A stretch of 64,000 nucleotides of DNA. It comes from Candidatus Gastranaerophilales bacterium. GTDB taxonomy: Bacteria > Cyanobacteriota > Vampirovibrionia > Gastranaerophilales > Gastranaerophilaceae. A program made the position numbers and the translations under genes. Below the pieces are notes generated by a model that saw nothing but the letters and a program-made list of their open reading frames with translations, made no database searches and was not told where the DNA came from. Of the stretch, positions 1 to 64,000 are shown one piece after another. The DNA lies in assembly GCA_944325705.1 (NCBI GenBank), contig CALVBB010000010.1, forward strand, positions 1 through 64,000. Direction: 5' to 3'. Each line of letters opens with the position of its first letter. Position 1 is the stretch's first letter.

Positions 1-120
1 TGTTTCAGAATGACATATCAAATGATAAACCATTCAACCCTTCACCAATTAATGTTGTCGGGTGGTATGCCTAACCGCCCCTTCTTATCGCACATCGCCC
101 GATTGCCTTATCCCTTTTAT
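1..120. repeat. copy edge of a dispersed intergenic repeat
   Basis: No gene is seen here. The stretch around 30-50 reads, on the minus strand, GGTGAAGGGTTGAATGGTTT, which closely matches the segment at 40308-40340 (GGGTGAATGGTTGAAGGGTT) and more loosely the one at 3961-3985. It therefore looks like part of a dispersed GC-richer intergenic repeat family in this genome. The left end is cut by the window, so full extent is unknown. Confidence 0.4.
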
Positions 121-153
121 AAAAAAAACCTGATTTTCTTGGGAAAAATCAGG
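121..153 (-). terminator. Rho-independent terminator of the 55-aa gene
   Basis: A stem of CCTGATTTT pairs with AAAATCAGG (129-153) around a 6-7 base loop. On the minus strand it is followed by a run of eight T (121-128). It lies about 60 bases past the stop of the gene at 213-380. Confidence 0.8.
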
Positions 154-212
154 TACAAAATTTGTAGGGGGAAAAATTAATTGGAGTTATGTTATATATA
201 TTGAAATCTTTT

Positions 213-380
213 TTACATCAGGTGAAGCGCCTGCTTGTTAGCCATTGCTATAAAGTTCATCTGTGCCAGCAGAACCTCCGAGCGGTCAACAAACGGTTCG
301 TTCGGCGCGTTTGTCGTAACCTGATCCTGATACATATCTTTCAGTTTCTTATCTATTTTTTTTAAGTTAGCTACTGCCAT
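213..380 (-). CDS. small 55-aa protein of unknown function
   Basis: This is a 55-residue ORF, beginning MAVANLKKIDKKLKD and ending FIAMANKQALHLM. It starts at an ATG preceded by AGAGAGG. I do not recognise it. It is mostly helical-looking, with a charged first third and no signal peptide or membrane segment. Its reality is supported by three things: the RBS, a shared promoter-like element upstream (410-442), and a strong terminator downstream (121-153), making a complete monocistronic unit. The promoter is the one used by the Gly/Cys-rich and glycine-zipper proteins elsewhere in the window, so it may belong to the same set of abundant lineage-specific proteins. No function can be assigned. 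Confidence 0.7.
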   Translation of the reverse strand: MAVANLKKIDKKLKDMYQDQVTTNAPNEPFVDRSEVLLAQMNFIAMANKQALHLM

Positions 381-409
381 AAGCGCCTCTCTTATTTATC
401 TCTCTTATG

Positions 410-442
410 TATATATAAAGTATATACTACTTTTGTAATTTC
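410..442 (-). promoter_or_regulatory. shared promoter element, copy 1 (GAAATT-N12-TATACTTTATATATA)
   Basis: On the minus strand, GAAATT is followed by exactly 12 bases and TATACTTTATATATA, then a purine-rich leader with two AAGAGAG copies leading to the start at 380. It is one of seven copies with identical spacing in this window. Confidence 0.75.
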
Positions 443-555
443 AGTTTTAAGAGAACTTGTTACAATTGTTTACATTTCAGTCGAAATTTTAAAAATAACA
501 CAATTTTGGAAGCAATGATGTTTTTATATTTATATAGGGGTAAATAGGAAAAGTT

Positions 556-2748
556 ATGTTAGAAAATATAGATAACAGAAATAAAATTCCGTTCGGTGCT
601 GCGTCAGGCGGCTTTGGAATGCAGCAACAATCGAATGCGTCAGCACAGAATTTGCCTCCTATGCAGGGTGAAAAGATTAATCCTGAGCAGTTGAAACAGA
701 ATATTCAGGATTCTTATGTTGCAAGCCGTATCGGGCAGTTAGAGGAAATAAACCCGCTTGTGCAGCTCGGGGTTGCTGTTCCTGCGTGGTATGTGCTTGC
801 GCAATCCATGGATAAGTTTGCTCAAAAGTGCAGAGGGGCATACCCTGATACAATTCAGTATAAAATGGGTGCTTTCGGCGACAGGGTTAGTGAAGAAATT
901 TCCAACAGCAAATTCGGACGTTCTTCTTTTGCCGGATGGCTGAAAAATACTTATAATTCAGCTGCTTCATCTTTAAAGAATTTTTTAAATAAGTCAGCTG
1001 TCTACAGAGCGTTTGACAAAACTCCTTCAAAACCGGAACTTCCGATTGTTTTAGGTCAGGCAGGCGGTATGAAGGGTGCTCTGCTTTTCGACTACCCGCA
1101 AATTGCAGAAAATTTCATGAAACCTCTTAAGTATGCAGAAGATCTGGACTGCTACGGCGGAACTGCTGATGATATAAAACGTGTTAAAGACTTGATGTCA
1201 AAAACTGCAAAAGGTAAAGCCGGCGAGGCTGCAAGACGCGCAATTCTTGAGGCAGAAGAGTTTCGGCTGCTTTCACCTGACAAAACCGACGATGCTGTTA
1301 ATGCCTTTAAATCTCTTAATTCAGCTGAAAGAGCCACTAAATTGAAGAACTTAAAGGCGCAGGCTCTCGGGTTTGCTGATTTACATACATTTGAAGCTAT
1401 TAAAAAAGATATTCATTCTCATCTGGATGATGTTATAAAGGCCTGCAAAAAAGTGAAACCAAAAATGTACTCAAAAATTGATGTTCATGATAATAGCACT
1501 TTGAACAAAATCTGGGGACACTTATTTGGAAGAAAAGTAGAGTTTTCTGAAATGGCTAACAAGCTTACAGGATCAAAAGGGCTAGACAACCCTTATCACA
1601 AAACTAAATTTGGAAAACTTCTCCCTAAATTTGCAAATATGTTCCTTGAAGGTGCGACAAACAGGGTCGCAGGCGGAAAACTCGTTGCTATGATGCAGGC
1701 GTGGTTTGTTGCAGAAGCCATTATTCGCACCGCTCAGGCTGAAAAAGGCGATAAACTCAGAACATTTACCGAAAGATTAACAGAACTCGTCGGCTTCTTT
1801 ATGTTCATGCCGGCAGCAATCCAGCTTATGCACAAATTAGGCGGTATGCAGTATGCAGGAATGACTCCGGAGGCTGTTGAAAAATACCGTCATGCAGTAA
1901 AAGAATTTAATGAAAAAGTCGCAAGCGGCTTCTTCATTGGAAATAAAAAAGGTTATAAGGCTGAGCGTCAGGCACTCAAAGACCAGCTTAATGCCGGAAC
2001 TAAAAATCCTCTTGCAAAACTCTGCAAGAAAATCGGACGCATAATTACAGTCGGACTTGAGCAGGTAAGACCTTATTCAAAACACGCTGTAGAAGGCGGA
2101 TTTTTAGGCAGAGTTAAGGATGTATTCAGAAATCCTAAATACTGGTTCAAGCAGTGCGCGGGTTATCCTGTCCGAATTATTCTTGCAATGTTTATGATTA
2201 TGCCGTTCATGAACAAAATCGCTATCAAGGTTTCGCACGCAATATTCGGCAAGCCTAAACATTCAGTTCTTGACGATGGCAAAGAGCAGAAGCCGGAACT
2301 TACAGAAGCACAGCAGCAAGAATTACTGAAGATGCTTCAAGAAGCACAAAAACAGCAGGCCTCAAATTCACAACCGTTTGTAAGCAATAACAGCCCTACA
2401 AACCTTTTAAATCCTTATAAGCCTCAGCCTGTTGTAAACAACAGCCCGACAAATCTTTTGAATATGTATAAGAACGGAACTCCTTATCAGACCCAAATTT
2501 CAAAAGATGCTTTGCGCGGCCCCGGCGAAATTCAAAATCCTGGAGAGCCGGTCAGAACCTATATCCCGTCACCGGAACCTGTAAAGATTGTAAACAATGG
2601 TGAGGATCCTTCAAGAAGCTATGTTCCTTCCTCAGCTCCTGCAAACATTGTTCCGGAAAATCAGGACACCTCGGCAGCAGATGCCGCTCTGAAACGCTCA
2701 GAAGCACTTGAGCGGGAAGCTCTTGAGATGCTTTCTATGCGCAGTTAA
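556..2748 (+). CDS. 730-aa lineage-specific membrane-associated protein
   Basis: I do not recognise this protein. The N-terminal 40 residues are Gly/Gln/Asn rich (includes IPFGAASGGFG). The middle is Lys-rich and helical, with several hydrophobic stretches: near residues 70-85, around 410-430 (LVGFFMFMPAAIQL) and around 535-555 (IILAMFMIMPFMNKIAI). The last 150 residues are Pro/Asn rich and contain the imperfect repeat NNSPTNLLNPYK / NNSPTNLLNMYK, plus two copies of a (R)(T/S)Y(I/V)PS-type segment. Such a tail looks extended and unstructured. The ATG at 556 is preceded by AGGAAAA. The gene stands alone, followed by the 6S-like RNA gene. A membrane-linked structural or scaffold role is only inference. 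Confidence 0.75.
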   Translation: MLENIDNRNKIPFGAASGGFGMQQQSNASAQNLPPMQGEKINPEQLKQNIQDSYVASRIGQLEEINPLVQLGVAVPAWYVLAQSMDKFAQKCRGAYPDTIQYKMGAFGDRVSEEISNSKFGRSSFAGWLKNTYNSAASSLKNFLNKSAVYRAFDKTPSKPELPIVLGQAGGMKGALLFDYPQIAENFMKPLKYAEDLDCYGGTADDIKRVKDLMSKTAKGKAGEAARRAILEAEEFRLLSPDKTDDAVNAFKSLNSAERATKLKNLKAQALGFADLHTFEAIKKDIHSHLDDVIKACKKVKPKMYSKIDVHDNSTLNKIWGHLFGRKVEFSEMANKLTGSKGLDNPYHKTKFGKLLPKFANMFLEGATNRVAGGKLVAMMQAWFVAEAIIRTAQAEKGDKLRTFTERLTELVGFFMFMPAAIQLMHKLGGMQYAGMTPEAVEKYRHAVKEFNEKVASGFFIGNKKGYKAERQALKDQLNAGTKNPLAKLCKKIGRIITVGLEQVRPYSKHAVEGGFLGRVKDVFRNPKYWFKQCAGYPVRIILAMFMIMPFMNKIAIKVSHAIFGKPKHSVLDDGKEQKPELTEAQQQELLKMLQEAQKQQASNSQPFVSNNSPTNLLNPYKPQPVVNNSPTNLLNMYKNGTPYQTQISKDALRGPGEIQNPGEPVRTYIPSPEPVKIVNNGEDPSRSYVPSSAPANIVPENQDTSAADAALKRSEALEREALEMLSMRS

Positions 2749-2766
2749 TATTACCTGACTGCGGGG

Positions 2767-2795
2767 TTGTATTTTACTCGAAATCCTGTTATAAT
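2767..2795 (+). promoter_or_regulatory. sigma70-type promoter of the 6S-like RNA
   Basis: TTGTAT (2767-2772), 17 bases, TATAAT (2790-2795). Transcription would start near 2802, exactly where the closing stem of the predicted RNA begins. Confidence 0.8.
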
Positions 2796-2800
2796 GTAAT

Positions 2801-2980
2801 TGCTCTGTACGGGTGTTCAATTTTGTTCCTACATTTTTTATAAAAGGGAGAGTTGACTCTGTCAGGTATTGAAGTATACCCGCCGAAGTTTTCTTCGCCA
2901 GCGGGAAACGGATTTATCGAGGCGCTCACCCACCTGCGAGACCAGCAGGTAACAAAATCACACCGGTGCGGGGCTTTTTT
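2801..2980 (+). ncRNA. ssrS: probable 6S RNA (end-to-end folded, about 178 nt)
   Basis: A stand-alone promoter is followed by about 178 bases whose two ends pair. GCTCTGTACGGGTGT (2802-2816) pairs with ACACCGGTGCGGGGC (2959-2973) with one mismatch and some G-U pairs. Inside that, AATTTTGTT pairs with AACAAAAT. The run of six T begins right after the 3' strand, so the closing stem can double as the terminator. The interior holds a long open region and local hairpins: AGAGT/ACTCT at about 2850-2860, CCCGCCGAAG/CTTCG..GCGGG at 2879-2904, and ACCTGC/GCAGGT at 2932-2950. This closed stem, central bubble and terminal hairpin plan, the 180-nt length and the GGTGTTC near the 5' end fit bacterial 6S RNA, which binds RNA polymerase. 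No coding frame with an RBS is present. The family call is inference; the fold is visible. Confidence 0.6.
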
Positions 2981-2986
2981 ATACAT

Positions 2987-3016
2987 AAAAGAGGAAAGTG
3001 AAAACTTCCCTCTTTT
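2987..3016 (+). terminator. second hairpin downstream of the 6S-like RNA
   Basis: AAAAGAGGAAAG pairs with CTTCCCTCTTTT (one mismatch), followed by TATTT. It is T-rich on both sides and so could act in both directions. Confidence 0.55.
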
Positions 3017-3133
3017 ATTTGTCCGGAAAAGCTTCACAATAAGACACGTGAGCCTTTCGGAGGGCGTATCTGGCAATAAGCATTGGGTTACTGCTTACAG
3101 TTTATTGAGCCATAGCTGCAGAGAACGGCTTTT

Positions 3134-4259
3134 TTATTGAAAATCGGCAGAACTATCATAGTTGACATAATTTAGGCTTTCGTCAATTATTGCACTATCA
3201 ATTTGTGTGTGCCAGTTTGCTATTTTTTTATTTGTAATAATAAATGAATAGGCATCCGCTCCGAGTTGATTAGGACCTTTTAATCCGTTTGCGTCTATGA
3301 TTAGTACTCCGCATTGTCTGCTATAACTAGTTGTAGTTTCATACCCGCCTTTCCCGTCAGAAACCCAGTTGCCGTTGCTGTCTGTAACTTTATTTGTAAA
3401 AGTCCTGCCGCAATCAGCTGCTCCGTTAACATAGGGAAGTAGTCCTATTGAAGAACCGTCTGCAAGAATTGCTTTTTGAAAATTTTTCATATTTTGAGTG
3501 GCATTCTTGCCCTGTCCGTCATTTCTTGCTTTTGGGAATTTGTATGTGTCAGCCATACAACCGTATTGACCACCAGGACATTTTTTTATAATTTTCAGGT
3601 AAGAAAAAAATTCATTACCAAGCTCTCTCTGTGTCTTGCTTTGTATGAATATTCCGCTGTAATCGGATGCTCCCATTTCGTACTGCCATTTGTTCATGGC
3701 ATTTAGAAGGGTTGCATAAGTCTTTTTAGTCTGATTTGCAAGGATTTTATTCTTGTAGTTCGCAACCAGTGCGGGCAGCGTCATCGCAGCGACCACGCCT
3801 ATAATCCCGAGGGTTATGAGGACTTCAGCCAGAGTGAAAGCGGCTTTTCGGAAGGGCGCCGAGTGAGCGCAAGCGAACCCAGCCCGTAAGGTGTCTGAAA
3901 ACCAGGCTTTTCCAACATCCCGAATAATCCGGATGACGGCTTTTCGGCGGGTAAAGCGTGAAGGGTGAGGAGTGAAGGGTTCAACAAAACTCTCCGGCAC
4001 AATCGTGCCACCTCCCTTACAAGGGAGATCTTTGTCATTACCCCCTTTGATAAATGTAAATCGTTGCGTCTCACAATAGTTGTGACTGTTCAGAATCACT
4101 TTGTCATTAGCGCCCGCAATGGAAAAAGATTTTAAAAAATCCCCGCGCCATCTAATGTTACTTAAAAATGAATGCCAGAACCCCTTGTTCTGAGCGGATT
4201 TACAGAAGGTTGAGCCCCCCCCCCCCTCTGAGTTTTGAAGCTATAGCTGTGTTTTGCAT
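3134..4259 (-). CDS. prepilin-like protein with a poly-G tract; out of frame as sequenced (candidate phase-variable gene)
   Basis: The C-terminal 240 residues are a type IV prepilin/pseudopilin-like protein: the A|FTLAEVLITLGIIGVVAAM cleavage and helix region near codon 135, then a soluble domain containing CGVLIIDANGLKGPN. A strong RBS (AAGGAGG) precedes the ATG at 4259, which encodes MQNTAIASKLR followed by a 12-G tract (4215-4226). With G12 this start reads four Gly, LNLL and stops. The prepilin frame, however, is open without a stop all the way from the G tract to 3134. The span 3134-4259 is 3n+1 bases, so G11 (or G14) would give one ORF of about 374 codons. The segment between the tract and FTLAEV contains a dispersed repeat. 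Alternatives: a true pseudogene, a homopolymer sequencing error, or initiation at the GTG at 4099. Confidence 0.65.
3950..4060. repeat. dispersed repeat inserted inside the prepilin leader region
   Basis: This stretch contains GAAGGGTT, AACAAAACTCTCC, then two small palindromes, GGCACAATCGTGCC (3996-4009) and CTCCCTTACAAGGGAG (4012-4027). The same order occurs at 40240-40425 (GAAGGGTT, AACAAAACCCTCC, GGTGCTGCGCACC, then CCCCTCAAGGGG). It is therefore a dispersed repeat that here lies within the open prepilin frame, where it would encode an unusual segment between leader and pilin helix. Confidence 0.5.
4215..4226 (-). repeat. 12-G homopolymer in the prepilin leader
   Basis: Twelve consecutive C on the plus strand (G on the coding strand) lie 11 codons after the start of the prepilin gene. 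In an AT-rich genome a 12-base G run is exceptional, and runs like this slip readily during replication. A one-base loss or two-base gain joins the MQN start to the prepilin frame. Confidence 0.8.
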
Positions 4260-4292
4260 AAATTTCCTCCTTTTTTTTATATTTACTATATT

Positions 4293-4321
4293 ATTTTAAC
4301 AAATTATGTGGTGGTTTGCAA
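4293..4321 (-). promoter_or_regulatory. promoter of the poly-G prepilin gene
   Basis: On the minus strand TTGCAA is followed by 17 bases and TAAAAT. The predicted start lies just upstream of the AAGGAGG and ATG at 4259. It is back to back with the cpaE promoter. Confidence 0.65.
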
Positions 4322-4354
4322 TATGATTAAGCTTTGTTGTTTTTATCTGTTTAC

Positions 4355-4383
4355 TTGCCCTAATTTTTTGAGTATGCTAAAAT
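4355..4383 (+). promoter_or_regulatory. promoter of the cpaE-like gene
   Basis: TTGCCC, 17 bases, TAAAAT, about 18 bases before the ATG at 4402. It fits a sigma70-type promoter. Confidence 0.65.
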
Positions 4384-4401
4384 CCTTATGTAAGGGGTAT
4401 T

Positions 4402-5607
4402 ATGACAGAGAAAATTTCTACAATTATTTTATCCGGTCAGGAAAGGCTTAAAGAAGTTCTTAAACTATATTTGAATGAACGGGATGATTTTGAACTTCAA
4501 GAGGATTGTTCTGATTTGTCCGAAATATACAACACGCTGTCTTCCCTGCCAAAATCCCTGCTTATTATTGATTTAGATGCTTCAACGCAAAAGAAATATT
4601 ATGATTTTATACTAAAGGTTGCAGAAGATTGCCCTAACTGCCGTGTAGCTGCTGTTTATGAAAATCCTACTATTGATGCTCTTGTAAAAATTATGCGCTC
4701 CGGTGCTAAAGAAGTTCTTTCCTCCCCTGTTATAAAGGGTGAGTTTTTTGAGGTTTTGAACAGGATTAAAGAGCAGCTTAACGACGATTATCAAAAAGTC
4801 AACCGCTGCCGTATGGTTACTGTTTTTTCTAACAAAGGCGGTATTGGCAAGACTTCAATTGCAACAAATCTAGCACTTGAACTTGCCAAAACAACAAAAG
4901 AGAATGTTGCGCTTATTGATTTAAACTTCCAGCTTGGTGATATAACAACATTTATGGACTTGAAGCCCTCTTTTAATATTTCATACATGCTTAAAAATCT
5001 GGATAAACTTAATAAAGATTTTTTGTTTAATACTCTTGAAAAATATAAAAATACAAGTTTATATGTTCTGGCTGATCCACCGTATTTTAAACAGGCAGAG
5101 GATATTTCGCCAAAACAGGTGGCAAAGCTTTTTGAAATACTAAAGGAAACATTTTCTTATATTGTTGTAGATACAGATAATACTTTTGACGGAAAAACAA
5201 TAACTGCGCTTGATAATTCTGATATGCTGTTTCTTGTGACTATAGTGAATCTTCCTGCTCTCAGGAACTGTCAGCGCTGTCTTGATTTGTTTGAAAAACT
5301 CGGTTATGAAGATGACAAAATTAAGATTGTCATTAACCGCTATATGGAAAATGATGAGATTAAAGCTGAGGATGTAGAAAAGCTTCTTGCAAAGGAAATT
5401 TACTGGAAAATTCCAAATAACTATTTTTCATTAATGGCAGCAATTAATAAGGGGGTGCCTGTGTCGGAATTAAATCCTGCGTCAAATGTTTCGCAGAGTT
5501 ACAGAGAACTTGCGATACATGTTGCAGATACTATTCACCGTCAGAAATTGATTAAAAAGATTGTATCAAATTCCGTAGAAAATCTGAACAACATACTGAG
5601 AGGCTGA
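4402..5607 (+). CDS. cpaE: CpaE/TadZ-like MinD-family ATPase
   Basis: This is a 401-residue two-domain protein. Residues 1-130 form a receiver-like fold (LLIIDLDAS near 52-61 as the acidic strand) that probably lacks ordinary phosphotransfer. Residues 137-390 are a ParA/MinD-family ATPase with the deviant Walker A KGGIGKT (145-151) and VALIDLNFQLGD as the next strand. In the Tad/Flp pilus family this architecture belongs to CpaE/TadZ, which localises the pilus machine at the membrane and recruits the CpaF ATPase. The ATG at 4402 has AAGGGG upstream and a clear promoter. The stop is two bases before the GTG of the CpaF-like gene, so the two are co-transcribed. No other Tad genes are in the window. 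Confidence 0.8.
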   Translation: MTEKISTIILSGQERLKEVLKLYLNERDDFELQEDCSDLSEIYNTLSSLPKSLLIIDLDASTQKKYYDFILKVAEDCPNCRVAAVYENPTIDALVKIMRSGAKEVLSSPVIKGEFFEVLNRIKEQLNDDYQKVNRCRMVTVFSNKGGIGKTSIATNLALELAKTTKENVALIDLNFQLGDITTFMDLKPSFNISYMLKNLDKLNKDFLFNTLEKYKNTSLYVLADPPYFKQAEDISPKQVAKLFEILKETFSYIVVDTDNTFDGKTITALDNSDMLFLVTIVNLPALRNCQRCLDLFEKLGYEDDKIKIVINRYMENDEIKAEDVEKLLAKEIYWKIPNNYFSLMAAINKGVPVSELNPASNVSQSYRELAIHVADTIHRQKLIKKIVSNSVENLNNILRG

Positions 5608-5609
5608 TT

Positions 5610-6917
5610 GTGGCAATAAAAGACAGATTTAAAAATATACCGCTTCCGGAGATTATTGAGGAAGAAGAACCGAAATCCGCAGAGGAGGAAGAAACTCCGC
5701 AGAATATTTTGCAGGAGGTTTCTAACCGCTCTGTGTTTGAAGATTTAATAGGAGCACTTTCAGCGAAAATTTCTTCAATTCCGGTGTGGTTTGAGTATAC
5801 AAAAGAGGAACAGCAGTCCCTTATTTCAGGATATGTTGATGTAAAGCTGAAAGAACTTAATGTCAAGCTGTCTGATGATGAAAAAAACGGATTTATTCAG
5901 TTTTTTACGGATTCATTTTTTGGATTTGGTGAACTTGATGTACTTCTATTAAGAGAGGATATTTCCTCTGTTTTTCTTAATGGTAACGGTATAGTGGAAA
6001 TCGAAAAGGACGGTAAAATTGAATTATCCGATATAATACTTGACGGAGATCATTTTAATAAGATTAAAGATGTTATGCTGAAACTTTCGGCAGAACGTTC
6101 AGGTATTGTGAATTTAAGGATAAAGAACCTCTTGATTACGCTTCTTCTGCCGCCGGTTTGTACAGAGATGATTATTATAAGAAAACTTGCACAAGGAAAA
6201 GTTGATTTTGAATATCTTGTGTCTGCAGGCATGTTTAATGCCAAAACCGCGGATATACTGAAACTTTGTTTGTCCGAAAGACGCAATATCTTAATAACCG
6301 GCCGTTTAAGCAGCGGAAAATCCTCACTATTATCAGCGATGCTTCAAGGGGTAGGCACTAGAGCTGTATTATTTCAGAAATATCCGCTGATAGAGGTTCC
6401 TTCTCAGCCTGCGCAGGGCTTTTTAACAGCCGGTCTTGATGAAGAAGGTTTTGAAAATCTTGTATCCTCTGCTCTGGTAATGCAGCCCGAATACATATTT
6501 GCGGATTTGAACGCGGTAAAATATACTGATGTAATTATAAATGCAAGGCCTGCGCTGAAAGGTTTTATTTCGTCTGTCAGGGCAGATTCTGTTGTTGCTG
6601 CTGTTTCAAAACTCGCATCATCAATTGTTTTTAGTGAAAAATGTACTGAAAAAGCAGCCAAAGCCGCTATTGCAAGAACTTTTGACTATATTCTGCTTGT
6701 TGAGAACGGAAAACTTGTTTCTATTGTTTCTCTTTCTTTAAATAAGGCTGGTTCTCTTGTGATGGCAGAGGTGCCTCTTTCTTCTGAAGAGCCGGACGTT
6801 GTTCCTTCTGAGGTTGTTCAGACAAAGGCAGAGGCTTCTGCTCCTGAGGTTGTGAAGGAAGCTTCTTCAAAGACGAAGAAGAAGGCTTCAGGTTCGTTCC
6901 GGAGCCGTTATCAGTAA
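5610..6917 (+). CDS. degenerate CpaF/TadA-like secretion ATPase
   Basis: This 435-residue protein has the layout of the CpaF/TadA/VirB11 family: an acidic N-terminal tail, an N-terminal domain (about 40-205), then an ATPase-like domain with a good Walker A, GRLSSGKSS (231-239). The later motifs are eroded. Where CpaF has IIIGEVRG this protein has YIFADLNA (about 296-303). Where CpaF has GSLGTIHAN it has GFISSVRAD. The Walker B glutamate, the arginine and the His-box are thus missing, so it may bind but not efficiently hydrolyse ATP. It starts at a GTG two bases after the cpaE stop. The last 60 residues are Ser/Ala/Lys rich and overlap an antisense gene. It could be a partner of CpaE with a regulatory role; that is inference. 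Confidence 0.65.
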   Translation: MAIKDRFKNIPLPEIIEEEEPKSAEEEETPQNILQEVSNRSVFEDLIGALSAKISSIPVWFEYTKEEQQSLISGYVDVKLKELNVKLSDDEKNGFIQFFTDSFFGFGELDVLLLREDISSVFLNGNGIVEIEKDGKIELSDIILDGDHFNKIKDVMLKLSAERSGIVNLRIKNLLITLLLPPVCTEMIIIRKLAQGKVDFEYLVSAGMFNAKTADILKLCLSERRNILITGRLSSGKSSLLSAMLQGVGTRAVLFQKYPLIEVPSQPAQGFLTAGLDEEGFENLVSSALVMQPEYIFADLNAVKYTDVIINARPALKGFISSVRADSVVAAVSKLASSIVFSEKCTEKAAKAAIARTFDYILLVENGKLVSIVSLSLNKAGSLVMAEVPLSSEEPDVVPSEVVQTKAEASAPEVVKEASSKTKKKASGSFRSRYQ

Positions 6918-8004
6918 CCTGCGGTTTGGCTTGAGTAGGTGCGGGTGCGGTATTTTTTATCTGGGATTTAAGAGCGCTTCTGTCAAGGATTGCGTCGTTA
7001 AATCTTCTGAGTCCCGGATCAACTATCTTTGGCATAAGTATATCAGATACGAAGTAGTCAATTGGTTTCGCAAATAATGCAAGCGAAATCAGACCGCCTA
7101 TTGTCTTTAATACTTTGTATTTGAAAAGCCTGCGGGTTTCAAAATTTTTCAGCACAAAACCGAGAGCATCGTTTGCGTTGTCTTTGCCGTAAATTTTTTC
7201 CAGTACCGGTGCTTCTTTGAGGTATTTTTTGTAACAGGACGAGGAAATTCCTTTAGGCTTTACTCCTTTTTTTAAGGCTTGTTGTATTTCAAACATTCTG
7301 TCAAGATTTTTGTCGGCAAATTCAAGGATTTTTTCTTTATCTTCTCTTGCCAGTGCGTAAGAGCCGTTGCAAAGTTTTATAATTCTTCTGTAGTAATTAT
7401 CAGTCTTTTTCTCGTTCCGGCATGCTGCAATTTTATTTTCCAGAGAGTTTAGTAAGAAATTTTTAAATTTTTGTTTATCGTCATATATGCCGCCGATGCA
7501 CTGGTTAACAGAGTTTCTGAGATATTCAAGCGTTGTTTCCTGAGCATTTATACTTAATTTTCTGTTAAAAAGTTTAATTACAGGCGAAGTAAGCTTCTGA
7601 CCGAGATAAATTGCACCGGATGGAAGTAAAAAACCGGCAACCCCCTGATAAATTACTCTTTCAAGACCTCTTTTTCCGCTCGGGTCGTAGTGGTTTTTGT
7701 CATTTTTGTATTTGTCGTAAATATCTGCTCCAAGATACATAATTGAAGGTATCCACAGTGCCTGCCCAAGTTTCGGAGCCATTTCCCTGATTGTAGTGCC
7801 GACTTCATTTGAGTATGTTGCAGCCTTAACCCACCAGTAATTAAGAGGATCATCATAGTTTTCAGCTTTCTCTTTTTTTTCTTTTCTGTGAAAAAGTGAG
7901 AGTACGCTTGTAAAATTTGTTCTGTATTGTATCGGATGATGCAATTTTGAAATTCCCTTATCTCTGCATATATTATAATATCTGTAAAAAATGAAATTTG
8001 CCAC
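6721..8004 (-). CDS. 427-aa lineage-specific protein with two membrane-like segments and Pro-rich tail
   Basis: Function unknown. The N-terminal third contains a hydrophobic segment near residues 80-95 (LWIPSIMYLGADIY) and another near 125-145 (GVAGFLLPSGAIYLG). The middle is Lys-rich and helical, with a third hydrophobic patch near 300-320 (TIGGLISLALFAKPI). The last 75 residues are a Pro/Gln/Lys-rich low-complexity tail. The layout resembles the 730-aa protein at 556-2748 (helical membrane body, disordered Pro-rich tail). It begins at a GTG with no convincing RBS, so a later start is possible. Its 3' end overlaps the CpaF-like gene by 197 bases on the opposite strand; both encode low-complexity tails there. 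The start lies 34 bases from that of uvrB, transcribed away from it. Confidence 0.65.
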   Translation of the reverse strand: MANFIFYRYYNICRDKGISKLHHPIQYRTNFTSVLSLFHRKEKKEKAENYDDPLNYWWVKAATYSNEVGTTIREMAPKLGQALWIPSIMYLGADIYDKYKNDKNHYDPSGKRGLERVIYQGVAGFLLPSGAIYLGQKLTSPVIKLFNRKLSINAQETTLEYLRNSVNQCIGGIYDDKQKFKNFLLNSLENKIAACRNEKKTDNYYRRIIKLCNGSYALAREDKEKILEFADKNLDRMFEIQQALKKGVKPKGISSSCYKKYLKEAPVLEKIYGKDNANDALGFVLKNFETRRLFKYKVLKTIGGLISLALFAKPIDYFVSDILMPKIVDPGLRRFNDAILDRSALKSQIKNTAPAPTQAKPQVTDNGSGTNLKPSSSSLKKLPSQPQEQKPLPLSEQPQKEQRPALQKKEAPLPSQENQPYLKKEKQ

Positions 8005-8038
8005 TGGTTTTTATAAAATTTTGGTATAAACTTTTGTT

Positions 8039-10021
8039 ATGGAACGCAGATTTAAAATAAATTCAAAATACTCACCTGCAGGGGATCAGCCAAAAGCCAT
8101 AAAAGAACTGGTCAATGGGCTGGAAGCTGGCGATGATGCGCAGACACTTCTCGGGATAACCGGTTCAGGAAAAACGTTTACCATTGCAAATGTCATTGAA
8201 CAGGTGCAGAAACCGACGCTTATAATTGCTCATAACAAAACTCTTGCGGCCCAGCTTTATAATGAATTTAAAGAACTGTTTCCGGATAATGCCGTCGAGT
8301 ATTTTATTAGTTATTACGATTACTACCAGCCGGAAGCATATATTCCGCGCACAGATACTTATATTGAAAAATCCGCTTCCATAAATGAAGAAATAGACAG
8401 ACTGCGCCACAATACGACAAGAAGCCTCTATGAGAGAAACGATGTAATAATTGTGGCTTCAGTGAGCTGTATATACGGTTTAGGGCTTCCTGAAAACTAT
8501 TTCAGGGGTTCTGTTGAACTTAAAGTAGGGGATGAAATAGACAGGGATGCGCTTTTAAATCATCTTGTGAGCGTTCAGTATACACGTAATGACCTTGTTC
8601 TCGAGCGTTCAACGTTCAGAGCGCGCGGTGATATTGTTGAAATTATGCCAGCTTATGAAAAAATTGTCACAAGAATTTACTTTTTCGGCGACGAGATTGA
8701 AAAAATTGTGAAAATTGACAATGTTTCCGGCGAAATTCTTGAAATGCCCGAAAAGACAGTTATTTATCCTGCTGTTCACTATCTTTCTTATGATGAGAAT
8801 GTAGATGATACAATTGCTTTGATACGGCAGGAGCTTCAGACAAGGCTAGTTGAGCTTAATAATGAAAATAAGCTTGTGGAAGCGCAGCGCCTTGAACAGC
8901 GGGTAAAATATGATTTAGAAATGATTAAAGAGATGGGATACTGTTCAGGAATTGAAAATTATTCAAGAATTATTGAGCGCAGACCTCCGGGTTCGCATCC
9001 GGCAACACTTCTTGATTATTTTCAGGGAGATTTTTTGACTGTAATTGATGAATCTCATGTAACTCTTCCGCAGCTTAAAGGGATGAGCCACGGTGATGCT
9101 GCAAGAAAAGATACCCTTATCAAATACGGTTTCAGGCTTCCGTGTGCAAAGGATAACAGACCGCTTACAGGTGAGGAATTTTTCTCAAAAGTCCGGCAGA
9201 AAATTTACATCTCGGCAACTCCAGGCGAATTTGAGAGAAAAACTTCAGCGCAGCTTGTTGAACAGATTATCCGCCCTACAGGGCTTGTCGATCCAAAAAT
9301 TCATGTTCGTCCTATAGATACACAGATTAATGACCTGAAAGAAGAAATCAAAAAGCGGGCAGACAAAAATGAAAGAGTGCTTATTACAACTCTTACAAAA
9401 CGAATGGCAGAGGATTTGACGGATTTCTTTATACAGGAAGGTATAAGAGTCCGTTATCTTCATAGCGGTATCCAGTCGCTTGAACGGGTTGAAATTTTGA
9501 GGGATTTGCGCCTCGGAGAATTTGATGTACTTATAGGTGTAAACCTGCTCAGAGAAGGTCTTGATATTCCAGAAGTATCGCTTGTTGCAATTATGGATGC
9601 GGATAAAGAAGGGTTTCTCCGATCTGAAACAAGTCTTATACAGACTATTGGCCGTGCTGCCAGAAATGCCTGCGGCGAGGTTATCATGTACGCTGATAAA
9701 ATTACCGAATCCATGCAAAATGCAATTGACGAAACTGAAAGACGCCGTAAAATTCAGCTTGCACATAACGAAAAATACGGAATCGTGCCACAGACAATTA
9801 AAAAGCCTATAGAAAACAATCTTCTTTCTCTGGTTGCAAGCTATAGAGAGCTTGAAGATATTGTCGCCGAAGAAATGGTTGATATGGGTATCGAGAAAAA
9901 AGATTTGCCCAAACTTATTGACAAACTTGAAAAAGACATGCACAAAGCTGCTAAAATTCTTGATTTTGAGCGTGCGGCAGAAATCCGCGACAAACTAAAA
10001 AAGCTCAGAGAAATGGTTTAA
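8039..10021 (+). CDS. uvrB: UvrABC excision nuclease subunit B
   Basis: This is a full-length UvrB (660 residues, the usual size). It is the damage-verifying helicase-like subunit of nucleotide excision repair, loaded by UvrA and partnering UvrC. Visible motifs: Walker A GITGSGKT (39-46), the beta-hairpin region [13 protein letters not shown] near 90-102, DESHV (motif II), the QTIGRAARN motif VI, and a C-terminal UVR domain ([19 protein letters not shown]) that contacts UvrC. The ATG at 8039 sits very close to the -10-like GGTATAAAC, so the leader is very short. It converges on the minus-strand operon, and its stop overlaps the end of the 10018 gene by four bases. Confidence 0.97.
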
Positions 10022-10734
10022 TTTCTTTCCTTAAGCCGTTCTTCGAATGAGAAGATTTCTTCGCTAAGCTGCGCCAGATAATTTGCCCCGATGACAAGGT
10101 TGTACATTATTGTTACACACCAGATGTATTTTATCAGGTAATTGTCAAACCCGAGAAACAGCCAGAATAAATAGCTTATAAATCCGATAACTATAGCATT
10201 AATAATAAATAATTTCACAATCATGTAAGCACCGCTCACAAATGCCTCCGGATAAGCTTTTAAAAATTTTACCGGATTATAGGCTTCAAAAACATTCAAA
10301 CGCCGCACAAATATTATGTATCCGGCAAACCAGAACCCGAGAAATATAAACCATATCATAATTTCGCACGTCATATCAAGCGCATCATCCCCTGTTTTTA
10401 CAAACCCGCATGCAAAATTTGCCCCGAAATAACAAATAAGAGCGTAAATTCCGGTTGCAAGCAGTCCTAAAAAGCCGTTAAAACCCATTGATAAAAAGTT
10501 CGCTCCAGGAACAATCTCCGCATTTTTTGCAATAGTATTGTAGGAGATTTCTACAAGGAAACCGGTTATAAGCACCAGAAATACAGCTCCTACTGTAGAG
10601 AGCAGTGCAACATTCGGCTTTGCTGCAAGTATCCATTCTCTGAACCAGAATAACGGAATTGCCCATAATATAAGTTTCAAGCCTGTAAAGCTTTCGCCGA
10701 TTGTACTCTGATATGCGTCTTTGATAGATGCCAC
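10018..10734 (-). CDS. polytopic membrane protein of unknown function (about 238 aa)
   Basis: The protein has about six hydrophobic segments (for example [80 protein letters not shown]) separated by short loops, and a charged C-terminus. It could belong to a DUF4013-type family, but I am not certain. I place the start at the GTG at 10734 because GGAGG lies eight bases before it; a TTG start at 10749 would put the RBS inside the coding region. It follows the histidine kinase by 49 bases and is probably the last gene of the minus-strand operon. Confidence 0.65.
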
Positions 10735-10783
10735 CCTGTTTACCTCCAAATCTCTAACTATTTATAGTTTATCATTTTTTTTG

Positions 10784-11899
10784 TTAAATTACAACATTTT
10801 GAAGTTCAATTATGAATTTAGTTCCTTTAGAAGGTTCACTCTCCGCATAAATTTTTCCTCCGTGCATCAGAACCAGTTCTCTTGTAATAGTCAGTCCGAG
10901 CCCTGTTGACGGTGCATGTGAGTTATTCGGATTTATTTGAACAAATTTTTTAAATATTTTTTTCAGATGTTTTTTCTCGATTCCGGCGCCGGTGTCGATT
11001 ATCTTTATTGTTAAATTTTTTGAAGCTGTTTCTGTTTTTATTGTTATTTTGCCGCCGGAAGGTGTAAATTTTATGGCGTTGCTTACAAGATTAAAGAATA
11101 TCTGCTGAAATTTCTGATAATCGGCAGTTATTTCGATATTTTCCGGAATATCAAGTTCTGTTTTAAGTTTTTTCTTTTCATATAGAGGTTTTAATATATT
11201 TAAAACCTCCGCAGCATTCTGTCTGAGGTTGAATTGTGTCAGGTTAAGCGTCATCCCGTGAGCTTCTATTTTTGAAATATCAAGCACCTCATTAACCATT
11301 CCGAGAAGATGCAGGCTTGCAATACGAATATCAGATACGTATTCCTTCTGCTTTTCATTCAGGCTGCCGGTGAATGGCATCTCAAGAAGTTCAGAAAATC
11401 CGAGTATTGAATTAAGCGGAGAGCGCAGTTCATGCGACATGTTTGCAAGAAATCTGGTTTTTACTTTTTCGGATTTTTTAAGCTTTTTCTCCTGTTTTTT
11501 TGCCTCTTTTATACCTTCCTGCAGTGCTTCTACCTGCAGACGTACAATGGATGAAAGTTCTATATCCTTGATTATTCCGGAGATTATAACAGCACATGTC
11601 TTGAAAACGTCGGCTTCACAGTCTGAAAAAGCTTTATATCTGCCGATTTCTATCATACCGAATTTACATTCCTGGATAGCAAGGGGCTCCTGTAATTTCG
11701 CTTCAGTATCTTTATTCCCGTGCTGATATTTAATTTCAAAACTGTCCGAATTTTGTAAATAAATTGTGCCGCCATCAAAGGGAATAATTTTATTCAGAAT
11801 TTCAAACAGAAGTTTTTCTGCATTATCGACGGTATATTGCGCACCGTAAAATTCTTTAAGTTTAGAAAGTGCATTTCTGTAAAATTCAAGTTCGTCCAA
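10784..11899 (-). CDS. soluble sensor histidine kinase with GAF-like input domain
   Basis: This 371-residue kinase has no membrane segment. Residues 1-115 look like a GAF-type sensor domain. A charged helix (about 118-148) follows, then a HisKA dimerisation domain with MSHELRSPLNSILGF (phospho-acceptor His156). The ATPase domain has the N box NLVSNAIKFTPSGG, G1 DTGAGIEKKHL and G2 GLGLTI. It would autophosphorylate and pass phosphate to an unidentified response regulator, since none is adjacent. The start is a TTG at 11899 with GGAG six bases ahead, and the gene begins three bases after the hpt stop, so it is translationally linked to housekeeping genes. That is unusual company for a sensor kinase. 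Confidence 0.85.
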   Translation of the reverse strand: MDELEFYRNALSKLKEFYGAQYTVDNAEKLLFEILNKIIPFDGGTIYLQNSDSFEIKYQHGNKDTEAKLQEPLAIQECKFGMIEIGRYKAFSDCEADVFKTCAVIISGIIKDIELSSIVRLQVEALQEGIKEAKKQEKKLKKSEKVKTRFLANMSHELRSPLNSILGFSELLEMPFTGSLNEKQKEYVSDIRIASLHLLGMVNEVLDISKIEAHGMTLNLTQFNLRQNAAEVLNILKPLYEKKKLKTELDIPENIEITADYQKFQQIFFNLVSNAIKFTPSGGKITIKTETASKNLTIKIIDTGAGIEKKHLKKIFKKFVQINPNNSHAPSTGLGLTITRELVLMHGGKIYAESEPSKGTKFIIELQNVVI

Positions 11900-11902
11900 T
11901 GG

Positions 11903-12436
11903 CTACTCCACGTATCCGATAAATTTTAGGTTTCTGAAATAACCTTCGTAGTCAAGCCCGTAGCCGACAATAAATTTGTCATCAATATGGAAACCATAGT
12001 AATCCGGTTCTATATCTGTTTTTCTTGAAATTTTTTTATCAAGCAGCGAGCAGAATTTTGTGGATTTTGTCTTGAAGTTGCATGCCATAAAGTCCATCAA
12101 AAATTTTGCGGTCAAGCCGGTATCAATAATATCTTCTATAATCAGAACATTTTTCCCGTTTAAATCAGGAAGCGAGATGTCTACGGCGTTAACTTTTCCG
12201 GTTGTGTTTCTTCCTGTTCCGTAGCTTGACAACCTTATAAATTCCATCTTTAAAGGCATGTCAAGATATTTTACAAGGTCGGTTGCAAACATTACGGCTC
12301 CCTTCAAAACGCAGATAGCATAAACTTCTTCCACTTTATAAAAGCTGTTAAGCTCTGCTGCAATCTCTTTTATCCTGTTTTGAAGTTCATCTTCCGTAAA
12401 AAGCGGTTTTATATCCTCAAGTTTTATATCTAACAT
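11903..12436 (-). CDS. hpt: hypoxanthine phosphoribosyltransferase
   Basis: This 177-residue protein is a purine salvage phosphoribosyltransferase converting hypoxanthine or guanine plus PRPP to IMP or GMP. The PRPP-binding signature VLIIEDIIDTGLTAKFL is present near residues 96-112, with the two acidic residues and DTG expected for the family. The flexible-loop SSYG and the C-terminal GYGLDYEGYFRNL are also typical of HPRT. It lies two bases after tilS, the same tilS-hpt order found in many bacteria, in a minus-strand operon. Confidence 0.94.
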   Translation of the reverse strand: MLDIKLEDIKPLFTEDELQNRIKEIAAELNSFYKVEEVYAICVLKGAVMFATDLVKYLDMPLKMEFIRLSSYGTGRNTTGKVNAVDISLPDLNGKNVLIIEDIIDTGLTAKFLMDFMACNFKTKSTKFCSLLDKKISRKTDIEPDYYGFHIDDKFIVGYGLDYEGYFRNLKFIGYVE

Positions 12437-12438
12437 AG

Positions 12439-13755
12439 CTAACCTTCCTTTTTTATTAATTTTAGCACATGCGTCGGGTTTGTTTCAACTCTTATTTTAT
12501 TGCTAATTCCTGCGCCTGCAGCCCACAAAACCTCGTTATCCCTGCATAAGAAAAGCATTTCATCTTTTATGTGTTTCGGAATTTTTTTATCTGTAAGATA
12601 TTTTTTTAATTTTTTTGTGCCTGATGTGCCGAGCGGGCTGATGATGTCGCCGTCACGGCGTTTTCTTAGTGTAAAATTAACTTCTTTCAATGCCGCATAA
12701 GCTGTAAATTCACTATCCTGCGGAAAACTGGCCGGTTTCGAGGTGTATTTTTCTATTGAAAAAATATAATTACCAGTGTCGTATGTGCCTTCTTTGGTTA
12801 CTAAAATTTCAGGCAAATGTGTAGACTGCTTTTGAATAACTTCAAAATAATTTTCATTTACAAACATAAAAAGATTTTTTGTAATTGAACATTTTTTGCC
12901 GGATTTAGCGCTGGAATTTTCTTTTATAAAGTTTTTTATCCGTAAAATAGAGGTCCTGTCGTAATCTATACCGTTTGTAAGAAATATTTCATAAATAATT
13001 CTGTTTTGCGCTGCATCAGGTGCTTTCAGAAATTTTTCCGTTGAATTTCCGATTTCTTTTTGCAGCTGGTTTAAATATTCCTGTAGAAGATTGTTTTCAT
13101 CCGTAGCTATTTCAGAAAGTGAATTAAGGGCTTCTTTGCACTTGGGGTTGATCTCTTCACACAGCGGGAGAATTTTTTGCCTTATAAGATTTCGTTTATA
13201 TTTAGTATTCATGTTTGAACTGTCAATATTCGGATGAAGATTTTGTTCTTTCACGTATTTTGCAATACGGGCGCGTGAGACTTTTAAAAGCGGTCTGTAG
13301 AAAATGCCGCGGTGTTCTTCTATTGCGGAAAGTCCTGCAATTCCGGTTCCTTTAATAATTCTGTAAAGTACAGTTTCGGCGTTATCGTCAGCATTATGTG
13401 CAGTCAGAAAATATTCGCTCTTGAATTTTTCAGCACACTTTTCAAAAAATTCGTATCTTGCTTCCCTTGCTGCGGTTTCAGTTTTCGGAAGCCCGTCGTC
13501 AAGTGTTTCTGAATAGAATTTTATATTATGTTTTGTGCAAAAATCCCTGCAGCGTTCAGCATCCTCTCTACTTTCTTCCCCGCGCCAGTTGTGGTTCAGG
13601 TGTATTGCAATTACCGGAATGTTTAATTCATGCAAAATATTTAGCAGACAAAGCGAGTCAACTCCGCCGGAAAACCCGAGCAACACAGGCTCGCCGGAAG
13701 TTTTAATTCCGTATTTTTCAAGAAAAGCTTTAACAGTTTCTACAATATCGCTCAT
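12439..13755 (-). CDS. tilS: tRNA(Ile)-lysidine synthase
   Basis: This 438-residue protein modifies C34 of tRNA-Ile(CAU) to lysidine so that it reads AUA. The N-terminal PP-loop ATPase motif SGGVDS (29-34) is intact, and HNADDNAETVLYRI is the characteristic HxxDDxxET segment of TilS. The C-terminal region carries the TilS substrate-binding domain with LRKRRDGDIISPLG and KKLKKYLTDKKIP. The start ATG overlaps the stop of the preceding Clp-N gene by an ATGA junction, indicating translational coupling. Confidence 0.94.
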   Translation of the reverse strand: MSDIVETVKAFLEKYGIKTSGEPVLLGFSGGVDSLCLLNILHELNIPVIAIHLNHNWRGEESREDAERCRDFCTKHNIKFYSETLDDGLPKTETAAREARYEFFEKCAEKFKSEYFLTAHNADDNAETVLYRIIKGTGIAGLSAIEEHRGIFYRPLLKVSRARIAKYVKEQNLHPNIDSSNMNTKYKRNLIRQKILPLCEEINPKCKEALNSLSEIATDENNLLQEYLNQLQKEIGNSTEKFLKAPDAAQNRIIYEIFLTNGIDYDRTSILRIKNFIKENSSAKSGKKCSITKNLFMFVNENYFEVIQKQSTHLPEILVTKEGTYDTGNYIFSIEKYTSKPASFPQDSEFTAYAALKEVNFTLRKRRDGDIISPLGTSGTKKLKKYLTDKKIPKHIKDEMLFLCRDNEVLWAAGAGISNKIRVETNPTHVLKLIKKEG

Positions 13756-15110
13756 TGTTTAAACTTTTTAACGCCTTCTCTTATTTCTACGGCGTCAACT
13801 CCAAGCTGTTCAAGTGCTTTCATTGCAATACAGGTCGGCTCTGTTGTGAGTGCCAGAAGCATGTGGGCGGATTCAATTCTGGACTTGCGTTCTTTTTTTG
13901 CAAGTTCCCAGGCTGCTTCAAGAACTCTTTTCGCGCGTTTTGTAAACACTATTTCTTTGTCGTAATATTCATTTCCGAAGCCGATAAGATCTTCTACAAC
14001 TTTTCTTGCATCTTTTATATTTATTTCAAGTTCGGCAAGAACCTGTGCGCCCACTCCTGCTGCTTCTCCGATAATTCCGAGCAGGAACATTTCTGTCCCG
14101 ACAACGTTACGTCCTAAACGGCGGGCTTCTTCTTTTGCCAGCCTCAAAATAGTAAGCGTCTGCGGCATCTGTTTTTCAATAGGTTTTATAATACTGTGCG
14201 CAAGGTCATCATCTGAAATCTTCAATTCTTTGAAAATTTCGTAAGCAAGCCCTTTTTTAGTTTTCAAAACCCCGAGTATAATGTGCTCAGGCAGAACGAC
14301 CGATGAGCCGAGCTCTTTGGCTGTCTGGAGCGCAGAGTTCATTATTGTAAAGGCATTCGGCGTAAAAATTATCTGTCTGCCTTCGTATTCAGCCTGTCTT
14401 GACTGTATATTTTTAAGTTTTTCATCAAACAGTTCTTCTGTAACGCCGTTCTGCGCAAGAATTTTAGTGAGTTCGCATTCCTTATCCTCGAGAATTGATG
14501 AAACAATCTGCTCAGTTCCCAAAATTTCATAATTTGAGGCTGAAAGTTTTGCAACTGCACGTTCAAACACTGCTGTAGATTCTGCACTATCAAACAGGGC
14601 ATCAGTTTCTGCAGAACGGTTATGCTCTGTTTCGCGGTTATCATCAATTTCAGGATGATAAAGTTTTTTGACTTTTTTCTGAACAAGTTTCTGGAGAAGT
14701 GTTCTTGCTGCATAAATGTCAAACCCAAGTTTTTCTAGAGTTTTTACATTGTTTGAATTCTTGTCGCTTATTACGGCAAGAAACAGATGTTCGTAAAGAA
14801 TTGAAGGATTGCCTGATTTGTTTGCAATATCGAGCGTATGTTTCAGAATATTCTTTACGTGATGGCTGAAATTCGGCACAGCATCCGGACTTTTTGCTTT
14901 TGTTATTTCAAGAGTTTTGTTTATTTCGTCATATAAATCATCGTATGTGATATTATAATTCTTGAAAATTTTCAAAGGAATGCCTTTTGCCTCTTTTACA
15001 AGCGCAAGAAGAAGATGTTCTGAAAGAATATACTCCGAATTCATCTCCTGTGCGATTTTTTGAGCCTCAGCCACTACATTTACTGCTTTTTCCGTAAACT
15101 TTTCAAACAA
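13752..15110 (-). CDS. ATPase-less protein made of Clp N-terminal repeats
   Basis: All 452 residues appear to be repeats of the Clp N-domain helix unit, the part of ClpC/ClpA/ClpB that binds substrates and adaptors. I count six half-repeats, at about residues 6-50, 88-135, 178-228, 245-300, 315-370 and 388-445. Examples are SEYILSEHLLLALVKEAKG and RIESAHMLLALTTEPT. That equals three complete Clp-N domains. No Walker A, Walker B or AAA module is present anywhere. It overlaps tilS by four bases and follows DUF1292. By analogy it might act as an adaptor, decoy or substrate collector for a Clp unfoldase encoded elsewhere; that is inference. A ClpX-type zinc finger gene lies in the same operon. 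Confidence 0.75.
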   Translation of the reverse strand: MFEKFTEKAVNVVAEAQKIAQEMNSEYILSEHLLLALVKEAKGIPLKIFKNYNITYDDLYDEINKTLEITKAKSPDAVPNFSHHVKNILKHTLDIANKSGNPSILYEHLFLAVISDKNSNNVKTLEKLGFDIYAARTLLQKLVQKKVKKLYHPEIDDNRETEHNRSAETDALFDSAESTAVFERAVAKLSASNYEILGTEQIVSSILEDKECELTKILAQNGVTEELFDEKLKNIQSRQAEYEGRQIIFTPNAFTIMNSALQTAKELGSSVVLPEHIILGVLKTKKGLAYEIFKELKISDDDLAHSIIKPIEKQMPQTLTILRLAKEEARRLGRNVVGTEMFLLGIIGEAAGVGAQVLAELEINIKDARKVVEDLIGFGNEYYDKEIVFTKRAKRVLEAAWELAKKERKSRIESAHMLLALTTEPTCIAMKALEQLGVDAVEIREGVKKFKQ

Positions 15111-15386
15111 TTATTCTTCCCCGTCTTCTTCATCCATATTTTCTACATATTCGGCAACCCTGTTAAATTCATCGTCATCATCAATTGTTTCAAACAGGTA
15201 ATCTTCGCCGTCTTTTGTTAATCTCATAAGGACTAATTCATCATCTTCGCTTTCGCCTTCTTTTTCAGCCGGAAGCAGAAGTGCATATTCCTGATTGTCA
15301 ACTTCTACTATGTCAAAAAGTTCAAATGTGATGACTTTGCCGTCCTCGTCAATTGTTTCGATTAATTGTTTTTCGTCTTTTTCCAT
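15111..15386 (-). CDS. DUF1292 family small acidic protein
   Basis: This protein of about 91 residues is strongly acidic, with the DUF1292 (YrzB-like) pattern: a DEDGKVITFELFDIVEV beta-strand region, then EYALLLPAE, then LVLMRLTKDGEDYLFETIDDDDEF. The family is found beside ruvX/yrrK in Firmicutes, and the same neighbourhood is seen here (ruvX directly upstream). Its biochemical role is unknown. I choose the second ATG (15386) because AAAGGCG lies seven bases ahead of it; the upstream ATG at 15401 has no RBS. Confidence 0.8.
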   Translation of the reverse strand: MEKDEKQLIETIDEDGKVITFELFDIVEVDNQEYALLLPAEKEGESEDDELVLMRLTKDGEDYLFETIDDDDEFNRVAEYVENMDEEDGEE

Positions 15387-15403
15387 TTTTACGCCTTTCA
15401 TTT

Positions 15404-15808
15404 TTATTGTTTACGTGACAGGTACTGTTCCAGTATAATACAAGCACTCTCAATATCAACTAAACCTTTGTCTTTTGTGAAGTTAATTTTCTTATTTCTC
15501 AAATTTTCTTCCGCCTCCTCGGAGGTTAAGCGTTCATCTTCAAAGAAAATTTCATATCCCTGAATTTTTCCGGCAAAATTTATGCAATCCTCTGCCTGAG
15601 CGCCTTTTGTTCCGTCCATGTTAAGCGGAACTCCGGCGACAATTTTTTTTACGTTATTTTCTCTTGCAATTTTATAAATTGCCTCAAGCGCCCTCTCCTC
15701 AGGCTGGCGCGGAATATACGAGTGCCCGTTTGCAAGCATCAGAAGATAATCGCTCAAGGCTATTCCTATTCTTTTTGTTCCTATATCAAGAGCCATTACT
15801 TTATACAT
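15404..15808 (-). CDS. ruvX: RuvX/YqgF family Holliday-junction resolvase-like nuclease
   Basis: This 134-residue protein has the RNase H-like fold of the YqgF family. The first acidic strand is MALDIGTKRIGIALSD (Asp7) and the second acidic region is FFEDERLTSEEAEENL. A late acidic position lies in DIESACIILEQYL. Members act in 16S rRNA 5' maturation or as Holliday junction resolvases. It overlaps the 536-aa gene by eight bases and is followed two bases later by the DUF1292 frame, an arrangement conserved in other phyla. Confidence 0.9.
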   Translation of the reverse strand: MYKVMALDIGTKRIGIALSDYLLMLANGHSYIPRQPEERALEAIYKIARENNVKKIVAGVPLNMDGTKGAQAEDCINFAGKIQGYEIFFEDERLTSEEAEENLRNKKINFTKDKGLVDIESACIILEQYLSRKQ

Positions 15809-17411
15809 TTTTCACCCACTTTTCTTCGATTTTTTCAATAATTTTGTCAAGTTCACCAAGTGTAAATCTGTTTTGATTTTCTTCAGTATTGAATTTTAGT
15901 GAAAAATAGTATTCGTAAACGCTTTTTCTTAAAATATTAACATATAATTCAGGCAGCATTTTTTCATCAAGATAAATCCCGTATAAAAGCGCGGCTTCAT
16001 CATCTTTTTTATCTGTCATCTTTAGATATGCGCATACAAGAAGTCTTTCCCGCCAGATCTTTTTTTCCTCCTCATAAAATATAACATCTGTATTCCGGCT
16101 GACTTCTTCATCTAAATCTGCGTTTTCAGTATCCGATTTTAATTTTTTGTTTAGATTTTTAAGAAATTCTTCAAATTCAGTGCTGTATTCACTGTCCAGA
16201 AACCAGTGTTCCATAAAATCCATATTCAGAATTCTTTCAAAATCTTTGCTCTCGATTTGTTGCGGTTTATATTTTTGTGAAAGGACTGTTTTGAAGTCCT
16301 CTTTTTCATAGTCAATATCCGCAAGAAGGTTTTTCCAGCATACATATTCATAAGGCAGAAGCCAGTTCTTTGTTCTTTTTTTAGAGATGCCTTCTCCGTA
16401 AAGAAGCAGCGTTTTTAGAACAACAGGCGGAACCGCTATGGATTTTTCTCCTTTATAAAATCTTTCTATTATCTTGTCGCATTCAAATTCCGAGATGTCA
16501 TTAAATCCGAAGCAGTCACGGATGCCGTTGTAATCATTCAGAACAACCGCAACAAACTGTACTCTTTTGTCAGTATTTGTTCTCGAAAATATAAGCGCCT
16601 GATTTCCGTGTCCGTCAGGATAAGTGACGCAGCAGCGGTAGGGCTTAGAGCCGGACAGAAGTTCTTTATAGAATTCCTGCGAATTATCCTCTCTAATGCC
16701 GGCAAGTTTTAGCTTTGAAAGGTTTCGTTTGATTAACGGTTTTATGTCGTCACTTACAAAACCGCAGGCAGTGTTAAGTGCATGGTATGCAAGCTGTGAA
16801 CGTGAATTCCCAAGAAGTTCCAATGCCTCTTTGCCGGTCACGGAATCCGGTCTTGAGAGAAATACAGGCACAAGTATATTTGCAAGTGCGTCCTGTGTAT
16901 AATCGTCAGCGAGTGATTTTATCAAAAGAAGTTTATCTTTTTCGTCTACTGCATTTAAAAAATCAAGAAAATCAATCTGTACTTCGGGGTTTACTATTGC
17001 CTTATCCAGAAGGTCTCTAGTATCCTCGTCTATTATATCAAAGTTTTCGGCGTATTCGCTGTAATCTTCGTATTTCCAGTCGGTTTCAAGTTCTCTTAAG
17101 AAGCTAAGAACAATAATCTTTACTTCGCTTGAAGCCATGTTGTTTTTCAGGATAGCCCAGAGCTGGTTTATAAGTTCATTCCTCTCTACGTAGCGTCCAA
17201 GCAGAAATCTTATAATCTTTTCACTGCCTGTTTTTATATTAATCAGTTCTTTGAAAAGAAGTTTTTCTATAATTTTTCTATCAGGTTGCGCATCAAGCCG
17301 GGAAAAATCGCACTTTGAAATATCCGCGGATTTTGAGTATTCTCCGATAATCCTTAAAAGTTCAGCTTTTACCTCAAAAGGGTTTAGTTCTTTTGCCTGA
17401 TTGTTAACCAT
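15801..17411 (-). CDS. 536-aa protein, possibly HEAT-like, function unknown
   Basis: I do not recognise this protein. It is soluble and rich in charged helices. Residues about 60-230 contain short helix pairs of the kind seen in HEAT/ARM folds (for example LINQLWAILKNNM and GKEALELLGNSRSQLAYHALN). The region about 235-330 is more globular, containing YRCCVTYPDGHGNQALIFSR. The C-terminal half contains a strongly acidic stretch near residues 425-450. It starts at an ATG overlapping the stop of the zinc finger gene (TAATG) and overlaps ruvX by eight bases, so it is firmly inside the operon. Protein-protein interaction is a guess from the fold class only. Confidence 0.7.
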   Translation of the reverse strand: MVNNQAKELNPFEVKAELLRIIGEYSKSADISKCDFSRLDAQPDRKIIEKLLFKELINIKTGSEKIIRFLLGRYVERNELINQLWAILKNNMASSEVKIIVLSFLRELETDWKYEDYSEYAENFDIIDEDTRDLLDKAIVNPEVQIDFLDFLNAVDEKDKLLLIKSLADDYTQDALANILVPVFLSRPDSVTGKEALELLGNSRSQLAYHALNTACGFVSDDIKPLIKRNLSKLKLAGIREDNSQEFYKELLSGSKPYRCCVTYPDGHGNQALIFSRTNTDKRVQFVAVVLNDYNGIRDCFGFNDISEFECDKIIERFYKGEKSIAVPPVVLKTLLLYGEGISKKRTKNWLLPYEYVCWKNLLADIDYEKEDFKTVLSQKYKPQQIESKDFERILNMDFMEHWFLDSEYSTEFEEFLKNLNKKLKSDTENADLDEEVSRNTDVIFYEEEKKIWRERLLVCAYLKMTDKKDDEAALLYGIYLDEKMLPELYVNILRKSVYEYYFSLKFNTEENQNRFTLGELDKIIEKIEEKWVKNV

Positions 17412-17692
17412 TATCTTCTGGCTTTCCCCCAGAACGCGTCAAGAATTTGCTGAGCTTCGGCAGACGGCATTCTGTCGTTTAAAATCAAATACTGCACCGC
17501 AATCATTGCGCACTCCGAACAAATATTAACACCCGGCCCCTGAACCATTTTCAGAACCTGTGTGTTAGGGCGTTTGCAGAAACTGCAGTACACAACTTCG
17601 TCATTATTATTTTCAGCATTGTCAGAACCCCTTTCCTCTTTGTGGTGGTTATTCCGTTTTGCCCCTAGTTTGACTACTTTATCTTCTGACAT
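17411..17692 (-). CDS. stand-alone ClpX-type zinc-binding domain protein
   Basis: This 93-residue protein carries the C4 zinc finger of ClpX: CSFC at residues 36-39, then GPGVNICSEC with Cys58 and Cys61. In ClpX the same domain precedes the AAA unfoldase and binds adaptors and substrates. Here the AAA part is absent, and the sequence ends naturally 30 residues after the finger. The N-terminal 30 residues are Asn/Glu/Lys rich. A good RBS (AAGGAG) precedes the ATG. It is the first gene of a nine-gene minus-strand operon that also encodes an ATPase-less Clp-N repeat protein, so both look like detached Clp recognition domains. Function is inferred only. Confidence 0.8.
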   Translation of the reverse strand: MSEDKVVKLGAKRNNHHKEERGSDNAENNNDEVVYCSFCKRPNTQVLKMVQGPGVNICSECAMIAVQYLILNDRMPSAEAQQILDAFWGKARR

Positions 17693-17760
17693 GCTTTTTC
17701 TCCTTTTAATTTAACACATAACCGTTTTTATATTCTCCATTGTAACCTAAATCTGAAAAT

Positions 17761-17789
17761 TTGCCAAATTTTTATTATTATTTTATAAT
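17761..17789 (+). promoter_or_regulatory. promoter of the TPR lipoprotein gene
   Basis: TTGCCA, 17 bases, TATAAT (17784-17789), 41 bases upstream of the preferred start. A canonical sigma70-type promoter. Confidence 0.75.
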
Positions 17790-17830
17790 ATCAAAAAAAT
17801 GTGTTTTTATAATAAAGAGGGATGAGTTTT

Positions 17831-18445
17831 ATGAGAAAAGCGCTTTTACTGGTCAGTATTTTAATGATTTCGGTAATTACAACCGCATGTATTAATAATT
17901 TTGCAGTTCAGGAGCTTAACAACAAAGCCATGGGATTTATGGAGCAGGGAAACTACAAAGAGGCTATTGAACGGTTGAAATCCAGCGTTGATTTAGACGA
18001 TTCGATTTTTGAAACTCATTACAACCTTGCAGTAGCCTATACCAAAAACGAAGATTACCTTAAAGCGCTTGAAGCTTACAGTAAGGCTATTGAACTTAAG
18101 CCTGATTTCGCTGATACGTATTATTCAATAGCAGTTACACAGGAAAACCTTGCATCTGATTTAATCTCGGGAGTGTTAATCCTCGATGAGGCCGGAAATA
18201 TTCAAAAAGCTCCTGAAAAATCTCTTGAAGAAGCAGGAAAACTTCCTGATATTTCAGAAAAGACATCGCAAACAGCAAAACAGCTTATGGATGAAGCTGT
18301 GAAAAATTACGAAACTTATCTCCAAAAGTCGCCTGAAGCAAAAGACTTACAAGAAGTTCAGTCAAGAGTTACCGACTTAAAAAACAGAGCGGCATCGCTT
18401 TCCGGTGCTGACAATGCTGAAAAGGCTCCGGCAGAAGCAGAGTAG
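17831..18445 (+). CDS. TPR-repeat lipoprotein
   Basis: The protein begins with a lipoprotein signal peptide (hydrophobic LLLVSILMISVI, then the lipobox TTAC), so the mature N-terminus would be a lipid-modified Cys near residue 18. Two to three tetratricopeptide units follow: NKAMGFMEQGNYKEAIERLK, HYNLAVAYTKNEDYLKALEAY and TYYSIAVTQENLA. The C-terminal 40 residues are acidic and Ala rich. I start it at the second ATG (17831), which has AGAGGG eight bases ahead; the ATG at 17822 directly abuts that RBS. It lies two bases before lgt, the enzyme that would lipidate it. The partner proteins are unknown. Confidence 0.85.
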   Translation: MRKALLLVSILMISVITTACINNFAVQELNNKAMGFMEQGNYKEAIERLKSSVDLDDSIFETHYNLAVAYTKNEDYLKALEAYSKAIELKPDFADTYYSIAVTQENLASDLISGVLILDEAGNIQKAPEKSLEEAGKLPDISEKTSQTAKQLMDEAVKNYETYLQKSPEAKDLQEVQSRVTDLKNRAASLSGADNAEKAPAEAE

Positions 18446-18447
18446 TT

Positions 18448-19248
18448 ATGATATTTCAATCTCCGGGGGATGTTTTATTTAAAGTTTTTGACTTTCCAAT
18501 CTATTATTACGGACTGGTGCTTGCCGCAGCCTGTCTTACAGGTGTTGTGACAGCGTTTAAGGTTTTTAAAAAATACAATCCGGATAAAGATTATGAAGCT
18601 ATCTGGGATTTTTCAGCCTATGTTATAATTGCTGGAATTCTCGGTGCAAGACTATACTACTGTCTTTTAAATCCTGTATATTACTACTATCATCCGAATG
18701 AAATTCTTTTCATAAGACAGGGAGGACTCTCTATTCACGGCGGAGTTACGTTCGGTATAATAACATTAGTTCTCCTTGCAAAGTCGCATAAACTTCCTGT
18801 CTGGAAGCTTCTTGACGCTTTTGCCTGCGGAACTGCCGTTGCACAGGCAATCGGTCGATGGGGAAACTTCTTTAATTCGGAAGCCTTCGGGTTCCCGACT
18901 GATTTGCCGTGGAAGCTCTTTATCCCTCTTGAAAGACGTCCTGCACTGTTTGCGGATTACAGTTTTTTCCATCCTGCGTTCCTGTATGAAAGCATTCTTG
19001 ATTTTGTTATTTTTGCTATTCTGTTATTTGTAATGAAAAAATGGGCGCATCGCAATCCGGGGGTGACTTTTTGTCTGTACTTGATTATGTACTCGTTTGT
19101 AAGGATTTTTACTGAGTACATAAGGATAGACAGCGCGCTTAATCTTTACAGTATACCGGTTGCACAGCTGGTTTCAGCTGCATGGATTATTATTGCGCTT
19201 GTTATCATGGTGCTGCTTTTCAAAAGAAATCACAGTTTGTACGGGTAA
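18448..19248 (+). CDS. lgt: prolipoprotein diacylglyceryl transferase
   Basis: This is a 266-residue polytopic membrane enzyme that transfers diacylglycerol from phosphatidylglycerol to the lipobox Cys of prolipoproteins. The signature GRWGNFFNSEAFG is intact at about residues 137-149, with the conserved HGG (LSIHGGVTFG) and the YESILD and RIFTEYIR segments near the end. Seven hydrophobic helices are visible. Its start is two bases past the stop of the TPR lipoprotein, so the two are co-transcribed. Confidence 0.96.
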   Translation: MIFQSPGDVLFKVFDFPIYYYGLVLAAACLTGVVTAFKVFKKYNPDKDYEAIWDFSAYVIIAGILGARLYYCLLNPVYYYYHPNEILFIRQGGLSIHGGVTFGIITLVLLAKSHKLPVWKLLDAFACGTAVAQAIGRWGNFFNSEAFGFPTDLPWKLFIPLERRPALFADYSFFHPAFLYESILDFVIFAILLFVMKKWAHRNPGVTFCLYLIMYSFVRIFTEYIRIDSALNLYSIPVAQLVSAAWIIIALVIMVLLFKRNHSLYG

Positions 19249-19258
19249 AATCAATTTC

Positions 19259-19281
19259 GGGCAGAGGGGGTACCCCCTGCT
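19259..19281 (+). terminator. GC-rich hairpin after lgt
   Basis: GCAGAGGGGGTACCCCCTGC forms an almost perfect palindrome just after the lgt stop. The following T content is modest, so termination is plausible but not certain. Confidence 0.4.
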
Positions 19282-19392
19282 GTTTATTCTGGCAGCGGAC
19301 TGTTGCTCTGAATGTGTGCGGCAGGGGACAGCTTGGAATATTAATCTTAAATTTAATTGATTTTTAAGATATTTTGTTTTATTAATTATTTT

Positions 19393-20565
19393 ATGGAAAG
19401 TTTTACAGAAAAGAAGCCCCGAATCTGGTTAAATACCGCGCATTTTATTAACGATATTTACACCGGTATGCTAAATCCTATTATGCCTTTTATTGCTGCT
19501 AAACTTGCTATTTCAATGGCTGCTGCAACTATTATTGTGAGTATTTCGCATATTTGTTCTTCACTGTTGCAGCCGGTTTTCGGATTTTTTGCCGATAATA
19601 TTTTAAAGCGAGTATTCATTTTCTGGGGGCTTTTGATGACGGCCGTTTTTATATCATTTGCCCCGGGAACTAATCATATATTCCCGCTTCTTGTCTGTGT
19701 AATTCTCGGAAGCCTTGGCTCGAGTCTTTTTCATCCGCAGGCACTCGGATTTTCAGTAAGGTTTGCAGGAAGTGATGTTACAAGAAATATGGGAATATTT
19801 ATAGGGCTTGGTACCCTCGGTTACTCACTGGGGCCGGTTGTGTCTGCATTTGTAACCCAGTATATGGGGCTTGACAGTGTAAGATACCTTTCGCTGCTCG
19901 GGGTTTGCTGGGTGCTTTTGATGTTTAACTTTGTTCCGAAAATTTCGTCTGCGACTGAAACGCCTTCGCACAGCAGCTTTATACAGGCGTTTAAAGATAT
20001 TTTAACTAACAGAAAGTTGAATATTTTAAATATTATTGCAATGTTAAAGACGCTTGTTACAACTTCAAGTTCTATTCTATTACCGTTTTTGTGGAAAAAT
20101 CTCGGCTACAAACCTTTCCATATCGGAGCGGCTCTTTTTGCATTCAGCTTTGCGGCTGGAATTGCCTCTTTTATAAGCAGAAGCGTTGAAAACAAAGTTG
20201 GTGCGCAGAAAGTTTTTTATTTTTCCATGATTTCAACTTTGCCGCTCATGATTATTTTCGCACTTGTTTACAAAGATTACCCTTCACTGTCCTTTTTTAT
20301 ATATATTATTATGGGCTTCTGTACAGGTATGGCAATGCCTATAACAATGGTTATGGCTCAGAGTGTTCTGCCTCAGTATAAAAGTATTATTGGCGGCTTT
20401 ATAAACGGCTTTTCTTGGGGTGTTGTCGCGCTTGTCATGTCGGTTGTAGGTTTTGCAGCGCAGGCTAAAGGTATTGTTCAGGTTCTCATTGTTATTACTT
20501 TAATCCCTGCACTCGCTTCTTACCCTGTACTTACAAGATTGTTTAAAAAATGTAATATAATTTAA
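19393..20565 (+). CDS. MFS transporter, fosmidomycin-resistance (Fsr)-like
   Basis: This inner-membrane transporter of about 390 residues has roughly twelve hydrophobic helices. The N-terminus WLNTAHFINDIYTGMLNPIMP resembles the Fsr branch of the major facilitator superfamily, where HxxxD and an early P follow the first helix. Other MFS features are GFFADN after helix 2 and the GLGTLGYSLGP motif. Substrate cannot be read from the sequence; fosmidomycin-like drugs are only a family association. I take the ATG at 19393, since the longer frame starts at a TTG without RBS. The RBS is weak at either start. Confidence 0.8.
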   Translation: MESFTEKKPRIWLNTAHFINDIYTGMLNPIMPFIAAKLAISMAAATIIVSISHICSSLLQPVFGFFADNILKRVFIFWGLLMTAVFISFAPGTNHIFPLLVCVILGSLGSSLFHPQALGFSVRFAGSDVTRNMGIFIGLGTLGYSLGPVVSAFVTQYMGLDSVRYLSLLGVCWVLLMFNFVPKISSATETPSHSSFIQAFKDILTNRKLNILNIIAMLKTLVTTSSSILLPFLWKNLGYKPFHIGAALFAFSFAAGIASFISRSVENKVGAQKVFYFSMISTLPLMIIFALVYKDYPSLSFFIYIIMGFCTGMAMPITMVMAQSVLPQYKSIIGGFINGFSWGVVALVMSVVGFAAQAKGIVQVLIVITLIPALASYPVLTRLFKKCNII

Positions 20566-20758
20566 TAAAAACATTGAATTAACAAAATTACTGGAAAAAC
20601 AGCATGCTGAACGTGGTGAAGATGCGGCTGCTAAAAATCAGGCTAAAGCACTTAAAAGATAGTTTTATCTCAAGCATGTTTGATAAATTCGGAAATAAAC
20701 AGGTTTAAATATAAAATTATATATTGCGAAAAAAGGCTCCTGGCTAAAGGGGCTTTTT
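20566..20758 (+). other. intergenic stretch with a short startless reading frame and a terminator-like hairpin
   Basis: After the MFS gene there is an open frame of about 34 codons ending at 20662 that would encode ELTKLLEKQHAERGEDAAA and neighbouring residues. It has no ATG, GTG or TTG and no RBS, so it may be the remains of a small gene. At about 20728-20758, AAGGCTCC pairs with GGGGCTT (two wobbles), followed by seven T: a probable terminator. Confidence 0.4.
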
Positions 20759-21028
20759 TTATGCCATAAAATCTAAATTTTTTTTAACTTCTAAATCCTG
20801 ATGTTTTTTGGCAGCTTTTTCTTGTAACGATGATATTTTATACAAAAGACTATTGGATGCTAAATCTAAACTGTTTTTCTTATCTATTTCATGCAGCATG
20901 CTAAGGCTGTGCTCCCCTCCGAATGTATGTGTTGCATTCATCATGTTGTTTGATGTCATCATCATATTCATAGCTGCAGTGTTCATATTGTTAATAGCAT
21001 TAAATCGTGCAATTGAAGAAACTAACAT
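20759..21028 (-). CDS. small 89-aa Met/Asn-rich protein of unknown function
   Basis: The first 45 residues are unusually rich in Met, Asn, Ala and Thr (for example NTAAMNMMMTSNNMMNATHTF). The rest is a charged, heptad-like helix (LLYKISSLQEKAAKKHQDLE). The ATG at 21028 has GAGGG five bases ahead. There is no signal peptide. I do not recognise the family. It lies convergent with the MFS gene's terminator and about 130 bases from the orphan promoter element on the other strand. It could be a small structural or secreted helical protein, but nothing in the sequence proves this. Confidence 0.6.
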   Translation of the reverse strand: MLVSSIARFNAINNMNTAAMNMMMTSNNMMNATHTFGGEHSLSMLHEIDKKNSLDLASNSLLYKISSLQEKAAKKHQDLEVKKNLDFMA

Positions 21029-21155
21029 TTCTACCCTCGAAAAACATGTTTATTTACATATTTAGAATATATTAATTGGAAAAAAAAATCAATAGCATTA
21101 AGTATTATTCTGAAAAATTTTTTTATTAAGTTTTGTAACAAAAAGATGAATTAGT

Positions 21156-21188
21156 GAAATTCACCTATAAGTATATACTTTATATATA
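21156..21188 (+). promoter_or_regulatory. shared promoter element, copy 2 (orphan, drives a candidate small RNA)
   Basis: GAAATT, 12 bases, TATACTTTATATATA, then AAGAGAG. Unlike the other copies it is not followed by an ORF. Confidence 0.75.
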
Positions 21189-21316
21189 AGAGAGCAAACA
21201 TTAAATAAACACTAAAAAGAGAGAGTAAAAAATCCGTTTAACAAAGAGAGAGATTCTATTTCCTATTCCTACCTTCCTAAAACAAAATTTAAGCCCCTTT
21301 TAAAAGGGGCTTTTTA
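21189..21316 (+). ncRNA. candidate small RNA from the shared promoter element
   Basis: About 125 bases lie between the promoter element and a strong terminator. They contain no ATG, and no start preceded by an RBS. They hold three or four AAGAGAG/AAAGAGAGAG purine blocks, matching the AAGAGAG blocks in the leaders of coding genes driven by the same promoter. It could be a regulatory RNA, or a leader whose coding part has been lost. Confidence 0.5.
21291..21316 (+). terminator. Rho-independent terminator (bidirectional)
   Basis: AAGCCCCTTT pairs with AAAGGGGCTT, followed by TTTATTT. It ends the candidate small RNA and can also serve pyk on the other strand. Confidence 0.8.
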
Positions 21317-21342
21317 TTTATGATTGAATTTTGTGACTAAAT

Positions 21343-22782
21343 TTAGCCTGAAATTCCAATGGTATGAATTTTAATAAAGTTTGTTCCACCGATAAGTAAT
21401 TCAGGTACTGAACCTGTGATTACAACAGTATCGCCGTCTTCGTATCCGAGGTATTTTGTCAGGAATTTATCCATTTTTTTCAAAGACGGAGGGTCTATTT
21501 TGCCGCTAATATCAAGCTTAATCGGGAAAACTCCTCTATAGAGTTTTATATCTCTGCAGATTTCCTGCTTAGGGCAGCAGGCAAAGATTGGAACGCTCAG
21601 ACGTCCTTCTGACAGGAATGATGCAGTAAAGCCGCTTCCTGTAAGCGCAATAACGGCTTTAACCGGCATTTTCTTTGCCATATCTGCAATAGACATCCCG
21701 ATTGCCATTGCCTGAGAGTCTTTTTCTTCTTCAACCATTTTCCTAGGGAATTTATTTTTTCTCATAAATGCTGATTCTTCTACTGCAACAGCAATTTTTT
21801 TCATCATAGCAACAGATTCTATAGGATAAGCGCCAGCAGCAGTTTCTCCAGAAAGCATAATTGCATCGGTTCCATCTAAGATTGCATTTGCAACGTCAGA
21901 TGTTTCAGCACGTGTAGGTATAGGGTTTTCAATCATGCTGTCAAGCATTTGGGTTGCAACAATTACGACTTTTCTTTTTGTATTAGCTTTTCTTATAATT
22001 GTTTTCTGGACAATAGGAACTTTTTCTGTGGAAATTTCAATACCGAGATCGCCTCTTGCAACCATAATTCCGTCAGAAACTTCTATAATACTGTCTATAT
22101 TTTCAACAGCCTGAGGTTTTTCTATTTTTGAAATAATTTTTGCTGTGGTATTTCCGTGGCTATGTAGAAGTTCCCGGAGTTTTACAACGTCGGAAGCTTC
22201 TCTGACAAAGGAAAGTCCTAAATAGTCTATGTCATGATGCGCAGCAAATTCTACAAATTTCAAATCTCTTGCAGTCAAAACATCAAGGCTGCCCTGAGAA
22301 CCAGGAATATTTATCCCTTTTCTCTGTTTTAAAATCCCGTCAGTCAGAACTTTTGCGTAAATTATTTTATCTTCAACTTTTTCTACTTCAAGCTGAATTT
22401 TTCCGTCGTCAATCATGATTTTTTCACCCGGTGTAACGTCATCCGCCATACCTTTGTAGTCAACCGGAATAATATCATCTGTCATTTCAGGCTGGTGACG
22501 AAATTTTAAAACCTCGCCCTGTTTAAGTTCAATCGGGTTATCAAGATTTCCTATTCTGATTTTCGGCCCCTGAAGGTCTAAAAGAACCGGAATAAGGGTG
22601 TTTCTCGCTTTTTCAAGTTCTCTGATGTAAGATAGATTCTGTTTGTGCATTTCAACATCGCCGTGAGATGAATTTAGTCTGAACATTGTAACTCCGGCAT
22701 CAAAAAGTTTAGTAATCATATCTTTAGTGCTCGTTGCAGGCCCGAGGGTCGCAACAATTTTTGTCATGGTAAATGATTTCAT
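21343..22782 (-). CDS. pyk: pyruvate kinase
   Basis: This 479-residue enzyme converts phosphoenolpyruvate and ADP to pyruvate and ATP, the last step of glycolysis. Family markers are TKIVATLGPAT at the N-terminus, MFRLNSSHGD, the active-site signature IISKIEKPQAVENID with the catalytic Lys, GIMVARGDLGIEI and VATQMLDSMIENPIPTRAE. The C-terminal domain is present, with full length for the bacterial enzyme and no PEP-utiliser extension. GGAG precedes the ATG. The gene is monocistronic. Confidence 0.97.
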   Translation of the reverse strand: MKSFTMTKIVATLGPATSTKDMITKLFDAGVTMFRLNSSHGDVEMHKQNLSYIRELEKARNTLIPVLLDLQGPKIRIGNLDNPIELKQGEVLKFRHQPEMTDDIIPVDYKGMADDVTPGEKIMIDDGKIQLEVEKVEDKIIYAKVLTDGILKQRKGINIPGSQGSLDVLTARDLKFVEFAAHHDIDYLGLSFVREASDVVKLRELLHSHGNTTAKIISKIEKPQAVENIDSIIEVSDGIMVARGDLGIEISTEKVPIVQKTIIRKANTKRKVVIVATQMLDSMIENPIPTRAETSDVANAILDGTDAIMLSGETAAGAYPIESVAMMKKIAVAVEESAFMRKNKFPRKMVEEEKDSQAMAIGMSIADMAKKMPVKAVIALTGSGFTASFLSEGRLSVPIFACCPKQEICRDIKLYRGVFPIKLDISGKIDPPSLKKMDKFLTKYLGYEDGDTVVITGSVPELLIGGTNFIKIHTIGISG

Positions 22783-22924
22783 TGTCTTTTCTCCTTATTA
22801 TATCTGAATTTTAGGGCAAATAATTATAAAAACTTATACTATTCTTTATACCTTTACAAATTCTTATAATTAATATATACTATAAAAAAAAATCGTTTGC
22901 TAGTGTAAAAAGAGGAATTAGGAA

Positions 22925-24205
22925 ATGAAAAATTTTGTGGTTAGTGTTATGACACTTGGTCTTATGGCCTTTGGCGCAACACAGGTTATGGCGGCTGATA
23001 TTGCTGACGTAAGTTCGGATTATTGGGCTGCCAAAGAAATTAATGATGTTGTTGACAGCAATATCATGGCGCTTCAGAATGGTAAATTTAATCCGGAAGG
23101 AAGCGTTGCAAGAGTGGATTTTGTTCAGGCTTTATTAAAGCTGCTTTCAAATGACAATCTGGATGTAAAAATTCAGAACTCATTTACCGATGTAAAATCT
23201 ACCGATAAAACTTACGGTGCAATTTTACGTTCACAGCAGTTAGGGCTTGTTTACGGTTATCCTGATAACACCTTCAAGCCGGCTAAACTTATGACAAGAT
23301 CTGAAACCCAGTCAGTTATCAGCCATATTACTGAAGATATGGACGCAGATGTTTCAGTTTTAAACAGATTTTCAGATCGGGAAGAAATTCCTTCATGGGC
23401 AAAAAGCCCGTGGGCTAAAACTTTAAATTATGGTATTTTCGTAAATTACCCGCGTCCGAGTGAACTCAGGCCGAATGATATTCTCTCAAGAGCTGAAGAA
23501 GCTGTTATCCTTGCAAGACTTAAAGACAAAATAGGTCTTGTTAAGGATGAATACAAAAATCCTGAACTTCTCGGCATTGAACACTTAAATGTCTCAAGAA
23601 AAGCTCCGAATAATGAAGTTAAAGTTATGTCTGACGGAAACCTGGTTCAGGAAGGCAATGTTATTGCTGTAGCTTTCTCCGAAAAATTTAAATCAGATGC
23701 TGCTCAGCCAGGTGATGCTGTTTATTTTGTTGCTGACAAAAATATTGCAACAGAAGAAGGAACTGTTATTTTCCCTGAAGGGACAAAATTCAACGGAAAA
23801 GTCCTGAACATTCAGGATCCGAAATGGTTCAACAAAAATGCAAGAGTTTACGTACAGATTGATTCTGTTACTCTTCCGGACGGAAAAACTACAGCTCTTA
23901 CTGCTAAACCTTTCTACAAGAGATACGAGCTTAAAGAAGGACCTTGGATGACTGCTGGGAAACTTGCATTATATACCGTTGCTGGTGGTGCTGTAGGTAC
24001 AGGTGCCGGTGTAGGTTTTGCGTTCATTCCAAACCCTGCTGAAATCGGTACCGGTATTGCAATTGGTACTCCTGTAGGTGCCGGTGTCGGGCTTGTTACA
24101 GGGCTTGTTACAAAAGGATTGCACTACCATGCTAAAGACGGTGAAGTTATCAATGTTATCCTCTTAAAGGATGCAAAGGTTTCTAAAGTTAAAACCTCTT
24201 TATAG
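22925..24205 (+). CDS. SLH-domain envelope protein with glycine-zipper C-terminus
   Basis: A signal peptide (VMTLGLMAFGATQVMA, cleavage after about residue 23) is followed by three S-layer homology modules: about 27-80 (SSDYWAAKEINDVVDS), 85-140 (YGYPDNTFKPAKLMTRSE) and 145-205. A beta-rich region follows (about 225-345; GTVIFPEGTKFNGKVLN). Then comes a Gly/Ala zipper (about 355-400; GGAVGTGAGVGFAF, GTPVGAGVGLVTG) that could insert in or pack against a membrane. SLH modules bind pyruvylated cell-wall polymer, which matches the csaB gene in this window. It ends in a clear terminator. The upstream CAAATT and TATACTATA, 13 bases apart, resemble but do not match the shared promoter element. Confidence 0.85.
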   Translation: MKNFVVSVMTLGLMAFGATQVMAADIADVSSDYWAAKEINDVVDSNIMALQNGKFNPEGSVARVDFVQALLKLLSNDNLDVKIQNSFTDVKSTDKTYGAILRSQQLGLVYGYPDNTFKPAKLMTRSETQSVISHITEDMDADVSVLNRFSDREEIPSWAKSPWAKTLNYGIFVNYPRPSELRPNDILSRAEEAVILARLKDKIGLVKDEYKNPELLGIEHLNVSRKAPNNEVKVMSDGNLVQEGNVIAVAFSEKFKSDAAQPGDAVYFVADKNIATEEGTVIFPEGTKFNGKVLNIQDPKWFNKNARVYVQIDSVTLPDGKTTALTAKPFYKRYELKEGPWMTAGKLALYTVAGGAVGTGAGVGFAFIPNPAEIGTGIAIGTPVGAGVGLVTGLVTKGLHYHAKDGEVINVILLKDAKVSKVKTSL

Positions 24206-24244
24206 TTTTTAGCGCAGCAAACAACGCGCAAAACAAATAAAATT

Positions 24245-24275
24245 GAGCCTGAAACCCTGTTTCGGGCTCTTTTAT
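24245..24275 (+). terminator. terminator of the SLH gene
   Basis: GAGCCTGAAAC pairs with GTTTCGGGCTC around CCT, followed by a T-rich run. Confidence 0.85.
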
Positions 24276-24348
24276 TTTATACTTTTTTACTACTGCTTTC
24301 CGGTGAGCAGTTATAGTCTATCAGGTATCGTAAAATTTTTTCAAAAGT

Positions 24349-24448
24349 TTAATATGTTTATGTAACCTGACAGCCTGCCGGAAATTTAATTGAAACATAC
24401 GCCCGCAAGGGTCTTAACGGAGGCTGAAGGCTGCATAAACATATTTAA
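24349..24448 (+). promoter_or_regulatory. structured 5' leader of the Cys-rich protein gene
   Basis: TTAATATGTTTATG (24349-24362) pairs with CATAAACATATTTAA (24434-24448), whose end abuts the GGAG of the gene's RBS. Inside, CAGCCT (24371-24376) can pair with either of two AGGCTG copies (24421-24426 or 24428-24433). A CCC-GCAA-GGG hairpin with a GNRA tetraloop sits at 24402-24411. The two alternative pairings next to the RBS fit a cis-regulatory RNA. It matches no riboswitch class that I recognise. Confidence 0.5.
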
Positions 24449-24458
24449 GGAGAAATGT

Positions 24459-24818
24459 ATGAAAAGATTTTTGATGTATTTAGGCGTATTTAGTTTGCTG
24501 CTTGTGCCGACTCAGGGTGCGTTTGCGTGGGATGGAATTTCAAGTCTTAACCCTCTGCCGTATCTGTCTTATCTTAATCCGCTTCCATATATTGGTATTG
24601 GCGAAAATAAGACATCTTTCAGTCTTAACCCGTTTACGGGATTTAAAAACTGTAATCCATGCAAAGTTAAGGTTGACCCGTGCGATACATGTACCGGTGC
24701 GGCTGCTCCAATCTGTCCGACATGTGTAAAAGCATTCCCGAAATGTGATACCTGCCATGCTGTACCTGCACAGAAAATTTACGTTCAGCCACAGTGTCCG
24801 TGTATGAACAGACGCTAG
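24459..24818 (+). CDS. secreted Cys-rich small protein
   Basis: The protein has 119 residues. The N-terminus is a clear signal peptide (MKRFLMYLGVFSLLLVPTQG, cleavage near AFA). A Leu/Pro/Tyr-rich repeat follows (LNPLPYLSYLNPLPYIGIG). The C-terminal half has CxxC pairs: CNPC, CDTC, CPTC, CDTC and CPC. These could bind metal or form disulfides in the envelope. I start it at the ATG at 24459 because AAGGAG precedes it; the longer frame runs through the structured leader. The gene has its own terminator. No family is recognised. Confidence 0.7.
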   Translation: MKRFLMYLGVFSLLLVPTQGAFAWDGISSLNPLPYLSYLNPLPYIGIGENKTSFSLNPFTGFKNCNPCKVKVDPCDTCTGAAAPICPTCVKAFPKCDTCHAVPAQKIYVQPQCPCMNRR

Positions 24819-24831
24819 TAAATACAATTTG

Positions 24832-24854
24832 AGCCGGAGTTTTTTGCTCCGGCT
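24832..24854 (+). terminator. terminator of the Cys-rich protein gene (bidirectional)
   Basis: AGCCGGAG pairs with CTCCGGCT around a T-rich loop and is followed by TTT. It may also serve the convergent uridine-kinase-like gene, whose stop lies at the hairpin's edge. Confidence 0.75.
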
Positions 24855-24855
24855 T

Positions 24856-25692
24856 TTAGAATTCAATATTTTTTAAAGTATGGAAAATTCTGTCTGTAAT
24901 ATCCTGAATATATTGTTGCGACACCATACCGTTAATTACAGCGTCGGAAATCTGATAGGCCGGTCTGATATATTGCTGGGCGGTTCTGTTTACATCCTGA
25001 AACTGTAAATCTGCAGCTTTGCCTGTTTTTCCTCTCAGAGCCGCACGTTTGTACCAGCGGTCTTTTATTACTTCAAGCGGAGTATATACGTAAACTTTTA
25101 CGTCCATAATATCTCTCAGGCCTTCGTTAAGAACGTATAACCCTTCTGTCAAAACAACTTTTGCCGGGTTTTTAACCTCTCCGTCCGGATTTGATTCGCA
25201 GGTGACAAAATTGTAATCAGGAGAAACAATAGTTTTCCCCTTCTTTAGATCCATCAGGTGTTCCTTCATCAAATCAAGGTTTATAGCATCAGGAGTGTCA
25301 AAGCTGAAACCTGTTTTAAACAGCGCTTCGTAGCTTCCTGCCTCTTTAAGCTCTTTTGAGGTGTCTTTGTAGTAATCATCGCATCTGATTACTGTGTAAA
25401 TACCTTCCTTTTTGTCTTTTACACAGGCTTTAATGGTGTTATCCACAAATACCGTTTTACCGGAGGCGCTTTCGCCTGTTATACCTATTAAAAAAGTTTT
25501 TTTCTTTTCCTGCACAACTTTTCTTGCAATATTTAAAATCAAGTTATCTGAAGTTTTCAAAAACAACGGCTGAGCTTCTCTTCTGTCTTCCTCAAGAATT
25601 TTTTTCAGCGATTCAACGATATTTGAGATAATCTCCATGTCGTTTCGGCTCGAGTAGTATTCATAACTTGTCAGATGAAAACTTGTTGTCAT
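24856..25692 (-). CDS. uridine kinase-like P-loop kinase
   Basis: This 278-residue protein belongs to the uridine kinase/phosphoribulokinase superfamily. It has a P-loop GITGESASGKT near residues 73-83, then RCDDYYKD (the DDFY-type substrate motif) and NLDLMKEHLMDLKKGK. VVLTEGLYVLN matches the strand holding the acidic base. The last third includes RWYKRAALRGKTGK, compatible with a lid region. The first 60 residues form an extra helical segment not seen in short Udk proteins, so substrate is not certain. The gene stands alone on the minus strand. Confidence 0.75.
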   Translation of the reverse strand: MTTSFHLTSYEYYSSRNDMEIISNIVESLKKILEEDRREAQPLFLKTSDNLILNIARKVVQEKKKTFLIGITGESASGKTVFVDNTIKACVKDKKEGIYTVIRCDDYYKDTSKELKEAGSYEALFKTGFSFDTPDAINLDLMKEHLMDLKKGKTIVSPDYNFVTCESNPDGEVKNPAKVVLTEGLYVLNEGLRDIMDVKVYVYTPLEVIKDRWYKRAALRGKTGKAADLQFQDVNRTAQQYIRPAYQISDAVINGMVSQQYIQDITDRIFHTLKNIEF

Positions 25693-25855
25693 AGCTTTTC
25701 TTATTCCTTTTTCAACTATTTTAACATTGTACTTTAAAGGAAATTTATTTTCTAATATTTATAACATTTGTAACAAAAAACTTTAAATTGTTAAAGCTAG
25801 TTATAAAAAATGCCGTATATATATCTGTGATAGTCAAATAGGAGTTATGTAACTT

Positions 25856-26014
25856 ATGGATTATGATGAATTATTTCGTATGTCGTTCAATCAGGCAAAA
25901 GAAGAAGTAAAACAGGAAATTAAGGATGACATTTCATTTGCACTTGAAAAATTCTTTAACAACGTGATTGAATGCGGTTTCACGAAAGAGAACGAACTAT
26001 TGACAAAACTGTAG
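25856..26014 (+). CDS. small 52-aa acidic helical protein
   Basis: This short ORF begins MDYDELFRMSFNQAKEEVKQ and ends KENELLTKL. AGGAG lies about eleven bases before the ATG, and a perfect terminator follows 13 bases after the stop, so it is a self-contained unit. It is predicted helical with alternating charges and one Cys. I do not recognise it. Confidence 0.6.
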   Translation: MDYDELFRMSFNQAKEEVKQEIKDDISFALEKFFNNVIECGFTKENELLTKL

Positions 26015-26021
26015 AATTAAC

Positions 26022-26050
26022 AAAAAGAACTGATTTAATCAGTTCTTTTT
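26022..26050. terminator. bidirectional terminator
   Basis: GAACTGATT/AATCAGTTC stem (26027-26045) with A5 on one side and T6 on the other. It serves both the 52-aa gene and the convergent glycine-zipper gene. Confidence 0.85.
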
Positions 26051-26052
26051 TA

Positions 26053-27096
26053 TTATGCTATACCTGCTATAAACGGGTACCCTATCCCTGAAGTCGTGCT
26101 GCCGTTGATATTTGCGATAAAGTTATCAATATGTTTGTCTAAATCATTTTGTTTTCGCTGTTCTTCAGGTTTTTCCGAGCGCGGCAGAGCTGCTCTTTCA
26201 CCTTCTGGAACTTCTGCATATTCTTGAGAAGCTTCTTCTTCATCTTCCTCAAGCCCTGCTGCAATATTCCTGAATGCCTGGAGTGCTATCTGCGTGTCAG
26301 GATTTGCTTCTGCATCTTCACTCAGCAGTTTATCGCCGGCTTTTGCCATGACTTTATCAAGATATTCAGGGTGGGTGCTCACCTGCAGAGCAATTCTTCT
26401 TGCCTGATCTTCTTTAGCCTTTTGTAATTCATCTTTGCCGACAATGGCACGCATACCTTTTCCGGCAAGCCAGCTGCATGCAAGACCGGTCAGTACTCCG
26501 GCAACTGCGCCTACGGCTGTACCTATTCCCGGACAAATTGCTGTTCCTATTGCTGCACCGGCAGCTGCTCCTGCTTTTGCACCTATTGCATATCCTGCTG
26601 TTTCTGCACCGACTATGGCTGCTGATTTCAAAAGTTGTTTGTGCCCTCTGTCTGCACCGAGTTCTTTGTATGTTTTGTAGATATTCGGTGCTTCACAGGC
26701 AAGAGATATTGCCGCAAACCCTCCATTTCCGCCCATAAATTTGCCGGCTTTAGCAAGCTTTCCGCCATTTGCAGCCGCTGCAGCAGAAGCTTGTTGCACT
26801 GCTTTTTGATGTCTGGCTGTATTCTTCACTGTTTCGTAGAAATTTTTTCCTTTAAGACTTCTTTCAAATGCGGCATTTTTCTGAAAGTTTGCTTTTGCCC
26901 TATTAATTGCGCCTTTGTAATCTTTGCGGTTTTTGATAAGCCATCTTCCTCCCTGAATAGCCTTTGCACCGCCCATTAAGACGCCGTAGCCTATTACACC
27001 GTCAGCGAAGCTCACATCAGTGTGGTTAATTGCTGCACCTGTAGTATATTTTGCTACGTTTTGCAAATTTGTCATATTGTAATTTACGTAAGTCAT
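26053..27096 (-). CDS. 347-aa glycine-zipper protein A
   Basis: Unknown family. The N-terminal half is Ala/Lys rich and helical. Around residues 165-215 is a long small-residue hydrophobic zipper (AIGAKAGAAAGAAIGTAI, then GIGTAVGAVAGVLTGLACSW), typical of glycine-zipper segments that pack in or across membranes. The C-terminal 100 residues are acidic (EEDEEEASQEYAE). The ATG at 27096 is preceded by GGGGAAAA. It is paired in organisation with the next gene upstream (27263-28123), which has a zipper at a similar place, and both carry the shared promoter element. A structural or effector-like membrane role is conceivable but unproven. Confidence 0.7.
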   Translation of the reverse strand: MTYVNYNMTNLQNVAKYTTGAAINHTDVSFADGVIGYGVLMGGAKAIQGGRWLIKNRKDYKGAINRAKANFQKNAAFERSLKGKNFYETVKNTARHQKAVQQASAAAAANGGKLAKAGKFMGGNGGFAAISLACEAPNIYKTYKELGADRGHKQLLKSAAIVGAETAGYAIGAKAGAAAGAAIGTAICPGIGTAVGAVAGVLTGLACSWLAGKGMRAIVGKDELQKAKEDQARRIALQVSTHPEYLDKVMAKAGDKLLSEDAEANPDTQIALQAFRNIAAGLEEDEEEASQEYAEVPEGERAALPRSEKPEEQRKQNDLDKHIDNFIANINGSTTSGIGYPFIAGIA

Positions 27097-27135
27097 TTTT
27101 CCCCGTGATAAATTATTAAAAATTTTCCCCTGTTA

Positions 27136-27168
27136 TTAATATAAAGTATTTTGCTCTTAAAAAATTGC
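27136..27168 (-). promoter_or_regulatory. shared promoter element, copy 3 (glycine-zipper gene A)
   Basis: GCAATT, 12 bases, AATACTTTATATTAA on the minus strand, about 40 bases from the start codon at 27096. Confidence 0.7.
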
Positions 27169-27262
27169 CTTTTCAGGACAAAAAAGGCATCAATGGGGGT
27201 AATGCCTTTTTGCCCGGGTTTGTCGGGTGGGAAATTTTCTCACTACCTGCTGACTTTAACCC

Positions 27263-28123
27263 TTAACTTTTATATGAAATTGTTTGACCTAAAAAATCGT
27301 TATTTAATCCGTAGCCTGACTGGAGAAGCATTCCCATCCGCATAATTTCTTCCGGTGTCATTCCGGAACCTTGAGCAAACGGATTTGTAGTTCCGGTATC
27401 AAATGAACTTCCTGCAGACTGTGCTGTTTGGTTGGAAGTCTGCGCAGCCATTTCAGCTTCTGCCTGTCGTTCTGTGTAGTTTTTGCCGACGACAAGTTTT
27501 GCAAGCCAGTCGCCTGCCATATAACCGACGATGCTTCCAACTACCGGAACAGGAATTAGTGCGGTGCCGAGAGCCATACCGAGCATTCCTGCACCTACTC
27601 TTGCGACAGATCTGCCGGCTTCTTTAGCGCCTCCTATAATTCCGCCTTCCTTCATTCCGCCGTTAACGTTTTTAATTTCTGCTGCAAGCATTAATATACC
27701 GCCTATTAACGGAAGTCTTTTGCCTATTGCACCGAGTGAACCTTTAAGCCCGCCTAAAAAACTGTTTTTACCTGCTGCTATTGCGGAATTTGCACCGACT
27801 TTCCAGCCTTTTCCGATAAGTTTAGGCGTTGTTTTCAGCTGGTACCACATATCTTTCCAGAAGCCGCCGTGGAGCCTTCTTACACTCTGATTATGTTTTT
27901 CGGAAGCTTTTATGGCGTTTTTAAACTGTGTCCAGAAGTTTTTAAAATATAAACCTCCAGTCCTTTTACCGTCAGCGCCTTTAACCCCACGGAAAGAATC
28001 TGCAAGTGTTTTGGAAAAGGTCTCGTTGCCTGTTCCGATAATGAAATCAGGTGCAATCTTGCCGGCGCGTTTTATATAACGCCATGCGTTGTTTAGTGTT
28101 GTCGCACTAATTCCCATAACCAT
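27263..28123 (-). CDS. 286-aa glycine-zipper protein B
   Basis: Unknown family. The first 130 residues are basic and aromatic (includes GGLYFKNFWTQFKNAI). Around 130-215 lies a Gly/Ala/Ile zipper (GGILMLAAEI, GVGMLG-like segments, then GSIVGYMAGDWLAKLVVGK). The tail is Gln/Thr/Ser rich and carries the dipeptide-rich stretch AEAEMAAQTSNQTAQSA. The last residues are NDFLGQTISYKS. Architecture and promoter both match the neighbouring gene at 26053-27096; the segment GDWLAKLVVGK parallels SWLAGKGMRAIVGK there, suggesting distant paralogues. AGGAAG precedes the ATG. Confidence 0.7.
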   Translation of the reverse strand: MVMGISATTLNNAWRYIKRAGKIAPDFIIGTGNETFSKTLADSFRGVKGADGKRTGGLYFKNFWTQFKNAIKASEKHNQSVRRLHGGFWKDMWYQLKTTPKLIGKGWKVGANSAIAAGKNSFLGGLKGSLGAIGKRLPLIGGILMLAAEIKNVNGGMKEGGIIGGAKEAGRSVARVGAGMLGMALGTALIPVPVVGSIVGYMAGDWLAKLVVGKNYTERQAEAEMAAQTSNQTAQSAGSSFDTGTTNPFAQGSGMTPEEIMRMGMLLQSGYGLNNDFLGQTISYKS

Positions 28124-28159
28124 AACTTACTTCCTTAATTTTTTAACTACCTTACCTTA

Positions 28160-28192
28160 CTTATATAAAGTTTTTCTTTTGATATAAATTGC
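28160..28192 (-). promoter_or_regulatory. shared promoter element, copy 4 (glycine-zipper gene B)
   Basis: GCAATT, 12 bases, AAAACTTTATATAAG on the minus strand, 37 bases upstream of the start codon at 28123. The most diverged of the seven copies, yet with the same spacing. Confidence 0.65.
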
Positions 28193-28267
28193 TATTATTT
28201 GAATTTATGTTACAAAATTTAATATTTTGTCTTTATATTTACAAAACCTTAAAATAAGCGTATACTT

Positions 28268-28498
28268 ATGATTATGTACTGTAGCGATTCCAAAATCTTT
28301 ATTGAAGATGACGACATTTGTGTTACCTGTGAAAATTACGTAAAAGAATTAAACTGTCCACTTTTAAGTGCGCTTGTTCAGGGTGATGTTTTTCTTGAGG
28401 ATAGTCTTGTTGTCAGAAGCTGTGGGTTTTATAAAGAGTTTAAAAGATACTTACATATAGTTAGGAGTAGAAAAAATGAGAACAATAACGCTAATTAA
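28268..28498 (+). CDS. small 76-aa Cys-containing protein
   Basis: This small acidic ORF contains CxxC-like features: FIEDDDICVTCENYVKELNC and RSCGFYKEF. Its Cys spacing is compatible with metal binding. The start ATG has no strong RBS. The last 23 bases overlap the start of the isocitrate-dehydrogenase-like gene in another frame, and that gene's RBS lies within it. Such overlap suggests co-transcription. I do not recognise the family; an alternative start is the Met three codons in. Confidence 0.5.
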   Translation: MIMYCSDSKIFIEDDDICVTCENYVKELNCPLLSALVQGDVFLEDSLVVRSCGFYKEFKRYLHIVRSRKNENNNAN

Positions 28499-29468
28499 CG
28501 GTGACGGAATAGGGCCAGAGATTTCGGATGCTGTTGTAAAAATTATTGATGCCAGCGGGTTAAAAATAAACTGGGATGTTCAAACTGCAGGTGCAGATGT
28601 TGTTCATGAAGAAGGCACCCCGTTGCCACCAAGAGTTCTTGAATCTATAAAAGTTAATAAGGTAGCTTTAAAAGCGCCAGTTACAACTCCTATAGGCTAT
28701 GGCTTTTCTTCTGTTAATGTACAGCTGCGCAAAGCTCTCGATTTGTATGCAAGCGTTAGACCTGCCAAAAATTTGCCTAATATTCAGACACGATATGATA
28801 ATGTTAATCTCGTTATTGTAAGAGAAAATACCGAAGATCTCTATGCAGGTGTTGAACACAGAATTGATGAAAATTCAGCTGAAAGTATTAAAATTATCAC
28901 AAGAAAAGCTTCCGAAAGAATTTGCCGTTACGCTTTTGAATACGCTGTTAAGCATAAAAGAAAAGAGGTTTGCGTTGCAACAAAAGCAAATATCTGTAAA
29001 CTTTCTGACGGACTGTTTCTTGATTGCTTCCGAAAAATTGCACAAAATTATCCTAAGATTAAAACCAGAGAAATTTTAGTTGATAATCTCTGCTTGCAGC
29101 TTGTTCAGGATCCGTCTCAGTTTGAAGTTATTGTAATGCCAAATCTTTACGGCGATATAGTTTCTGATTTGACTGCCGGCCTAATTGGCGGTCTTGGTGT
29201 TGCTCAGGGTGCCAATATCGGAGAATACTGTGCGGTGTTTGAACCTGTCCACGGCTCCGCTCCTGATATAAAAGGGCAGAATAAGGCTAATCCTACAGCG
29301 TTGCTTTTGTCTGCAATTGAGATGCTTAAGTATATTGATGAAACAACCTATGCAGAAAAAATTGAAAAAGCTCTTTATAAAACTTTGAAAAGCGGTATAA
29401 GAACGGTTGATATTGGCGGAACTGCTTCTACAACCGAGTTTACTGATGCAATAATATCAAATTTATAA
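28476..29468 (+). CDS. isocitrate dehydrogenase-like (NAD-type) beta-decarboxylating dehydrogenase
   Basis: This 330-residue protein is of the isocitrate/isopropylmalate dehydrogenase family. [21 protein letters not shown] is the isocitrate-type substrate region, [15 protein letters not shown] carries the NTEDxYxG segment, and [17 protein letters not shown] holds the metal-binding Asp residues. The C-terminal nucleotide motif [17 protein letters not shown] fits the NAD-dependent isocitrate or homoisocitrate group rather than the larger NADP type. It would make 2-oxoglutarate from isocitrate. There is no leu operon nearby, which favours isocitrate over isopropylmalate. A bidirectional terminator follows the stop. 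Confidence 0.85.
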
Positions 29469-29478
29469 TAATAAAAAA

Positions 29479-29509
29479 AATTCCTGCTAGTTTATAGCAG
29501 GAATTTTTT
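29479..29509. terminator. bidirectional terminator
   Basis: AATTCCTGCTA pairs with TAGCAGGAATT, flanked by A8 and T8. It separates the convergent dehydrogenase and TMEM43-like genes. Confidence 0.9.
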
Positions 29510-30607
29510 TTATACCTGTTCCGGCGGAAGAGTCTGCGGTTTAGGCTTTTTTAATTTTAATAAGAAGTATCCTGCGGCGATCGCTGCTATAATTGCAGGT
29601 ATTGCAATTTCAGGTCTGACGGCAATCCATGCTATTCCTATTGTAACAGCAGATAGTACAAGTGCTATAATAAATGCCGCAAAATGAACCGCACCTGAAC
29701 CTATTTCACCTATTATTGGTATAAATGACATGACTGATGTTACCGGCGAGATAAATAAACATAATCCGAAAAACATCAATCCGAAACCTAAACATCTAAA
29801 CAGCATTGTAGATATATTGTTCTTATTTATAAAATGTTCAACCATTTCTTCTGCAGAGTATTTACCGGGTTCCAGAATTGAAATCTCAAATTTTGAGTTC
29901 TTAAACATAGAAAGTGTTTTGTTATATTGTGTTGATATTACTGATATGTCGCTGTTATTTGGTATAACTGTATAAGAGATTCTGTAGTCGCCGACGTTAC
30001 CGGTCTGTCCGCTTACAACAGGTATATAGATGTGGTTGTTTACAATATTATAACGTCCGCTTAACGAAGCGAGCGAAAGCTGGCTTGACGGGGTTACATT
30101 TTGTAAAAGGGATGACCCTGCTGAAAAATCTCCTATTGTAACGTTCTGTGCGTATTGAGTTTGAGATTGAAGCTTCATTACCGGATTTTCGTAGCTGGCT
30201 GATCTGTAGAAGTTTCCGGAATCAATTTGTTTTTCCGACCAAACCTTGCTGTAAGAATATCTGCGCCTGCCGTCCTTTGTTCTGCTGCGTTCTTTCCATT
30301 GATACATCTCAACCTTTCGCGATAACACTGGCACATTTATACTTACATATTCATCACTTAAGTTTTCTGTTGTATTAATTTTCCCTGAATAATGAATAAG
30401 TTTTCTGTCATTTTCCGGTGAATAGCTGTTTACGCTAATAACATTATCTGATATAAATTGCGCTTTTTTTTGATTGTTAACAAAGTTACCTTCATTCCAG
30501 CTAAGCAGCCAGAAAGATCCCAGAAACAACAAAATACCTGCTACTACGTTCTTGAATGAGGCTTTTGTATTGTCCAGCGGATCGTAGCTTACATGGTCAT
30601 TTAACAT
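29510..30607 (-). CDS. TMEM43-family membrane protein
   Basis: This 365-residue protein has the layout of the TMEM43/DUF1625 family. A short N-terminal tail is followed by one helix (NVVAGILLFLGSFWLLSW) ending in the family motif WNEG. Then comes a large extracytoplasmic domain of about 220 residues, and a C-terminal cluster of helices with PVTSVMSFIPIIGEIGSG. The family occurs in animals and scattered bacteria; its bacterial function is not established. GGAG precedes the ATG. Monocistronic, sharing a bidirectional terminator. Confidence 0.8.
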   Translation of the reverse strand: MLNDHVSYDPLDNTKASFKNVVAGILLFLGSFWLLSWNEGNFVNNQKKAQFISDNVISVNSYSPENDRKLIHYSGKINTTENLSDEYVSINVPVLSRKVEMYQWKERSRTKDGRRRYSYSKVWSEKQIDSGNFYRSASYENPVMKLQSQTQYAQNVTIGDFSAGSSLLQNVTPSSQLSLASLSGRYNIVNNHIYIPVVSGQTGNVGDYRISYTVIPNNSDISVISTQYNKTLSMFKNSKFEISILEPGKYSAEEMVEHFINKNNISTMLFRCLGFGLMFFGLCLFISPVTSVMSFIPIIGEIGSGAVHFAAFIIALVLSAVTIGIAWIAVRPEIAIPAIIAAIAAGYFLLKLKKPKPQTLPPEQV

Positions 30608-30674
30608 AAACTATCTCCTAAAATTATAATACATCTTAAACTTACAATTTTAGGTCGACAGTGTCATCATACAT

Positions 30675-31004
30675 TTAATCTAAAAGCCCTAAGTCCCGCA
30701 AAAATCTGGAGTTATCTGCAAGTTTTTCCAGCTTTTCATCTTCAAGCGGATCGACAGCACCTTTTTTAAATAGTTCTTCAACCAGCTGATTGTGCGTTGT
30801 GTTTTCCGGGTCAGAAAGAACAAGCTTTGAAAAGTTTTTTATGTCGCATTTTTTTTCATAAAGATCTACGGCATGCTTTGTTAAATTATCCAGAAACTCA
30901 TTTTTAGACAGATCAAAATCCACATCAACAGGCTTTATCATCCCGTGATTTGGTGCGGTAGTTTTGGTGCTTAATTTTTCAGATAATCGTTTAAATAATT
31001 TCAT
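30675..31004 (-). CDS. 109-aa protein of unknown function
   Basis: This soluble, charged protein has an N-terminal basic stretch (KLFKRLSEKLSTKT), the motif VDVDFDLSKNEFLDNLTKHA and a C-terminal acidic helix. GAGGAT precedes the ATG. No known domain is recognised. It is divergent from serS and lies 67 bases upstream of the TMEM43-like gene on the same strand. Confidence 0.6.
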   Translation of the reverse strand: MKLFKRLSEKLSTKTTAPNHGMIKPVDVDFDLSKNEFLDNLTKHAVDLYEKKCDIKNFSKLVLSDPENTTHNQLVEELFKKGAVDPLEDEKLEKLADNSRFLRDLGLLD

Positions 31005-31153
31005 GCCACATATCCTCTACAATATTATCCTATTATTTGCAAAATTTTGCAATAAATCTATAGATTTAGCCTGCAGAATTATTTTAATCTTGATTATTAC
31101 CTGTCTTTCATTTAGAATAAATGTGCTTGTTATGAAAAAGAAAGAGGTCTGAG

Positions 31154-32419
31154 ATGCTTGATATAAAACTTATTCGGGAAAATCCTGAAAAAATTAACGA
31201 ACTTTTAAAGAGAAGAAATCCGGGTTTATCAATTGATGAAGTTATTAAGATTGATGAAGAAAGAAGAAAAATTCAGACTGCAGCTGATGAACTGCGTGCC
31301 AGAAGAAAAAAAGATTCGCAGATGATAGGTGAATTGAAGAAAAAGGGTGAAAACACTGACGCTGTTCAGGCAGAAGTTAAAAAAATTGGTGATGAGATTA
31401 AAGAGCTGGAAGAAAAGCAGACCGAACTTGATACAAAACAGCGTGATTTGCTTCTTCATATCCCGAATATTCCTGACGAAACCACTCCAATCGGAGCTTC
31501 CGAGGATGATAATCAGGAAGTTTACAAATGGGGAGAGCCGAGAAAGTTTGACTTTGAATTTAAACCTCACTGGGATTTGTGTGAAGAAAAAGGGCTTGTT
31601 GACTTTGAACGGGGTGTAAAGCTTTCGCAGAGCCGTTTTACTCTATATCGCGGCAAAGGTGCAAAGTTAGAGCGTGCAATTATTAATTTCTTCCTTGATT
31701 ACCACTGCGGAGAACAGGGGTACGAGGAAATATTGCCGCCGTTTATGGCAAATGCTGCTACAATGACCGGAACAGGACAACTTCCGAAGTTCGCAGAAGA
31801 TATGTATAAGTGTGTTGATGAGGATTTATACCTTATTCCGACTGCCGAAGTTCCTGTTACAAACATTTATGCAGGAGAAATCCTGTCGGAAGATGACCTT
31901 CCTAAGTATATGACAGCCTATACTCCTTGCTTCCGGCGCGAAGCAGGTTCTGCAGGAAAAGACACAAGAGGCTTAATTCGTGTTCACCAGTTTAATAAGG
32001 TTGAACTTGTTAAACTCTGCACCCCGCAGACAAGTAAAGAAGAGCACGAAAAATTAACCGAAGACGCTGAAAAAATGCTGCAGCTGCTGGAACTCCCGTA
32101 TCGGCGAGAGGCACTTTGTACCGCTGATATTGGTTTTTCGGCAAATAAATGCTGGGATTTGGAAGTCTGGATGCCGTCTTACGGAACTTACAAAGAAATA
32201 TCCAGCTGTTCAAATTACGGAGATTATCAGGCAAGACGTGCAAATATCAGATACCGCGATAAGGCAACCGGAAAAACACAGTTTGTCCATACGATTAACG
32301 GTTCGGGGCTTGCCGTTGGCAGAACGTTTGCAGCGATTGTTGAAAATTACCAGCAGGAGGACGGAACCATTATTATTCCGGAAGTCCTCAGGAAATATAC
32401 AGGATTTGATAAAATATAA
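31154..32419 (+). CDS. serS: seryl-tRNA synthetase
   Basis: This class II aminoacyl-tRNA synthetase of 421 residues charges tRNA-Ser. The N-terminal coiled-coil arm (about residues 30-105; long Lys/Glu heptads) recognises the tRNA variable arm. The catalytic domain follows, with motif 2 in [20 protein letters not shown] and motif 3 in [19 protein letters not shown]. The length is normal. GAGGT precedes the ATG, and a terminator follows directly. Confidence 0.97.
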
Positions 32420-32421
32420 TA

Positions 32422-32447
32422 AAAAGCTCCTGAAATGGAGCTTTTTT
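32422..32447 (+). terminator. terminator of serS
   Basis: AAAAGCTCC pairs with GGAGCTTTT around TGAAAT, followed by T6. Confidence 0.85.
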
Positions 32448-32479
32448 ATTTATTCTGTAGTTTTGATCCTTTCAATTGT

Positions 32480-32749
32480 TTATTTAATCTTGCCTTTATA
32501 ATTGCCTTTTTCAAGCTTGACTGGTTTTTTTGAGGCGTCTGCAAGGCTGTCTATGCCGTCGAATATTCCTCTGACAAGGCTTGCAAACTTCTGATTTGAT
32601 GAATATTTTCTTAATTCAATCTCAAGTTTGTCTTTGGGCATTGATGTGCCCATTTCAAATCCTTTTTTGTAATCTTCCATATTGTTTGCAATTTTAATTT
32701 TTACTCTTTGTCCGCCGGTGAAACTTAAAGGGGTAATTTTTATATTCAT
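32480..32749 (-). CDS. small 89-aa basic protein with N-terminal SFTG motif
   Basis: The N-terminus, MNIKITPLSFTGGQRVKIK, includes the beta-strand plus F-x-G pattern that recurs at the start of other proteins in the window (ISFGA in the GNAT gene, IPFGA in the 730-aa gene). The remainder is Lys-rich and helical. A good RBS (AAGGATAG) precedes the ATG. No function can be given. It converges on serS. Confidence 0.6.
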   Translation of the reverse strand: MNIKITPLSFTGGQRVKIKIANNMEDYKKGFEMGTSMPKDKLEIELRKYSSNQKFASLVRGIFDGIDSLADASKKPVKLEKGNYKGKIK

Positions 32750-32863
32750 AGATTTTTCTATCCTTATCTGCTGTGTTACTTTTTGATTAAACAGTGTAAA
32801 AATTTTTTTTTGCTAATAAAGTTAAAAAATTTTTAAATTAATCAACCGTGTGATATAATTGTA

Positions 32864-33370
32864 ATGTATTTTATGTTATGCGGGAATGTTAACGATTATA
32901 TGACAGCAATGAAATTCAATATAGACAGACTTTTAAAAATGCTTGAAGAACCTTTTACCTATAAAGACACAGCTTATCACAGATTTTTGAAATTCATCTG
33001 TGAACTTATTCTTATTGTAAGGTATTTTTATATCTGCCAGCCTCTAATCTTAAAACTCTTAATCGGCTTGCCGGTGCTCTATTTTGGTATTCATGTTTAT
33101 GTCTGGTATGCAGTTTTTGTTGTTTGGACAAAGGTTATTGATGAATATTTTCTCTATGACCTGTCTGCTGAAACTTTTTCAATTCGTAAATATTTTAAAA
33201 TAAATTTTTTCAGGCAGCTTCTGTTTATTTTTACATTTATATTTATGTATGTTTATTATAAAGTTCCTTTCGGGTGGATTTGTTTTATTTATACAGTATT
33301 TATGTTAATGCTTGCTGCCGGCTATATTGCTCCTGAATTTGACAGAAGAATTTACACACAGGAAAAATAA
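32864..33370 (+). CDS. 168-aa membrane protein of unknown function
   Basis: The protein shows four or so hydrophobic segments: LILIVRYFYI, ILKLLIGLPVLYFGIHVYVWYAVFVVW, FFRQLLFIFTFIFMYVYY and GWICFIYTVFMLMLAAGYIA. Its N-terminus is charged (MKFNIDRLLKMLEEPFTYKD). The first ATG is only a few bases from a TATAAT box, so a later start (Met at 32900 or 32909) is more likely. No family recognised. Confidence 0.6.
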   Translation: MYFMLCGNVNDYMTAMKFNIDRLLKMLEEPFTYKDTAYHRFLKFICELILIVRYFYICQPLILKLLIGLPVLYFGIHVYVWYAVFVVWTKVIDEYFLYDLSAETFSIRKYFKINFFRQLLFIFTFIFMYVYYKVPFGWICFIYTVFMLMLAAGYIAPEFDRRIYTQEK

Positions 33371-33452
33371 AGTTAAGAATTCTTTTTTTGTGTTATTATA
33401 TGAATAACGACCGGTTTTTAGTGTTAGGCAGGACGACCGGACTTGAAGGTTT

Positions 33453-35741
33453 ATGATGTACGAATTTCCATTTGAGCTGGATGATTTTCAAAAACAGGCG
33501 TGCGAATATATTGATGCAGGCAAAAGTGTTGTGGTCTGCGCCCCGACAGGTGCCGGCAAAACAGTTATTGCACAGCATGCAATCCATAGAGCGCTGGAAG
33601 ATGGAACAAGAATTTTTTATACAACTCCTTTAAAAGCCCTTTCAAACCAGAAGTATTACGATTTTTCCGAAAAATACGGTTCTGATAAAGTCGGACTTTT
33701 AACAGGAGATACTTCAATCAACAGAAACGGGCAGATTGTTGTTATGACTACTGAAGTTTTCCGTAACATGCTTTATGGAACTAATTTCGGTGCAGTTGCG
33801 GATAATTTAAAAGACGTTAAATATGTTGTTTTAGATGAAGTTCACTATATGAATGACGAGCAGCGCGGAACTGTCTGGGAGGAAAGTATAATTTACTGCC
33901 CGACTAATGTTCAGATAATTGCACTCTCTGCAACTGTTGCAAATGCGGATGAACTTACTGCATGGATTAATACTGTGCATTCAAAAACAGAACTCGTTGA
34001 TACTGATTTCAGACCGGTTCCTTTGAAATTCTTTTATTTTGACAGTTCACAGCCTGACAGGCTACTGCCGCTTCTAACGCCATCCGGTCAGCTTAATAAA
34101 AAAATTAAACCGGAGAAAAAGTTTTACGGTCACAATCGAAAAAAACAGCGTTCTTATGTTAAAGAGGTAGTTAGAAATCTTTTTAATCAGGATATGCTGC
34201 CTGCAATTTATTTTACATTTTCACGTAAAAAGTGTGATGAGCAGATGGAAAAATGCGCTTCATTAGACCTTGTTACAAGAGGCGAGAGAGCTCAGATTAA
34301 GCAGTTTATTGATGAGTATATTGCTGAAAACCCGCATCTTTATAACAACAAACATATTGATTATCTTCTCTGCGGTGTCGCCTCCCATCATGCAGGACTT
34401 TTACCGGCGTGGAAAATTCTTGTGGAAAAGCTTTTTCAGAAAGGTTTAATTAAAGTTGTATTTGCAACAGAAACTCTTGCTGCAGGAATTAACATGCCTG
34501 CGCGTTCTACCGTTATAAGTTCAACCAGTAAGAGGACTGACAGCGGACACAGGATGCTTACAGCCAGCGAATTCTTGCAGATGTCGGGGAGAGCCGGCAG
34601 GCGCGGAATGGATGAGGTCGGCTATGTTACAATTGTCGGCTCTCCTTTTGAATCGCCGGAAGAAGTAGCGGAACTTGTGTTAAGCGGTGCAAACCCTCTG
34701 GAAAGCCGATTTTCCCCGAGTTATTCCATGGTTTTGAATCTGCTCCAGCGTTTTAGTCTTGATGAAGCAAAAGAACTTATTCTGAAAAGTTTCGGGTATT
34801 TTTCTTCTGGTTCGCGTTTGAAACCGCTTTTTGATATGCAGGTGGCACTTGAAAATGAAGCTAAAGAAAGAAGTTTTGTTTGCCCTTTTAAGTATACCGA
34901 CGAGCAGCTTTTTGAATATGATAAAATCCGTCATATTTATGTGCAGAACAGACAGACTTATAAAAAAATCTGCAAGCAGGAGCGTGCCAAAAACAGACCG
35001 CTCCCGCCGGAGGCCGTCCAGTTTGGAAAAGATACAAAAGCCATGCTTGAGAGAATGCACAGTTTCCCGTGTGATAACTGCAAATTGTACAAAAAACATT
35101 CAAAAAGTATTGAAGTAATTGCAAGAATTAATGTCCGCCTTAAAAAGCTTCAAAAAGAAATCGAGCGTCAGCGTGATATTTTCTGGAATAAGTTTCTTGC
35201 CCACAGAAGTGTATTGCAGGATTTTGGCTATTTGAAAGACGATTATCCTGAGGAAAAAGGGGTTACTACCTCACAAATCCGCTCTGAAAACGAACTTTTT
35301 ATTGCAGAAATCATATTCTCTCACGTTCTGGAAAATCTTACGCCGGCGCAGCTTGCTGCTGTAGTTTGTGCTATTACTACAGAGGAGCTAAGGATAGATA
35401 TTCCGTATCTTCCAATATCAGAACCTGTTCGCAAAACTTTAAATCAAATCAGAAATATCAGGCGCAGAATAGAAAAAGTCCAGAATAATTATTCTGTTGA
35501 TGCTCCTTTATATATAAATCCTTATTTTAGTTCGTTAATTGAACTCTGGGTTGAAGGGGCTGAGTGGGAAACAATTACCGGGCAGCTTGACATCGGGGAA
35601 GGCGATATAGTAAGATCATTTAAGCGTGTAGTTGATGTGCTGCGTCAGTTTACAACAATATCAAATGTTCCTGAGGCGCTTGTCTTTACTGCACGCGAGG
35701 CAATAGATAAAATTCAGAGAGAACCTGTTGATATTGATTAA
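33453..35741 (+). CDS. Ski2/Mtr4-like DEVH-box RNA helicase
   Basis: This is a 762-residue superfamily 2 helicase. Motif I is CAPTGAGKT (about 28-36), motif II DEVHYM, motif III LSATVAN and motif VI QMSGRAGRRGMD. The C-terminal 250 residues contain the DSHCT-type helical domain seen in Ski2/Mtr4-like proteins and in cyanobacterial relatives. It would unwind RNA in decay or ribosome maturation. The segment CDNCKLYKKHSK near 540 has a CxxC pair. AAGG precedes the ATG, and two ACGACCGG copies (33407 and 33433) lie in its leader. It is followed closely by a prepilin gene with a G tract. Confidence 0.88.
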   Translation: MMYEFPFELDDFQKQACEYIDAGKSVVVCAPTGAGKTVIAQHAIHRALEDGTRIFYTTPLKALSNQKYYDFSEKYGSDKVGLLTGDTSINRNGQIVVMTTEVFRNMLYGTNFGAVADNLKDVKYVVLDEVHYMNDEQRGTVWEESIIYCPTNVQIIALSATVANADELTAWINTVHSKTELVDTDFRPVPLKFFYFDSSQPDRLLPLLTPSGQLNKKIKPEKKFYGHNRKKQRSYVKEVVRNLFNQDMLPAIYFTFSRKKCDEQMEKCASLDLVTRGERAQIKQFIDEYIAENPHLYNNKHIDYLLCGVASHHAGLLPAWKILVEKLFQKGLIKVVFATETLAAGINMPARSTVISSTSKRTDSGHRMLTASEFLQMSGRAGRRGMDEVGYVTIVGSPFESPEEVAELVLSGANPLESRFSPSYSMVLNLLQRFSLDEAKELILKSFGYFSSGSRLKPLFDMQVALENEAKERSFVCPFKYTDEQLFEYDKIRHIYVQNRQTYKKICKQERAKNRPLPPEAVQFGKDTKAMLERMHSFPCDNCKLYKKHSKSIEVIARINVRLKKLQKEIERQRDIFWNKFLAHRSVLQDFGYLKDDYPEEKGVTTSQIRSENELFIAEIIFSHVLENLTPAQLAAVVCAITTEELRIDIPYLPISEPVRKTLNQIRNIRRRIEKVQNNYSVDAPLYINPYFSSLIELWVEGAEWETITGQLDIGEGDIVRSFKRVVDVLRQFTTISNVPEALVFTAREAIDKIQREPVDID

Positions 35742-35757
35742 AAAGAAAGGAGAAATT

Positions 35758-36514
35758 ATGCAAAATGTAATTGTAGAGCGGATTTCGGGGGGGGGGGGCA
35801 CCGAACTTTAAGCCAAATTTCGCTTTTACACTTGCCGAAGTATTGATAACACTGGGAATTATTGGAATTGTCGCAGCAATGACCCTGCCTTTGCTGACAG
35901 CAAAGTATCAGAAAGTAGTGGCAGCAAATCAATTAAAAAGGTTGTATTCAATGCTCTCCAATGCACAATTACGTGCACAAAAAGATTATGGAGATGTTTC
36001 TAATTGGGATTACCCTATAGTTGATGAAAACCTTAATCGAGTAATTAGTAACGACGATTTTTTAAAAAAGTATTATTTACCCTATTTAAAAACTTCTAAA
36101 GTAAATGAAAAGGTTGTTAATTTGTATAAAGTTACAAATTTCAACGGACAGGATGTCGGGTATGATAATAATTTGATATCCAGGGGAAGTTTCTTCAGAT
36201 TATCTGACGGTACCTGCATAACACTTGCCAGTAATAATCAGTACGTTATATTAAGTGCGGATTTGAACTGTGAAAAATTACCCAACAGGTTAGGACGTGA
36301 TGTGTTTGATGTAGGTGTTCTCTATACAGGGAGTCGTCAGTTTGCTAAATTATCAGTCCCATGGATAAGTGATATATATAGTAAAGACACTGTGGACAGG
36401 GATTTTGCTATTGAGAGATGCAAAAATTTCAGTTATATAGTCGGAACTCCGGAATGGTGTTTTACCTTATTTGTTTATGATGGTTGGCAGTTTAAGGAGG
36501 ATTATCCATGGTAA
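35758..36514 (+). CDS. prepilin-like protein with a poly-G tract; out of frame as sequenced (candidate phase-variable gene)
   Basis: AAAGGAG leads into an ATG at 35758 that encodes MQNVIVERIS and then meets a 12-G tract (35787-35798). With G12 the frame ends within five codons after the tract (TEL, stop). The adjacent frame is open from the tract to 36514 and encodes PNFAFTLAEVLITLGIIG, a prepilin leader with the expected Ala before Phe, then a 200-residue soluble pilin-like domain. The span is 3n+1 bases, so G11 (or G14) yields a continuous 251-codon prepilin. The plan is the same as in the gene at 3134-4259: MQN start, about ten codons, G12, prepilin. A TTG start at 35843 would lose the leader peptide. 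Sequencing error or pseudogene cannot be excluded. Confidence 0.7.
35787..35798 (+). repeat. 12-G homopolymer in the prepilin leader
   Basis: Twelve G in the coding strand, ten codons after the start. Equal in length and position to the tract at 4215-4226, and likely hypermutable by strand slippage. Confidence 0.85.
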
Positions 36515-36575
36515 AGCCAGATTAAGTGTAAATTTATCATTATTTAGTTTTGTAAAACCCTGACTGTCAGGGGAC

Positions 36576-36604
36576 TTGAAGTGTTTGTTAATTTATGTTA
36601 CAAT
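36576..36604 (+). promoter_or_regulatory. promoter of the NAGPA-type gene with a 150-base leader
   Basis: TTGAAG, 17 bases, TACAAT. Transcription would begin near 36611, leaving about 155 bases of leader before the ATG at 36769. The leader has a GAGTG/CACTC hairpin around 36697-36721 but no riboswitch class that I recognise. A CCCTGA/TCAGGG hairpin (36558-36572) just upstream may end the prepilin transcript. Confidence 0.6.
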
Positions 36605-36768
36605 AGTAGTAGGAAGTCCCTGTAAAAAGGTTTGCGCTGTTGAAAAAACTTTATGGTTATAAGGAAACTTTCAAACGGGTAAAACGCAGGTTTCTGATGA
36701 GTGTTATTCCCCACCCCACTCTTTAATCAAAAAGGTATCCGGTTACTTTTAGGTTATGAGGTGACGTT

Positions 36769-38049
36769 ATGGATACGCTATTTGACATGCCAGAATTCAG
36801 AAGATTGGTCAACTTTGCTTTGAGTGCAGCGATTATAGGAGTATTTGTGTTTGCGCAGAGCCTGTTTTTTAATTCGCCTATTTTTGCCGACGATATGCAG
36901 GTTGCCCATGCTCCTGTACCTGCTTTAGGAATTGACACTGAGCAGCTTAAAGAGCATTTTTTGAATGAATATTCTATGGAAACACGTGCAAAAAATTTTG
37001 ATGAAGATATTAAGAAAAAATACCCGAATTCACTTATTAGTACAGTAGCAGATGGGGTAAAGCATATTAAACTCACAAAATATTACAGCGGCAGACCTGT
37101 CAGGATTAATGTAGTTGAGATGGATTTGAAGCTTGCCGGGGACTTTGAGCTAAAACCAGCGCTTTCTTCATCTTCAAACAACCTGAAAAGCCGTAGAACT
37201 ATTACGACTATTGCTAAAAATACCAATTCAATTGTTGCCTTGAACGGAACCTATTTTAAACCGCAGAACGGTGTTCCGCTCGGAACGTTAATGATTGATG
37301 AGAAAATGTATACGGGGCCTGTTTATGACAGGGTTGCTCTCGGAATATTCTCAGACGGCGGCAAAACACGATTTGATCTCGCAAGAGTGCAACTGAATGC
37401 CTCGGTTGAGGGTTCCGGAAATGTTGTAAAGGTTAATAATATTAACCAGCCGAGAATGCTTTCTACACATGTTATCGTTTATACACCGGAGTGGGGCAAA
37501 ACTTCCCCCTACGCTCCTAAATACGGGATGGGGCTCCAGGTTGAGGACGGTATAATTACTAAAGCTTCAGCAAATCCGATTGCAATTCCTTCAAACGGAT
37601 ACGTAATCTCTGGCCCTAAATCTTTGCTGCAGCCCTTGTTAAAAGATAAAAACATAAAGCTTGATATAAGTACAACTCCGGATTGGAAAGGGGTTACTCA
37701 TATTATAAGCGGGGGGCCGTATCTAGTTAAAAACGGTGAAGTTTTTGTAGATATGACAGCGCAGAAACTTTCAGCAATCGGAGGACGCAATCCGCGCAGT
37801 GCAATTGGTTATACTGATGATAACCGTTTAATTCTTGTCGCGGTTGACGGCAGAGAAGGAAGTTCAATCGGCATGACTTTGATGGAGCTTGCTAACTTTA
37901 TGAAATCTGCGGGCTGTGCCGGTGCAATAAACCTTGACGGCGGAGGGTCAACTGTTATGTATGTTAACGGGAAAGTCGTAAATAAACCGCAGGTTTACGG
38001 CGGAATCCCTATCTCAAATGCTGTTGTTATATCTAAAAAGATAAATTAA
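36769..38049 (+). CDS. secreted NAGPA-type phosphodiester glycosidase domain protein
   Basis: This 426-residue protein has an N-terminal membrane helix or signal anchor (FALSAAIIGVFVFAQSLFF) and a C-terminal phosphodiester glycosidase (NAGPA/DUF2233) domain from about 150. Visible family motifs are VALNGTYFKPQNGVPLG, SGGPYLVKNG, GGRNPRSAIGYTDDNRLILV and INLDGGGSTVMYVNG. Bacterial members act outside the cytoplasm on phosphodiester-linked sugars or cell-wall exopolysaccharide. It has its own promoter. The stop overlaps the convergent GNAT gene by four bases. Confidence 0.85.
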   Translation: MDTLFDMPEFRRLVNFALSAAIIGVFVFAQSLFFNSPIFADDMQVAHAPVPALGIDTEQLKEHFLNEYSMETRAKNFDEDIKKKYPNSLISTVADGVKHIKLTKYYSGRPVRINVVEMDLKLAGDFELKPALSSSSNNLKSRRTITTIAKNTNSIVALNGTYFKPQNGVPLGTLMIDEKMYTGPVYDRVALGIFSDGGKTRFDLARVQLNASVEGSGNVVKVNNINQPRMLSTHVIVYTPEWGKTSPYAPKYGMGLQVEDGIITKASANPIAIPSNGYVISGPKSLLQPLLKDKNIKLDISTTPDWKGVTHIISGGPYLVKNGEVFVDMTAQKLSAIGGRNPRSAIGYTDDNRLILVAVDGREGSSIGMTLMELANFMKSAGCAGAINLDGGGSTVMYVNGKVVNKPQVYGGIPISNAVVISKKIN

Positions 38050-38606
38050 TCATTTGTCCAGATAAAAATGTTACGGATACTGTTTTGACGCTTAAATCCC
38101 AACTTTTCATAGAATCTTATGCCGGAGCTGGAGGAATTCAGCTCTATTTTTTTATAGGTTTCTTTCAGGTAGTTAACTATGGCCGTACCTATATTTTTTA
38201 TATGCTGGTATCTTGATGAATGCGTGTACTGCGGTCGTACCTGCAAATTTTTAAGTTCTATCCCGCTTGGCTCGGTTTTTGAAAGTGAAATTTCCGCAAC
38301 ACCCAGAATATCATCGGCGTTCAGGTTCTGAAAATTCTCCCCCTGTTTTGTAAGAGCTAATAACTGGATATTTCCTGCTTTTCCCCGTAGAAATGCTGAA
38401 TTTGCATGTATATAAACGTTATTAGCAAGAGTATCTCCTCCGAAATTTCTGGCGGTATCCTCAAGGGCATTTAAATCATTTATATCAAGCGGGTTTAGCT
38501 CTACAAGGTTTGCTTCTGCCGGTTTGTAAGATTTATGATTATACGAATATACTTTTACGGGCATTTTGCGAATAAAGTTTGCACCGAACGAGATTTGAGT
38601 TTCCAT
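38046..38606 (-). CDS. GNAT-type acetyltransferase-like protein
   Basis: This 186-residue protein has GNAT features in its second half: LKNLQVRPQYTHSSRYQHIG-type central strand and acetyl-CoA loop region, IGTAIVNYLKETYKKIELNS, and the C-terminal RFYEKLGFKRQN. The N-terminus METQISFGANFIRKMPVK shows the strand plus F-G motif common to several lineage-specific proteins here. The substrate is unknown. The RBS is weak. Confidence 0.65.
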   Translation of the reverse strand: METQISFGANFIRKMPVKVYSYNHKSYKPAEANLVELNPLDINDLNALEDTARNFGGDTLANNVYIHANSAFLRGKAGNIQLLALTKQGENFQNLNADDILGVAEISLSKTEPSGIELKNLQVRPQYTHSSRYQHIKNIGTAIVNYLKETYKKIELNSSSSGIRFYEKLGFKRQNSIRNIFIWTND

Positions 38607-38641
38607 TTGTAAAACTTAAAATCCCGTAAAAAAAATTTTTG

Positions 38642-39055
38642 CTATCTGAGATTTTCTTTTATAATCTCTGAAACCCACGGGAAGTAGCTGTATTTTCCCA
38701 TAAATGCAAATACTGCCAGATAAAGGATTACTGCGTAAACGATTGTTTGTATAATTGAATACCCGAAAAATACAGGCGCATTTGTCCAGAATACAAGTTG
38801 GGCTACGAGTTTGTTAATTAAAGGTACATAACTCAGCATGTTTATAATAATTCCGATAAGCAGCGAAATCACAACGTAAGCAATAGACAGAAATATAGAT
38901 TGATAAATATGATACATTGTAAATAAACGAGGTCTGGCTTTGGTAATCAGACCGAGAATTAGCCAGATAAATCCAATCATTCCCATTGTAGGATAAGTCA
39001 GAGCCGTAACGATTCTTTCTATCATATAGGGATTTTCATTATTATTTGAATACAT
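38642..39055 (-). CDS. Tic20-like small membrane protein
   Basis: This 137-residue protein has four hydrophobic helices: IGFIWLILGLIT, IFLSIAYVVISLLIGIIIN, FFGYSIIQTIVYAV and LYLAVFAFMGKY. The pattern TMYHIYQSIFLSIAY after the first helix, with FMGKYSYFPWVSEII at the end, resembles the cyanobacterial Tic20/Ycf60 family (FNTMQAILLDI and ISxAV ends). I judge this likely but not certain. It starts at the stop of the TPR gene, so the two are co-transcribed. Confidence 0.5.
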   Translation of the reverse strand: MYSNNNENPYMIERIVTALTYPTMGMIGFIWLILGLITKARPRLFTMYHIYQSIFLSIAYVVISLLIGIIINMLSYVPLINKLVAQLVFWTNAPVFFGYSIIQTIVYAVILYLAVFAFMGKYSYFPWVSEIIKENLR

Positions 39056-40137
39056 TATGCTTCCTGTCCTACATCGCCTTTGCGTTTTCTGTCAATATAC
39101 TCATCAAGCACCTGATAGTAAACGAGTTTATGCTCATCATTATCAGGCTCAATTTTAATAGATGAACGGTACGATGCAATAGCCATTTCAATATCACCCT
39201 GCAGGTAATGTGCGTTGCCTAAAAGCATATATGTTTCTGCATTATTAGGGGCAAAGCGCAGAATTTTTTTGTATTCAGCCATAGCATCATCAAGTCTGTT
39301 CATGTTGGTATACAGGTTGCCGAGAAGCTCATAAGCGTTTGGTTCTTTAGGAAATATATCAATTGCTTTTTTATACATTTCAATTGCCATATCGTATTCG
39401 CCAAATTCAGAAAGTGAAATTGCATAGCAAATATACGCTCTGTAATTGTCGCCTTCCATAGTAAGAGCTTTTTCAAAGTATGAATAAGCTTCCTCTCGTT
39501 TATTCATAAGCGTATAAGTGTTACCGATACAGATGGCAACGACTTTATTGTCGATGTTTAGAGTGAAAACTCTTTTATAAAGGTCTAAAGCTCTTTCGTA
39601 ATCGAAAAGTTTAAAGCATACATTACCCATATCAACAAGTGCTGTCAGGTTCTCTGGATCAAGCGAGAGCGCTTTTTCATAGTAAGCTTTTGATTCGATA
39701 TAATCTTCGTTATCATAATACAGCAGCGCAATTGCATTATAAATTTCCGGATTAAATGAATTTAAATCAATTGCACGGTTGTAATAAAAAAGAGCCTTCG
39801 GAAAGTTTTTCCATTCAGCAAAAACGTTTCCGATATTGTAGTAAATCAAATAGTTTTTCGGGTTAATCTCAAGTGCTCTGTTGTAGTATGAGAGAGATTT
39901 TCTGAAATCTTTTTCATAAAACCACATAGTACCCATTCCGACAAGCGCCTGAACGTCATTCGGGTTAATTGAGAGTATGCTGTCCAGAACGGACATAACC
40001 TTGTCATAATCCTGCATTTGCAGGTATAAACGTGACAGTTTGTGGTAAATTTCCGTATTTTTCGGATCTTTAGCCATTTCCAAAACTGTTTCGTTAATTT
40101 GTTTTTCTAATTCCTGTTTGTTTTCAATATTTTCCAT
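39055..40137 (-). CDS. tetratricopeptide-repeat protein
   Basis: This 360-residue protein consists almost entirely of TPR units, about nine to ten in tandem from residue 20. Examples are IYYNIGNVFAEWKNFPKALF and AYELLGNLYTNMNRLDDAMA. There is no signal peptide, so it is cytoplasmic and most probably a protein-binding scaffold. A canonical promoter (TTTACA, 17 bases, TATAAT) ends only ten bases from the ATG, so translation may be nearly leaderless. It is followed immediately by the Tic20-like gene. Confidence 0.88.
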   Translation of the reverse strand: MENIENKQELEKQINETVLEMAKDPKNTEIYHKLSRLYLQMQDYDKVMSVLDSILSINPNDVQALVGMGTMWFYEKDFRKSLSYYNRALEINPKNYLIYYNIGNVFAEWKNFPKALFYYNRAIDLNSFNPEIYNAIALLYYDNEDYIESKAYYEKALSLDPENLTALVDMGNVCFKLFDYERALDLYKRVFTLNIDNKVVAICIGNTYTLMNKREEAYSYFEKALTMEGDNYRAYICYAISLSEFGEYDMAIEMYKKAIDIFPKEPNAYELLGNLYTNMNRLDDAMAEYKKILRFAPNNAETYMLLGNAHYLQGDIEMAIASYRSSIKIEPDNDEHKLVYYQVLDEYIDRKRKGDVGQEA

Positions 40138-40144
40138 AAGATTT

Positions 40145-40173
40145 ATTATAGACTTCTATTTTGAATTTGTAAA
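40145..40173 (-). promoter_or_regulatory. promoter of the TPR gene
   Basis: TTTACA, 17 bases, TATAAT on the minus strand, very close to the start codon at 40137. Confidence 0.75.
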
Positions 40174-40199
40174 GTTATTGCAATATGTAAAGATTTATT

Positions 40200-40440
40200 T
40201 GAGAGTGGGGATATTGTCGTTAAGTGCGACAAAAAGTGAAGGGGGAAGAGTTAATGGGTACACATGAGGGTAGGGTGCCGAAGGCGGGAGAGGGGGCGGT
40301 AAAGTTGAACGGGTGAATGGTTGAAGGGTTGATTGGTTTAACAAAACCCTCCGGTGCTGCGCACCATTTTGCTTTTGAATTACCCCACCTCGAAATCGGA
40401 GATTTCGGTCCCCCCTCAAGGGGAGGACAAATGAAACAGC
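40200..40440. repeat. dispersed GC-richer intergenic repeat with hairpins
   Basis: There is no convincing gene between 40174 and 40522. The stretch holds GAAGGGTT, AACAAAACCCTCC, and the hairpins GGTGC/GCACC (40353-40365), CGAAATC/GATTTCG (40391-40407) and CCCCT/AGGGG (40412-40424). The order matches the repeat at 3950-4060, and part of it matches 30-50. G-rich tracts at 40236-40290 give it a base composition unlike its neighbours. Confidence 0.5.
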
Positions 40441-40522
40441 AGGTAGGATTAGTAAATAAGACCTACGTGCTGATTGTTTACAATTTTTAGGTGTCAATTT
40501 ATACTTGCCCGACCAAAAGACT

Positions 40523-40921
40523 TTAATTATTATAAGCGGAATACTCTTTTGAAACTTCTCTCCATTCGCTTTCCGGAATACTGAATGCGTTGTTCCAGAA
40601 TTTTTCAATAGCGTAGGTTTCCCGCTCATCCCTGTGAAGAATGTGAACAACCACATCCCCGTAATCAAGAAGGTTCCATCTGTTTTTTAAATCATTTTCT
40701 ACCCTGTTCGGGAGGCGCTCAAAAAGTTCTTTAATCCTTTCTTTAACACTTTCCATTAAAGCTTTTACCTGCGGAGTAGAATCTCCGGTAACTATTACAA
40801 AATAATCGGCAAGCGATGATACATGGCTGATATTCAATATTGCAATATCTTTCCCGAGTTTGTCATCAAGGGTTCCCGCTATAACGCAGGCGAGTTTGTG
40901 TGAGTCAATTTCTTTTGTCAT
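40523..40921 (-). CDS. rsfS: ribosomal silencing factor RsfS
   Basis: This 132-residue protein matches the RsfS/DUF143 family, which binds ribosomal protein L14 and blocks subunit joining. Signatures are HVSSLADYFVIVTGDSTPQVKA and the C-terminal WNLLDYGDVVVHILHRDERETYAIEKFW. The length is typical. It follows rpiB on the same strand after that gene's terminator. Confidence 0.94.
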   Translation of the reverse strand: MTKEIDSHKLACVIAGTLDDKLGKDIAILNISHVSSLADYFVIVTGDSTPQVKALMESVKERIKELFERLPNRVENDLKNRWNLLDYGDVVVHILHRDERETYAIEKFWNNAFSIPESEWREVSKEYSAYNN

Positions 40922-40957
40922 ATTATTTCCTTTATTATGAAAAAATTATAGCAAAAA

Positions 40958-40985
40958 GAGTTCCCGCCGGCAATAGCGGGAACTC
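40958..40985 (-). terminator. terminator of rpiB
   Basis: GAGTTCCCGC pairs with GCGGGAACTC. On the minus strand it is followed by TTTTTGC. Confidence 0.85.
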
Positions 40986-40991
40986 TTTAAA

Positions 40992-41426
40992 TTATTCTAT
41001 TAAATCAACCCTGCGTTTGTGTCTGCCGCCTTCAAAGCCTGTTTTCAGCCAGATGTCAACAATATCAAGCGCAAGGTGCGCCCCGATAACACGTTCACCA
41101 AGACATAGAACATTTGCGTTGTTATGAGCCCTAGAAACACGTGCCGAATATGTGTCTCCGCAAAGTGCAGCTCTTATACCGTGAACTTTATTTGCAGCAA
41201 TAGACATGCCAATCCCTGTGCCGCAAACCAGAATCCCTCTATTCGCCTTGCCGCTGATAACCCTTTCACAAACCTCTTTTGCAATATTCGGGTAATCGCA
41301 GGATTCTTTAGTATGTGTGCCAACGTCAACATAAGGAATATTACGCGACTTTAAATATTCAATAATATTTTCTTTGTATTCAAACCCGCCATGATCCGAC
41401 CCGATTGCAACTTTTAAATCTTCCAT
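40992..41426 (-). CDS. rpiB: ribose 5-phosphate isomerase B
   Basis: This 144-residue RpiB interconverts ribose 5-phosphate and ribulose 5-phosphate. Family motifs are VAIGSDHGGFEYKE at the N-terminus, CGTGIGMSIAANKV (active-site Cys region) and SRAHNNANVLCLGERVIG. I use the ATG at 41426 because GAGGTG lies seven bases ahead; the longer frame runs back over the promoter. Confidence 0.95.
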   Translation of the reverse strand: MEDLKVAIGSDHGGFEYKENIIEYLKSRNIPYVDVGTHTKESCDYPNIAKEVCERVISGKANRGILVCGTGIGMSIAANKVHGIRAALCGDTYSARVSRAHNNANVLCLGERVIGAHLALDIVDIWLKTGFEGGRHKRRVDLIE

Positions 41427-41457
41427 AATAAACACCTCTTTCATTTTGTTTATATTA

Positions 41458-41486
41458 ATTATACTACTTTTTAACCCTCTTGCCAA
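41458..41486 (-). promoter_or_regulatory. promoter of rpiB
   Basis: TTGGCA, 17 bases, TATAAT on the minus strand: a near-consensus sigma70-type promoter. Confidence 0.85.
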
Positions 41487-41518
41487 CAAAATGAAAGAAG
41501 TTTGTTACAAAAGGCATA

Positions 41519-41542
41519 AAAAAACTCCCCGAAGGGAGTTTT
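41519..41542. terminator. bidirectional terminator
   Basis: AAAACTCCC pairs with GGGAGTTTT, flanked by A and T runs. It ends the gene at 41543-42760 on the minus strand. Confidence 0.85.
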
Positions 41543-42760
41543 TTAAATCCAAGGCTGTCTGCTGCCTATAAATGGTTTATTATTTAGATTGTTTGCTCTT
41601 GCTGCTTGTGTATTGTTCTGAGGGTTTGTTGATGATGGCTTAGCTTGTGCTGCATTAATTTCAGCTTCTATGCTTTGTTTAGTTCGCAAAAAACTTGTAT
41701 CATCGACCAGCATTATACCAAGTGATAATGTATTTAATTGATTTAATAATTTAATCTTAGTTGCGTCATCAAGGTTAGAATTTTGAATACTGTCAGCCAG
41801 TTCTGTTATTTCCATCTTTCTTTCAGGTGTAAGCGCACGGTTGGTGCTTACTGTGCTCATTATTGTGTCGACCGGATTCTCTGATTCGGCAGAACCCCCG
41901 AGGCCAGAAGTGTTTCCTGCAACCGCATTCTGGCTGCTTATTTGAGCATCTGTTTTTAAGCCGCTGCCATAGCCGCCCTGATTTGAATACTGGACAAGCT
42001 CGCCGTTGTCGTATGTATACTGGTTACCCTGGCTAATTGATTGTCCGTTTTTGGATGTGCAGGTGTATACAGGTTTGCCGTCTGCAGTTTTGCCGGTCAA
42101 CTGGTATGTATAAGTGTTGCCCTGTGCGTTTTCAGTTGTATCAGTTATTGTAAATTCTTGTGGCGGACCGCCTGCGGTGCCTGCCTTTGTTACTGTTACC
42201 TGTCCGGCTGCACCGGTAATATTTCGTGTTCTGCCGCTGGCATCCCTGCAGACAAGTCCAGTTTGACCGAAATCTTTATACGGATCAGTCTGAACATTTT
42301 CCGGTTGTTGAGCATCACCATCTGGTGTTGGTGGAGAAGTCGGTGTAGGTGTTTCTGTCGGTTTATCCGGTTGTGGTGTTGACATATCCTGAATCCGTTT
42401 CTGTAATTTTTCAATCTCGTCTTGAAGTTTTGACATTTGATCATTATTAGTTACAGGAGGGCCGCCGGCTTCTCCGTTATCATCTTTTTTGAATAAGGAG
42501 AGAATCCCGCCGAGTAAGGTCGAACCAACACCGAGACCCATTAACCACTTCATGCCTTTGCTCATTCCGCCGCCGTCGCAGCAGGATGTTGAGGTGTAGT
42601 TCAGTGCACTGTCGTAGTACCCGCCGTATGCTCCGCCAAAAAAGTTGTTCTGAACGTAAGTTGTGTTCTTACTTACGCCTCTGAACCCCATCCACTGTCC
42701 CGGTCGGAATGGCTGGCGTCCTACTGAACTTAAATTTGCTCTCGGTTGCATGTAAACCAT
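41543..42760 (-). CDS. 405-aa Gly/Pro-rich structural-type protein, VQNNF family member 1
   Basis: The first 95 residues carry a pattern shared with the adjacent gene (42900-44078): Trp-x-GFRG, TTYVQNNFFGG, a Cys-Cys cluster (STSCCDGGG), then a hydrophobic glycine-zipper (MGLGVGSTLLGGILSLF) ending in lysines. A short coiled coil (about 105-125) and a Pro/Thr-rich linker follow (TPTPTSPPTP). Then comes a beta-rich region with repeated Gly/Thr/Gln and a final helical region. No signal peptide is visible before the zipper. Together this suggests a membrane-anchored or assembled surface protein. It has the shared promoter element and a good RBS (GGAG). Confidence 0.7.
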   Translation of the reverse strand: MVYMQPRANLSSVGRQPFRPGQWMGFRGVSKNTTYVQNNFFGGAYGGYYDSALNYTSTSCCDGGGMSKGMKWLMGLGVGSTLLGGILSLFKKDDNGEAGGPPVTNNDQMSKLQDEIEKLQKRIQDMSTPQPDKPTETPTPTSPPTPDGDAQQPENVQTDPYKDFGQTGLVCRDASGRTRNITGAAGQVTVTKAGTAGGPPQEFTITDTTENAQGNTYTYQLTGKTADGKPVYTCTSKNGQSISQGNQYTYDNGELVQYSNQGGYGSGLKTDAQISSQNAVAGNTSGLGGSAESENPVDTIMSTVSTNRALTPERKMEITELADSIQNSNLDDATKIKLLNQLNTLSLGIMLVDDTSFLRTKQSIEAEINAAQAKPSSTNPQNNTQAARANNLNNKPFIGSRQPWI

Positions 42761-42788
42761 ATACTCTCTCCGTAGTTTTACTCTCTTA

Positions 42789-42821
42789 TATATATAAAGT
42801 ATATAACTGTTCAGAAATTGC
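42789..42821 (-). promoter_or_regulatory. shared promoter element, copy 5 (VQNNF gene 1)
   Basis: GCAATT, 12 bases, TATACTTTATATATA, then AAGAGAG on the minus strand. An exact match to copies 1 and 2 in the core. Confidence 0.8.
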
Positions 42822-42869
42822 CTGTTTATAATAAAATGCGTTACATTTCTTTACAATTGTGTTAATTTA

Positions 42870-42896
42870 AAAGCGCCGTGTAAGGCGCTTTCTTTA
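42870..42896 (-). terminator. terminator of VQNNF gene 2
   Basis: AAAGCGCC pairs with GGCGCTTT. It lies just after the stop of the gene at 42900-44078 on the minus strand, followed by TTAAATT. Confidence 0.7.
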
Positions 42897-42899
42897 GTC

Positions 42900-44078
42900 T
42901 TATTCTGTAATTGGAGTGTTTTCCTGTTTAATTTCTTCTATAGTATCTTTTGCGGCACCTATTGCCTCATCTTTGCTATCATAATGCCCGCCGCCATAAG
43001 TGTGTCCGTTAATTGTCGGTTCCCATTTGTTATCGCTTGTTTTCACAGCGCTGAATGCACCGGCTCTTGTTATATTTGAATTATTTGTGCTGTAGGATGA
43101 CGGGGTAACTTTACCGTCTTTGTTGTAGTTGTAAGTTTTACCGTCTACAGTGATTGTGTCAGGAAGTTTTACGACACCTTTTGGTAAATCCATATTGCTT
43201 ACATCAACAAGCTTGTTGTTTTTGTCGTAGACCTGCCCGTTAACAACATGACCGCCGTCAACATACTGTGCTCTTAAAGCTGTATAAATTGCTTTAATGT
43301 CATCCTTTGTGAGAGCTGCACCGTTTGCCCCGGTGTACATACCGCGAGCAACTTCAAACCATGTTGTTACGCCCGGAGTTACAGGACAATCGTTTGTGTG
43401 AACTGTTGATGTTACTGTTACAGGTGTTGCTCCAGGTGTAAGGTTCGGTATATTTCCGTTGTTTCCGTTGTTTCCGTTAACTCTGCCGCCGCCTCCGACA
43501 GAAATTTCATCATCGCTGTCAGCATCACTGTCAGAATCATTATCACCGCCACCGTTTACTGTGTTGTTGTTTCCGGTTTCGTTATTTGTATCAATCTCAT
43601 CATCGCTATCAATATCGCTGTCGCTGTCGCTGTCACCGCCGTTGAGTTCTTCCTGCATTGCATCTAATTTTTTATTCATTTCTTCAAGCTGCTGATAGAT
43701 ATTTGTTATTGAAATATTTGTTTCGCTTGAAGTTCTTGTTGTACTTCTTGTATTAGAGTTCTGGTTGGCTCTGTCGTCAATTACGGTTGTTCCTGCGGTG
43801 CTTCCTCCGCCTAAACCGAACATATTTAATATGCCGCCAAGGAATGTCGTTCCCATACCAATGCCAAGCATCCAATTCATCCAATTACCGCCACCGCAGC
43901 CGCCATGACAGCATCCGCCTCTGAATCCTCCGAAGCGGAATACTCCGCCAAATCCCATTGGACGCGGGCCTCCTCCGTAAAAATTATTCTGAACAAATGT
44001 TGTGTGTCCGCCGCCCCATCTGAATCCTGTCCAAGGATTCGGACGGTAGCCGCCGAGCGGTCGATAAAATCGGTTCAT
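42900..44078 (-). CDS. 392-aa Gly/Cys-rich structural-type protein, VQNNF family member 2
   Basis: This is a paralogue of the preceding gene. Its N-terminal 95 residues contain WTGFRWGGG, TTFVQNNFYGG, a Gly/Phe/Arg-rich stretch with CCHGGCGGG, and the zipper MLGIGMGTTFLGGILNMFG. A coiled coil (IYQQLEEMNKKLDAMQEEL) leads into two near-identical acidic blocks, GGDSDSDSDIDSDDEI and GGDNDSDSDADSDDEI, separated by Asn-rich linkers. Such Asp/Ser blocks could bind calcium. The C-terminal domain contains a VNGQVYDKNNKL-type strand repeat. It has the shared promoter element. Function unknown. Confidence 0.7.
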   Translation of the reverse strand: MNRFYRPLGGYRPNPWTGFRWGGGHTTFVQNNFYGGGPRPMGFGGVFRFGGFRGGCCHGGCGGGNWMNWMLGIGMGTTFLGGILNMFGLGGGSTAGTTVIDDRANQNSNTRSTTRTSSETNISITNIYQQLEEMNKKLDAMQEELNGGDSDSDSDIDSDDEIDTNNETGNNNTVNGGGDNDSDSDADSDDEISVGGGGRVNGNNGNNGNIPNLTPGATPVTVTSTVHTNDCPVTPGVTTWFEVARGMYTGANGAALTKDDIKAIYTALRAQYVDGGHVVNGQVYDKNNKLVDVSNMDLPKGVVKLPDTITVDGKTYNYNKDGKVTPSSYSTNNSNITRAGAFSAVKTSDNKWEPTINGHTYGGGHYDSKDEAIGAAKDTIEEIKQENTPITE

Positions 44079-44104
44079 AGTTTTCCTCGTATTTTATACT
44101 CTTA

Positions 44105-44137
44105 TATATAAAAAGTATATACGTTTTAAATAATTGC
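44105..44137 (-). promoter_or_regulatory. shared promoter element, copy 6 (VQNNF gene 2)
   Basis: GCAATT, 12 bases, TATACTTTTTATATA, then TAAGAG on the minus strand. Confidence 0.75.
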
Positions 44138-44221
44138 TAAATTTGAATAATTTAGTTTAACAAAAATTAACAATTCTATCCCTTATATATTTACTATGCC
44201 CGTTTTTAAAGAGTTTCTAAC

Positions 44222-46606
44222 CTATATATCTAATCCGCCGAACATTTGTAACGAGGTAACTTTTTGCAGCAGCGGATAATCTTCAATGTTATGTGTTTTT
44301 ATAAAATCAATGGCTTCCATCCTTGCAAGTTCAAGGATTTTGGCATCTTTTACAATATCAGAGATAATTAAATCAGGCAGACCGCTCTGACGGGTGCCGA
44401 GGAACTCGCCAGGCCCTCTTATCTGGAGATCTTTTTCAGCAATGACAAAGCCGTCATTGGTCTGTGTCATAATGTTTAAGCGTTCTCTTGTTTCCTGAGA
44501 ACGTGTTCCTGACACAAGAACACAGTAAGATTGTAGTGCGCTTCTGCCCACGCGCCCCCTCAGCTGGTGAAGCTGTGACAGCCCGAAACGTTCGGCATTT
44601 TCTATTACGATAACAGTTGCATTAGGGACATCAACTCCAACTTCCACGACGGTTGTTGAAACAAGTATATCGTATTTTTTATCTTTAAAATCTTTCATTA
44701 CCTGTTCTTTTTCATCATTTTTCAATTTCCCGTGGAGTAGGCCTATTTTATAGTGCGGAAAAACTTCTTTTTGCAGGTATTCGGCTTCTTTTGTTGCAGC
44801 TTTAGCTGAAAGGGTTTCACTCTCCTCAATCAGCGGATAGACAATATAAGCCTGCCTTCCTTCATCCACCTGCTGTTTTATTAGGTCATAGACCCCTCGG
44901 TGAGAGCCTGTCAAAGTTGTCTTTATAGGAAGCCTGCCTTTGGGAAGTTCATCAATTATTGTCAGGTCTAAATCCCCGTGTACTGTCATTGCAAGTGTTC
45001 GCGGAATAGGGGTTGCTGTCATTGTAAGCATCTGCGGATTCTGTGATTTTTTGCGCAGAATGTTGCGCTGTTTTACTCCGAACCTGTGCTGCTCATCAAC
45101 AACTATTGCGCCAAGATTATTGAATTCAACGCCTTCCTGAATTAGTGCGTGAGTACCTACCGCAATATTTGTCTGACCGTTAATGAGGTCATGCCGGAAC
45201 TTTTCGCGGACTTTTTTCCCTTGAGAGCCGAGAAACAATCCTACGCTTAACCCGAGTGGTGTGAGCCACTGTATAAGATTATTGTAGTGCTGCTGGGCCA
45301 GAATTTCGGTCGGTGCCATTAATGCCCCCTGATAGCCGTTTTCTACCCCTGCAAGAAGCATTATGCAAGCAACAACAGTCTTTCCGCTCCCGACATCTCC
45401 CTGCAGTAGCCTTGCCATTGGACGCTCGGAGTTCAAATCATTCAGAATTTCATTAACGGCTTTTTTCTGGCCTCCGGTAAGTTCAAACGGAAGGCTGTCT
45501 ATGAATTTCTGCACAAGTCCGTGTTTTTGAATCTTTAGTGCAATCGCAGAGTTTGTATTATTTTGTTCTCGTAGCCGTATAAGTTTCAGCTGCACAAGAA
45601 ATAGTTCTTCAAAAACAAGGCTAAATCGTGCGCGTTCAAGTAGTTCAATGCTTTCTGGAAAGTGTATCTGTACTACCGCATTTCTCTTATCCAGAAGCCC
45701 GAGGCGTTCGCGGATTTCATCGGGGATTATGTTTGTTATGTAGTCTTTGTAAAGTTCTAGCGCATTAAAAATAGCTTTCCTGAGAGTTTTTATGCTTAAA
45801 TCCTCACAAACAGGATATATAGGAACAATTCTGCCCAGATGGAGGCTGCCGTTTTCCAGAAATTCACCCGTCATAATTGAATATGTAGGTTTATCTATTG
45901 TAAGTTTTTTGTTGTAGTTATTTAATTTTACGGTTCCAGAGAGCATTATTCCGGCGTTAACAGGAAACTGTGATTTTGTCCTCTCCAGAGTAAACCTGTT
46001 TGACTTTGCGTTAAAAAAGCTAAGTTCAATCGAGCCGGTTTCGTCTGCAACTGTGACTTTTACAACAGAAAGATTATTCTTTGTGTTAAACGCAGAAACA
46101 GATTTTATATAACCGAAAATGGTGGTATTTTCACCCTCTTTAAGATTTTTTATCGGGGTTCTTGAAGAATAGTCAACATGGCGTTTCGGAAAATAGCACA
46201 TCAAATCGTTTGCAGTATAAATTCCAAGCTTATTGAGTTTGTATGCAATTTTCGGGCCGACTCCCTTTACATACATAACGTCTACTTCGTTAGGATTTTT
46301 TAAAACGGGTTTATTAGGGCTTTCCTCTCCGTCAGCTTTGTTTTTTGATGTTTGAATTTCGGATTTAATTGCTTTTATAAGATGTTCTATTGACCTGCGG
46401 CGTTCGTTTACCGAGGCGTAAGGGTAGTGCTCGAATGTTTCCGCAATAACTTGCCAGCGCGGATTTTTGCCGGAAGTCTTGTAGATTTTTTTAGCTTCAT
46501 TTCTTATAAAAGCGGAAAAACACTGGGCTTTCCCTCTTATATCAATATATTTGTACTTAACTTCAACATCTATTGCGAGTTTAAGCTTATCAAGATTTTC
46601 TATCAT
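44222..46606 (-). CDS. recG: ATP-dependent DNA helicase RecG
   Basis: This 794-residue RecG remodels stalled forks and recombination intermediates. A roughly 100-residue N-terminal extension, as in cyanobacterial and plant RecG, precedes the wedge domain (DVMYVKGVGPKIAYKLNKLG, OB-fold about 150-260). Helicase motifs: LLQGDVGSGKTVVA (I), DEQHRFG (II), TMTATPIPRTLAM (III), then VSTTVVEVGVDVPNA and QLHQLRGRVGRS (V, VI). The C-terminal RecG tail is present. It starts a few bases after the cyclase gene ends, on the same strand. Confidence 0.96.
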   Translation of the reverse strand: MIENLDKLKLAIDVEVKYKYIDIRGKAQCFSAFIRNEAKKIYKTSGKNPRWQVIAETFEHYPYASVNERRRSIEHLIKAIKSEIQTSKNKADGEESPNKPVLKNPNEVDVMYVKGVGPKIAYKLNKLGIYTANDLMCYFPKRHVDYSSRTPIKNLKEGENTTIFGYIKSVSAFNTKNNLSVVKVTVADETGSIELSFFNAKSNRFTLERTKSQFPVNAGIMLSGTVKLNNYNKKLTIDKPTYSIMTGEFLENGSLHLGRIVPIYPVCEDLSIKTLRKAIFNALELYKDYITNIIPDEIRERLGLLDKRNAVVQIHFPESIELLERARFSLVFEELFLVQLKLIRLREQNNTNSAIALKIQKHGLVQKFIDSLPFELTGGQKKAVNEILNDLNSERPMARLLQGDVGSGKTVVACIMLLAGVENGYQGALMAPTEILAQQHYNNLIQWLTPLGLSVGLFLGSQGKKVREKFRHDLINGQTNIAVGTHALIQEGVEFNNLGAIVVDEQHRFGVKQRNILRKKSQNPQMLTMTATPIPRTLAMTVHGDLDLTIIDELPKGRLPIKTTLTGSHRGVYDLIKQQVDEGRQAYIVYPLIEESETLSAKAATKEAEYLQKEVFPHYKIGLLHGKLKNDEKEQVMKDFKDKKYDILVSTTVVEVGVDVPNATVIVIENAERFGLSQLHQLRGRVGRSALQSYCVLVSGTRSQETRERLNIMTQTNDGFVIAEKDLQIRGPGEFLGTRQSGLPDLIISDIVKDAKILELARMEAIDFIKTHNIEDYPLLQKVTSLQMFGGLDI

Positions 46607-46610
46607 AATT

Positions 46611-48563
46611 CTAGTCCTTACTTAATCTGAGGACTTCATAAATATCCATTTTTTTAGCTTTTCCGCGGATTTGTACTTCGCTGATTTTTATTACGTCGGC
46701 AATCGAGCTTACGTAAGAGTATGTGGAACTGCTTATAAGAAAGTTTGTTTTATAAACCTTGTTATAGCTTTCAATTCTGCTTGCAAGGTTAACCGTATCC
46801 CCGATAACTGTGTATTCAAGACGTTTTTCAGACCCGATATTGCCTACAAAAGCTTCACCTGTATTAATTCCAATTCCGATTTCAATTTTCGGTTTTCCTT
46901 CAAAAAGCCATTTGTCCTGAAGCTGGCTTACTTTCTTAAGCATATCATTTGCGCATCTGACTGCATTTACAGGATGATTTATATCCTGCACAGGCTCTCC
47001 GAAAATTGCCATGACAGCATCCCCGATAAATTTGTTTATTACCCCGTTGTATTTTGTGATAATTGGTTCAATTTCCGTAAAGTATTCGTTTAAAATTACT
47101 GAAACTTCCTCTGCAGTCATTTTTTCGCTCATGCTGGTGAAACCTCTTATGTCCGCAAAAAGAACCGTTACGTTTGCACGTTTGCCGCCGAGCTTTATAT
47201 CGTCTATATTTTGTACAACGTTTTTCATAATATCCTGCGAAAGGTATTTGCCCATTGCCTGTTTTATTTTTTCCTTGTTTTTCCCCTCAAGCAGGAATCT
47301 GTACGAGTATCCGAATATTGTGGTCAAAAGCTGAATGGCAAGCGGTGTAAGCACGTTCACTGCAACTCCTGCCTGATAGCAGATGACACAGAACATTACA
47401 TAAAATGCGGCAAGTAATATTAGCAGAAAAAGTGAAGCAAAGTATGAAAATTTACTGATAATAACAAGTGTTAAAACAGTAATAGTGAAAAGAATTGCAA
47501 GATCTTGCAGCAGTGTTGTCGGGCGTATAAAAGTATTATTTAAAAGGTTATCAAGATTTGTTGCCTGAATATCAACCCCGGGATGCTTTTGCAATACAGG
47601 TGTCGGCAGGGCATCTTCAAGCGCAAGCGCCGCAGCCTTAGCATTTGCCCCTACAAAAACGATTTTCCCCGTAAATTCAGAAGGGTTTATTGCAGGTTTT
47701 TCCCCTTTTTTCAGAGCCTCAAGCGACTGTATAATATCAATTGCTGAATATTTTTTATGTGTATATGAATCAGAATCATTTACCCTGTAGTAGCTTATAA
47801 GGCTTTGAAGTCCCTTTGAGTTTGAAACTGCCGGTATTGAAAGACCTGTTTTCGGCACGTAGAGACTATTCGGAAGAATGGTTACAGTGTCAGCGTTTTT
47901 AAGAAACATATACATTCTCAAGCCAAGTGAAGGGTAATAATTACCGTTCACTGACACTATCTGATCCATATATGTTAAATAACCATCAGCATTTTGTGAA
48001 ATATTAACAGAGCCAACCTGTTTTACTGCATTAAAATATTGTTCCGGAAATGGTGAAATGCTTTTATACCTTCCAAAGTCGTATACATTGTACTCTTTTC
48101 GTATATTTACTCCAAATTTGTTTTTAAATTTTATGTCGTATTTCCTGCCGGCTTCTATATTCTCGTAAGGCTGCTGCAGAGGGCTGAACCCTGTTACAAG
48201 GTTATCTATACGTTTTACTGTATTAAAAAAGTATTCATCGGATTGTGGATTTTCTTTATCAAGGGATGTTAATATAGCATCGTATCCTATAATTTCAGGT
48301 TTAGCATAGTCATTTAAAAATTCCATTATTTTAGCATAATATTCCCTTGGCCAGGGCCATCTCCTGTATGCAATTGATTTGTCGTCAATTACAATTACGA
48401 CAATATTATCAGAGCCGTTTTTTGCCGCAGAAAAATGTTTAACCATAAAATTGTAGGCATTAGGCTCTATGAACTGCCATGAAAGCATTATTACTATCAG
48501 CGACAGAAATATATGTAAAAAGAATGATTTTATAAAAAATAACTTAGATTTAAGCTTCTTCAT
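46611..48563 (-). CDS. CHASE2-domain class III nucleotide cyclase
   Basis: This protein of about 650 residues has an N-terminal helix (FFLHIFLSLIVIMLSWQF), an extracytoplasmic CHASE2-type sensor (VVIVIDDKSIAYRRWPWPRE to about 400), three closely spaced membrane helices (about 400-465), and a class III adenylate/guanylate cyclase domain. The cyclase motifs are LFADIRGFTSMSE (metal-binding Asp), FIGDAVMAIFGEP (second Asp) and VIGDTVNLASRIE. It would make cAMP or cGMP in response to an external signal. I place the start at MKKLKSKLF (48563); the longer frame runs back through the divergent aldolase gene and is spurious. Confidence 0.88.
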   Translation of the reverse strand: MKKLKSKLFFIKSFFLHIFLSLIVIMLSWQFIEPNAYNFMVKHFSAAKNGSDNIVVIVIDDKSIAYRRWPWPREYYAKIMEFLNDYAKPEIIGYDAILTSLDKENPQSDEYFFNTVKRIDNLVTGFSPLQQPYENIEAGRKYDIKFKNKFGVNIRKEYNVYDFGRYKSISPFPEQYFNAVKQVGSVNISQNADGYLTYMDQIVSVNGNYYPSLGLRMYMFLKNADTVTILPNSLYVPKTGLSIPAVSNSKGLQSLISYYRVNDSDSYTHKKYSAIDIIQSLEALKKGEKPAINPSEFTGKIVFVGANAKAAALALEDALPTPVLQKHPGVDIQATNLDNLLNNTFIRPTTLLQDLAILFTITVLTLVIISKFSYFASLFLLILLAAFYVMFCVICYQAGVAVNVLTPLAIQLLTTIFGYSYRFLLEGKNKEKIKQAMGKYLSQDIMKNVVQNIDDIKLGGKRANVTVLFADIRGFTSMSEKMTAEEVSVILNEYFTEIEPIITKYNGVINKFIGDAVMAIFGEPVQDINHPVNAVRCANDMLKKVSQLQDKWLFEGKPKIEIGIGINTGEAFVGNIGSEKRLEYTVIGDTVNLASRIESYNKVYKTNFLISSSTYSYVSSIADVIKISEVQIRGKAKKMDIYEVLRLSKD

Positions 48564-48624
48564 GTTTTCACAAATCCCAATCCTGTATTTTATGATATAA
48601 TAAATTCTGAAAAAAGGATAGTTT

Positions 48625-49242
48625 ATGAACGAAAATTTAATCAAACTTCTTTCTGATGAAAAAATATTACCAATAATCAGGAAGAAAAATCCACAAGAAG
48701 TTATTGATACGGTTAAAGCACTTATAGATGCCGGTATAAAAATCGTGGAAATAAATGTTGAAAATGCTGAAATATATGGTGCCATCGCAGAAGTTTCAAA
48801 GGATATAACGGTTTGTGCCGGCGGAATAATCACTTCCCTGCAGGCCGTTTCAGCAATAGGCGTTGGTGCGGAAATTATTTCGTCGCCCATTTTTCAAATG
48901 AACCTTGTTAAAATTTCAAAAGACCGTCAAATTCCGCTTATAGCAGGGGCATCTTCCGGAAACGAAGCTTACAATGTTTGGAAAGCACGTGTTCCGTTGA
49001 TAAAGCTTTATCCGGTTACTGCACTCGGCGGAACTCTTTATGTTGAAAATATTTTAAGACCTATGCCTTTCTTAAAAGTGCTTCCTCAGGGAAATATTAA
49101 ATTAAACGAGGCGGTATCATACATAAAAGCAGGGGCTTTTGCTGTCGGGATAGGCAGAAATTTATTTGAAGGATATTCTTACAATGAAATTACCAAGCGT
49201 GCAAAGGCAGTATTAAAGGATTTGAAAGGTTTCTATGGATAA
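48625..49242 (+). CDS. eda: KDPG/KHG aldolase family protein
   Basis: This 205-residue class I aldolase cleaves 2-keto-3-deoxy-6-phosphogluconate to pyruvate and glyceraldehyde 3-phosphate (Entner-Doudoroff pathway), or acts on a related 2-keto acid. The Schiff-base lysine is Lys127 in VPLIKLYPV. Glu42 in KIVEINVEN and the pyruvate-binding TVCAGGIIT segment (about 62-70) fit the family. AAAGGATAG precedes the ATG, and the -10 box TATAAT is at 48596. Its end overlaps the PfkB kinase gene by eight bases, which supports a paired aldolase-kinase function. Confidence 0.88.
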   Translation: MNENLIKLLSDEKILPIIRKKNPQEVIDTVKALIDAGIKIVEINVENAEIYGAIAEVSKDITVCAGGIITSLQAVSAIGVGAEIISSPIFQMNLVKISKDRQIPLIAGASSGNEAYNVWKARVPLIKLYPVTALGGTLYVENILRPMPFLKVLPQGNIKLNEAVSYIKAGAFAVGIGRNLFEGYSYNEITKRAKAVLKDLKGFYG

Positions 49243-50182
49243 AAAATTTGATATTATTGCTATAGGGGAATGTTTAATAGAATTATCCAGCACTACATGT
49301 CTTGCAAATACTGATTGTCTTTACAAATACTATGGCGGTGATGCTTTAGCCTCTGCTATTGCTGCACTCAGGCTAGGGTCTAAAACCGGTTTTATCACAA
49401 AAGCCGGCAATGATGCCTTTAAAGATTTTCTCATGGATTCATGGCTGGCTGAGGGGCTTGATATTTCTCAAGTAAAACTTGCAAACGAGCCGAACGGATT
49501 TTATTTTATTGCAAGACCGGAAGGCGAGAAGAAAGAAATCGTTTACTACAGAAAAAAGATTGCGCCCTCAAAACTCTCTGTCGATGATATTTCAGAAGAA
49601 TATATTGCTGGTACAAAAATTCTTTATTCAACCGGAACTACCATGTCATTATCTATTTCTGCGGAAGAGGCTGTATTAAAGGCTTTTGAAGTCGCTAAAA
49701 AAAATAATATCACAACTGCTTTTGATCCTAATTTTTCAACTCTATGCACTACAAAAGAAAACGCAAGAGAAAGTTTTAATAAAATTATCTCAAATGTTGA
49801 TATTCTGTTTATGAATGATAAATATGATTCTACATATATTCTTGAACTTGAATCAGCAGAAAACATAATTAAAAGGCTCTGGGATATGGGCGTTAGTACT
49901 GTCGTTATCAAATCGTCACTAAAAGGCGGCTACTATACAGGTTATAACAGCAATATAATATTTTCTGAATTTTATACAAAAGATACAGTTGATACAACCT
50001 GTGCAGGGGATGTATTTAACGGCGGATTTATGCACGCTCTTACCCATGGTTGCAATCATTCCGAGGCTGTAAGGCTGGCGTCAATTGTAGCCGGTTTACA
50101 GGCACAGGAAGTAGGAGCCATTAAATCTATTCCTTATAAAGAAGAAGTTTATTCTATAATGCGTGGAGGCTGCGGAGCTTAA
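49235..50182 (+). CDS. PfkB-family sugar kinase, probably 2-keto-3-deoxygluconate kinase
   Basis: This is a 315-residue ribokinase-family enzyme. The N-terminal YYGGDALASAIAALRLG substrate motif and the C-terminal DTTCAGDVFNGGFMHAL signature (catalytic Asp259) are clear. The usual DTTGAGD has Cys in place of Gly at residue 256, an uncommon change next to the anion hole. Linkage to the KDPG aldolase gene (eight-base overlap) suggests that the substrate is 2-keto-3-deoxygluconate. The stop and the start of csaB overlap (TAATG). Confidence 0.82.
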   Translation: MDKKFDIIAIGECLIELSSTTCLANTDCLYKYYGGDALASAIAALRLGSKTGFITKAGNDAFKDFLMDSWLAEGLDISQVKLANEPNGFYFIARPEGEKKEIVYYRKKIAPSKLSVDDISEEYIAGTKILYSTGTTMSLSISAEEAVLKAFEVAKKNNITTAFDPNFSTLCTTKENARESFNKIISNVDILFMNDKYDSTYILELESAENIIKRLWDMGVSTVVIKSSLKGGYYTGYNSNIIFSEFYTKDTVDTTCAGDVFNGGFMHALTHGCNHSEAVRLASIVAGLQAQEVGAIKSIPYKEEVYSIMRGGCGA

Positions 50183-51198
50183 TGCCAAAGGGAATATTAA
50201 TTTCAGGTTATTACGGTTTTGATAATTTTGGTGATGATGCTATTCTCGGTGTGCTTGTCGACAAGCTTAAATCGCTGGGTAATAACATAGCTGTTATTTC
50301 AAAAAATCCTAAAAAAACTTCAATGCTTTATCAGGTATTTTCTGTTAAAAATTTCAGCTTTTTTCAGGTTTTTCTTGCTATGTCTAAGTCTGATGTTCTT
50401 ATATCAGGAGGCGGAAGTCTTTTGCAGGATGTGACGAGCTTTAAAAGCCTGTTATACTACGCTTTTATTATCTGGCTGGCAGAGTCAATGCAGAAAAAAG
50501 TCGTTATTTTTGCACAGGGAATCGGGCCTCTCAAGCGGAAAAAGTCTGTTGAGATAGTTAAAGGTTTACTAAAAAAAGCAGCTTTTGTATCTGTTAGAGA
50601 TCAAAAAAGTCTGGAACTTGTGAAAAGCTGGGGCGTTAATGCCTTGCTTGTTAATGATCCGGTATTTTCTCTTGAAGTTACGCCTGGCAATTCTGACGGA
50701 ACAATAGGGGTTCAGCTGAGAGATTACAAGACCATGAACGATGACCTCTTAAACCGTCTTGCTCGACAGATTTTAAAAGAATTTCCAGACAGAAAGATTG
50801 AAATTTATGCCTTTCAAAAATCGCTTGATTATAAAATCTGTCTGAAGTTTGAAAAATTACTCAAAACATTAAACCCGATGGTTAATACTGAAGTTATCCA
50901 TTCTATGACCAAAAATGATTTTATATTTAAGATGTCGCATCTGGAATATATGATAGCAATGCGTTTCCATGCTGTTCTTGTGGCATTAAAACTTGGAATT
51001 AAAACTATTGCTATTAATTATGATGCAAAAGTTACAAAACTTGCTTATGAGGCGCTTATACCTATTCTCACCATGAATGGGGATGACGATTATAATCTTG
51101 CTTTTGCAAAGATGAAGGCGCTTGATAAAAATGCACTCTTAAAATATGCCAATACCAAACCGTTTGACTGGTCTGGTATTATGCCGTTTATATCTTAG
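50182..51198 (+). CDS. csaB: polysaccharide pyruvyl transferase CsaB
   Basis: This 338-residue protein opens with GILISGYYGFDNFGDDAILG, the CsaB signature. It continues with VLISGGGSLLQDVTS, VVIFAQGIGPLKRKKS and EYMIAMRFHAVLVAL, all typical of pyruvyl transferases. CsaB adds pyruvate to a peptidoglycan-linked polysaccharide, and the modified polymer is the ligand for SLH domains. The SLH protein at 22925-24205 is a plausible beneficiary. It is translationally coupled to the kinase in a three-gene operon. Confidence 0.9.
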   Translation: MPKGILISGYYGFDNFGDDAILGVLVDKLKSLGNNIAVISKNPKKTSMLYQVFSVKNFSFFQVFLAMSKSDVLISGGGSLLQDVTSFKSLLYYAFIIWLAESMQKKVVIFAQGIGPLKRKKSVEIVKGLLKKAAFVSVRDQKSLELVKSWGVNALLVNDPVFSLEVTPGNSDGTIGVQLRDYKTMNDDLLNRLARQILKEFPDRKIEIYAFQKSLDYKICLKFEKLLKTLNPMVNTEVIHSMTKNDFIFKMSHLEYMIAMRFHAVLVALKLGIKTIAINYDAKVTKLAYEALIPILTMNGDDDYNLAFAKMKALDKNALLKYANTKPFDWSGIMPFIS

Positions 51199-51210
51199 AA
51201 TTGCTTATTA

Positions 51211-52158
51211 TTATGGATTAAATATGTCTTTATAAGCATCTCTAAGTTTTTGATCTATTGTCTGGTTATTTTTGTCAAGCATTAGCGCATTGCCGGCTTC
51301 AAGTTCTTCATTAGTGATTACGCCGTCGTATTTTCCGTCTTTCATGCCGTCATATACCGTAAACATTGAGGACATTTCTTTCCAGTCAAGCTTGCCGTCG
51401 CCGTTCTGGTCTAATTTGTTGAAGATAACGGCAGAGCTTTCGTTAGCAGCCTTTTTCATATCATCTGAAACATCGTCGCCTAAATCTGTTTTTATATTGT
51501 ATGCTTTAAATTCATCAAGCGTAATTTCGCCGTCGGAATTGCCGGTGCTTTTATCCATGTGCATTATGTATGATTTGGCAAAATTATTTGAGGCATCTCT
51601 ATGTGCATCATTTTTCTCGGCGCCTTCAGGCATATCTTTCCAGCTGTCTGAAACGAATGTTGTTGATTTATTATCCTTAATATTTTGTTCGTACTTTTGA
51701 GCAAGGGCCGTGCTCTGCTCTTTGTCAACCTTATCTGCTGTCGGATTATTAGTTTTTTGAAGCGGTTGAGTAGTTGTGCTGGTAGTTGTTGTCAAGCCGG
51801 GCAAATTCATATTAAGGGTTGGCATTCCAGTCATTGCAGGATACATGGCTCCGTTCATAGAAGTAAGACAATTAAGCTGCTGGTTCGCAGCAAAGCCTGC
51901 TGCATACATTTGACCCATCATGTATCTATCGGCTGCAATTTGACCGAGTCCGAAACCTCCGCCGTAAAACATAGGCCCTGAGGAATAACCTATTCCATAA
52001 TAGCTGCCACCGCCTCCGCAGCACCCGCTGCCGAATATTGAGCCTCCGCACCCGCCATGGTTTATCGATTTTGCTGCAGCATAAAATGTGCCTAGCTGTA
52101 AAAAGCTTGTGCCCATTTTTAATAGCGAATTGCTTAAGTTTTGCATGCTGAAGCCCAT
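51211..52158 (-). CDS. 315-aa Gly/Cys-rich protein with EF-hand repeats
   Basis: The N-terminal 110 residues are Gly/Tyr/Cys/Met rich (CGGSIFGSGCCGGGGSYYG) with a hydrophobic lead (LLKMGTSFLQLGTFYAA), echoing the two VQNNF proteins. A Thr-rich linker follows. The C-terminal half has EF-hand-type calcium loops: DKSTGNSDGEITLDEF (about 203-218), DQNGDGKLDWKEM (about 252-264) and KDGKYDGVITNEEL. The middle loop matches the EF-hand pattern best. It is driven by the shared promoter element. A calcium-binding surface or structural protein is a reasonable guess. Confidence 0.75.
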   Translation of the reverse strand: MGFSMQNLSNSLLKMGTSFLQLGTFYAAAKSINHGGCGGSIFGSGCCGGGGSYYGIGYSSGPMFYGGGFGLGQIAADRYMMGQMYAAGFAANQQLNCLTSMNGAMYPAMTGMPTLNMNLPGLTTTTSTTTQPLQKTNNPTADKVDKEQSTALAQKYEQNIKDNKSTTFVSDSWKDMPEGAEKNDAHRDASNNFAKSYIMHMDKSTGNSDGEITLDEFKAYNIKTDLGDDVSDDMKKAANESSAVIFNKLDQNGDGKLDWKEMSSMFTVYDGMKDGKYDGVITNEELEAGNALMLDKNNQTIDQKLRDAYKDIFNP

Positions 52159-52183
52159 AGTAATCCTCGTTTTATACTCTCTG

Positions 52184-52216
52184 TATATATAAAGTATTTA
52201 TTTATTCAATAATTGC
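52184..52216 (-). promoter_or_regulatory. shared promoter element, copy 7 (EF-hand gene)
   Basis: GCAATT, 12 bases, AATACTTTATATATA, then CAGAGAG on the minus strand. The TTAGCAATTATT context is shared with copy 6. Confidence 0.75.
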
Positions 52217-52299
52217 TAATTTATTAAAATTCTTATTGTTTTTTAATGAAAATCGTTTCAGGACGCGGGCTTTAGATATTTACAAATCTTCATAAAAAA

Positions 52300-52317
52300 A
52301 CTTCCTTTTCAGGAAGT
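52300..52317 (-). terminator. terminator after tRNA-Leu
   Basis: ACTTCC pairs with GGAAGT, followed on the minus strand by T7. It lies ten bases past the tRNA 3' end. Confidence 0.7.
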
Positions 52318-52327
52318 CTTTTAAATT

Positions 52328-52414
52328 TGCCCTGGGCCAGACTTGAACTGGCACTGGGTTATTCACCCAATTGGATTTTAAGTCCAACGCGTCTACCGAT
52401 TCCGCCACCAGGGC
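52328..52414 (-). tRNA. trnL: tRNA-Leu (anticodon UAA)
   Basis: This 87-base tRNA has a 7-bp acceptor stem (GCCCTGG with CCAGGGC, discriminator A). The D arm contains GGTAGACGC, and the anticodon loop CTTAAAA sits on a GGA.C stem. The long variable arm (TGGGTGAATAACCCA) is typical of leucine tRNAs, and the T arm contains GTTCAAGT. The CCA end is not encoded. The gene is uninterrupted: the group I intron found in tRNA-Leu(UAA) of many cyanobacteria and plastids is absent. Confidence 0.97.
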
Positions 52415-52460
52415 AGGGATTTTGATTACTTACTTATTCTATGTAAAAAGTTCGGGAATG

Positions 52461-53660
52461 TCAAACATTTATTTCACAGTAAGATTTAAGTTCGATTGTT
52501 TTTTTGCTTATGGCGTTCAGTGTTTGTTCAAGCTTTGCGGATACAAGATTGGTATTCTTGAGTTTTGTCTTGCCGAATAGTGCCGGATACTGAATATTTG
52601 TTTTAAAAACATCTTTAAAATCTTTTAGCCTGTGATAATCAAGTTCATCAATTATGTCTACATAATCACAAAGATATACAAACAAATCTCCCAGAACTGA
52701 TTTTGCCTTTGCAATATTATTTGAGGAAATATTTTTCTTAATTTTTTTGAGTTTATTTTCTAGTTCAGAATATATCTGTGCAAGCTTAGATTTTTTGACG
52801 GGAAGCGTCTTTCTAAAGTAGTCCATAGTCTGAGAGTACCCTATGTCCATAAGGTTTGCGCGTTTTTCTTTTGGCATGTTGAAATCTACAATGTTCACAT
52901 CGCCCGTGTTGATTACAATGTAATCGTATCTGTCCTTTTTGTTGTAAATACTCATTATAAATCCGGTTGCAATTGATGTTGCGTAGCTGTAAAGCGAATT
53001 TATATATTCAATTGTGTTCTTGTCGTTTCCTTCAAAATCACCTTCCAGACGGAATTCCAGTATTCTCTCATTTTCAGGCTGCAAGTTTTTTGAAAGCCTC
53101 CACATCGGAGAACCCTTCTGCAAATCTCCGTCAACCAGAACCCTGTTATTGTATTCAATAGGTTTCATAAGTCCAGGCATACTGCATGAAATTCTGACAG
53201 CAGTTGCGATTTCAAAGTCGGAGGTTTCCCATTTGGAAAATTCTTTACAGTCAAAACTTGATAAATCAGTTGTTATTATGACAAGATTTTTTTCAATATC
53301 AGAAAAAGTAACAGCTTTATGTGTGCCTTTTTTGTAGTTTTTTCCGTAAACTTTTTTCTCTATCAAATCCCTTATCCAGTCAAGAAAAACTTCGCCCTTG
53401 CTAAGCGCAAATTGCGGCCCGAGTGCAAACTGTATGTCGCTGAAAAGTTCAAAGTTTACCTGCATGAAGATTTCACGCAATTCTTCCGCTGAATACCCGA
53501 CAGCGAGGAGCGCAGCTATAATCGAGCCGACAGAAGAACCTGCAATTGTATCTGGATTAATCCCGAGTTCTTCCATTGCCTTTACTGTTCCGCAGTACGC
53601 AGCCCCTCTTATTGCTCCCCCGCCGAAAAGACAGGTATATTTAAACGATTTATTTTCCAT
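52461..53660 (-). CDS. patatin-like phospholipase
   Basis: This 399-residue protein has the patatin fold in residues 8-210: the oxyanion motif GGGAIRGAAYCG (13-24), the nucleophile elbow GSSVG (Ser43) and the catalytic Asp in VDGDLQKGSPM (usually DGG/DGA, here DGD). It would hydrolyse acyl groups of lipids. The C-terminal half is helical and basic (KLAQIYSELENKLKKIKKN), of unknown role. It stands alone on the minus strand, next to tRNA-Leu. Confidence 0.88.
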   Translation of the reverse strand: MENKSFKYTCLFGGGAIRGAAYCGTVKAMEELGINPDTIAGSSVGSIIAALLAVGYSAEELREIFMQVNFELFSDIQFALGPQFALSKGEVFLDWIRDLIEKKVYGKNYKKGTHKAVTFSDIEKNLVIITTDLSSFDCKEFSKWETSDFEIATAVRISCSMPGLMKPIEYNNRVLVDGDLQKGSPMWRLSKNLQPENERILEFRLEGDFEGNDKNTIEYINSLYSYATSIATGFIMSIYNKKDRYDYIVINTGDVNIVDFNMPKEKRANLMDIGYSQTMDYFRKTLPVKKSKLAQIYSELENKLKKIKKNISSNNIAKAKSVLGDLFVYLCDYVDIIDELDYHRLKDFKDVFKTNIQYPALFGKTKLKNTNLVSAKLEQTLNAISKKTIELKSYCEINV

Positions 53661-53679
53661 ATTTTTATTTTACTCTGTT

Positions 53680-55191
53680 TTAAAATTTTATTGATGTATC
53701 AAACAATGTATTTTTATAGTAATTGATGTCATCTGATGGCTGTTTGTAGGCTTTTTGTCTTTCTTTTTCAGGAACAAACACCCCGAAGTCTTGACCTTCA
53801 TATACTTTACACCAGATTTTAGATTTACTCAATAGTGCATATACCGGATAATATTTTTCAATAACCATAACGTCAGGAGGATATTTTTCAATAACTTCCT
53901 GCCAGCCTGGATTTAGAAGGTAGAATTTTTTGAGGAGAGGAACCATGCCTTCATAGTAAACTTCTTCGTATCGTCCGTCCATGAATATTAAATTCTGCGG
54001 ATAAAGTTTATAAGACGCGTAACTTCCAAGTCCGAAGTTTATCAGAAGATGCCCCTTTATATTGTTAATTTTAATAAATTCTATCTCCTTAACGGGATAC
54101 GCCTGAGTATTTACAGGTATTGCAATGTTTTTAGTAAAAAAGTTAAGAGCAATGATAAGTAAGAATGCAGTGTAGACAATTCTGTCTTTCCAGACCGGCA
54201 TTTTGATATTATTGATTAACCGGTAGAAATCTTCATAGACAAAGCATGCAGCGGCAATTGCAAAGATTGGAAGCAGTTTTATGTGCGATATTGCAAGGTA
54301 TAAAGTTCCTGCAAGAATAATCAATTTAGTTTTATCAAGTTTTAAGTACCACTCTTTAATATTCTGCGTGCGGAGAGCTTTAACGGTCAGCAAAAGTTCA
54401 GTGCCGAGTGTTCCGAACATAAATATTTTAAAAGGAATCTGTCTGAACAGATGAAATTTTGAAAAGAGGCCCCACCACTCGGCAACATCCGGCCGCTTCA
54501 TTGTGTTTGCCATAAGCAGAAATTTTATGTAATCAATCCCCCACGGGTTAATCGCAAGAACAGGAATTGAAAATAAAAGGGTTATAATATATTTTTTAAA
54601 AGGTTTTTTATTGAGAAATTCCCCTGCAGCGTACATACAAAGCAGTCCTAGTCCTGCAACAACTCCTCCGTGAAGGTTATTCCACAGAATAATCAGCGGT
54701 GGAATTAAAAATAAAAGCCGGTTTTTCCCTCTGCGTACAAGTTCAAGAATATAAATAAAGACTGTAAACAATAAAAAGCTGAAAAGATGGCATCTTACAG
54801 GATTGTTAAAATTTTCTGCAAGCGCCATGACAGGAAACAGGTAAAATAATATATTGTAAGGGCTGGTACTGTTTCTTAGTTTAATAACGCGTGATACTGT
54901 AAAAAATATTGAAAAATAGAGTAAAATTTCAAGAATTATAAGGCTGTAAGGCCCTAAAAGTTTTAGAAAAGTATAAAACACAATTCCTGAGCCGTATTCG
55001 TGGTCATACCAGATATGGGTCGGCGTATATGAAAGGAAATCCTGTTTCAGCACCTGACCGCCTTCTACAAACCCCATGCCTGCAATCAGCCTTGCCCATA
55101 AATCAAAGTCATAGTGCGTTGCATTTACACAGATTGCAGCAATTAAAAGAAAAAGCGTTATATAAAACAAATAAGGTTTAACTCTCTCCAT
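53680..55191 (-). CDS. polytopic membrane protein, possibly glycosyltransferase-like
   Basis: This 503-residue protein has about ten to eleven hydrophobic helices and a 120-residue C-terminal soluble domain. The first loop has DFDLWARLIAGMGFVEGG and then YDHEYGSGIVFY, with acidic residues placed as in the first periplasmic loop of PMT/ArnT-type glycosyltransferases. I cannot confirm the family. The C-terminal domain includes GSYASYKLYPQNLIFMDGRYEE and VMVIEKYYPVYALL. Such proteins usually act in envelope glycan assembly. It sits after two terminators and upstream of the patatin gene. Confidence 0.6.
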   Translation of the reverse strand: MERVKPYLFYITLFLLIAAICVNATHYDFDLWARLIAGMGFVEGGQVLKQDFLSYTPTHIWYDHEYGSGIVFYTFLKLLGPYSLIILEILLYFSIFFTVSRVIKLRNSTSPYNILFYLFPVMALAENFNNPVRCHLFSFLLFTVFIYILELVRRGKNRLLFLIPPLIILWNNLHGGVVAGLGLLCMYAAGEFLNKKPFKKYIITLLFSIPVLAINPWGIDYIKFLLMANTMKRPDVAEWWGLFSKFHLFRQIPFKIFMFGTLGTELLLTVKALRTQNIKEWYLKLDKTKLIILAGTLYLAISHIKLLPIFAIAAACFVYEDFYRLINNIKMPVWKDRIVYTAFLLIIALNFFTKNIAIPVNTQAYPVKEIEFIKINNIKGHLLINFGLGSYASYKLYPQNLIFMDGRYEEVYYEGMVPLLKKFYLLNPGWQEVIEKYPPDVMVIEKYYPVYALLSKSKIWCKVYEGQDFGVFVPEKERQKAYKQPSDDINYYKNTLFDTSIKF

Positions 55192-55210
55192 AAATGAATT
55201 TTAGCATAAA

Positions 55211-55236
55211 AAAGTCTGCCGTCTAAGACAGACTTT
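55211..55236 (-). terminator. terminator-like hairpin
   Basis: AAAGTCTG pairs with CAGACTTT, followed on the minus strand by T-rich sequence. It lies directly upstream of the membrane protein gene and so may end readthrough. Confidence 0.6.
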
Positions 55237-55284
55237 AAGAAATTTATACCTAAGCTTACACAGGACACACGGATATTCACATGC

Positions 55285-55316
55285 AAAAAGGCCCTAAATG
55301 AATTCAGGGTCTTTTT
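55285..55316 (-). terminator. terminator of the 94-aa HEAT-like gene
   Basis: AAAAAGGCCCT pairs with AGGGTCTTTTT (a wobble pair included) and carries a T5 tail. Confidence 0.75.
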
Positions 55317-55374
55317 ACTATATATAAAATCTATTTTAGTTCTCCGGTGTCAAAAACATAACGTCGCTGATGAC

Positions 55375-55659
55375 CTAAGCGGCAATTTCACCTTTAATTT
55401 CTCTTATGAGATATTCAGCAACCCATTCAAAATCTTTATTTTTCTGAGCAGCTTTTTCAAGATATTTAATGGAAGCATCGCCGATTCTGATTAAAGTCAT
55501 TGCAACAACGCCTCTTTTGATACCTCTGACAACCTGAAGCTGGTCAACAAGCTGAGGAAGAACTTCTGTACCGTGTTCAACCAATTTGTTTTCAAGTTCA
55601 TTTTTTGTAGTGTTGTCTGCATTTTCTAACTTTGTAAGAATTTCTTTAACTGATTCCAT
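55375..55659 (-). CDS. 94-aa HEAT-like small protein
   Basis: The protein is composed of three short helix pairs of the HEAT/PBS-lyase type: EVLPQLVDQLQVVRGIKRG, VVAMTLIRIGDASIKYLEKA and DFEWVAEYLIREI. There is no active site, so it is probably a protein-interaction module. I take the ATG at 55659, with GGAG six bases ahead; an upstream TTG frame overlaps that RBS. It is monocistronic, with its own terminator. Confidence 0.7.
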   Translation of the reverse strand: MESVKEILTKLENADNTTKNELENKLVEHGTEVLPQLVDQLQVVRGIKRGVVAMTLIRIGDASIKYLEKAAQKNKDFEWVAEYLIREIKGEIAA

Positions 55660-55791
55660 AATTATCTCCAATTACTTTTCTAACCTATGTTATTATTATA
55701 ATTCAAAATAATTATGAACTTTGATTTCCTTACATAATCTTTATATCGTATAAAGATGCAGTGAAAATTTAGACTATACCAGCGCTATCCT

Positions 55792-57900
55792 TTATGCATT
55801 GAAATATTTAAAGTTCCTTTCAACGTTTTTGTCTATAACTGATTTAATAGAATCGTATTCAGTCTGGAGTGACTGGTGTTCGGTATCGATATTTTTCAAT
55901 TCAAGGTCGTAGCGTTTGTCTTTTGCTTCAATTTTATTCATAGCTTTGGTGTATTCTGCTTCGGCCCTTGTAATATCAATATCTATAGATGATTCTGTAA
56001 TGTCTACACAGTTTGTGTACATTGTTGAAACCCAGTCGCCTTCATCGTTTACCTGTTCCATTGATATAAGGCTGCTTTCCAATGCAAACTGAAGCCATTC
56101 AGAGCTTGAGGCAAGGCCATTTTCTATAGCTTTATAGCCGCCTTCCATCATACGTTCAAAAAGGTTTGTATACCATTCAGCTTTAGCATCCGCGTTTTCG
56201 TTCGGATTATTTACATCAATCCAGGTGTAATTAGGAACCCCGTATTGTTCCATCATTAGTTCGCACAAGTAAACATCAAGCACAGCCTGAAAGTTTGGCT
56301 GATAAGTCTCATTTACTGTAGTTGTAGTTGTTAGTCCTGTTATCGGATCTGTTGTTGTAACTTCATAAGGGACTGTTATTGTGTTTTCTGCGACAATACC
56401 GCCTTCTGAAGGATCTAAGGCTGTTGTAGGGAAGATTTGTCCCCAGCCGCCGTTGCCTTCTCCGTCAATATCCGGATTCCAAACCTGCTTCCCTGCGCAC
56501 CATTCCATATCGTCAAGATTGTCGTAATATTCAGCGCCTACATCCTGTCCGAATATAAACATAGAAAGCTGTTTTGCAGCGGCGTAATATTCTGCTTTTG
56601 CAGCCTGAGCCTCTGCTCCTGTTGAAAAATCTTCTCTTTTCAGGGCATTCATGATGTTTGTCTGGAAGTATTCCCACATGTAAATAGTGTTTTCTACATA
56701 CTGAGATTCTGTTACCGTACTTTTTATAACTTCCTGATAAGTTCCATCTCCGTAAGCAGTTTCCGGTTCTGTTTTTAAAGGTAAACCGTTTTCATCTAAT
56801 TGAGATTCTGGTAAAGAATCAAGAACTGTTTCATCATAGACAACCCACTTGCATGGATCGCCGGTTGTCGGATCTGTTAGCAGCGGTGTTCCAGGAGGAT
56901 TTCTGTTGTATGCTTTATCTGTTCCGACAAGCTCGTACCTTGTATCTCCAATATTTGGCATTGAAAGATATTCTTCCATTGCATTTGCAAAGGTTCCCGG
57001 AATTTGAGTTTCAGTTGTTGTACCATCCGGTGCGATTGTTGTCTGGGTTGTGGTTTTAAGATGTCCTTTTAAGGCATTATAAATATCCTGCATAGCAGTT
57101 AGCAGCGCCTGTGCCTGTGTAACTGCATCCGCCGGTGCCGTAATAGTTTCTCCGCTCGTATCATAAGTAAGATCAGCATCAAGTTTTGACATCTTTGAAT
57201 ACCAGTTTTTATAGGTATCGCCGTTGCCGACTGTGTCATATACTGTCTGCTGCATTTCTTTTATTGTTGCATCGGTGTAGGCATCACTTTTGTTCTGGTA
57301 ATCTTCAAGTAATTCTAAATAGATACCGTATTCTACAGATGTTTTTGAAAGTTCATAACCGTAGTGAATTCCAGATACTCTCGTACCATCTGTGTTATAA
57401 ACCATATCGCCTTCATATATAGCCTGAATGTTAGGATCGATACTAAACACATCTTGATTTTCAAAGTAGGTTGTAGATTTTTCAAGACCGTAAGATTTCA
57501 AAAATTCTTCAAGAGCTTTTGCGTTAAGACCATCAGTATCGCCTTCAATAATTGATTCATCCTGCTCGGCCATATTAAATGCTTCCTGGAATTTTGCTGC
57601 ATCAGCTTCGGAAACAAGAAGTTGACCGCTCTTATCTCTCAGACCGTACTGGTTATTGTAAGCACTGTAGGCAGTTAAACTGTTAAATGTCAGGTTTTGA
57701 TACTGAGATTCTCCTGCAGTGTTGTAATTCTTCATCATTAACTGGGTTTTGTTAAGCGCATCAACATATTCCTCACTTACCTGAGAGCTTTCTGCAGTGA
57801 GGCGCATTTTGGCATTATTAATCAACTGCGAACGAAGTTCGTTGTCAGCCATACGTGATGTTATTGATAATAATCTAGCCTGTGATGCTGCCAGTCCCAT
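55792..57900 (-). CDS. 702-aa protein with conserved helical ends, function unknown
   Basis: The N-terminus MGLAASQARLLSITSRMADN and the C-terminus (residues about 650-702, ending DKNVERNFKYFNA) are both amphipathic helices with heptad spacing. The middle 500 residues are Thr/Asp/Tyr rich and beta-prone, with loops such as DIDGEGNGGWGQIFP. Paired coiled-coil ends around a variable globular middle recall the plan of flagellin and hook-associated proteins, but no true flagellin motif is seen. There is no Sec signal peptide. Exported structural protein is one possibility. Its promoter does not match the shared element. Confidence 0.65.
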   Translation of the reverse strand: MGLAASQARLLSITSRMADNELRSQLINNAKMRLTAESSQVSEEYVDALNKTQLMMKNYNTAGESQYQNLTFNSLTAYSAYNNQYGLRDKSGQLLVSEADAAKFQEAFNMAEQDESIIEGDTDGLNAKALEEFLKSYGLEKSTTYFENQDVFSIDPNIQAIYEGDMVYNTDGTRVSGIHYGYELSKTSVEYGIYLELLEDYQNKSDAYTDATIKEMQQTVYDTVGNGDTYKNWYSKMSKLDADLTYDTSGETITAPADAVTQAQALLTAMQDIYNALKGHLKTTTQTTIAPDGTTTETQIPGTFANAMEEYLSMPNIGDTRYELVGTDKAYNRNPPGTPLLTDPTTGDPCKWVVYDETVLDSLPESQLDENGLPLKTEPETAYGDGTYQEVIKSTVTESQYVENTIYMWEYFQTNIMNALKREDFSTGAEAQAAKAEYYAAAKQLSMFIFGQDVGAEYYDNLDDMEWCAGKQVWNPDIDGEGNGGWGQIFPTTALDPSEGGIVAENTITVPYEVTTTDPITGLTTTTTVNETYQPNFQAVLDVYLCELMMEQYGVPNYTWIDVNNPNENADAKAEWYTNLFERMMEGGYKAIENGLASSSEWLQFALESSLISMEQVNDEGDWVSTMYTNCVDITESSIDIDITRAEAEYTKAMNKIEAKDKRYDLELKNIDTEHQSLQTEYDSIKSVIDKNVERNFKYFNA

Positions 57901-58015
57901 ATTTTACGACTTTTTCCTTTCAAAAATCCTTATCGTAACATATTCTTACATACGGTAACGGCTTTTCATGGCGAAATCTTTAAAATATATCAGGCATTTT
58001 TTACAAAATGTAACA

Positions 58016-59056
58016 TTATTTTATGTGTCTTAAAGCGTTAAATAATTGGTTTAAACTTTTTTCAGATGTTCCTATTCCACAGAGAAGCATTGTGGATTTT
58101 TCGTTTGTCTTTTCATCTTCTATACTGTATTTTTCAAATAGAATTTCTGAGAGTTCATAACCTGTGTATTTCGGGTGTTTGACAAGAATTTTGGTAACAT
58201 CATCCCCCGAGAACTGACAATTCGGGCAGGCGCCCTTGAGGCTTTGAATTGTGGAAATAATGTTTTCAAGGTTTTTACGCCCGCGCTTAGAATTAAGGTA
58301 GGTAATGTTAGCCTCAATTGAAGCAAGCAGCGGGTATGAAGGCGATGTTGTTGAAATAAGCTTTAGTGCTTCCGAGGTATCCAGTTCACAATTGCAGTGC
58401 AGAAGTGCTGTCGGGTTAAGGCCTCCTGCTGTTTTATGAAGGGATTGTACTGTAAAATCAGCAATTTTAACTGCACTTTGCGGCAAATTGTCAGAAAACG
58501 GGTAGAGCGCGCCGTGCGCCTCATCAACAATTAAATATGCTCCGTATTTTTCGCATAAAGACTTTATGGCAGGTATATCTGAAACAATACCCTCATAAGT
58601 AGGCGATGTTACAATAACTGCCTTAACTTTTTCTTTTTTAAGAGTATTTTCAATTGCTTCAGGCTTAACTGCAAGCGGAACCCCAAAATCCTTATCTATT
58701 TCAAGATTATAATAAACCGGAATTGCGCCCGCAAGCTTTAGCGCGTTGGCATGACATGGATGGGCATCCTGCCAGATAAGCACTTTATCACCTGCTGAAA
58801 CACATGTTAAAACTGAGGCTATTATACCGCTTGTTGAGCCGTTTAGCAAAAAGTTCGTAGATTTTGTGCCGTAAATCTTTGCCACGCGTTCCTGCGCCTT
58901 AGAAAGTGCCTCCTGCGGATTGTAAGCCTCAGTTTCAGATATGTCATATTTGTAGAGATTTCTTAATTTGTGGTAAATAAAAAATCTCCGCGCATGCGAC
59001 GGCGTTGTAAAAAAAGTTTTGCGACAGGTTTTTCGTAATAAATTTACTAAACTCAT
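58016..59056 (-). CDS. PLP-dependent enzyme of the Orn/Lys/Arg decarboxylase fold
   Basis: This 346-residue fold-type I PLP protein has FLLNGSTSGIIASVLT (PLP phosphate binding), IVTSPTYEGIVSDI, LIVDEAHGALYPF (Asp contacting the pyridine) and SLHKTAGGLNPTALLH with the Schiff-base Lys. These motifs match the catalytic core of Orn/Lys/Arg decarboxylases. The C-terminal region is shortened compared with the large E. coli enzymes, more like the compact form in Firmicutes and cyanobacteria. The decarboxylated amino acid is not evident. It is two bases after the PilZ gene, in one operon. Confidence 0.8.
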   Translation of the reverse strand: MSLVNLLRKTCRKTFFTTPSHARRFFIYHKLRNLYKYDISETEAYNPQEALSKAQERVAKIYGTKSTNFLLNGSTSGIIASVLTCVSAGDKVLIWQDAHPCHANALKLAGAIPVYYNLEIDKDFGVPLAVKPEAIENTLKKEKVKAVIVTSPTYEGIVSDIPAIKSLCEKYGAYLIVDEAHGALYPFSDNLPQSAVKIADFTVQSLHKTAGGLNPTALLHCNCELDTSEALKLISTTSPSYPLLASIEANITYLNSKRGRKNLENIISTIQSLKGACPNCQFSGDDVTKILVKHPKYTGYELSEILFEKYSIEDEKTNEKSTMLLCGIGTSEKSLNQLFNALRHIK

Positions 59057-59058
59057 AA

Positions 59059-59649
59059 CTATTTATTTTTAATTTCAATGCTGCGTTTTGCGCAATACTG
59101 GATTAAAGTCATTTTGTCTTTGTTATCGAAAAATGCAAACCGGCCGGAATGAGTGTACTGCCCGTCCTCTCCTTTTTCAATTCTTATCGGCAGATATTTG
59201 CAGGTAACATTCATTTCAGCGGTCAGAGGGAGTGTAACCCTGTATTCATCTTCAATGTTAATATTTTCCTGTGTTCTAAATTTCATACCGCCTGCTGAAA
59301 TATCAAGGGTTGTAATTTTATGGTTAACGCTGTCTGTAAAAAGTTCTATATCATGAACAAATTTTATACGTGTGTAGCGGCGTCTTTGAAGAAACTTATG
59401 TTTTGCAGGGTTTGCAATTAAGAGAGTGTTGCCGTCAATTGATTTTGCATAAGAATCGAAATATAGTGTTCCGTGCGCTGTGTCAAGGTAAAATTCGCAG
59501 TAATTGCTTTTCAGTATGCCTTCAGGTTTGTAGTCTAATTCCAGACTGAATCCCTGCGGAGTTACCTCTGTAATTGTACCTTTGTTGGCAAACTTAAAAT
59601 CTGCCGGAACCATTATAACTTTTTGTCCTTTTTCCAGTAATTCTCTCAT
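59059..59649 (-). CDS. PilZ-domain protein (c-di-GMP receptor candidate)
   Basis: This 196-residue protein has an N-terminal YcgR-N-like beta domain (about 1-90) and a C-terminal PilZ domain. The c-di-GMP signature is complete: RRRYTRIKF (RxxxR) and TTLDISAGGMKFR (DxSxxG). It would bind cyclic di-GMP and control motility, adhesion or exopolysaccharide. No diguanylate cyclase is in the window. It lies two bases from the PLP enzyme, an odd pairing. The start ATG lacks a strong RBS. Confidence 0.85.
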   Translation of the reverse strand: MRELLEKGQKVIMVPADFKFANKGTITEVTPQGFSLELDYKPEGILKSNYCEFYLDTAHGTLYFDSYAKSIDGNTLLIANPAKHKFLQRRRYTRIKFVHDIELFTDSVNHKITTLDISAGGMKFRTQENINIEDEYRVTLPLTAEMNVTCKYLPIRIEKGEDGQYTHSGRFAFFDNKDKMTLIQYCAKRSIEIKNK

Positions 59650-59726
59650 CTTGAGCCCTTTCTAAAATGCTTATGAGTAGATTATATTACATTTTAACGG
59701 ATATTGCAAACCCTTTACAAAGAAAA

Positions 59727-59749
59727 GCCCCGTCCAAAACCGGCGGGGC
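59727..59749 (-). terminator. terminator of the XRE regulator gene
   Basis: GCCCCG pairs with CGGGGC, followed on the minus strand by TTTTC. It lies after the regulator's stop at 59865. Confidence 0.6.
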
Positions 59750-59864
59750 AAATACTGAGCAATCAGAAGAGTTGAGGATTTACATATTCATACTACCCTC
59801 TTAACCCTTTTGAAACATTACCGGAAATAGGTAAATTTTTTCCATGATTTTTAACACTAAAGCA

Positions 59865-60179
59865 CTATAATTTTAAAGCAAGAATAAGTCTTACTGCTTT
59901 TTCTTTATCTTCCGGAGAAAGTTCATCAAATGTTTTATTTAATAAAATTTTTAAATCCTGTTCTGAGTGTTTGTGCTCATATACAAAAAAGTCTTTCAAA
60001 TCAATATTAATTTTGTCTGCAATTTTTGCAAGATTGCTGAGAAGCGGAAAGTTTTTTCCTGATTCGATTTTACTTATTGACTGCGGTTCTATTCCGGCTA
60101 TTTCGGCAAATTTTTCCTGAGTATAGCCTAACTTTTTCCTTATTTCCCGAAACCGTTTTCCCAGCAAATTTTTACACAT
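59865..60179 (-). CDS. XRE-family helix-turn-helix regulator
   Basis: This 104-residue protein has a Cro/C1-type helix-turn-helix in residues 10-65 (REIRKKLGYTQEKFAEIAG, then SISKIESGK) and a short C-terminal helix. Small single-domain XRE proteins usually autoregulate and control a neighbour. It is divergent from the third prepilin gene and shares with it a 141-base intergenic region containing a perfect inverted repeat, which is a candidate operator. GGAG precedes the ATG. Confidence 0.85.
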   Translation of the reverse strand: MCKNLLGKRFREIRKKLGYTQEKFAEIAGIEPQSISKIESGKNFPLLSNLAKIADKINIDLKDFFVYEHKHSEQDLKILLNKTFDELSPEDKEKAVRLILALKL

Positions 60180-60248
60180 AAATTCTCTCCGATTTTTTTA
60201 ATCTATCAGCTAAGCGACTATATTAAAATATATTTGTAAGTGAATATA

Positions 60249-60277
60249 TTGCGAAAACTAACTTTGTAATGTATAAT
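60249..60277 (+). promoter_or_regulatory. promoter of the third prepilin gene
   Basis: TTGCGA, 17 bases, TATAAT. The left arm of the adjacent inverted repeat overlaps the spacer. Confidence 0.75.
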
Positions 60278-60299
60278 ATTAATATACTAAGTTAGTTTT
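60254..60299. promoter_or_regulatory. candidate operator: 11-bp perfect inverted repeat
   Basis: AAAACTAACTT (60254-60264) and AAGTTAGTTTT (60289-60299) are perfect complements separated by 24 bases containing TATAAT. One arm overlaps the -35/-10 spacer, the other lies at the predicted transcription start, so bound repressor would block the prepilin promoter. The neighbouring XRE regulator is the obvious candidate binder. Confidence 0.55.
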
Positions 60300-60320
60300 T
60301 TATAAAAAGGAGCGATTGAG

Positions 60321-61019
60321 ATGAAAAAGAGTTTTGCATTTACGCTTGCGGAAGTATTAATAACACTCGGGATAATCGGGGTAGTTGCAGCAATGACGCT
60401 GCCGGCGCTTGTGCAGAAGAAAACTAACAGCGAGGTTGAGGCAAAATTAAAGAAAATATATTCCGCTATGAATCAGGCAATTCTTCTTTCCGAAATAGAC
60501 AATGGCCCTAAAGAATACTGGCCTCACTCGTGTGGCGAAGATACTGATATTGACTGTGAAACATACTATAACAAGTACTTTCTCAAATATTTGAAAAACG
60601 TTTCTCATAAGGAATTTGAGGCTTACGGCGGGTATAATATTGCAATATATTTTGCTGACGGAACTGTACTTGTTGGAAAATCTGGTTACGATTATTTTTT
60701 CTTTCCAAACGCAAAAAACTTTGATGAAAAGACCTTCGGGCTCATAAATGACAGCGGATACACATCAAGAGAGGGCTCGGGCAGCACATTTTTTGCATTC
60801 CGATTTTCGCCTTCCTCAACGCTTGAAGGTGATAAGTTTCACTATAAAAAAGGATTTGAACCATATAAATGGGAGTTAGAAGAACTCACAAAGGATGCAA
60901 TGACTGAAAGTTCAAATTATTCCTGTTCTGCGGGTCATGTTAACGGTAACTATTGCACAGCATTAATTCAGCTTAACGGCTGGAAAATTCCTGATGATTA
61001 CCCATATAAGGTAAAATAA
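60321..61019 (+). CDS. prepilin-like protein without a poly-G tract
   Basis: The 232-residue protein has a short basic leader, MKKSFA, followed by FTLAEVLITLGIIGVVAAMT, the prepilin peptidase cleavage site and pilin helix. The soluble domain has Cys residues spaced for disulfides (HSCGEDTDIDCETYYNKYF, later SCSAGHVNGNYCTALI) and ends LNGWKIPDDYPYKVK. AAGGAG precedes the ATG by eight bases. It is intact, unlike the two G-tract paralogues, and serves as the reference for what they would encode. Control by the divergent XRE regulator is likely. Confidence 0.88.
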   Translation: MKKSFAFTLAEVLITLGIIGVVAAMTLPALVQKKTNSEVEAKLKKIYSAMNQAILLSEIDNGPKEYWPHSCGEDTDIDCETYYNKYFLKYLKNVSHKEFEAYGGYNIAIYFADGTVLVGKSGYDYFFFPNAKNFDEKTFGLINDSGYTSREGSGSTFFAFRFSPSSTLEGDKFHYKKGFEPYKWELEELTKDAMTESSNYSCSAGHVNGNYCTALIQLNGWKIPDDYPYKVK

Positions 61020-61124
61020 TTAATTTTCCACCCGTTCTGGCTTCACAATTTTGGAATAAAAGCACAAAAATCTGCGCCAGAGTAAATCCGGACTTTGTCC
61101 GGTGGAAAATTTTAAGGTAAAATA
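61008..61124. mobile_element. MITE-like insertion with 11-bp flanking direct repeats
   Basis: AAGGTAAAATA occurs at 61008-61018 (the last codons of the prepilin gene) and again at 61114-61124, flanking a 95-base insert. The insert has inverted ends AATTTTCCACC (61022-61032) and GGTGGAAAATT (61101-61111), an inner TCTGGC/GCCAGA pair and a CCGGAC-TTT-GTCCGG hairpin (61088-61102). This has the form of a miniature inverted-repeat element with a target-site duplication. Confidence 0.45.
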
Positions 61125-61251
61125 GCTGTTCTTCGTATATTTTTTATTTATAAGAATTTGCCTGTGTATGAAAATTTGTCTTTAGCGAATGGAGTTCCTG
61201 ACCAAATTTTTATAAACTGGCAAATTTTTAATTTCATAACAAGATTAAAAC

Positions 61252-61282
61252 AAAACAGACAGTCATTTGACTGTCTGTTTTA
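61252..61282. terminator. bidirectional terminator
   Basis: AAAACAGACAGTC pairs with GACTGTCTGTTTT around ATTT. It separates the prepilin region from secY, whose stop is at 61300. Confidence 0.9.
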
Positions 61283-61299
61283 GTCTTAACATTGTATGC

Positions 61300-62637
61300 T
61301 TACTGCTTCAGGAAGGATTCGTAATTCCTTGCCAGAAGATGCGTTCTAACCTGATTTATCAAATCAAGCGCAACACCGACCATGATTATTAACGAAGTGG
61401 CTCCGATACCCTGCAGGGTTTTAATATTTGTAATATAACTTGCAAAAGACGGAACCAATGCAATAACACCAAGTCCGATTGCTCCGATAAATGTTGTTTT
61501 GCTGAGAATTTTATCAAGAGCTTCAGCAGTCGGTTTGCCAGGTTTTATCCCCGGAATTGAAGATCCATATTTCTTAAGGTTAGTTGCAATATCCTTTGGC
61601 TGCATATTAGGCATAATTGATGCGTAAAAGAATGTTAAAGCAACAATTAACAAGAAATACATTACATAATATACAATTCCGTCAGGACTTAGCCAGTGCG
61701 CAAGATTCATTACCGCGTCTTTAACCGCAACAGATTTAAAGTTTGCCTGCCCGACAATGCTCAATACAGTAGACGGGAAAAGCAAAATAGCTACAGCAAA
61801 GATAATCGGCATAACTCCGCCCGGATTGAGTTTGAACGGAATGTATGAATTCATCCCGCCGTAAACTTTGTTTCCGACCTGACGCTTCGGGTTTACGATA
61901 ATAACTTTTCTGACAGCTTCCTGCATTATAACAATGAAAACCATTGTCAGGAAGAATATTGCAAGCAGAGCCAGAAGCCCTAATTGCAGTTGTGTACTAT
62001 GCGTTACCATCTGCGCAGTTCTTGAAGCATAAACCGGAATTCCTGAAAGAATACCGATAAAGATAATTAGCGAACCGCCGTTTCCGATACCCTTCTCAGT
62101 AATAAGCTCGGAAATCCACATAACAAGCATTGCACCTGCTGTGAGGACTGTAATTGAACTTATATAGAACATTATATGGTTAACATTCGGCTGAATAGCA
62201 CCCGGAAGGTGACGCATAAACAACATAAATATTAATGATTGGAATACTGCCAGAACAACAGTAAACACTCGTGTATACTGGGATAACTTCCTTCTGCCTG
62301 CTTCCCCTTCTTCCTTCTGTAATTTTTCCAGTGACGGAATTACAACAGAAATAAGCTGGACTATGATTGAAGATGTAATGAACGGTCCTATACCCAGTGC
62401 AAAGATGGATACATTACCAAGTGCACCTCCGGAAAATAAATCCAGAAATCCGATTATATTGTTACCCTGAGCAATGTTGCTGAAAACAGAATTGTTGATA
62501 CCGTAAAGAGGCATCTGTGCCCCAAATCTGAATGCAGCAATCATCATAAAAGTGAATATGATTTTCTGCTTTAAACCGGAAGCGTGCCACATTGACATCA
62601 AATCATCGGTAGAAGGCATTCTCATTCCCTGTGCCAT
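61300..62637 (-). CDS. secY: preprotein translocase subunit SecY
   Basis: This 445-residue protein is the channel subunit of the Sec translocon. Ten hydrophobic helices are visible, with family motifs such as GGALGNVSIFALGIGPFI, the plug region in the N-terminal third, RRKLSQYTR and SIPGIKPGKPTAEAL. It begins at the stop of rplO, in the classic spc operon order. SecY serves the exported proteins of this window, among them the SLH and lipoprotein genes. Confidence 0.97.
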   Translation of the reverse strand: MAQGMRMPSTDDLMSMWHASGLKQKIIFTFMMIAAFRFGAQMPLYGINNSVFSNIAQGNNIIGFLDLFSGGALGNVSIFALGIGPFITSSIIVQLISVVIPSLEKLQKEEGEAGRRKLSQYTRVFTVVLAVFQSLIFMLFMRHLPGAIQPNVNHIMFYISSITVLTAGAMLVMWISELITEKGIGNGGSLIIFIGILSGIPVYASRTAQMVTHSTQLQLGLLALLAIFFLTMVFIVIMQEAVRKVIIVNPKRQVGNKVYGGMNSYIPFKLNPGGVMPIIFAVAILLFPSTVLSIVGQANFKSVAVKDAVMNLAHWLSPDGIVYYVMYFLLIVALTFFYASIMPNMQPKDIATNLKKYGSSIPGIKPGKPTAEALDKILSKTTFIGAIGLGVIALVPSFASYITNIKTLQGIGATSLIIMVGVALDLINQVRTHLLARNYESFLKQ

Positions 62638-63089
62638 TATACTAACTCAACCTTTCCGCCTGCAGCTTCAATTTTAGCTTTAGCTGACGGGGTTACGTAG
62701 CTTGCTTTAACGGTTACTGCGGACTTAATATCACCATTACCGATTACTCTCAAGCCGTCTGCTGACGGATGAACTTTTTTAGCTTCTTTCAAAGCTTCAA
62801 GAGAAACTTCTTTCATGCCGAGTCTGTCGAGTTTAGTAACAGTGATTTCAGCGTAGTTGAGTTTATTGATAATTTCAAAGCCTTTTAATTTAGGCAATCT
62901 TCTGTAAGCCGGCATCTGGCCGCCTTCAAAACCTCTTTTTGCAGAGCTTCCGGAGCGTTGTCCTTCACCGTTGTGACCGCGGCAGGAAGTTTTACCTCTG
63001 CCTGATGAACGGCCTCTGCCTACACGTTTTGTTCTGTGTGTAGCGCCTTCAGCAGGTCTTAAGTCTTCTAATGTTATTGTATTTGCCAT
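62637..63089 (-). CDS. rplO: 50S ribosomal protein L15
   Basis: This 150-residue ribosomal protein has RRVGRGRSSGRGKTSCRGHNG-type basic start motifs, the GFEGGQMPAYRRLPKLKGF segment and the VTVKASYVTPSAKAKIEAAGG end. The stop is adjacent to the secY start. The gene sits between rpmD and secY, as in most bacteria. Confidence 0.97.
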   Translation of the reverse strand: MANTITLEDLRPAEGATHRTKRVGRGRSSGRGKTSCRGHNGEGQRSGSSAKRGFEGGQMPAYRRLPKLKGFEIINKLNYAEITVTKLDRLGMKEVSLEALKEAKKVHPSADGLRVIGNGDIKSAVTVKASYVTPSAKAKIEAAGGKVELV

Positions 63090-63114
63090 TTTATTTCCTC
63101 TTTCTTTCGATAAA

Positions 63115-63300
63115 TTATTCTGCTACTTCTAAAAGGTGTGATACTTTGTTAACCATACCCATGATAGTAGGTGTGTTGAAGTGTTCAACAACCTGATCTT
63201 TTTTTGTAAGACCGAGGCCTCTGACCACTTTTCTCTGAGCTTCGGATGCTCCGATTAAACCTCTTTTGAGTTTAATTTTTATTTGTTTATTTTCTGCCAT
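63115..63300 (-). CDS. rpmD: 50S ribosomal protein L30
   Basis: This 61-residue protein has KIKLKRGLIGASEAQRKVVR, GLGLTKKDQVVEHFNTPTIM and MVNKVSHLLEV, the L30 signature. Normal length. It lies between rpsE and rplO. Confidence 0.95.
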   Translation of the reverse strand: MAENKQIKIKLKRGLIGASEAQRKVVRGLGLTKKDQVVEHFNTPTIMGMVNKVSHLLEVAE

Positions 63301-63357
63301 AATTTTTATTCCTTTTTATTATTATAATTCAACTTCTAAAAACAATTAGAGCAGTGA

Positions 63358-64000
63358 CTAATTTAAGAGTTCTGCCATTGTAAGTCCGCGTTTTTTTGCA
63401 ACTTCAGAGAACGGAGTCAATCTTTTTAAAGCGTCCATTGTAGCGTTAGCCGCGTTAAGCGGAGATTTTGAACCTAAAGATTTTGACAGGATATTGCCGA
63501 TACCTGCAAGTTCAAGAACTGAACGAACAGCACCGCCGGCAATAATACCTGTACCTTCAGAAGCCGGTCTTAACATAACTGCACCTGCACCTGATTTACC
63601 TGTAATCGGATGCGGAATTGTTGTTTTGAAAATAGGAACTGTAATAAGATTTTTTCTGCCGTCAGCGATTGCTTTTTGGATAGCAATGATAACTTCAGAA
63701 GCCTTAGCACAGCCAACGCCTACCTGACCTTTCTGGTTGCCAACGATAACAATAGCTCTAAAGCTTAATTTTTTACCGCCTTTAACAACTTTTGTTACCC
63801 TGCTGATTTGAACAACTCTTTCAGTCCATTCGCTCTGCGGTTTTTCTTCGGAAGTTTCTATTTTTTTTCTTCCTCTGCCGCGTCTGCCTCTTGCCGGTTT
63901 TTCTTCTGCAGGCTGTTCCTGTACAGGAGCTGAAACTTCAGCTTCAACTGTTTCAGATTCAACAGCAGCAGTTTCTTCAACTGTAATTTCTTCTTTGTTT
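63358..64000 (-). CDS. rpsE: 30S ribosomal protein S5, partial, with long acidic N-terminal extension
   Basis: The frame is open from the right window edge to the stop at 63358, so the start is outside. The S5 core begins near [18 protein letters not shown] and continues with [39 protein letters not shown] and [19 protein letters not shown]. Ahead of it are at least 60 residues, first acidic ([16 protein letters not shown]), then Arg/Gly rich ([10 protein letters not shown]). Ordinary S5 has only a short N-terminus. The two-part extension is unusual but encoded in frame. Confidence 0.92.

Follow-up and report, generated by a model that had tools for sequence, protein, structure and literature searches.

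What would a run of twelve G residues be doing near the start of a pilin gene, where it leaves the translation start and the pilin in different reading frames? The question is raised by a minus-strand gene (4259-3134) of the window, that is, of the whole 64,000-nt stretch of DNA analysed here. The window comes from a 1.95-Mb genome (G000) of the Gastranaerophilales, gut bacteria known mostly from metagenomes; for that reason, how members of this group meet hosts and phages is little known. A search of openly licensed papers found none on phase variation in Gastranaerophilales, and poly-G tracts do not appear in the titles or opening abstract lines of the papers it listed on Melainabacteria and pilin and on Gastranaerophilales and type IV pili. 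The answer proposed here, judged probable but by no means secure, is that the poly-G leader is a cassette through which the translation of numerous type IV pilin-like proteins is phase-switched; most of these would be OFF by default.

Anatomy of the split pilin genes

Read along the minus strand, the gene opens with a Shine-Dalgarno (SD) sequence, AAGGAGG (4266..4272), which was read from the sequence and belongs to an SD-ATG-leader block that recurs at other tract loci. The leader (33 nt, 4227..4259; ATG at 4259-4257) encodes MQNTAIASKLR and runs directly into the G12 tract (4215..4226), the proposed slippage site. The unshifted leader frame (MQNTAIASKLRGGGGLNLL*) then ends at a TAA (4200..4202), five codons past the tract and after LNLL. 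Only the pilin frame, +1 from the ATG, is open across the 376-nt spacer (3839..4214); it continues without interruption from the G12 tract into AFTLAEVLITLGIIG and on to the end at 3134. The mature protein (3134..3838) comprises 234 residues and a stop codon, and starts FTLAEVLITLGIIG. Its motif, FTLAEVLITLG, begins at 3838, with predicted cleavage at A|F, and the distance from the ATG to this F is 421 nt, or 3x140+1 (hereafter 3n+1). The sequence and coordinates given in the original prediction are right, and its open frame from the G tract to the pilin is confirmed.

A second copy lies on the plus strand. Its SD (AAAGGAG) and leader (MQNVIVERIS) occupy 35746..35786, with the ATG at 35758; the G12 tract follows (35787..35798), and the unshifted leader frame ends at a TAA (35809..35811). 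The pilin frame (35799..36514) begins with a 26-nt spacer, in which a search for ATG, GTG and TTG found none, and reaches the motif at 35825. The ATG-to-motif span is 67 nt (3x22+1), so that a 3n+1 span holds for both genes, as predicted. The third prepilin gene of the window (plus strand, motif start at 60339..60371) has a short ordinary leader, MKKSFA, and no tract.

The two split genes had been described as alike in start residues, tract length and tract position to a degree unlikely by chance. They do share MQN and a G12 tract; the residues after MQN differ, and the tract position agrees approximately, beginning at nt 34 in the window gene and nt 30 in the second copy. Long G runs are far commoner in the window than chance would give: G8 words occur 10 times versus 0.34 expected from shuffles, all of them from the two G12 tracts (runs of at least eight G are confined to 4226-4215 and 35787-35798). 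The likeness, however, reflects common descent of a shared leader cassette rather than independent origins.

The N-terminus identifies the mature product as type IV pilin-like: it has the prepilin motif, with hydrophobic helix and E5, and matches the N_methyl family (PF07963, E=3e-5) and the prepilin domain TIGR02532, both above cut-off. The AlphaFold model (pLDDT 90) consists of a helix (residues 3-54) followed by a beta-rich domain. A Foldseek search with this model returned no significant PDB match, leaving the globular domain without a PDB fold match; a profile built from 42 relatives matches PilA and geopilin chains of solved structures over the N-terminal helix (E about 2e-4). The genome encodes one prepilin peptidase and two T2SSF platform proteins. 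A short leader before the cleavage site is typical of type IV pilin-like proteins, though this is not absolute. From leader ATG to motif, the window gene has about 140 codons versus about 22 in the 35758 copy, which is within the usual range. A prepilin leader of about 140 residues would be unusual, so the window gene is classed as pilin-like solely because of its mature part.

The 3' part of the window-gene spacer (3839-3960) is a dispersed module, reading RRKA.IRIIRDVGKAWFSDTLRAGFA.AHSAPFRKSA, that lies directly before FTLAEV at other pilins with or without a tract; further G000 examples are at C1:190541, C2:21687 and C8:22191. Adjoining the pilin gene and transcribed divergently from it (4402-6917) are genes for MinD/CpaE-like and TadA/VirB11-like ATPases.

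The tract-led repertoire and its frame states

The search was extended to the rest of G000, to relatives in its genus (G001-G010, including Candidatus Scatousia excrementigallinarum, G002, and a Candidatus Gastranaerophilales bacterium, G007), and to other genera. All sequences are assemblies, and those that can be named are metagenome-assembled; start codons were picked by a script favouring ATG with a nearby SD. In G000, a search with the pilin N-terminus gave 129 matches; within the stretches retrieved around pilins and tracts, 124 show the prepilin motif. Most species of the genus searched have 45-130 pilins, and G005 and G008 only 2. The two genes first noticed are far too few: G000 contains 67 runs of at least nine G, and 31 of these connect to a pilin through an open frame. 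The share of its pilins that sit behind a tract, typically of about eleven G, is between a quarter and a third. The 84 pilins without a tract mostly open with an ordinary SD, ATG and short leader (MKKA|F, for example), which identifies the tract leader as a replacement start.

The proposal that related genomes would share the MQN-type start and poly-G run is borne out. A leader pattern of ATGCARAAY followed by a G run was found in 15 of the 59 genomes searched, from four genera, and the reversed control pattern in G011 only; the poly-G leader recurs throughout the genus, and further genera of the same family have it too. Altogether, 70 fused loci were gathered from 13 genomes, those outside G000 coming from targeted stretches, so that counts there are samples. 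This collection is strong support for a family of pilins that have a poly-G leader in common. No matches to the leader patterns were found in viral contigs. Eight of the 67 tracts in G000 are less than 300 nt away from a contig end, against 0.9 expected; the assembly evidently tends to break at G tracts.

Could the pilins simply be translated from another start? At the fused loci, two of the three frames close a few codons past the tract; the third, that of the pilin, has no stop over a distance of up to 491 nt before the motif. A start downstream of the tract was rejected for most loci: 27 of the 70 have no ATG, GTG or TTG there at all, and in 54 no such codon is preceded by an SD. An upstream start in the pilin frame was rejected too, this frame being closed by TAG or TAA inside the leader (in the window gene by the TAG at 4243-4241 on the minus strand, just ahead of the tract).

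The frame states of the 70 fused loci are markedly uneven: 3n+1 accounts for 53, 3n+2 for 11 and the in-frame state for 6. In G000 itself, 23 of 31 are at 3n+1; as assembled, its putatively switchable pilins are nearly all out of frame, and mostly one G from ON. Were the tracts flipping freely, about one third of loci should be in frame, and 6 of 70 do not fit this expectation. After grouping by leader and spacer similarity, the modal state is 3n+1 in 11 of 15 lineages, 3n+2 in 4, and in frame in none. The tests on these lineages serve as guides only, the loci being related: p=0.002 for the lack of an in-frame-modal lineage; p=0.002 for 11 of 15 at 3n+1 against one third; and a weaker p=0.06 for 3n+1 over 3n+2 (11:4). 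The last figure softened an argument tried at first, that the 23/31 excess in G000 excludes slippage.

The offset persists even where the G run varies. Across four species, leader and tract combine as 33+12, 34+11 and 35+10, each totalling 45 nt, and another set (30+11+4, 30+10+5 and 29+12+4 nt) also totals 45. The 35758 gene and its 98% identical G007 orthologue have G12C versus G11A, equal in total length, and both of the 98-99% orthologue pairs between G000 and G007 share an offset. The visible tract changes are mostly substitutions, not indels. In-frame states are commoner where the same tract does not feed a fused pilin: 8 of 24 attenuator-type (see below) and non-pilin tract loci are in frame, versus 6 of 70 fused pilins (p=0.007, again as a guide). 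The non-pilin genes contribute 4 of 8 and the attenuator-type loci 4 of 16, the latter giving p=0.08 when set alone against the fused pilins. The conserved offset suggests either a poised, default-OFF setting, or slippage or frameshifting at the RNA level that uses 3n+1.

Support for an ON/OFF switch comes from the closest match to the window gene in another species, a G004 locus (L184; 85% amino acid and 82% nucleotide identity). There, a 34-nt leader and G10 tract place the tract end 44 nt from the start of the ATG, and the gene is in frame throughout; the window gene, with 33 nt and G12, reaches 45 nt and is out of frame. Between their mature parts, changes number 85 at third codon positions versus 23 and 22 at the other two, and 71 codon changes are synonymous versus 36 nonsynonymous. 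As judged from these counts, the mature pilin is under purifying selection relative to G004. (The G007 pairs, 97.8% and 99.4% identical, differ by 10 nonsynonymous versus 2 synonymous and 4 versus 0 changes, numbers too small to interpret.) Tract length also varies among sister copies: leader plus tract measures 44, 45, 46 and 49 nt within one lineage, and G11 and G12 occur between the same flanks in another. The switching originally predicted thus has indirect support from the frame difference from G004, the varying tract lengths and the frame differences among non-pilin tract genes (below), but the near-universal 3n+1, preserved through compensating changes, is unlike free flipping.

Tracts also occur in non-pilin genes (L194, L200 and L210 in G000; L064 in G005, L066 in G006, L067 in G011 and L071 in G009), whose families were judged by eye; L064 and L067 resemble sugar-phosphate transferases. 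Likely orthologous pairs differ in frame between species: L064 is out of frame and L067 in frame, and L066 and L071 likewise differ. This is the pattern of classical phase variation. At three further loci (L079 in G005, L222 in G006 and L214 in G002), the tract leader ORF lies near or overlaps the start of the next gene, which for L222 and L214 was judged by eye to be glycosyltransferase-like. Such a layout makes translational coupling possible.

Mechanism and competing explanations

In the proposed switch, the SD-ATG leader would provide the translation start. While the tract is at 3n+1, its assembled state, the ribosome would stop just past it and yield no prepilin; with one G lost, or two gained, the leader would be fused to the pilin frame, and a prepilin would be made that prepilin peptidase could cut at A|FTLAE. 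The most likely reason for the shared offset is that the ON state is mostly disfavoured and slippage mainly deletes, in which case lineages would settle one deletion short of ON. In lineages so settled, substitutions alone would accumulate. A given cell lineage would then express only rare members of the pilin set, and these would change; the frame states suggest surface fibres that would normally be off and rarely switched on. In a two-state model, the ratio of 3n+1 to 3n+2 equals the square root of the ratio of deletion to insertion rates; by this reckoning, the observed 5:1 would need a deletion bias of about 25-fold.

The same offset might instead be the productive state. Under programmed recoding, every locus would deliver a fixed small share of prepilin from 3n+1, either through RNA polymerase slippage, giving one G fewer in some mRNAs, or through a +1 ribosomal shift, and DNA slippage would be incidental. 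The compensating tract changes, which maintain the offset within lineages and across species, fit recoding as well as or better than a default-OFF DNA switch; the predominance of 3n+1 among fused loci and lineages also agrees with it, as do short-spacer matches in the genus, all 10 of which are at 3n+1. The default-OFF DNA switch is favoured because other uses of the tract, at attenuator-type and non-pilin loci, show no 3n+1 preference, and because 3n+2 loci occur in other genera (two in G033, one in G083, and those of G110 and G251). Also against recoding, no conserved stop or hungry codon stands beside the tract, and the glycine tRNAs (CCC, TCC and GCC) look ordinary. A frameshift-suppressor glycine tRNA was considered and rejected, none being seen and the CCC tRNA having a normal 7-nt anticodon loop. 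To our knowledge, bacterial cases of programmed transcriptional slippage use A/T runs, and programmed poly-G recoding at such a scale would be new for bacteria. On balance, recoding appears doubtful. It is also unlikely that 3n+1 is a selected working state, with polymerase or ribosome slippage on the G run supplying dozens of pilins at a low, fixed rate; if it were, every cell would be thinly coated with a mixture of pilins, and the tract would, at other loci, additionally serve an attenuator and DNA-level switching.

Descent offers a further source of a shared offset. A cassette with a fairly stable tract could have been duplicated and homogenised by gene conversion, with many of the copies not acting as switches but serving as silent donors or decaying. 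Two lineages hold 49 of the 70 fused loci, with similar flanks; several tract loci have broken frames; and an excess of tracts at contig ends is what repeats would produce. Separate lineages, however, also avoid the in-frame state, and mature pilins are open and, in more distant pairs, constrained, where stable out-of-frame genes should decay. This founder effect is judged quite improbable; together with gene conversion, it may explain part of the offset pattern. Poorer still is the prospect that the offset results from homopolymer error in sequencing or assembly, such that the genes are ordinary ones whose tracts are really in frame. The agreement in offset among species that were assembled independently, and whose three different tract lengths are offset by changes in the flanking bases, makes this highly improbable, as do the non-pilin tracts that are often in frame, even though homopolymer lengths are error-prone in short-read metagenome assemblies and a 38-G run at one contig end (L071, at the end of G009:C107) is probably a sequencing artefact.

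Attenuator-type loci, known systems and meaning

The leader and tract also occur in a second architecture. At three G000 loci (L113, L119 and L122) and in relatives (L065, L070, L072, L189, L218, L220, L225, L226, L228, L230, L278 and L294), they lie in a short ORF; after it come a hairpin and T run, and then a pilin gene with its own SD and an MKK or MRK start. Of the 16 attenuator-type loci, 15 have the hairpin and T run, versus 5.6% in shuffles. Several of these hairpins are strong (down to -16.9 kcal/mol, z -7), and those of the CCGTG type are weaker (-6 to -9, z -1 to -2.5). The leader crosses the hairpin, or ends a few bases from its end, in one frame, and usually stops early in the others; at several G003 and G012 loci, the longest leader frame ends about 10 nt before the hairpin. 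These loci are candidate phase-variable attenuators. The window genes, which are leader-pilin fusions, lack this layout, and a search for terminators inside fused-locus spacers showed no clear enrichment (16 of 56, versus 17% in shuffles). The two architectures suggest that one cassette may switch translation at some loci and transcription at others.

Contingency genes of Campylobacter, Neisseria and Helicobacter carry poly-G or poly-C tracts for which in-frame states are common. The tract loci described here resemble them in the apparent G-tract switching of surface genes, most closely in the non-pilin genes, and differ in that an in-frame state is very rare among the fused pilins, most of which share one offset.

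A nearer parallel is the sortase-pilus switch of Bifidobacterium breve (bbr_0113 and bbr_1889), in which a G-tract of about 11-12, located within the gene and close to its 5' end, links a leader ORF to a pilin ORF that has no SD start of its own, and a change in tract length joins the two frames; the parent strain is mostly off, and slippage was measured (PMC9187656). Both cases involve a gut commensal and a pilin precursor split between two frames at a 5' G-tract. The B. breve system comprises sortase pili with Sec signals at two loci in UCC2003, whereas type IV prepilins are involved here, at dozens of loci per genome that share a leader cassette and conserve the 3n+1 offset; slippage at these loci is inferred from sequence.

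The attenuator-type loci of G000 and relatives, unlike the window genes, match the logic of pil1 and pil3 in Streptococcus gallolyticus. There, a repeat in the leader peptide sets its length, and a long leader that reaches into the terminator hairpin allows the pilus genes to be transcribed, as shown experimentally for pil1 (PMC3894217). The S. gallolyticus repeats are GCAGA pentamers, with one leader per pilus operon, rather than poly-G at many loci. Programmed transcriptional slippage, as in IS elements and dnaX (PMC1088944, PMC5009743), likewise features a homopolymer of at least nine at a frame change, and a conserved offset, which in the present case is read from DNA. The principle is thus known from Bifidobacterium and S. 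gallolyticus; as far as the literature searches go, the scale, the host group, the type IV prepilins, the multiple uses of one cassette and the conserved offset look new.

G000 has 124 pilin-like genes, and between a quarter and a third of these follow a tract that may be switchable, which points to surface variation on a large scale in a commensal. Moreover, the 3n+1 setting poses a testable choice between default-OFF bet-hedging at the DNA level and low-level expression through RNA slippage.
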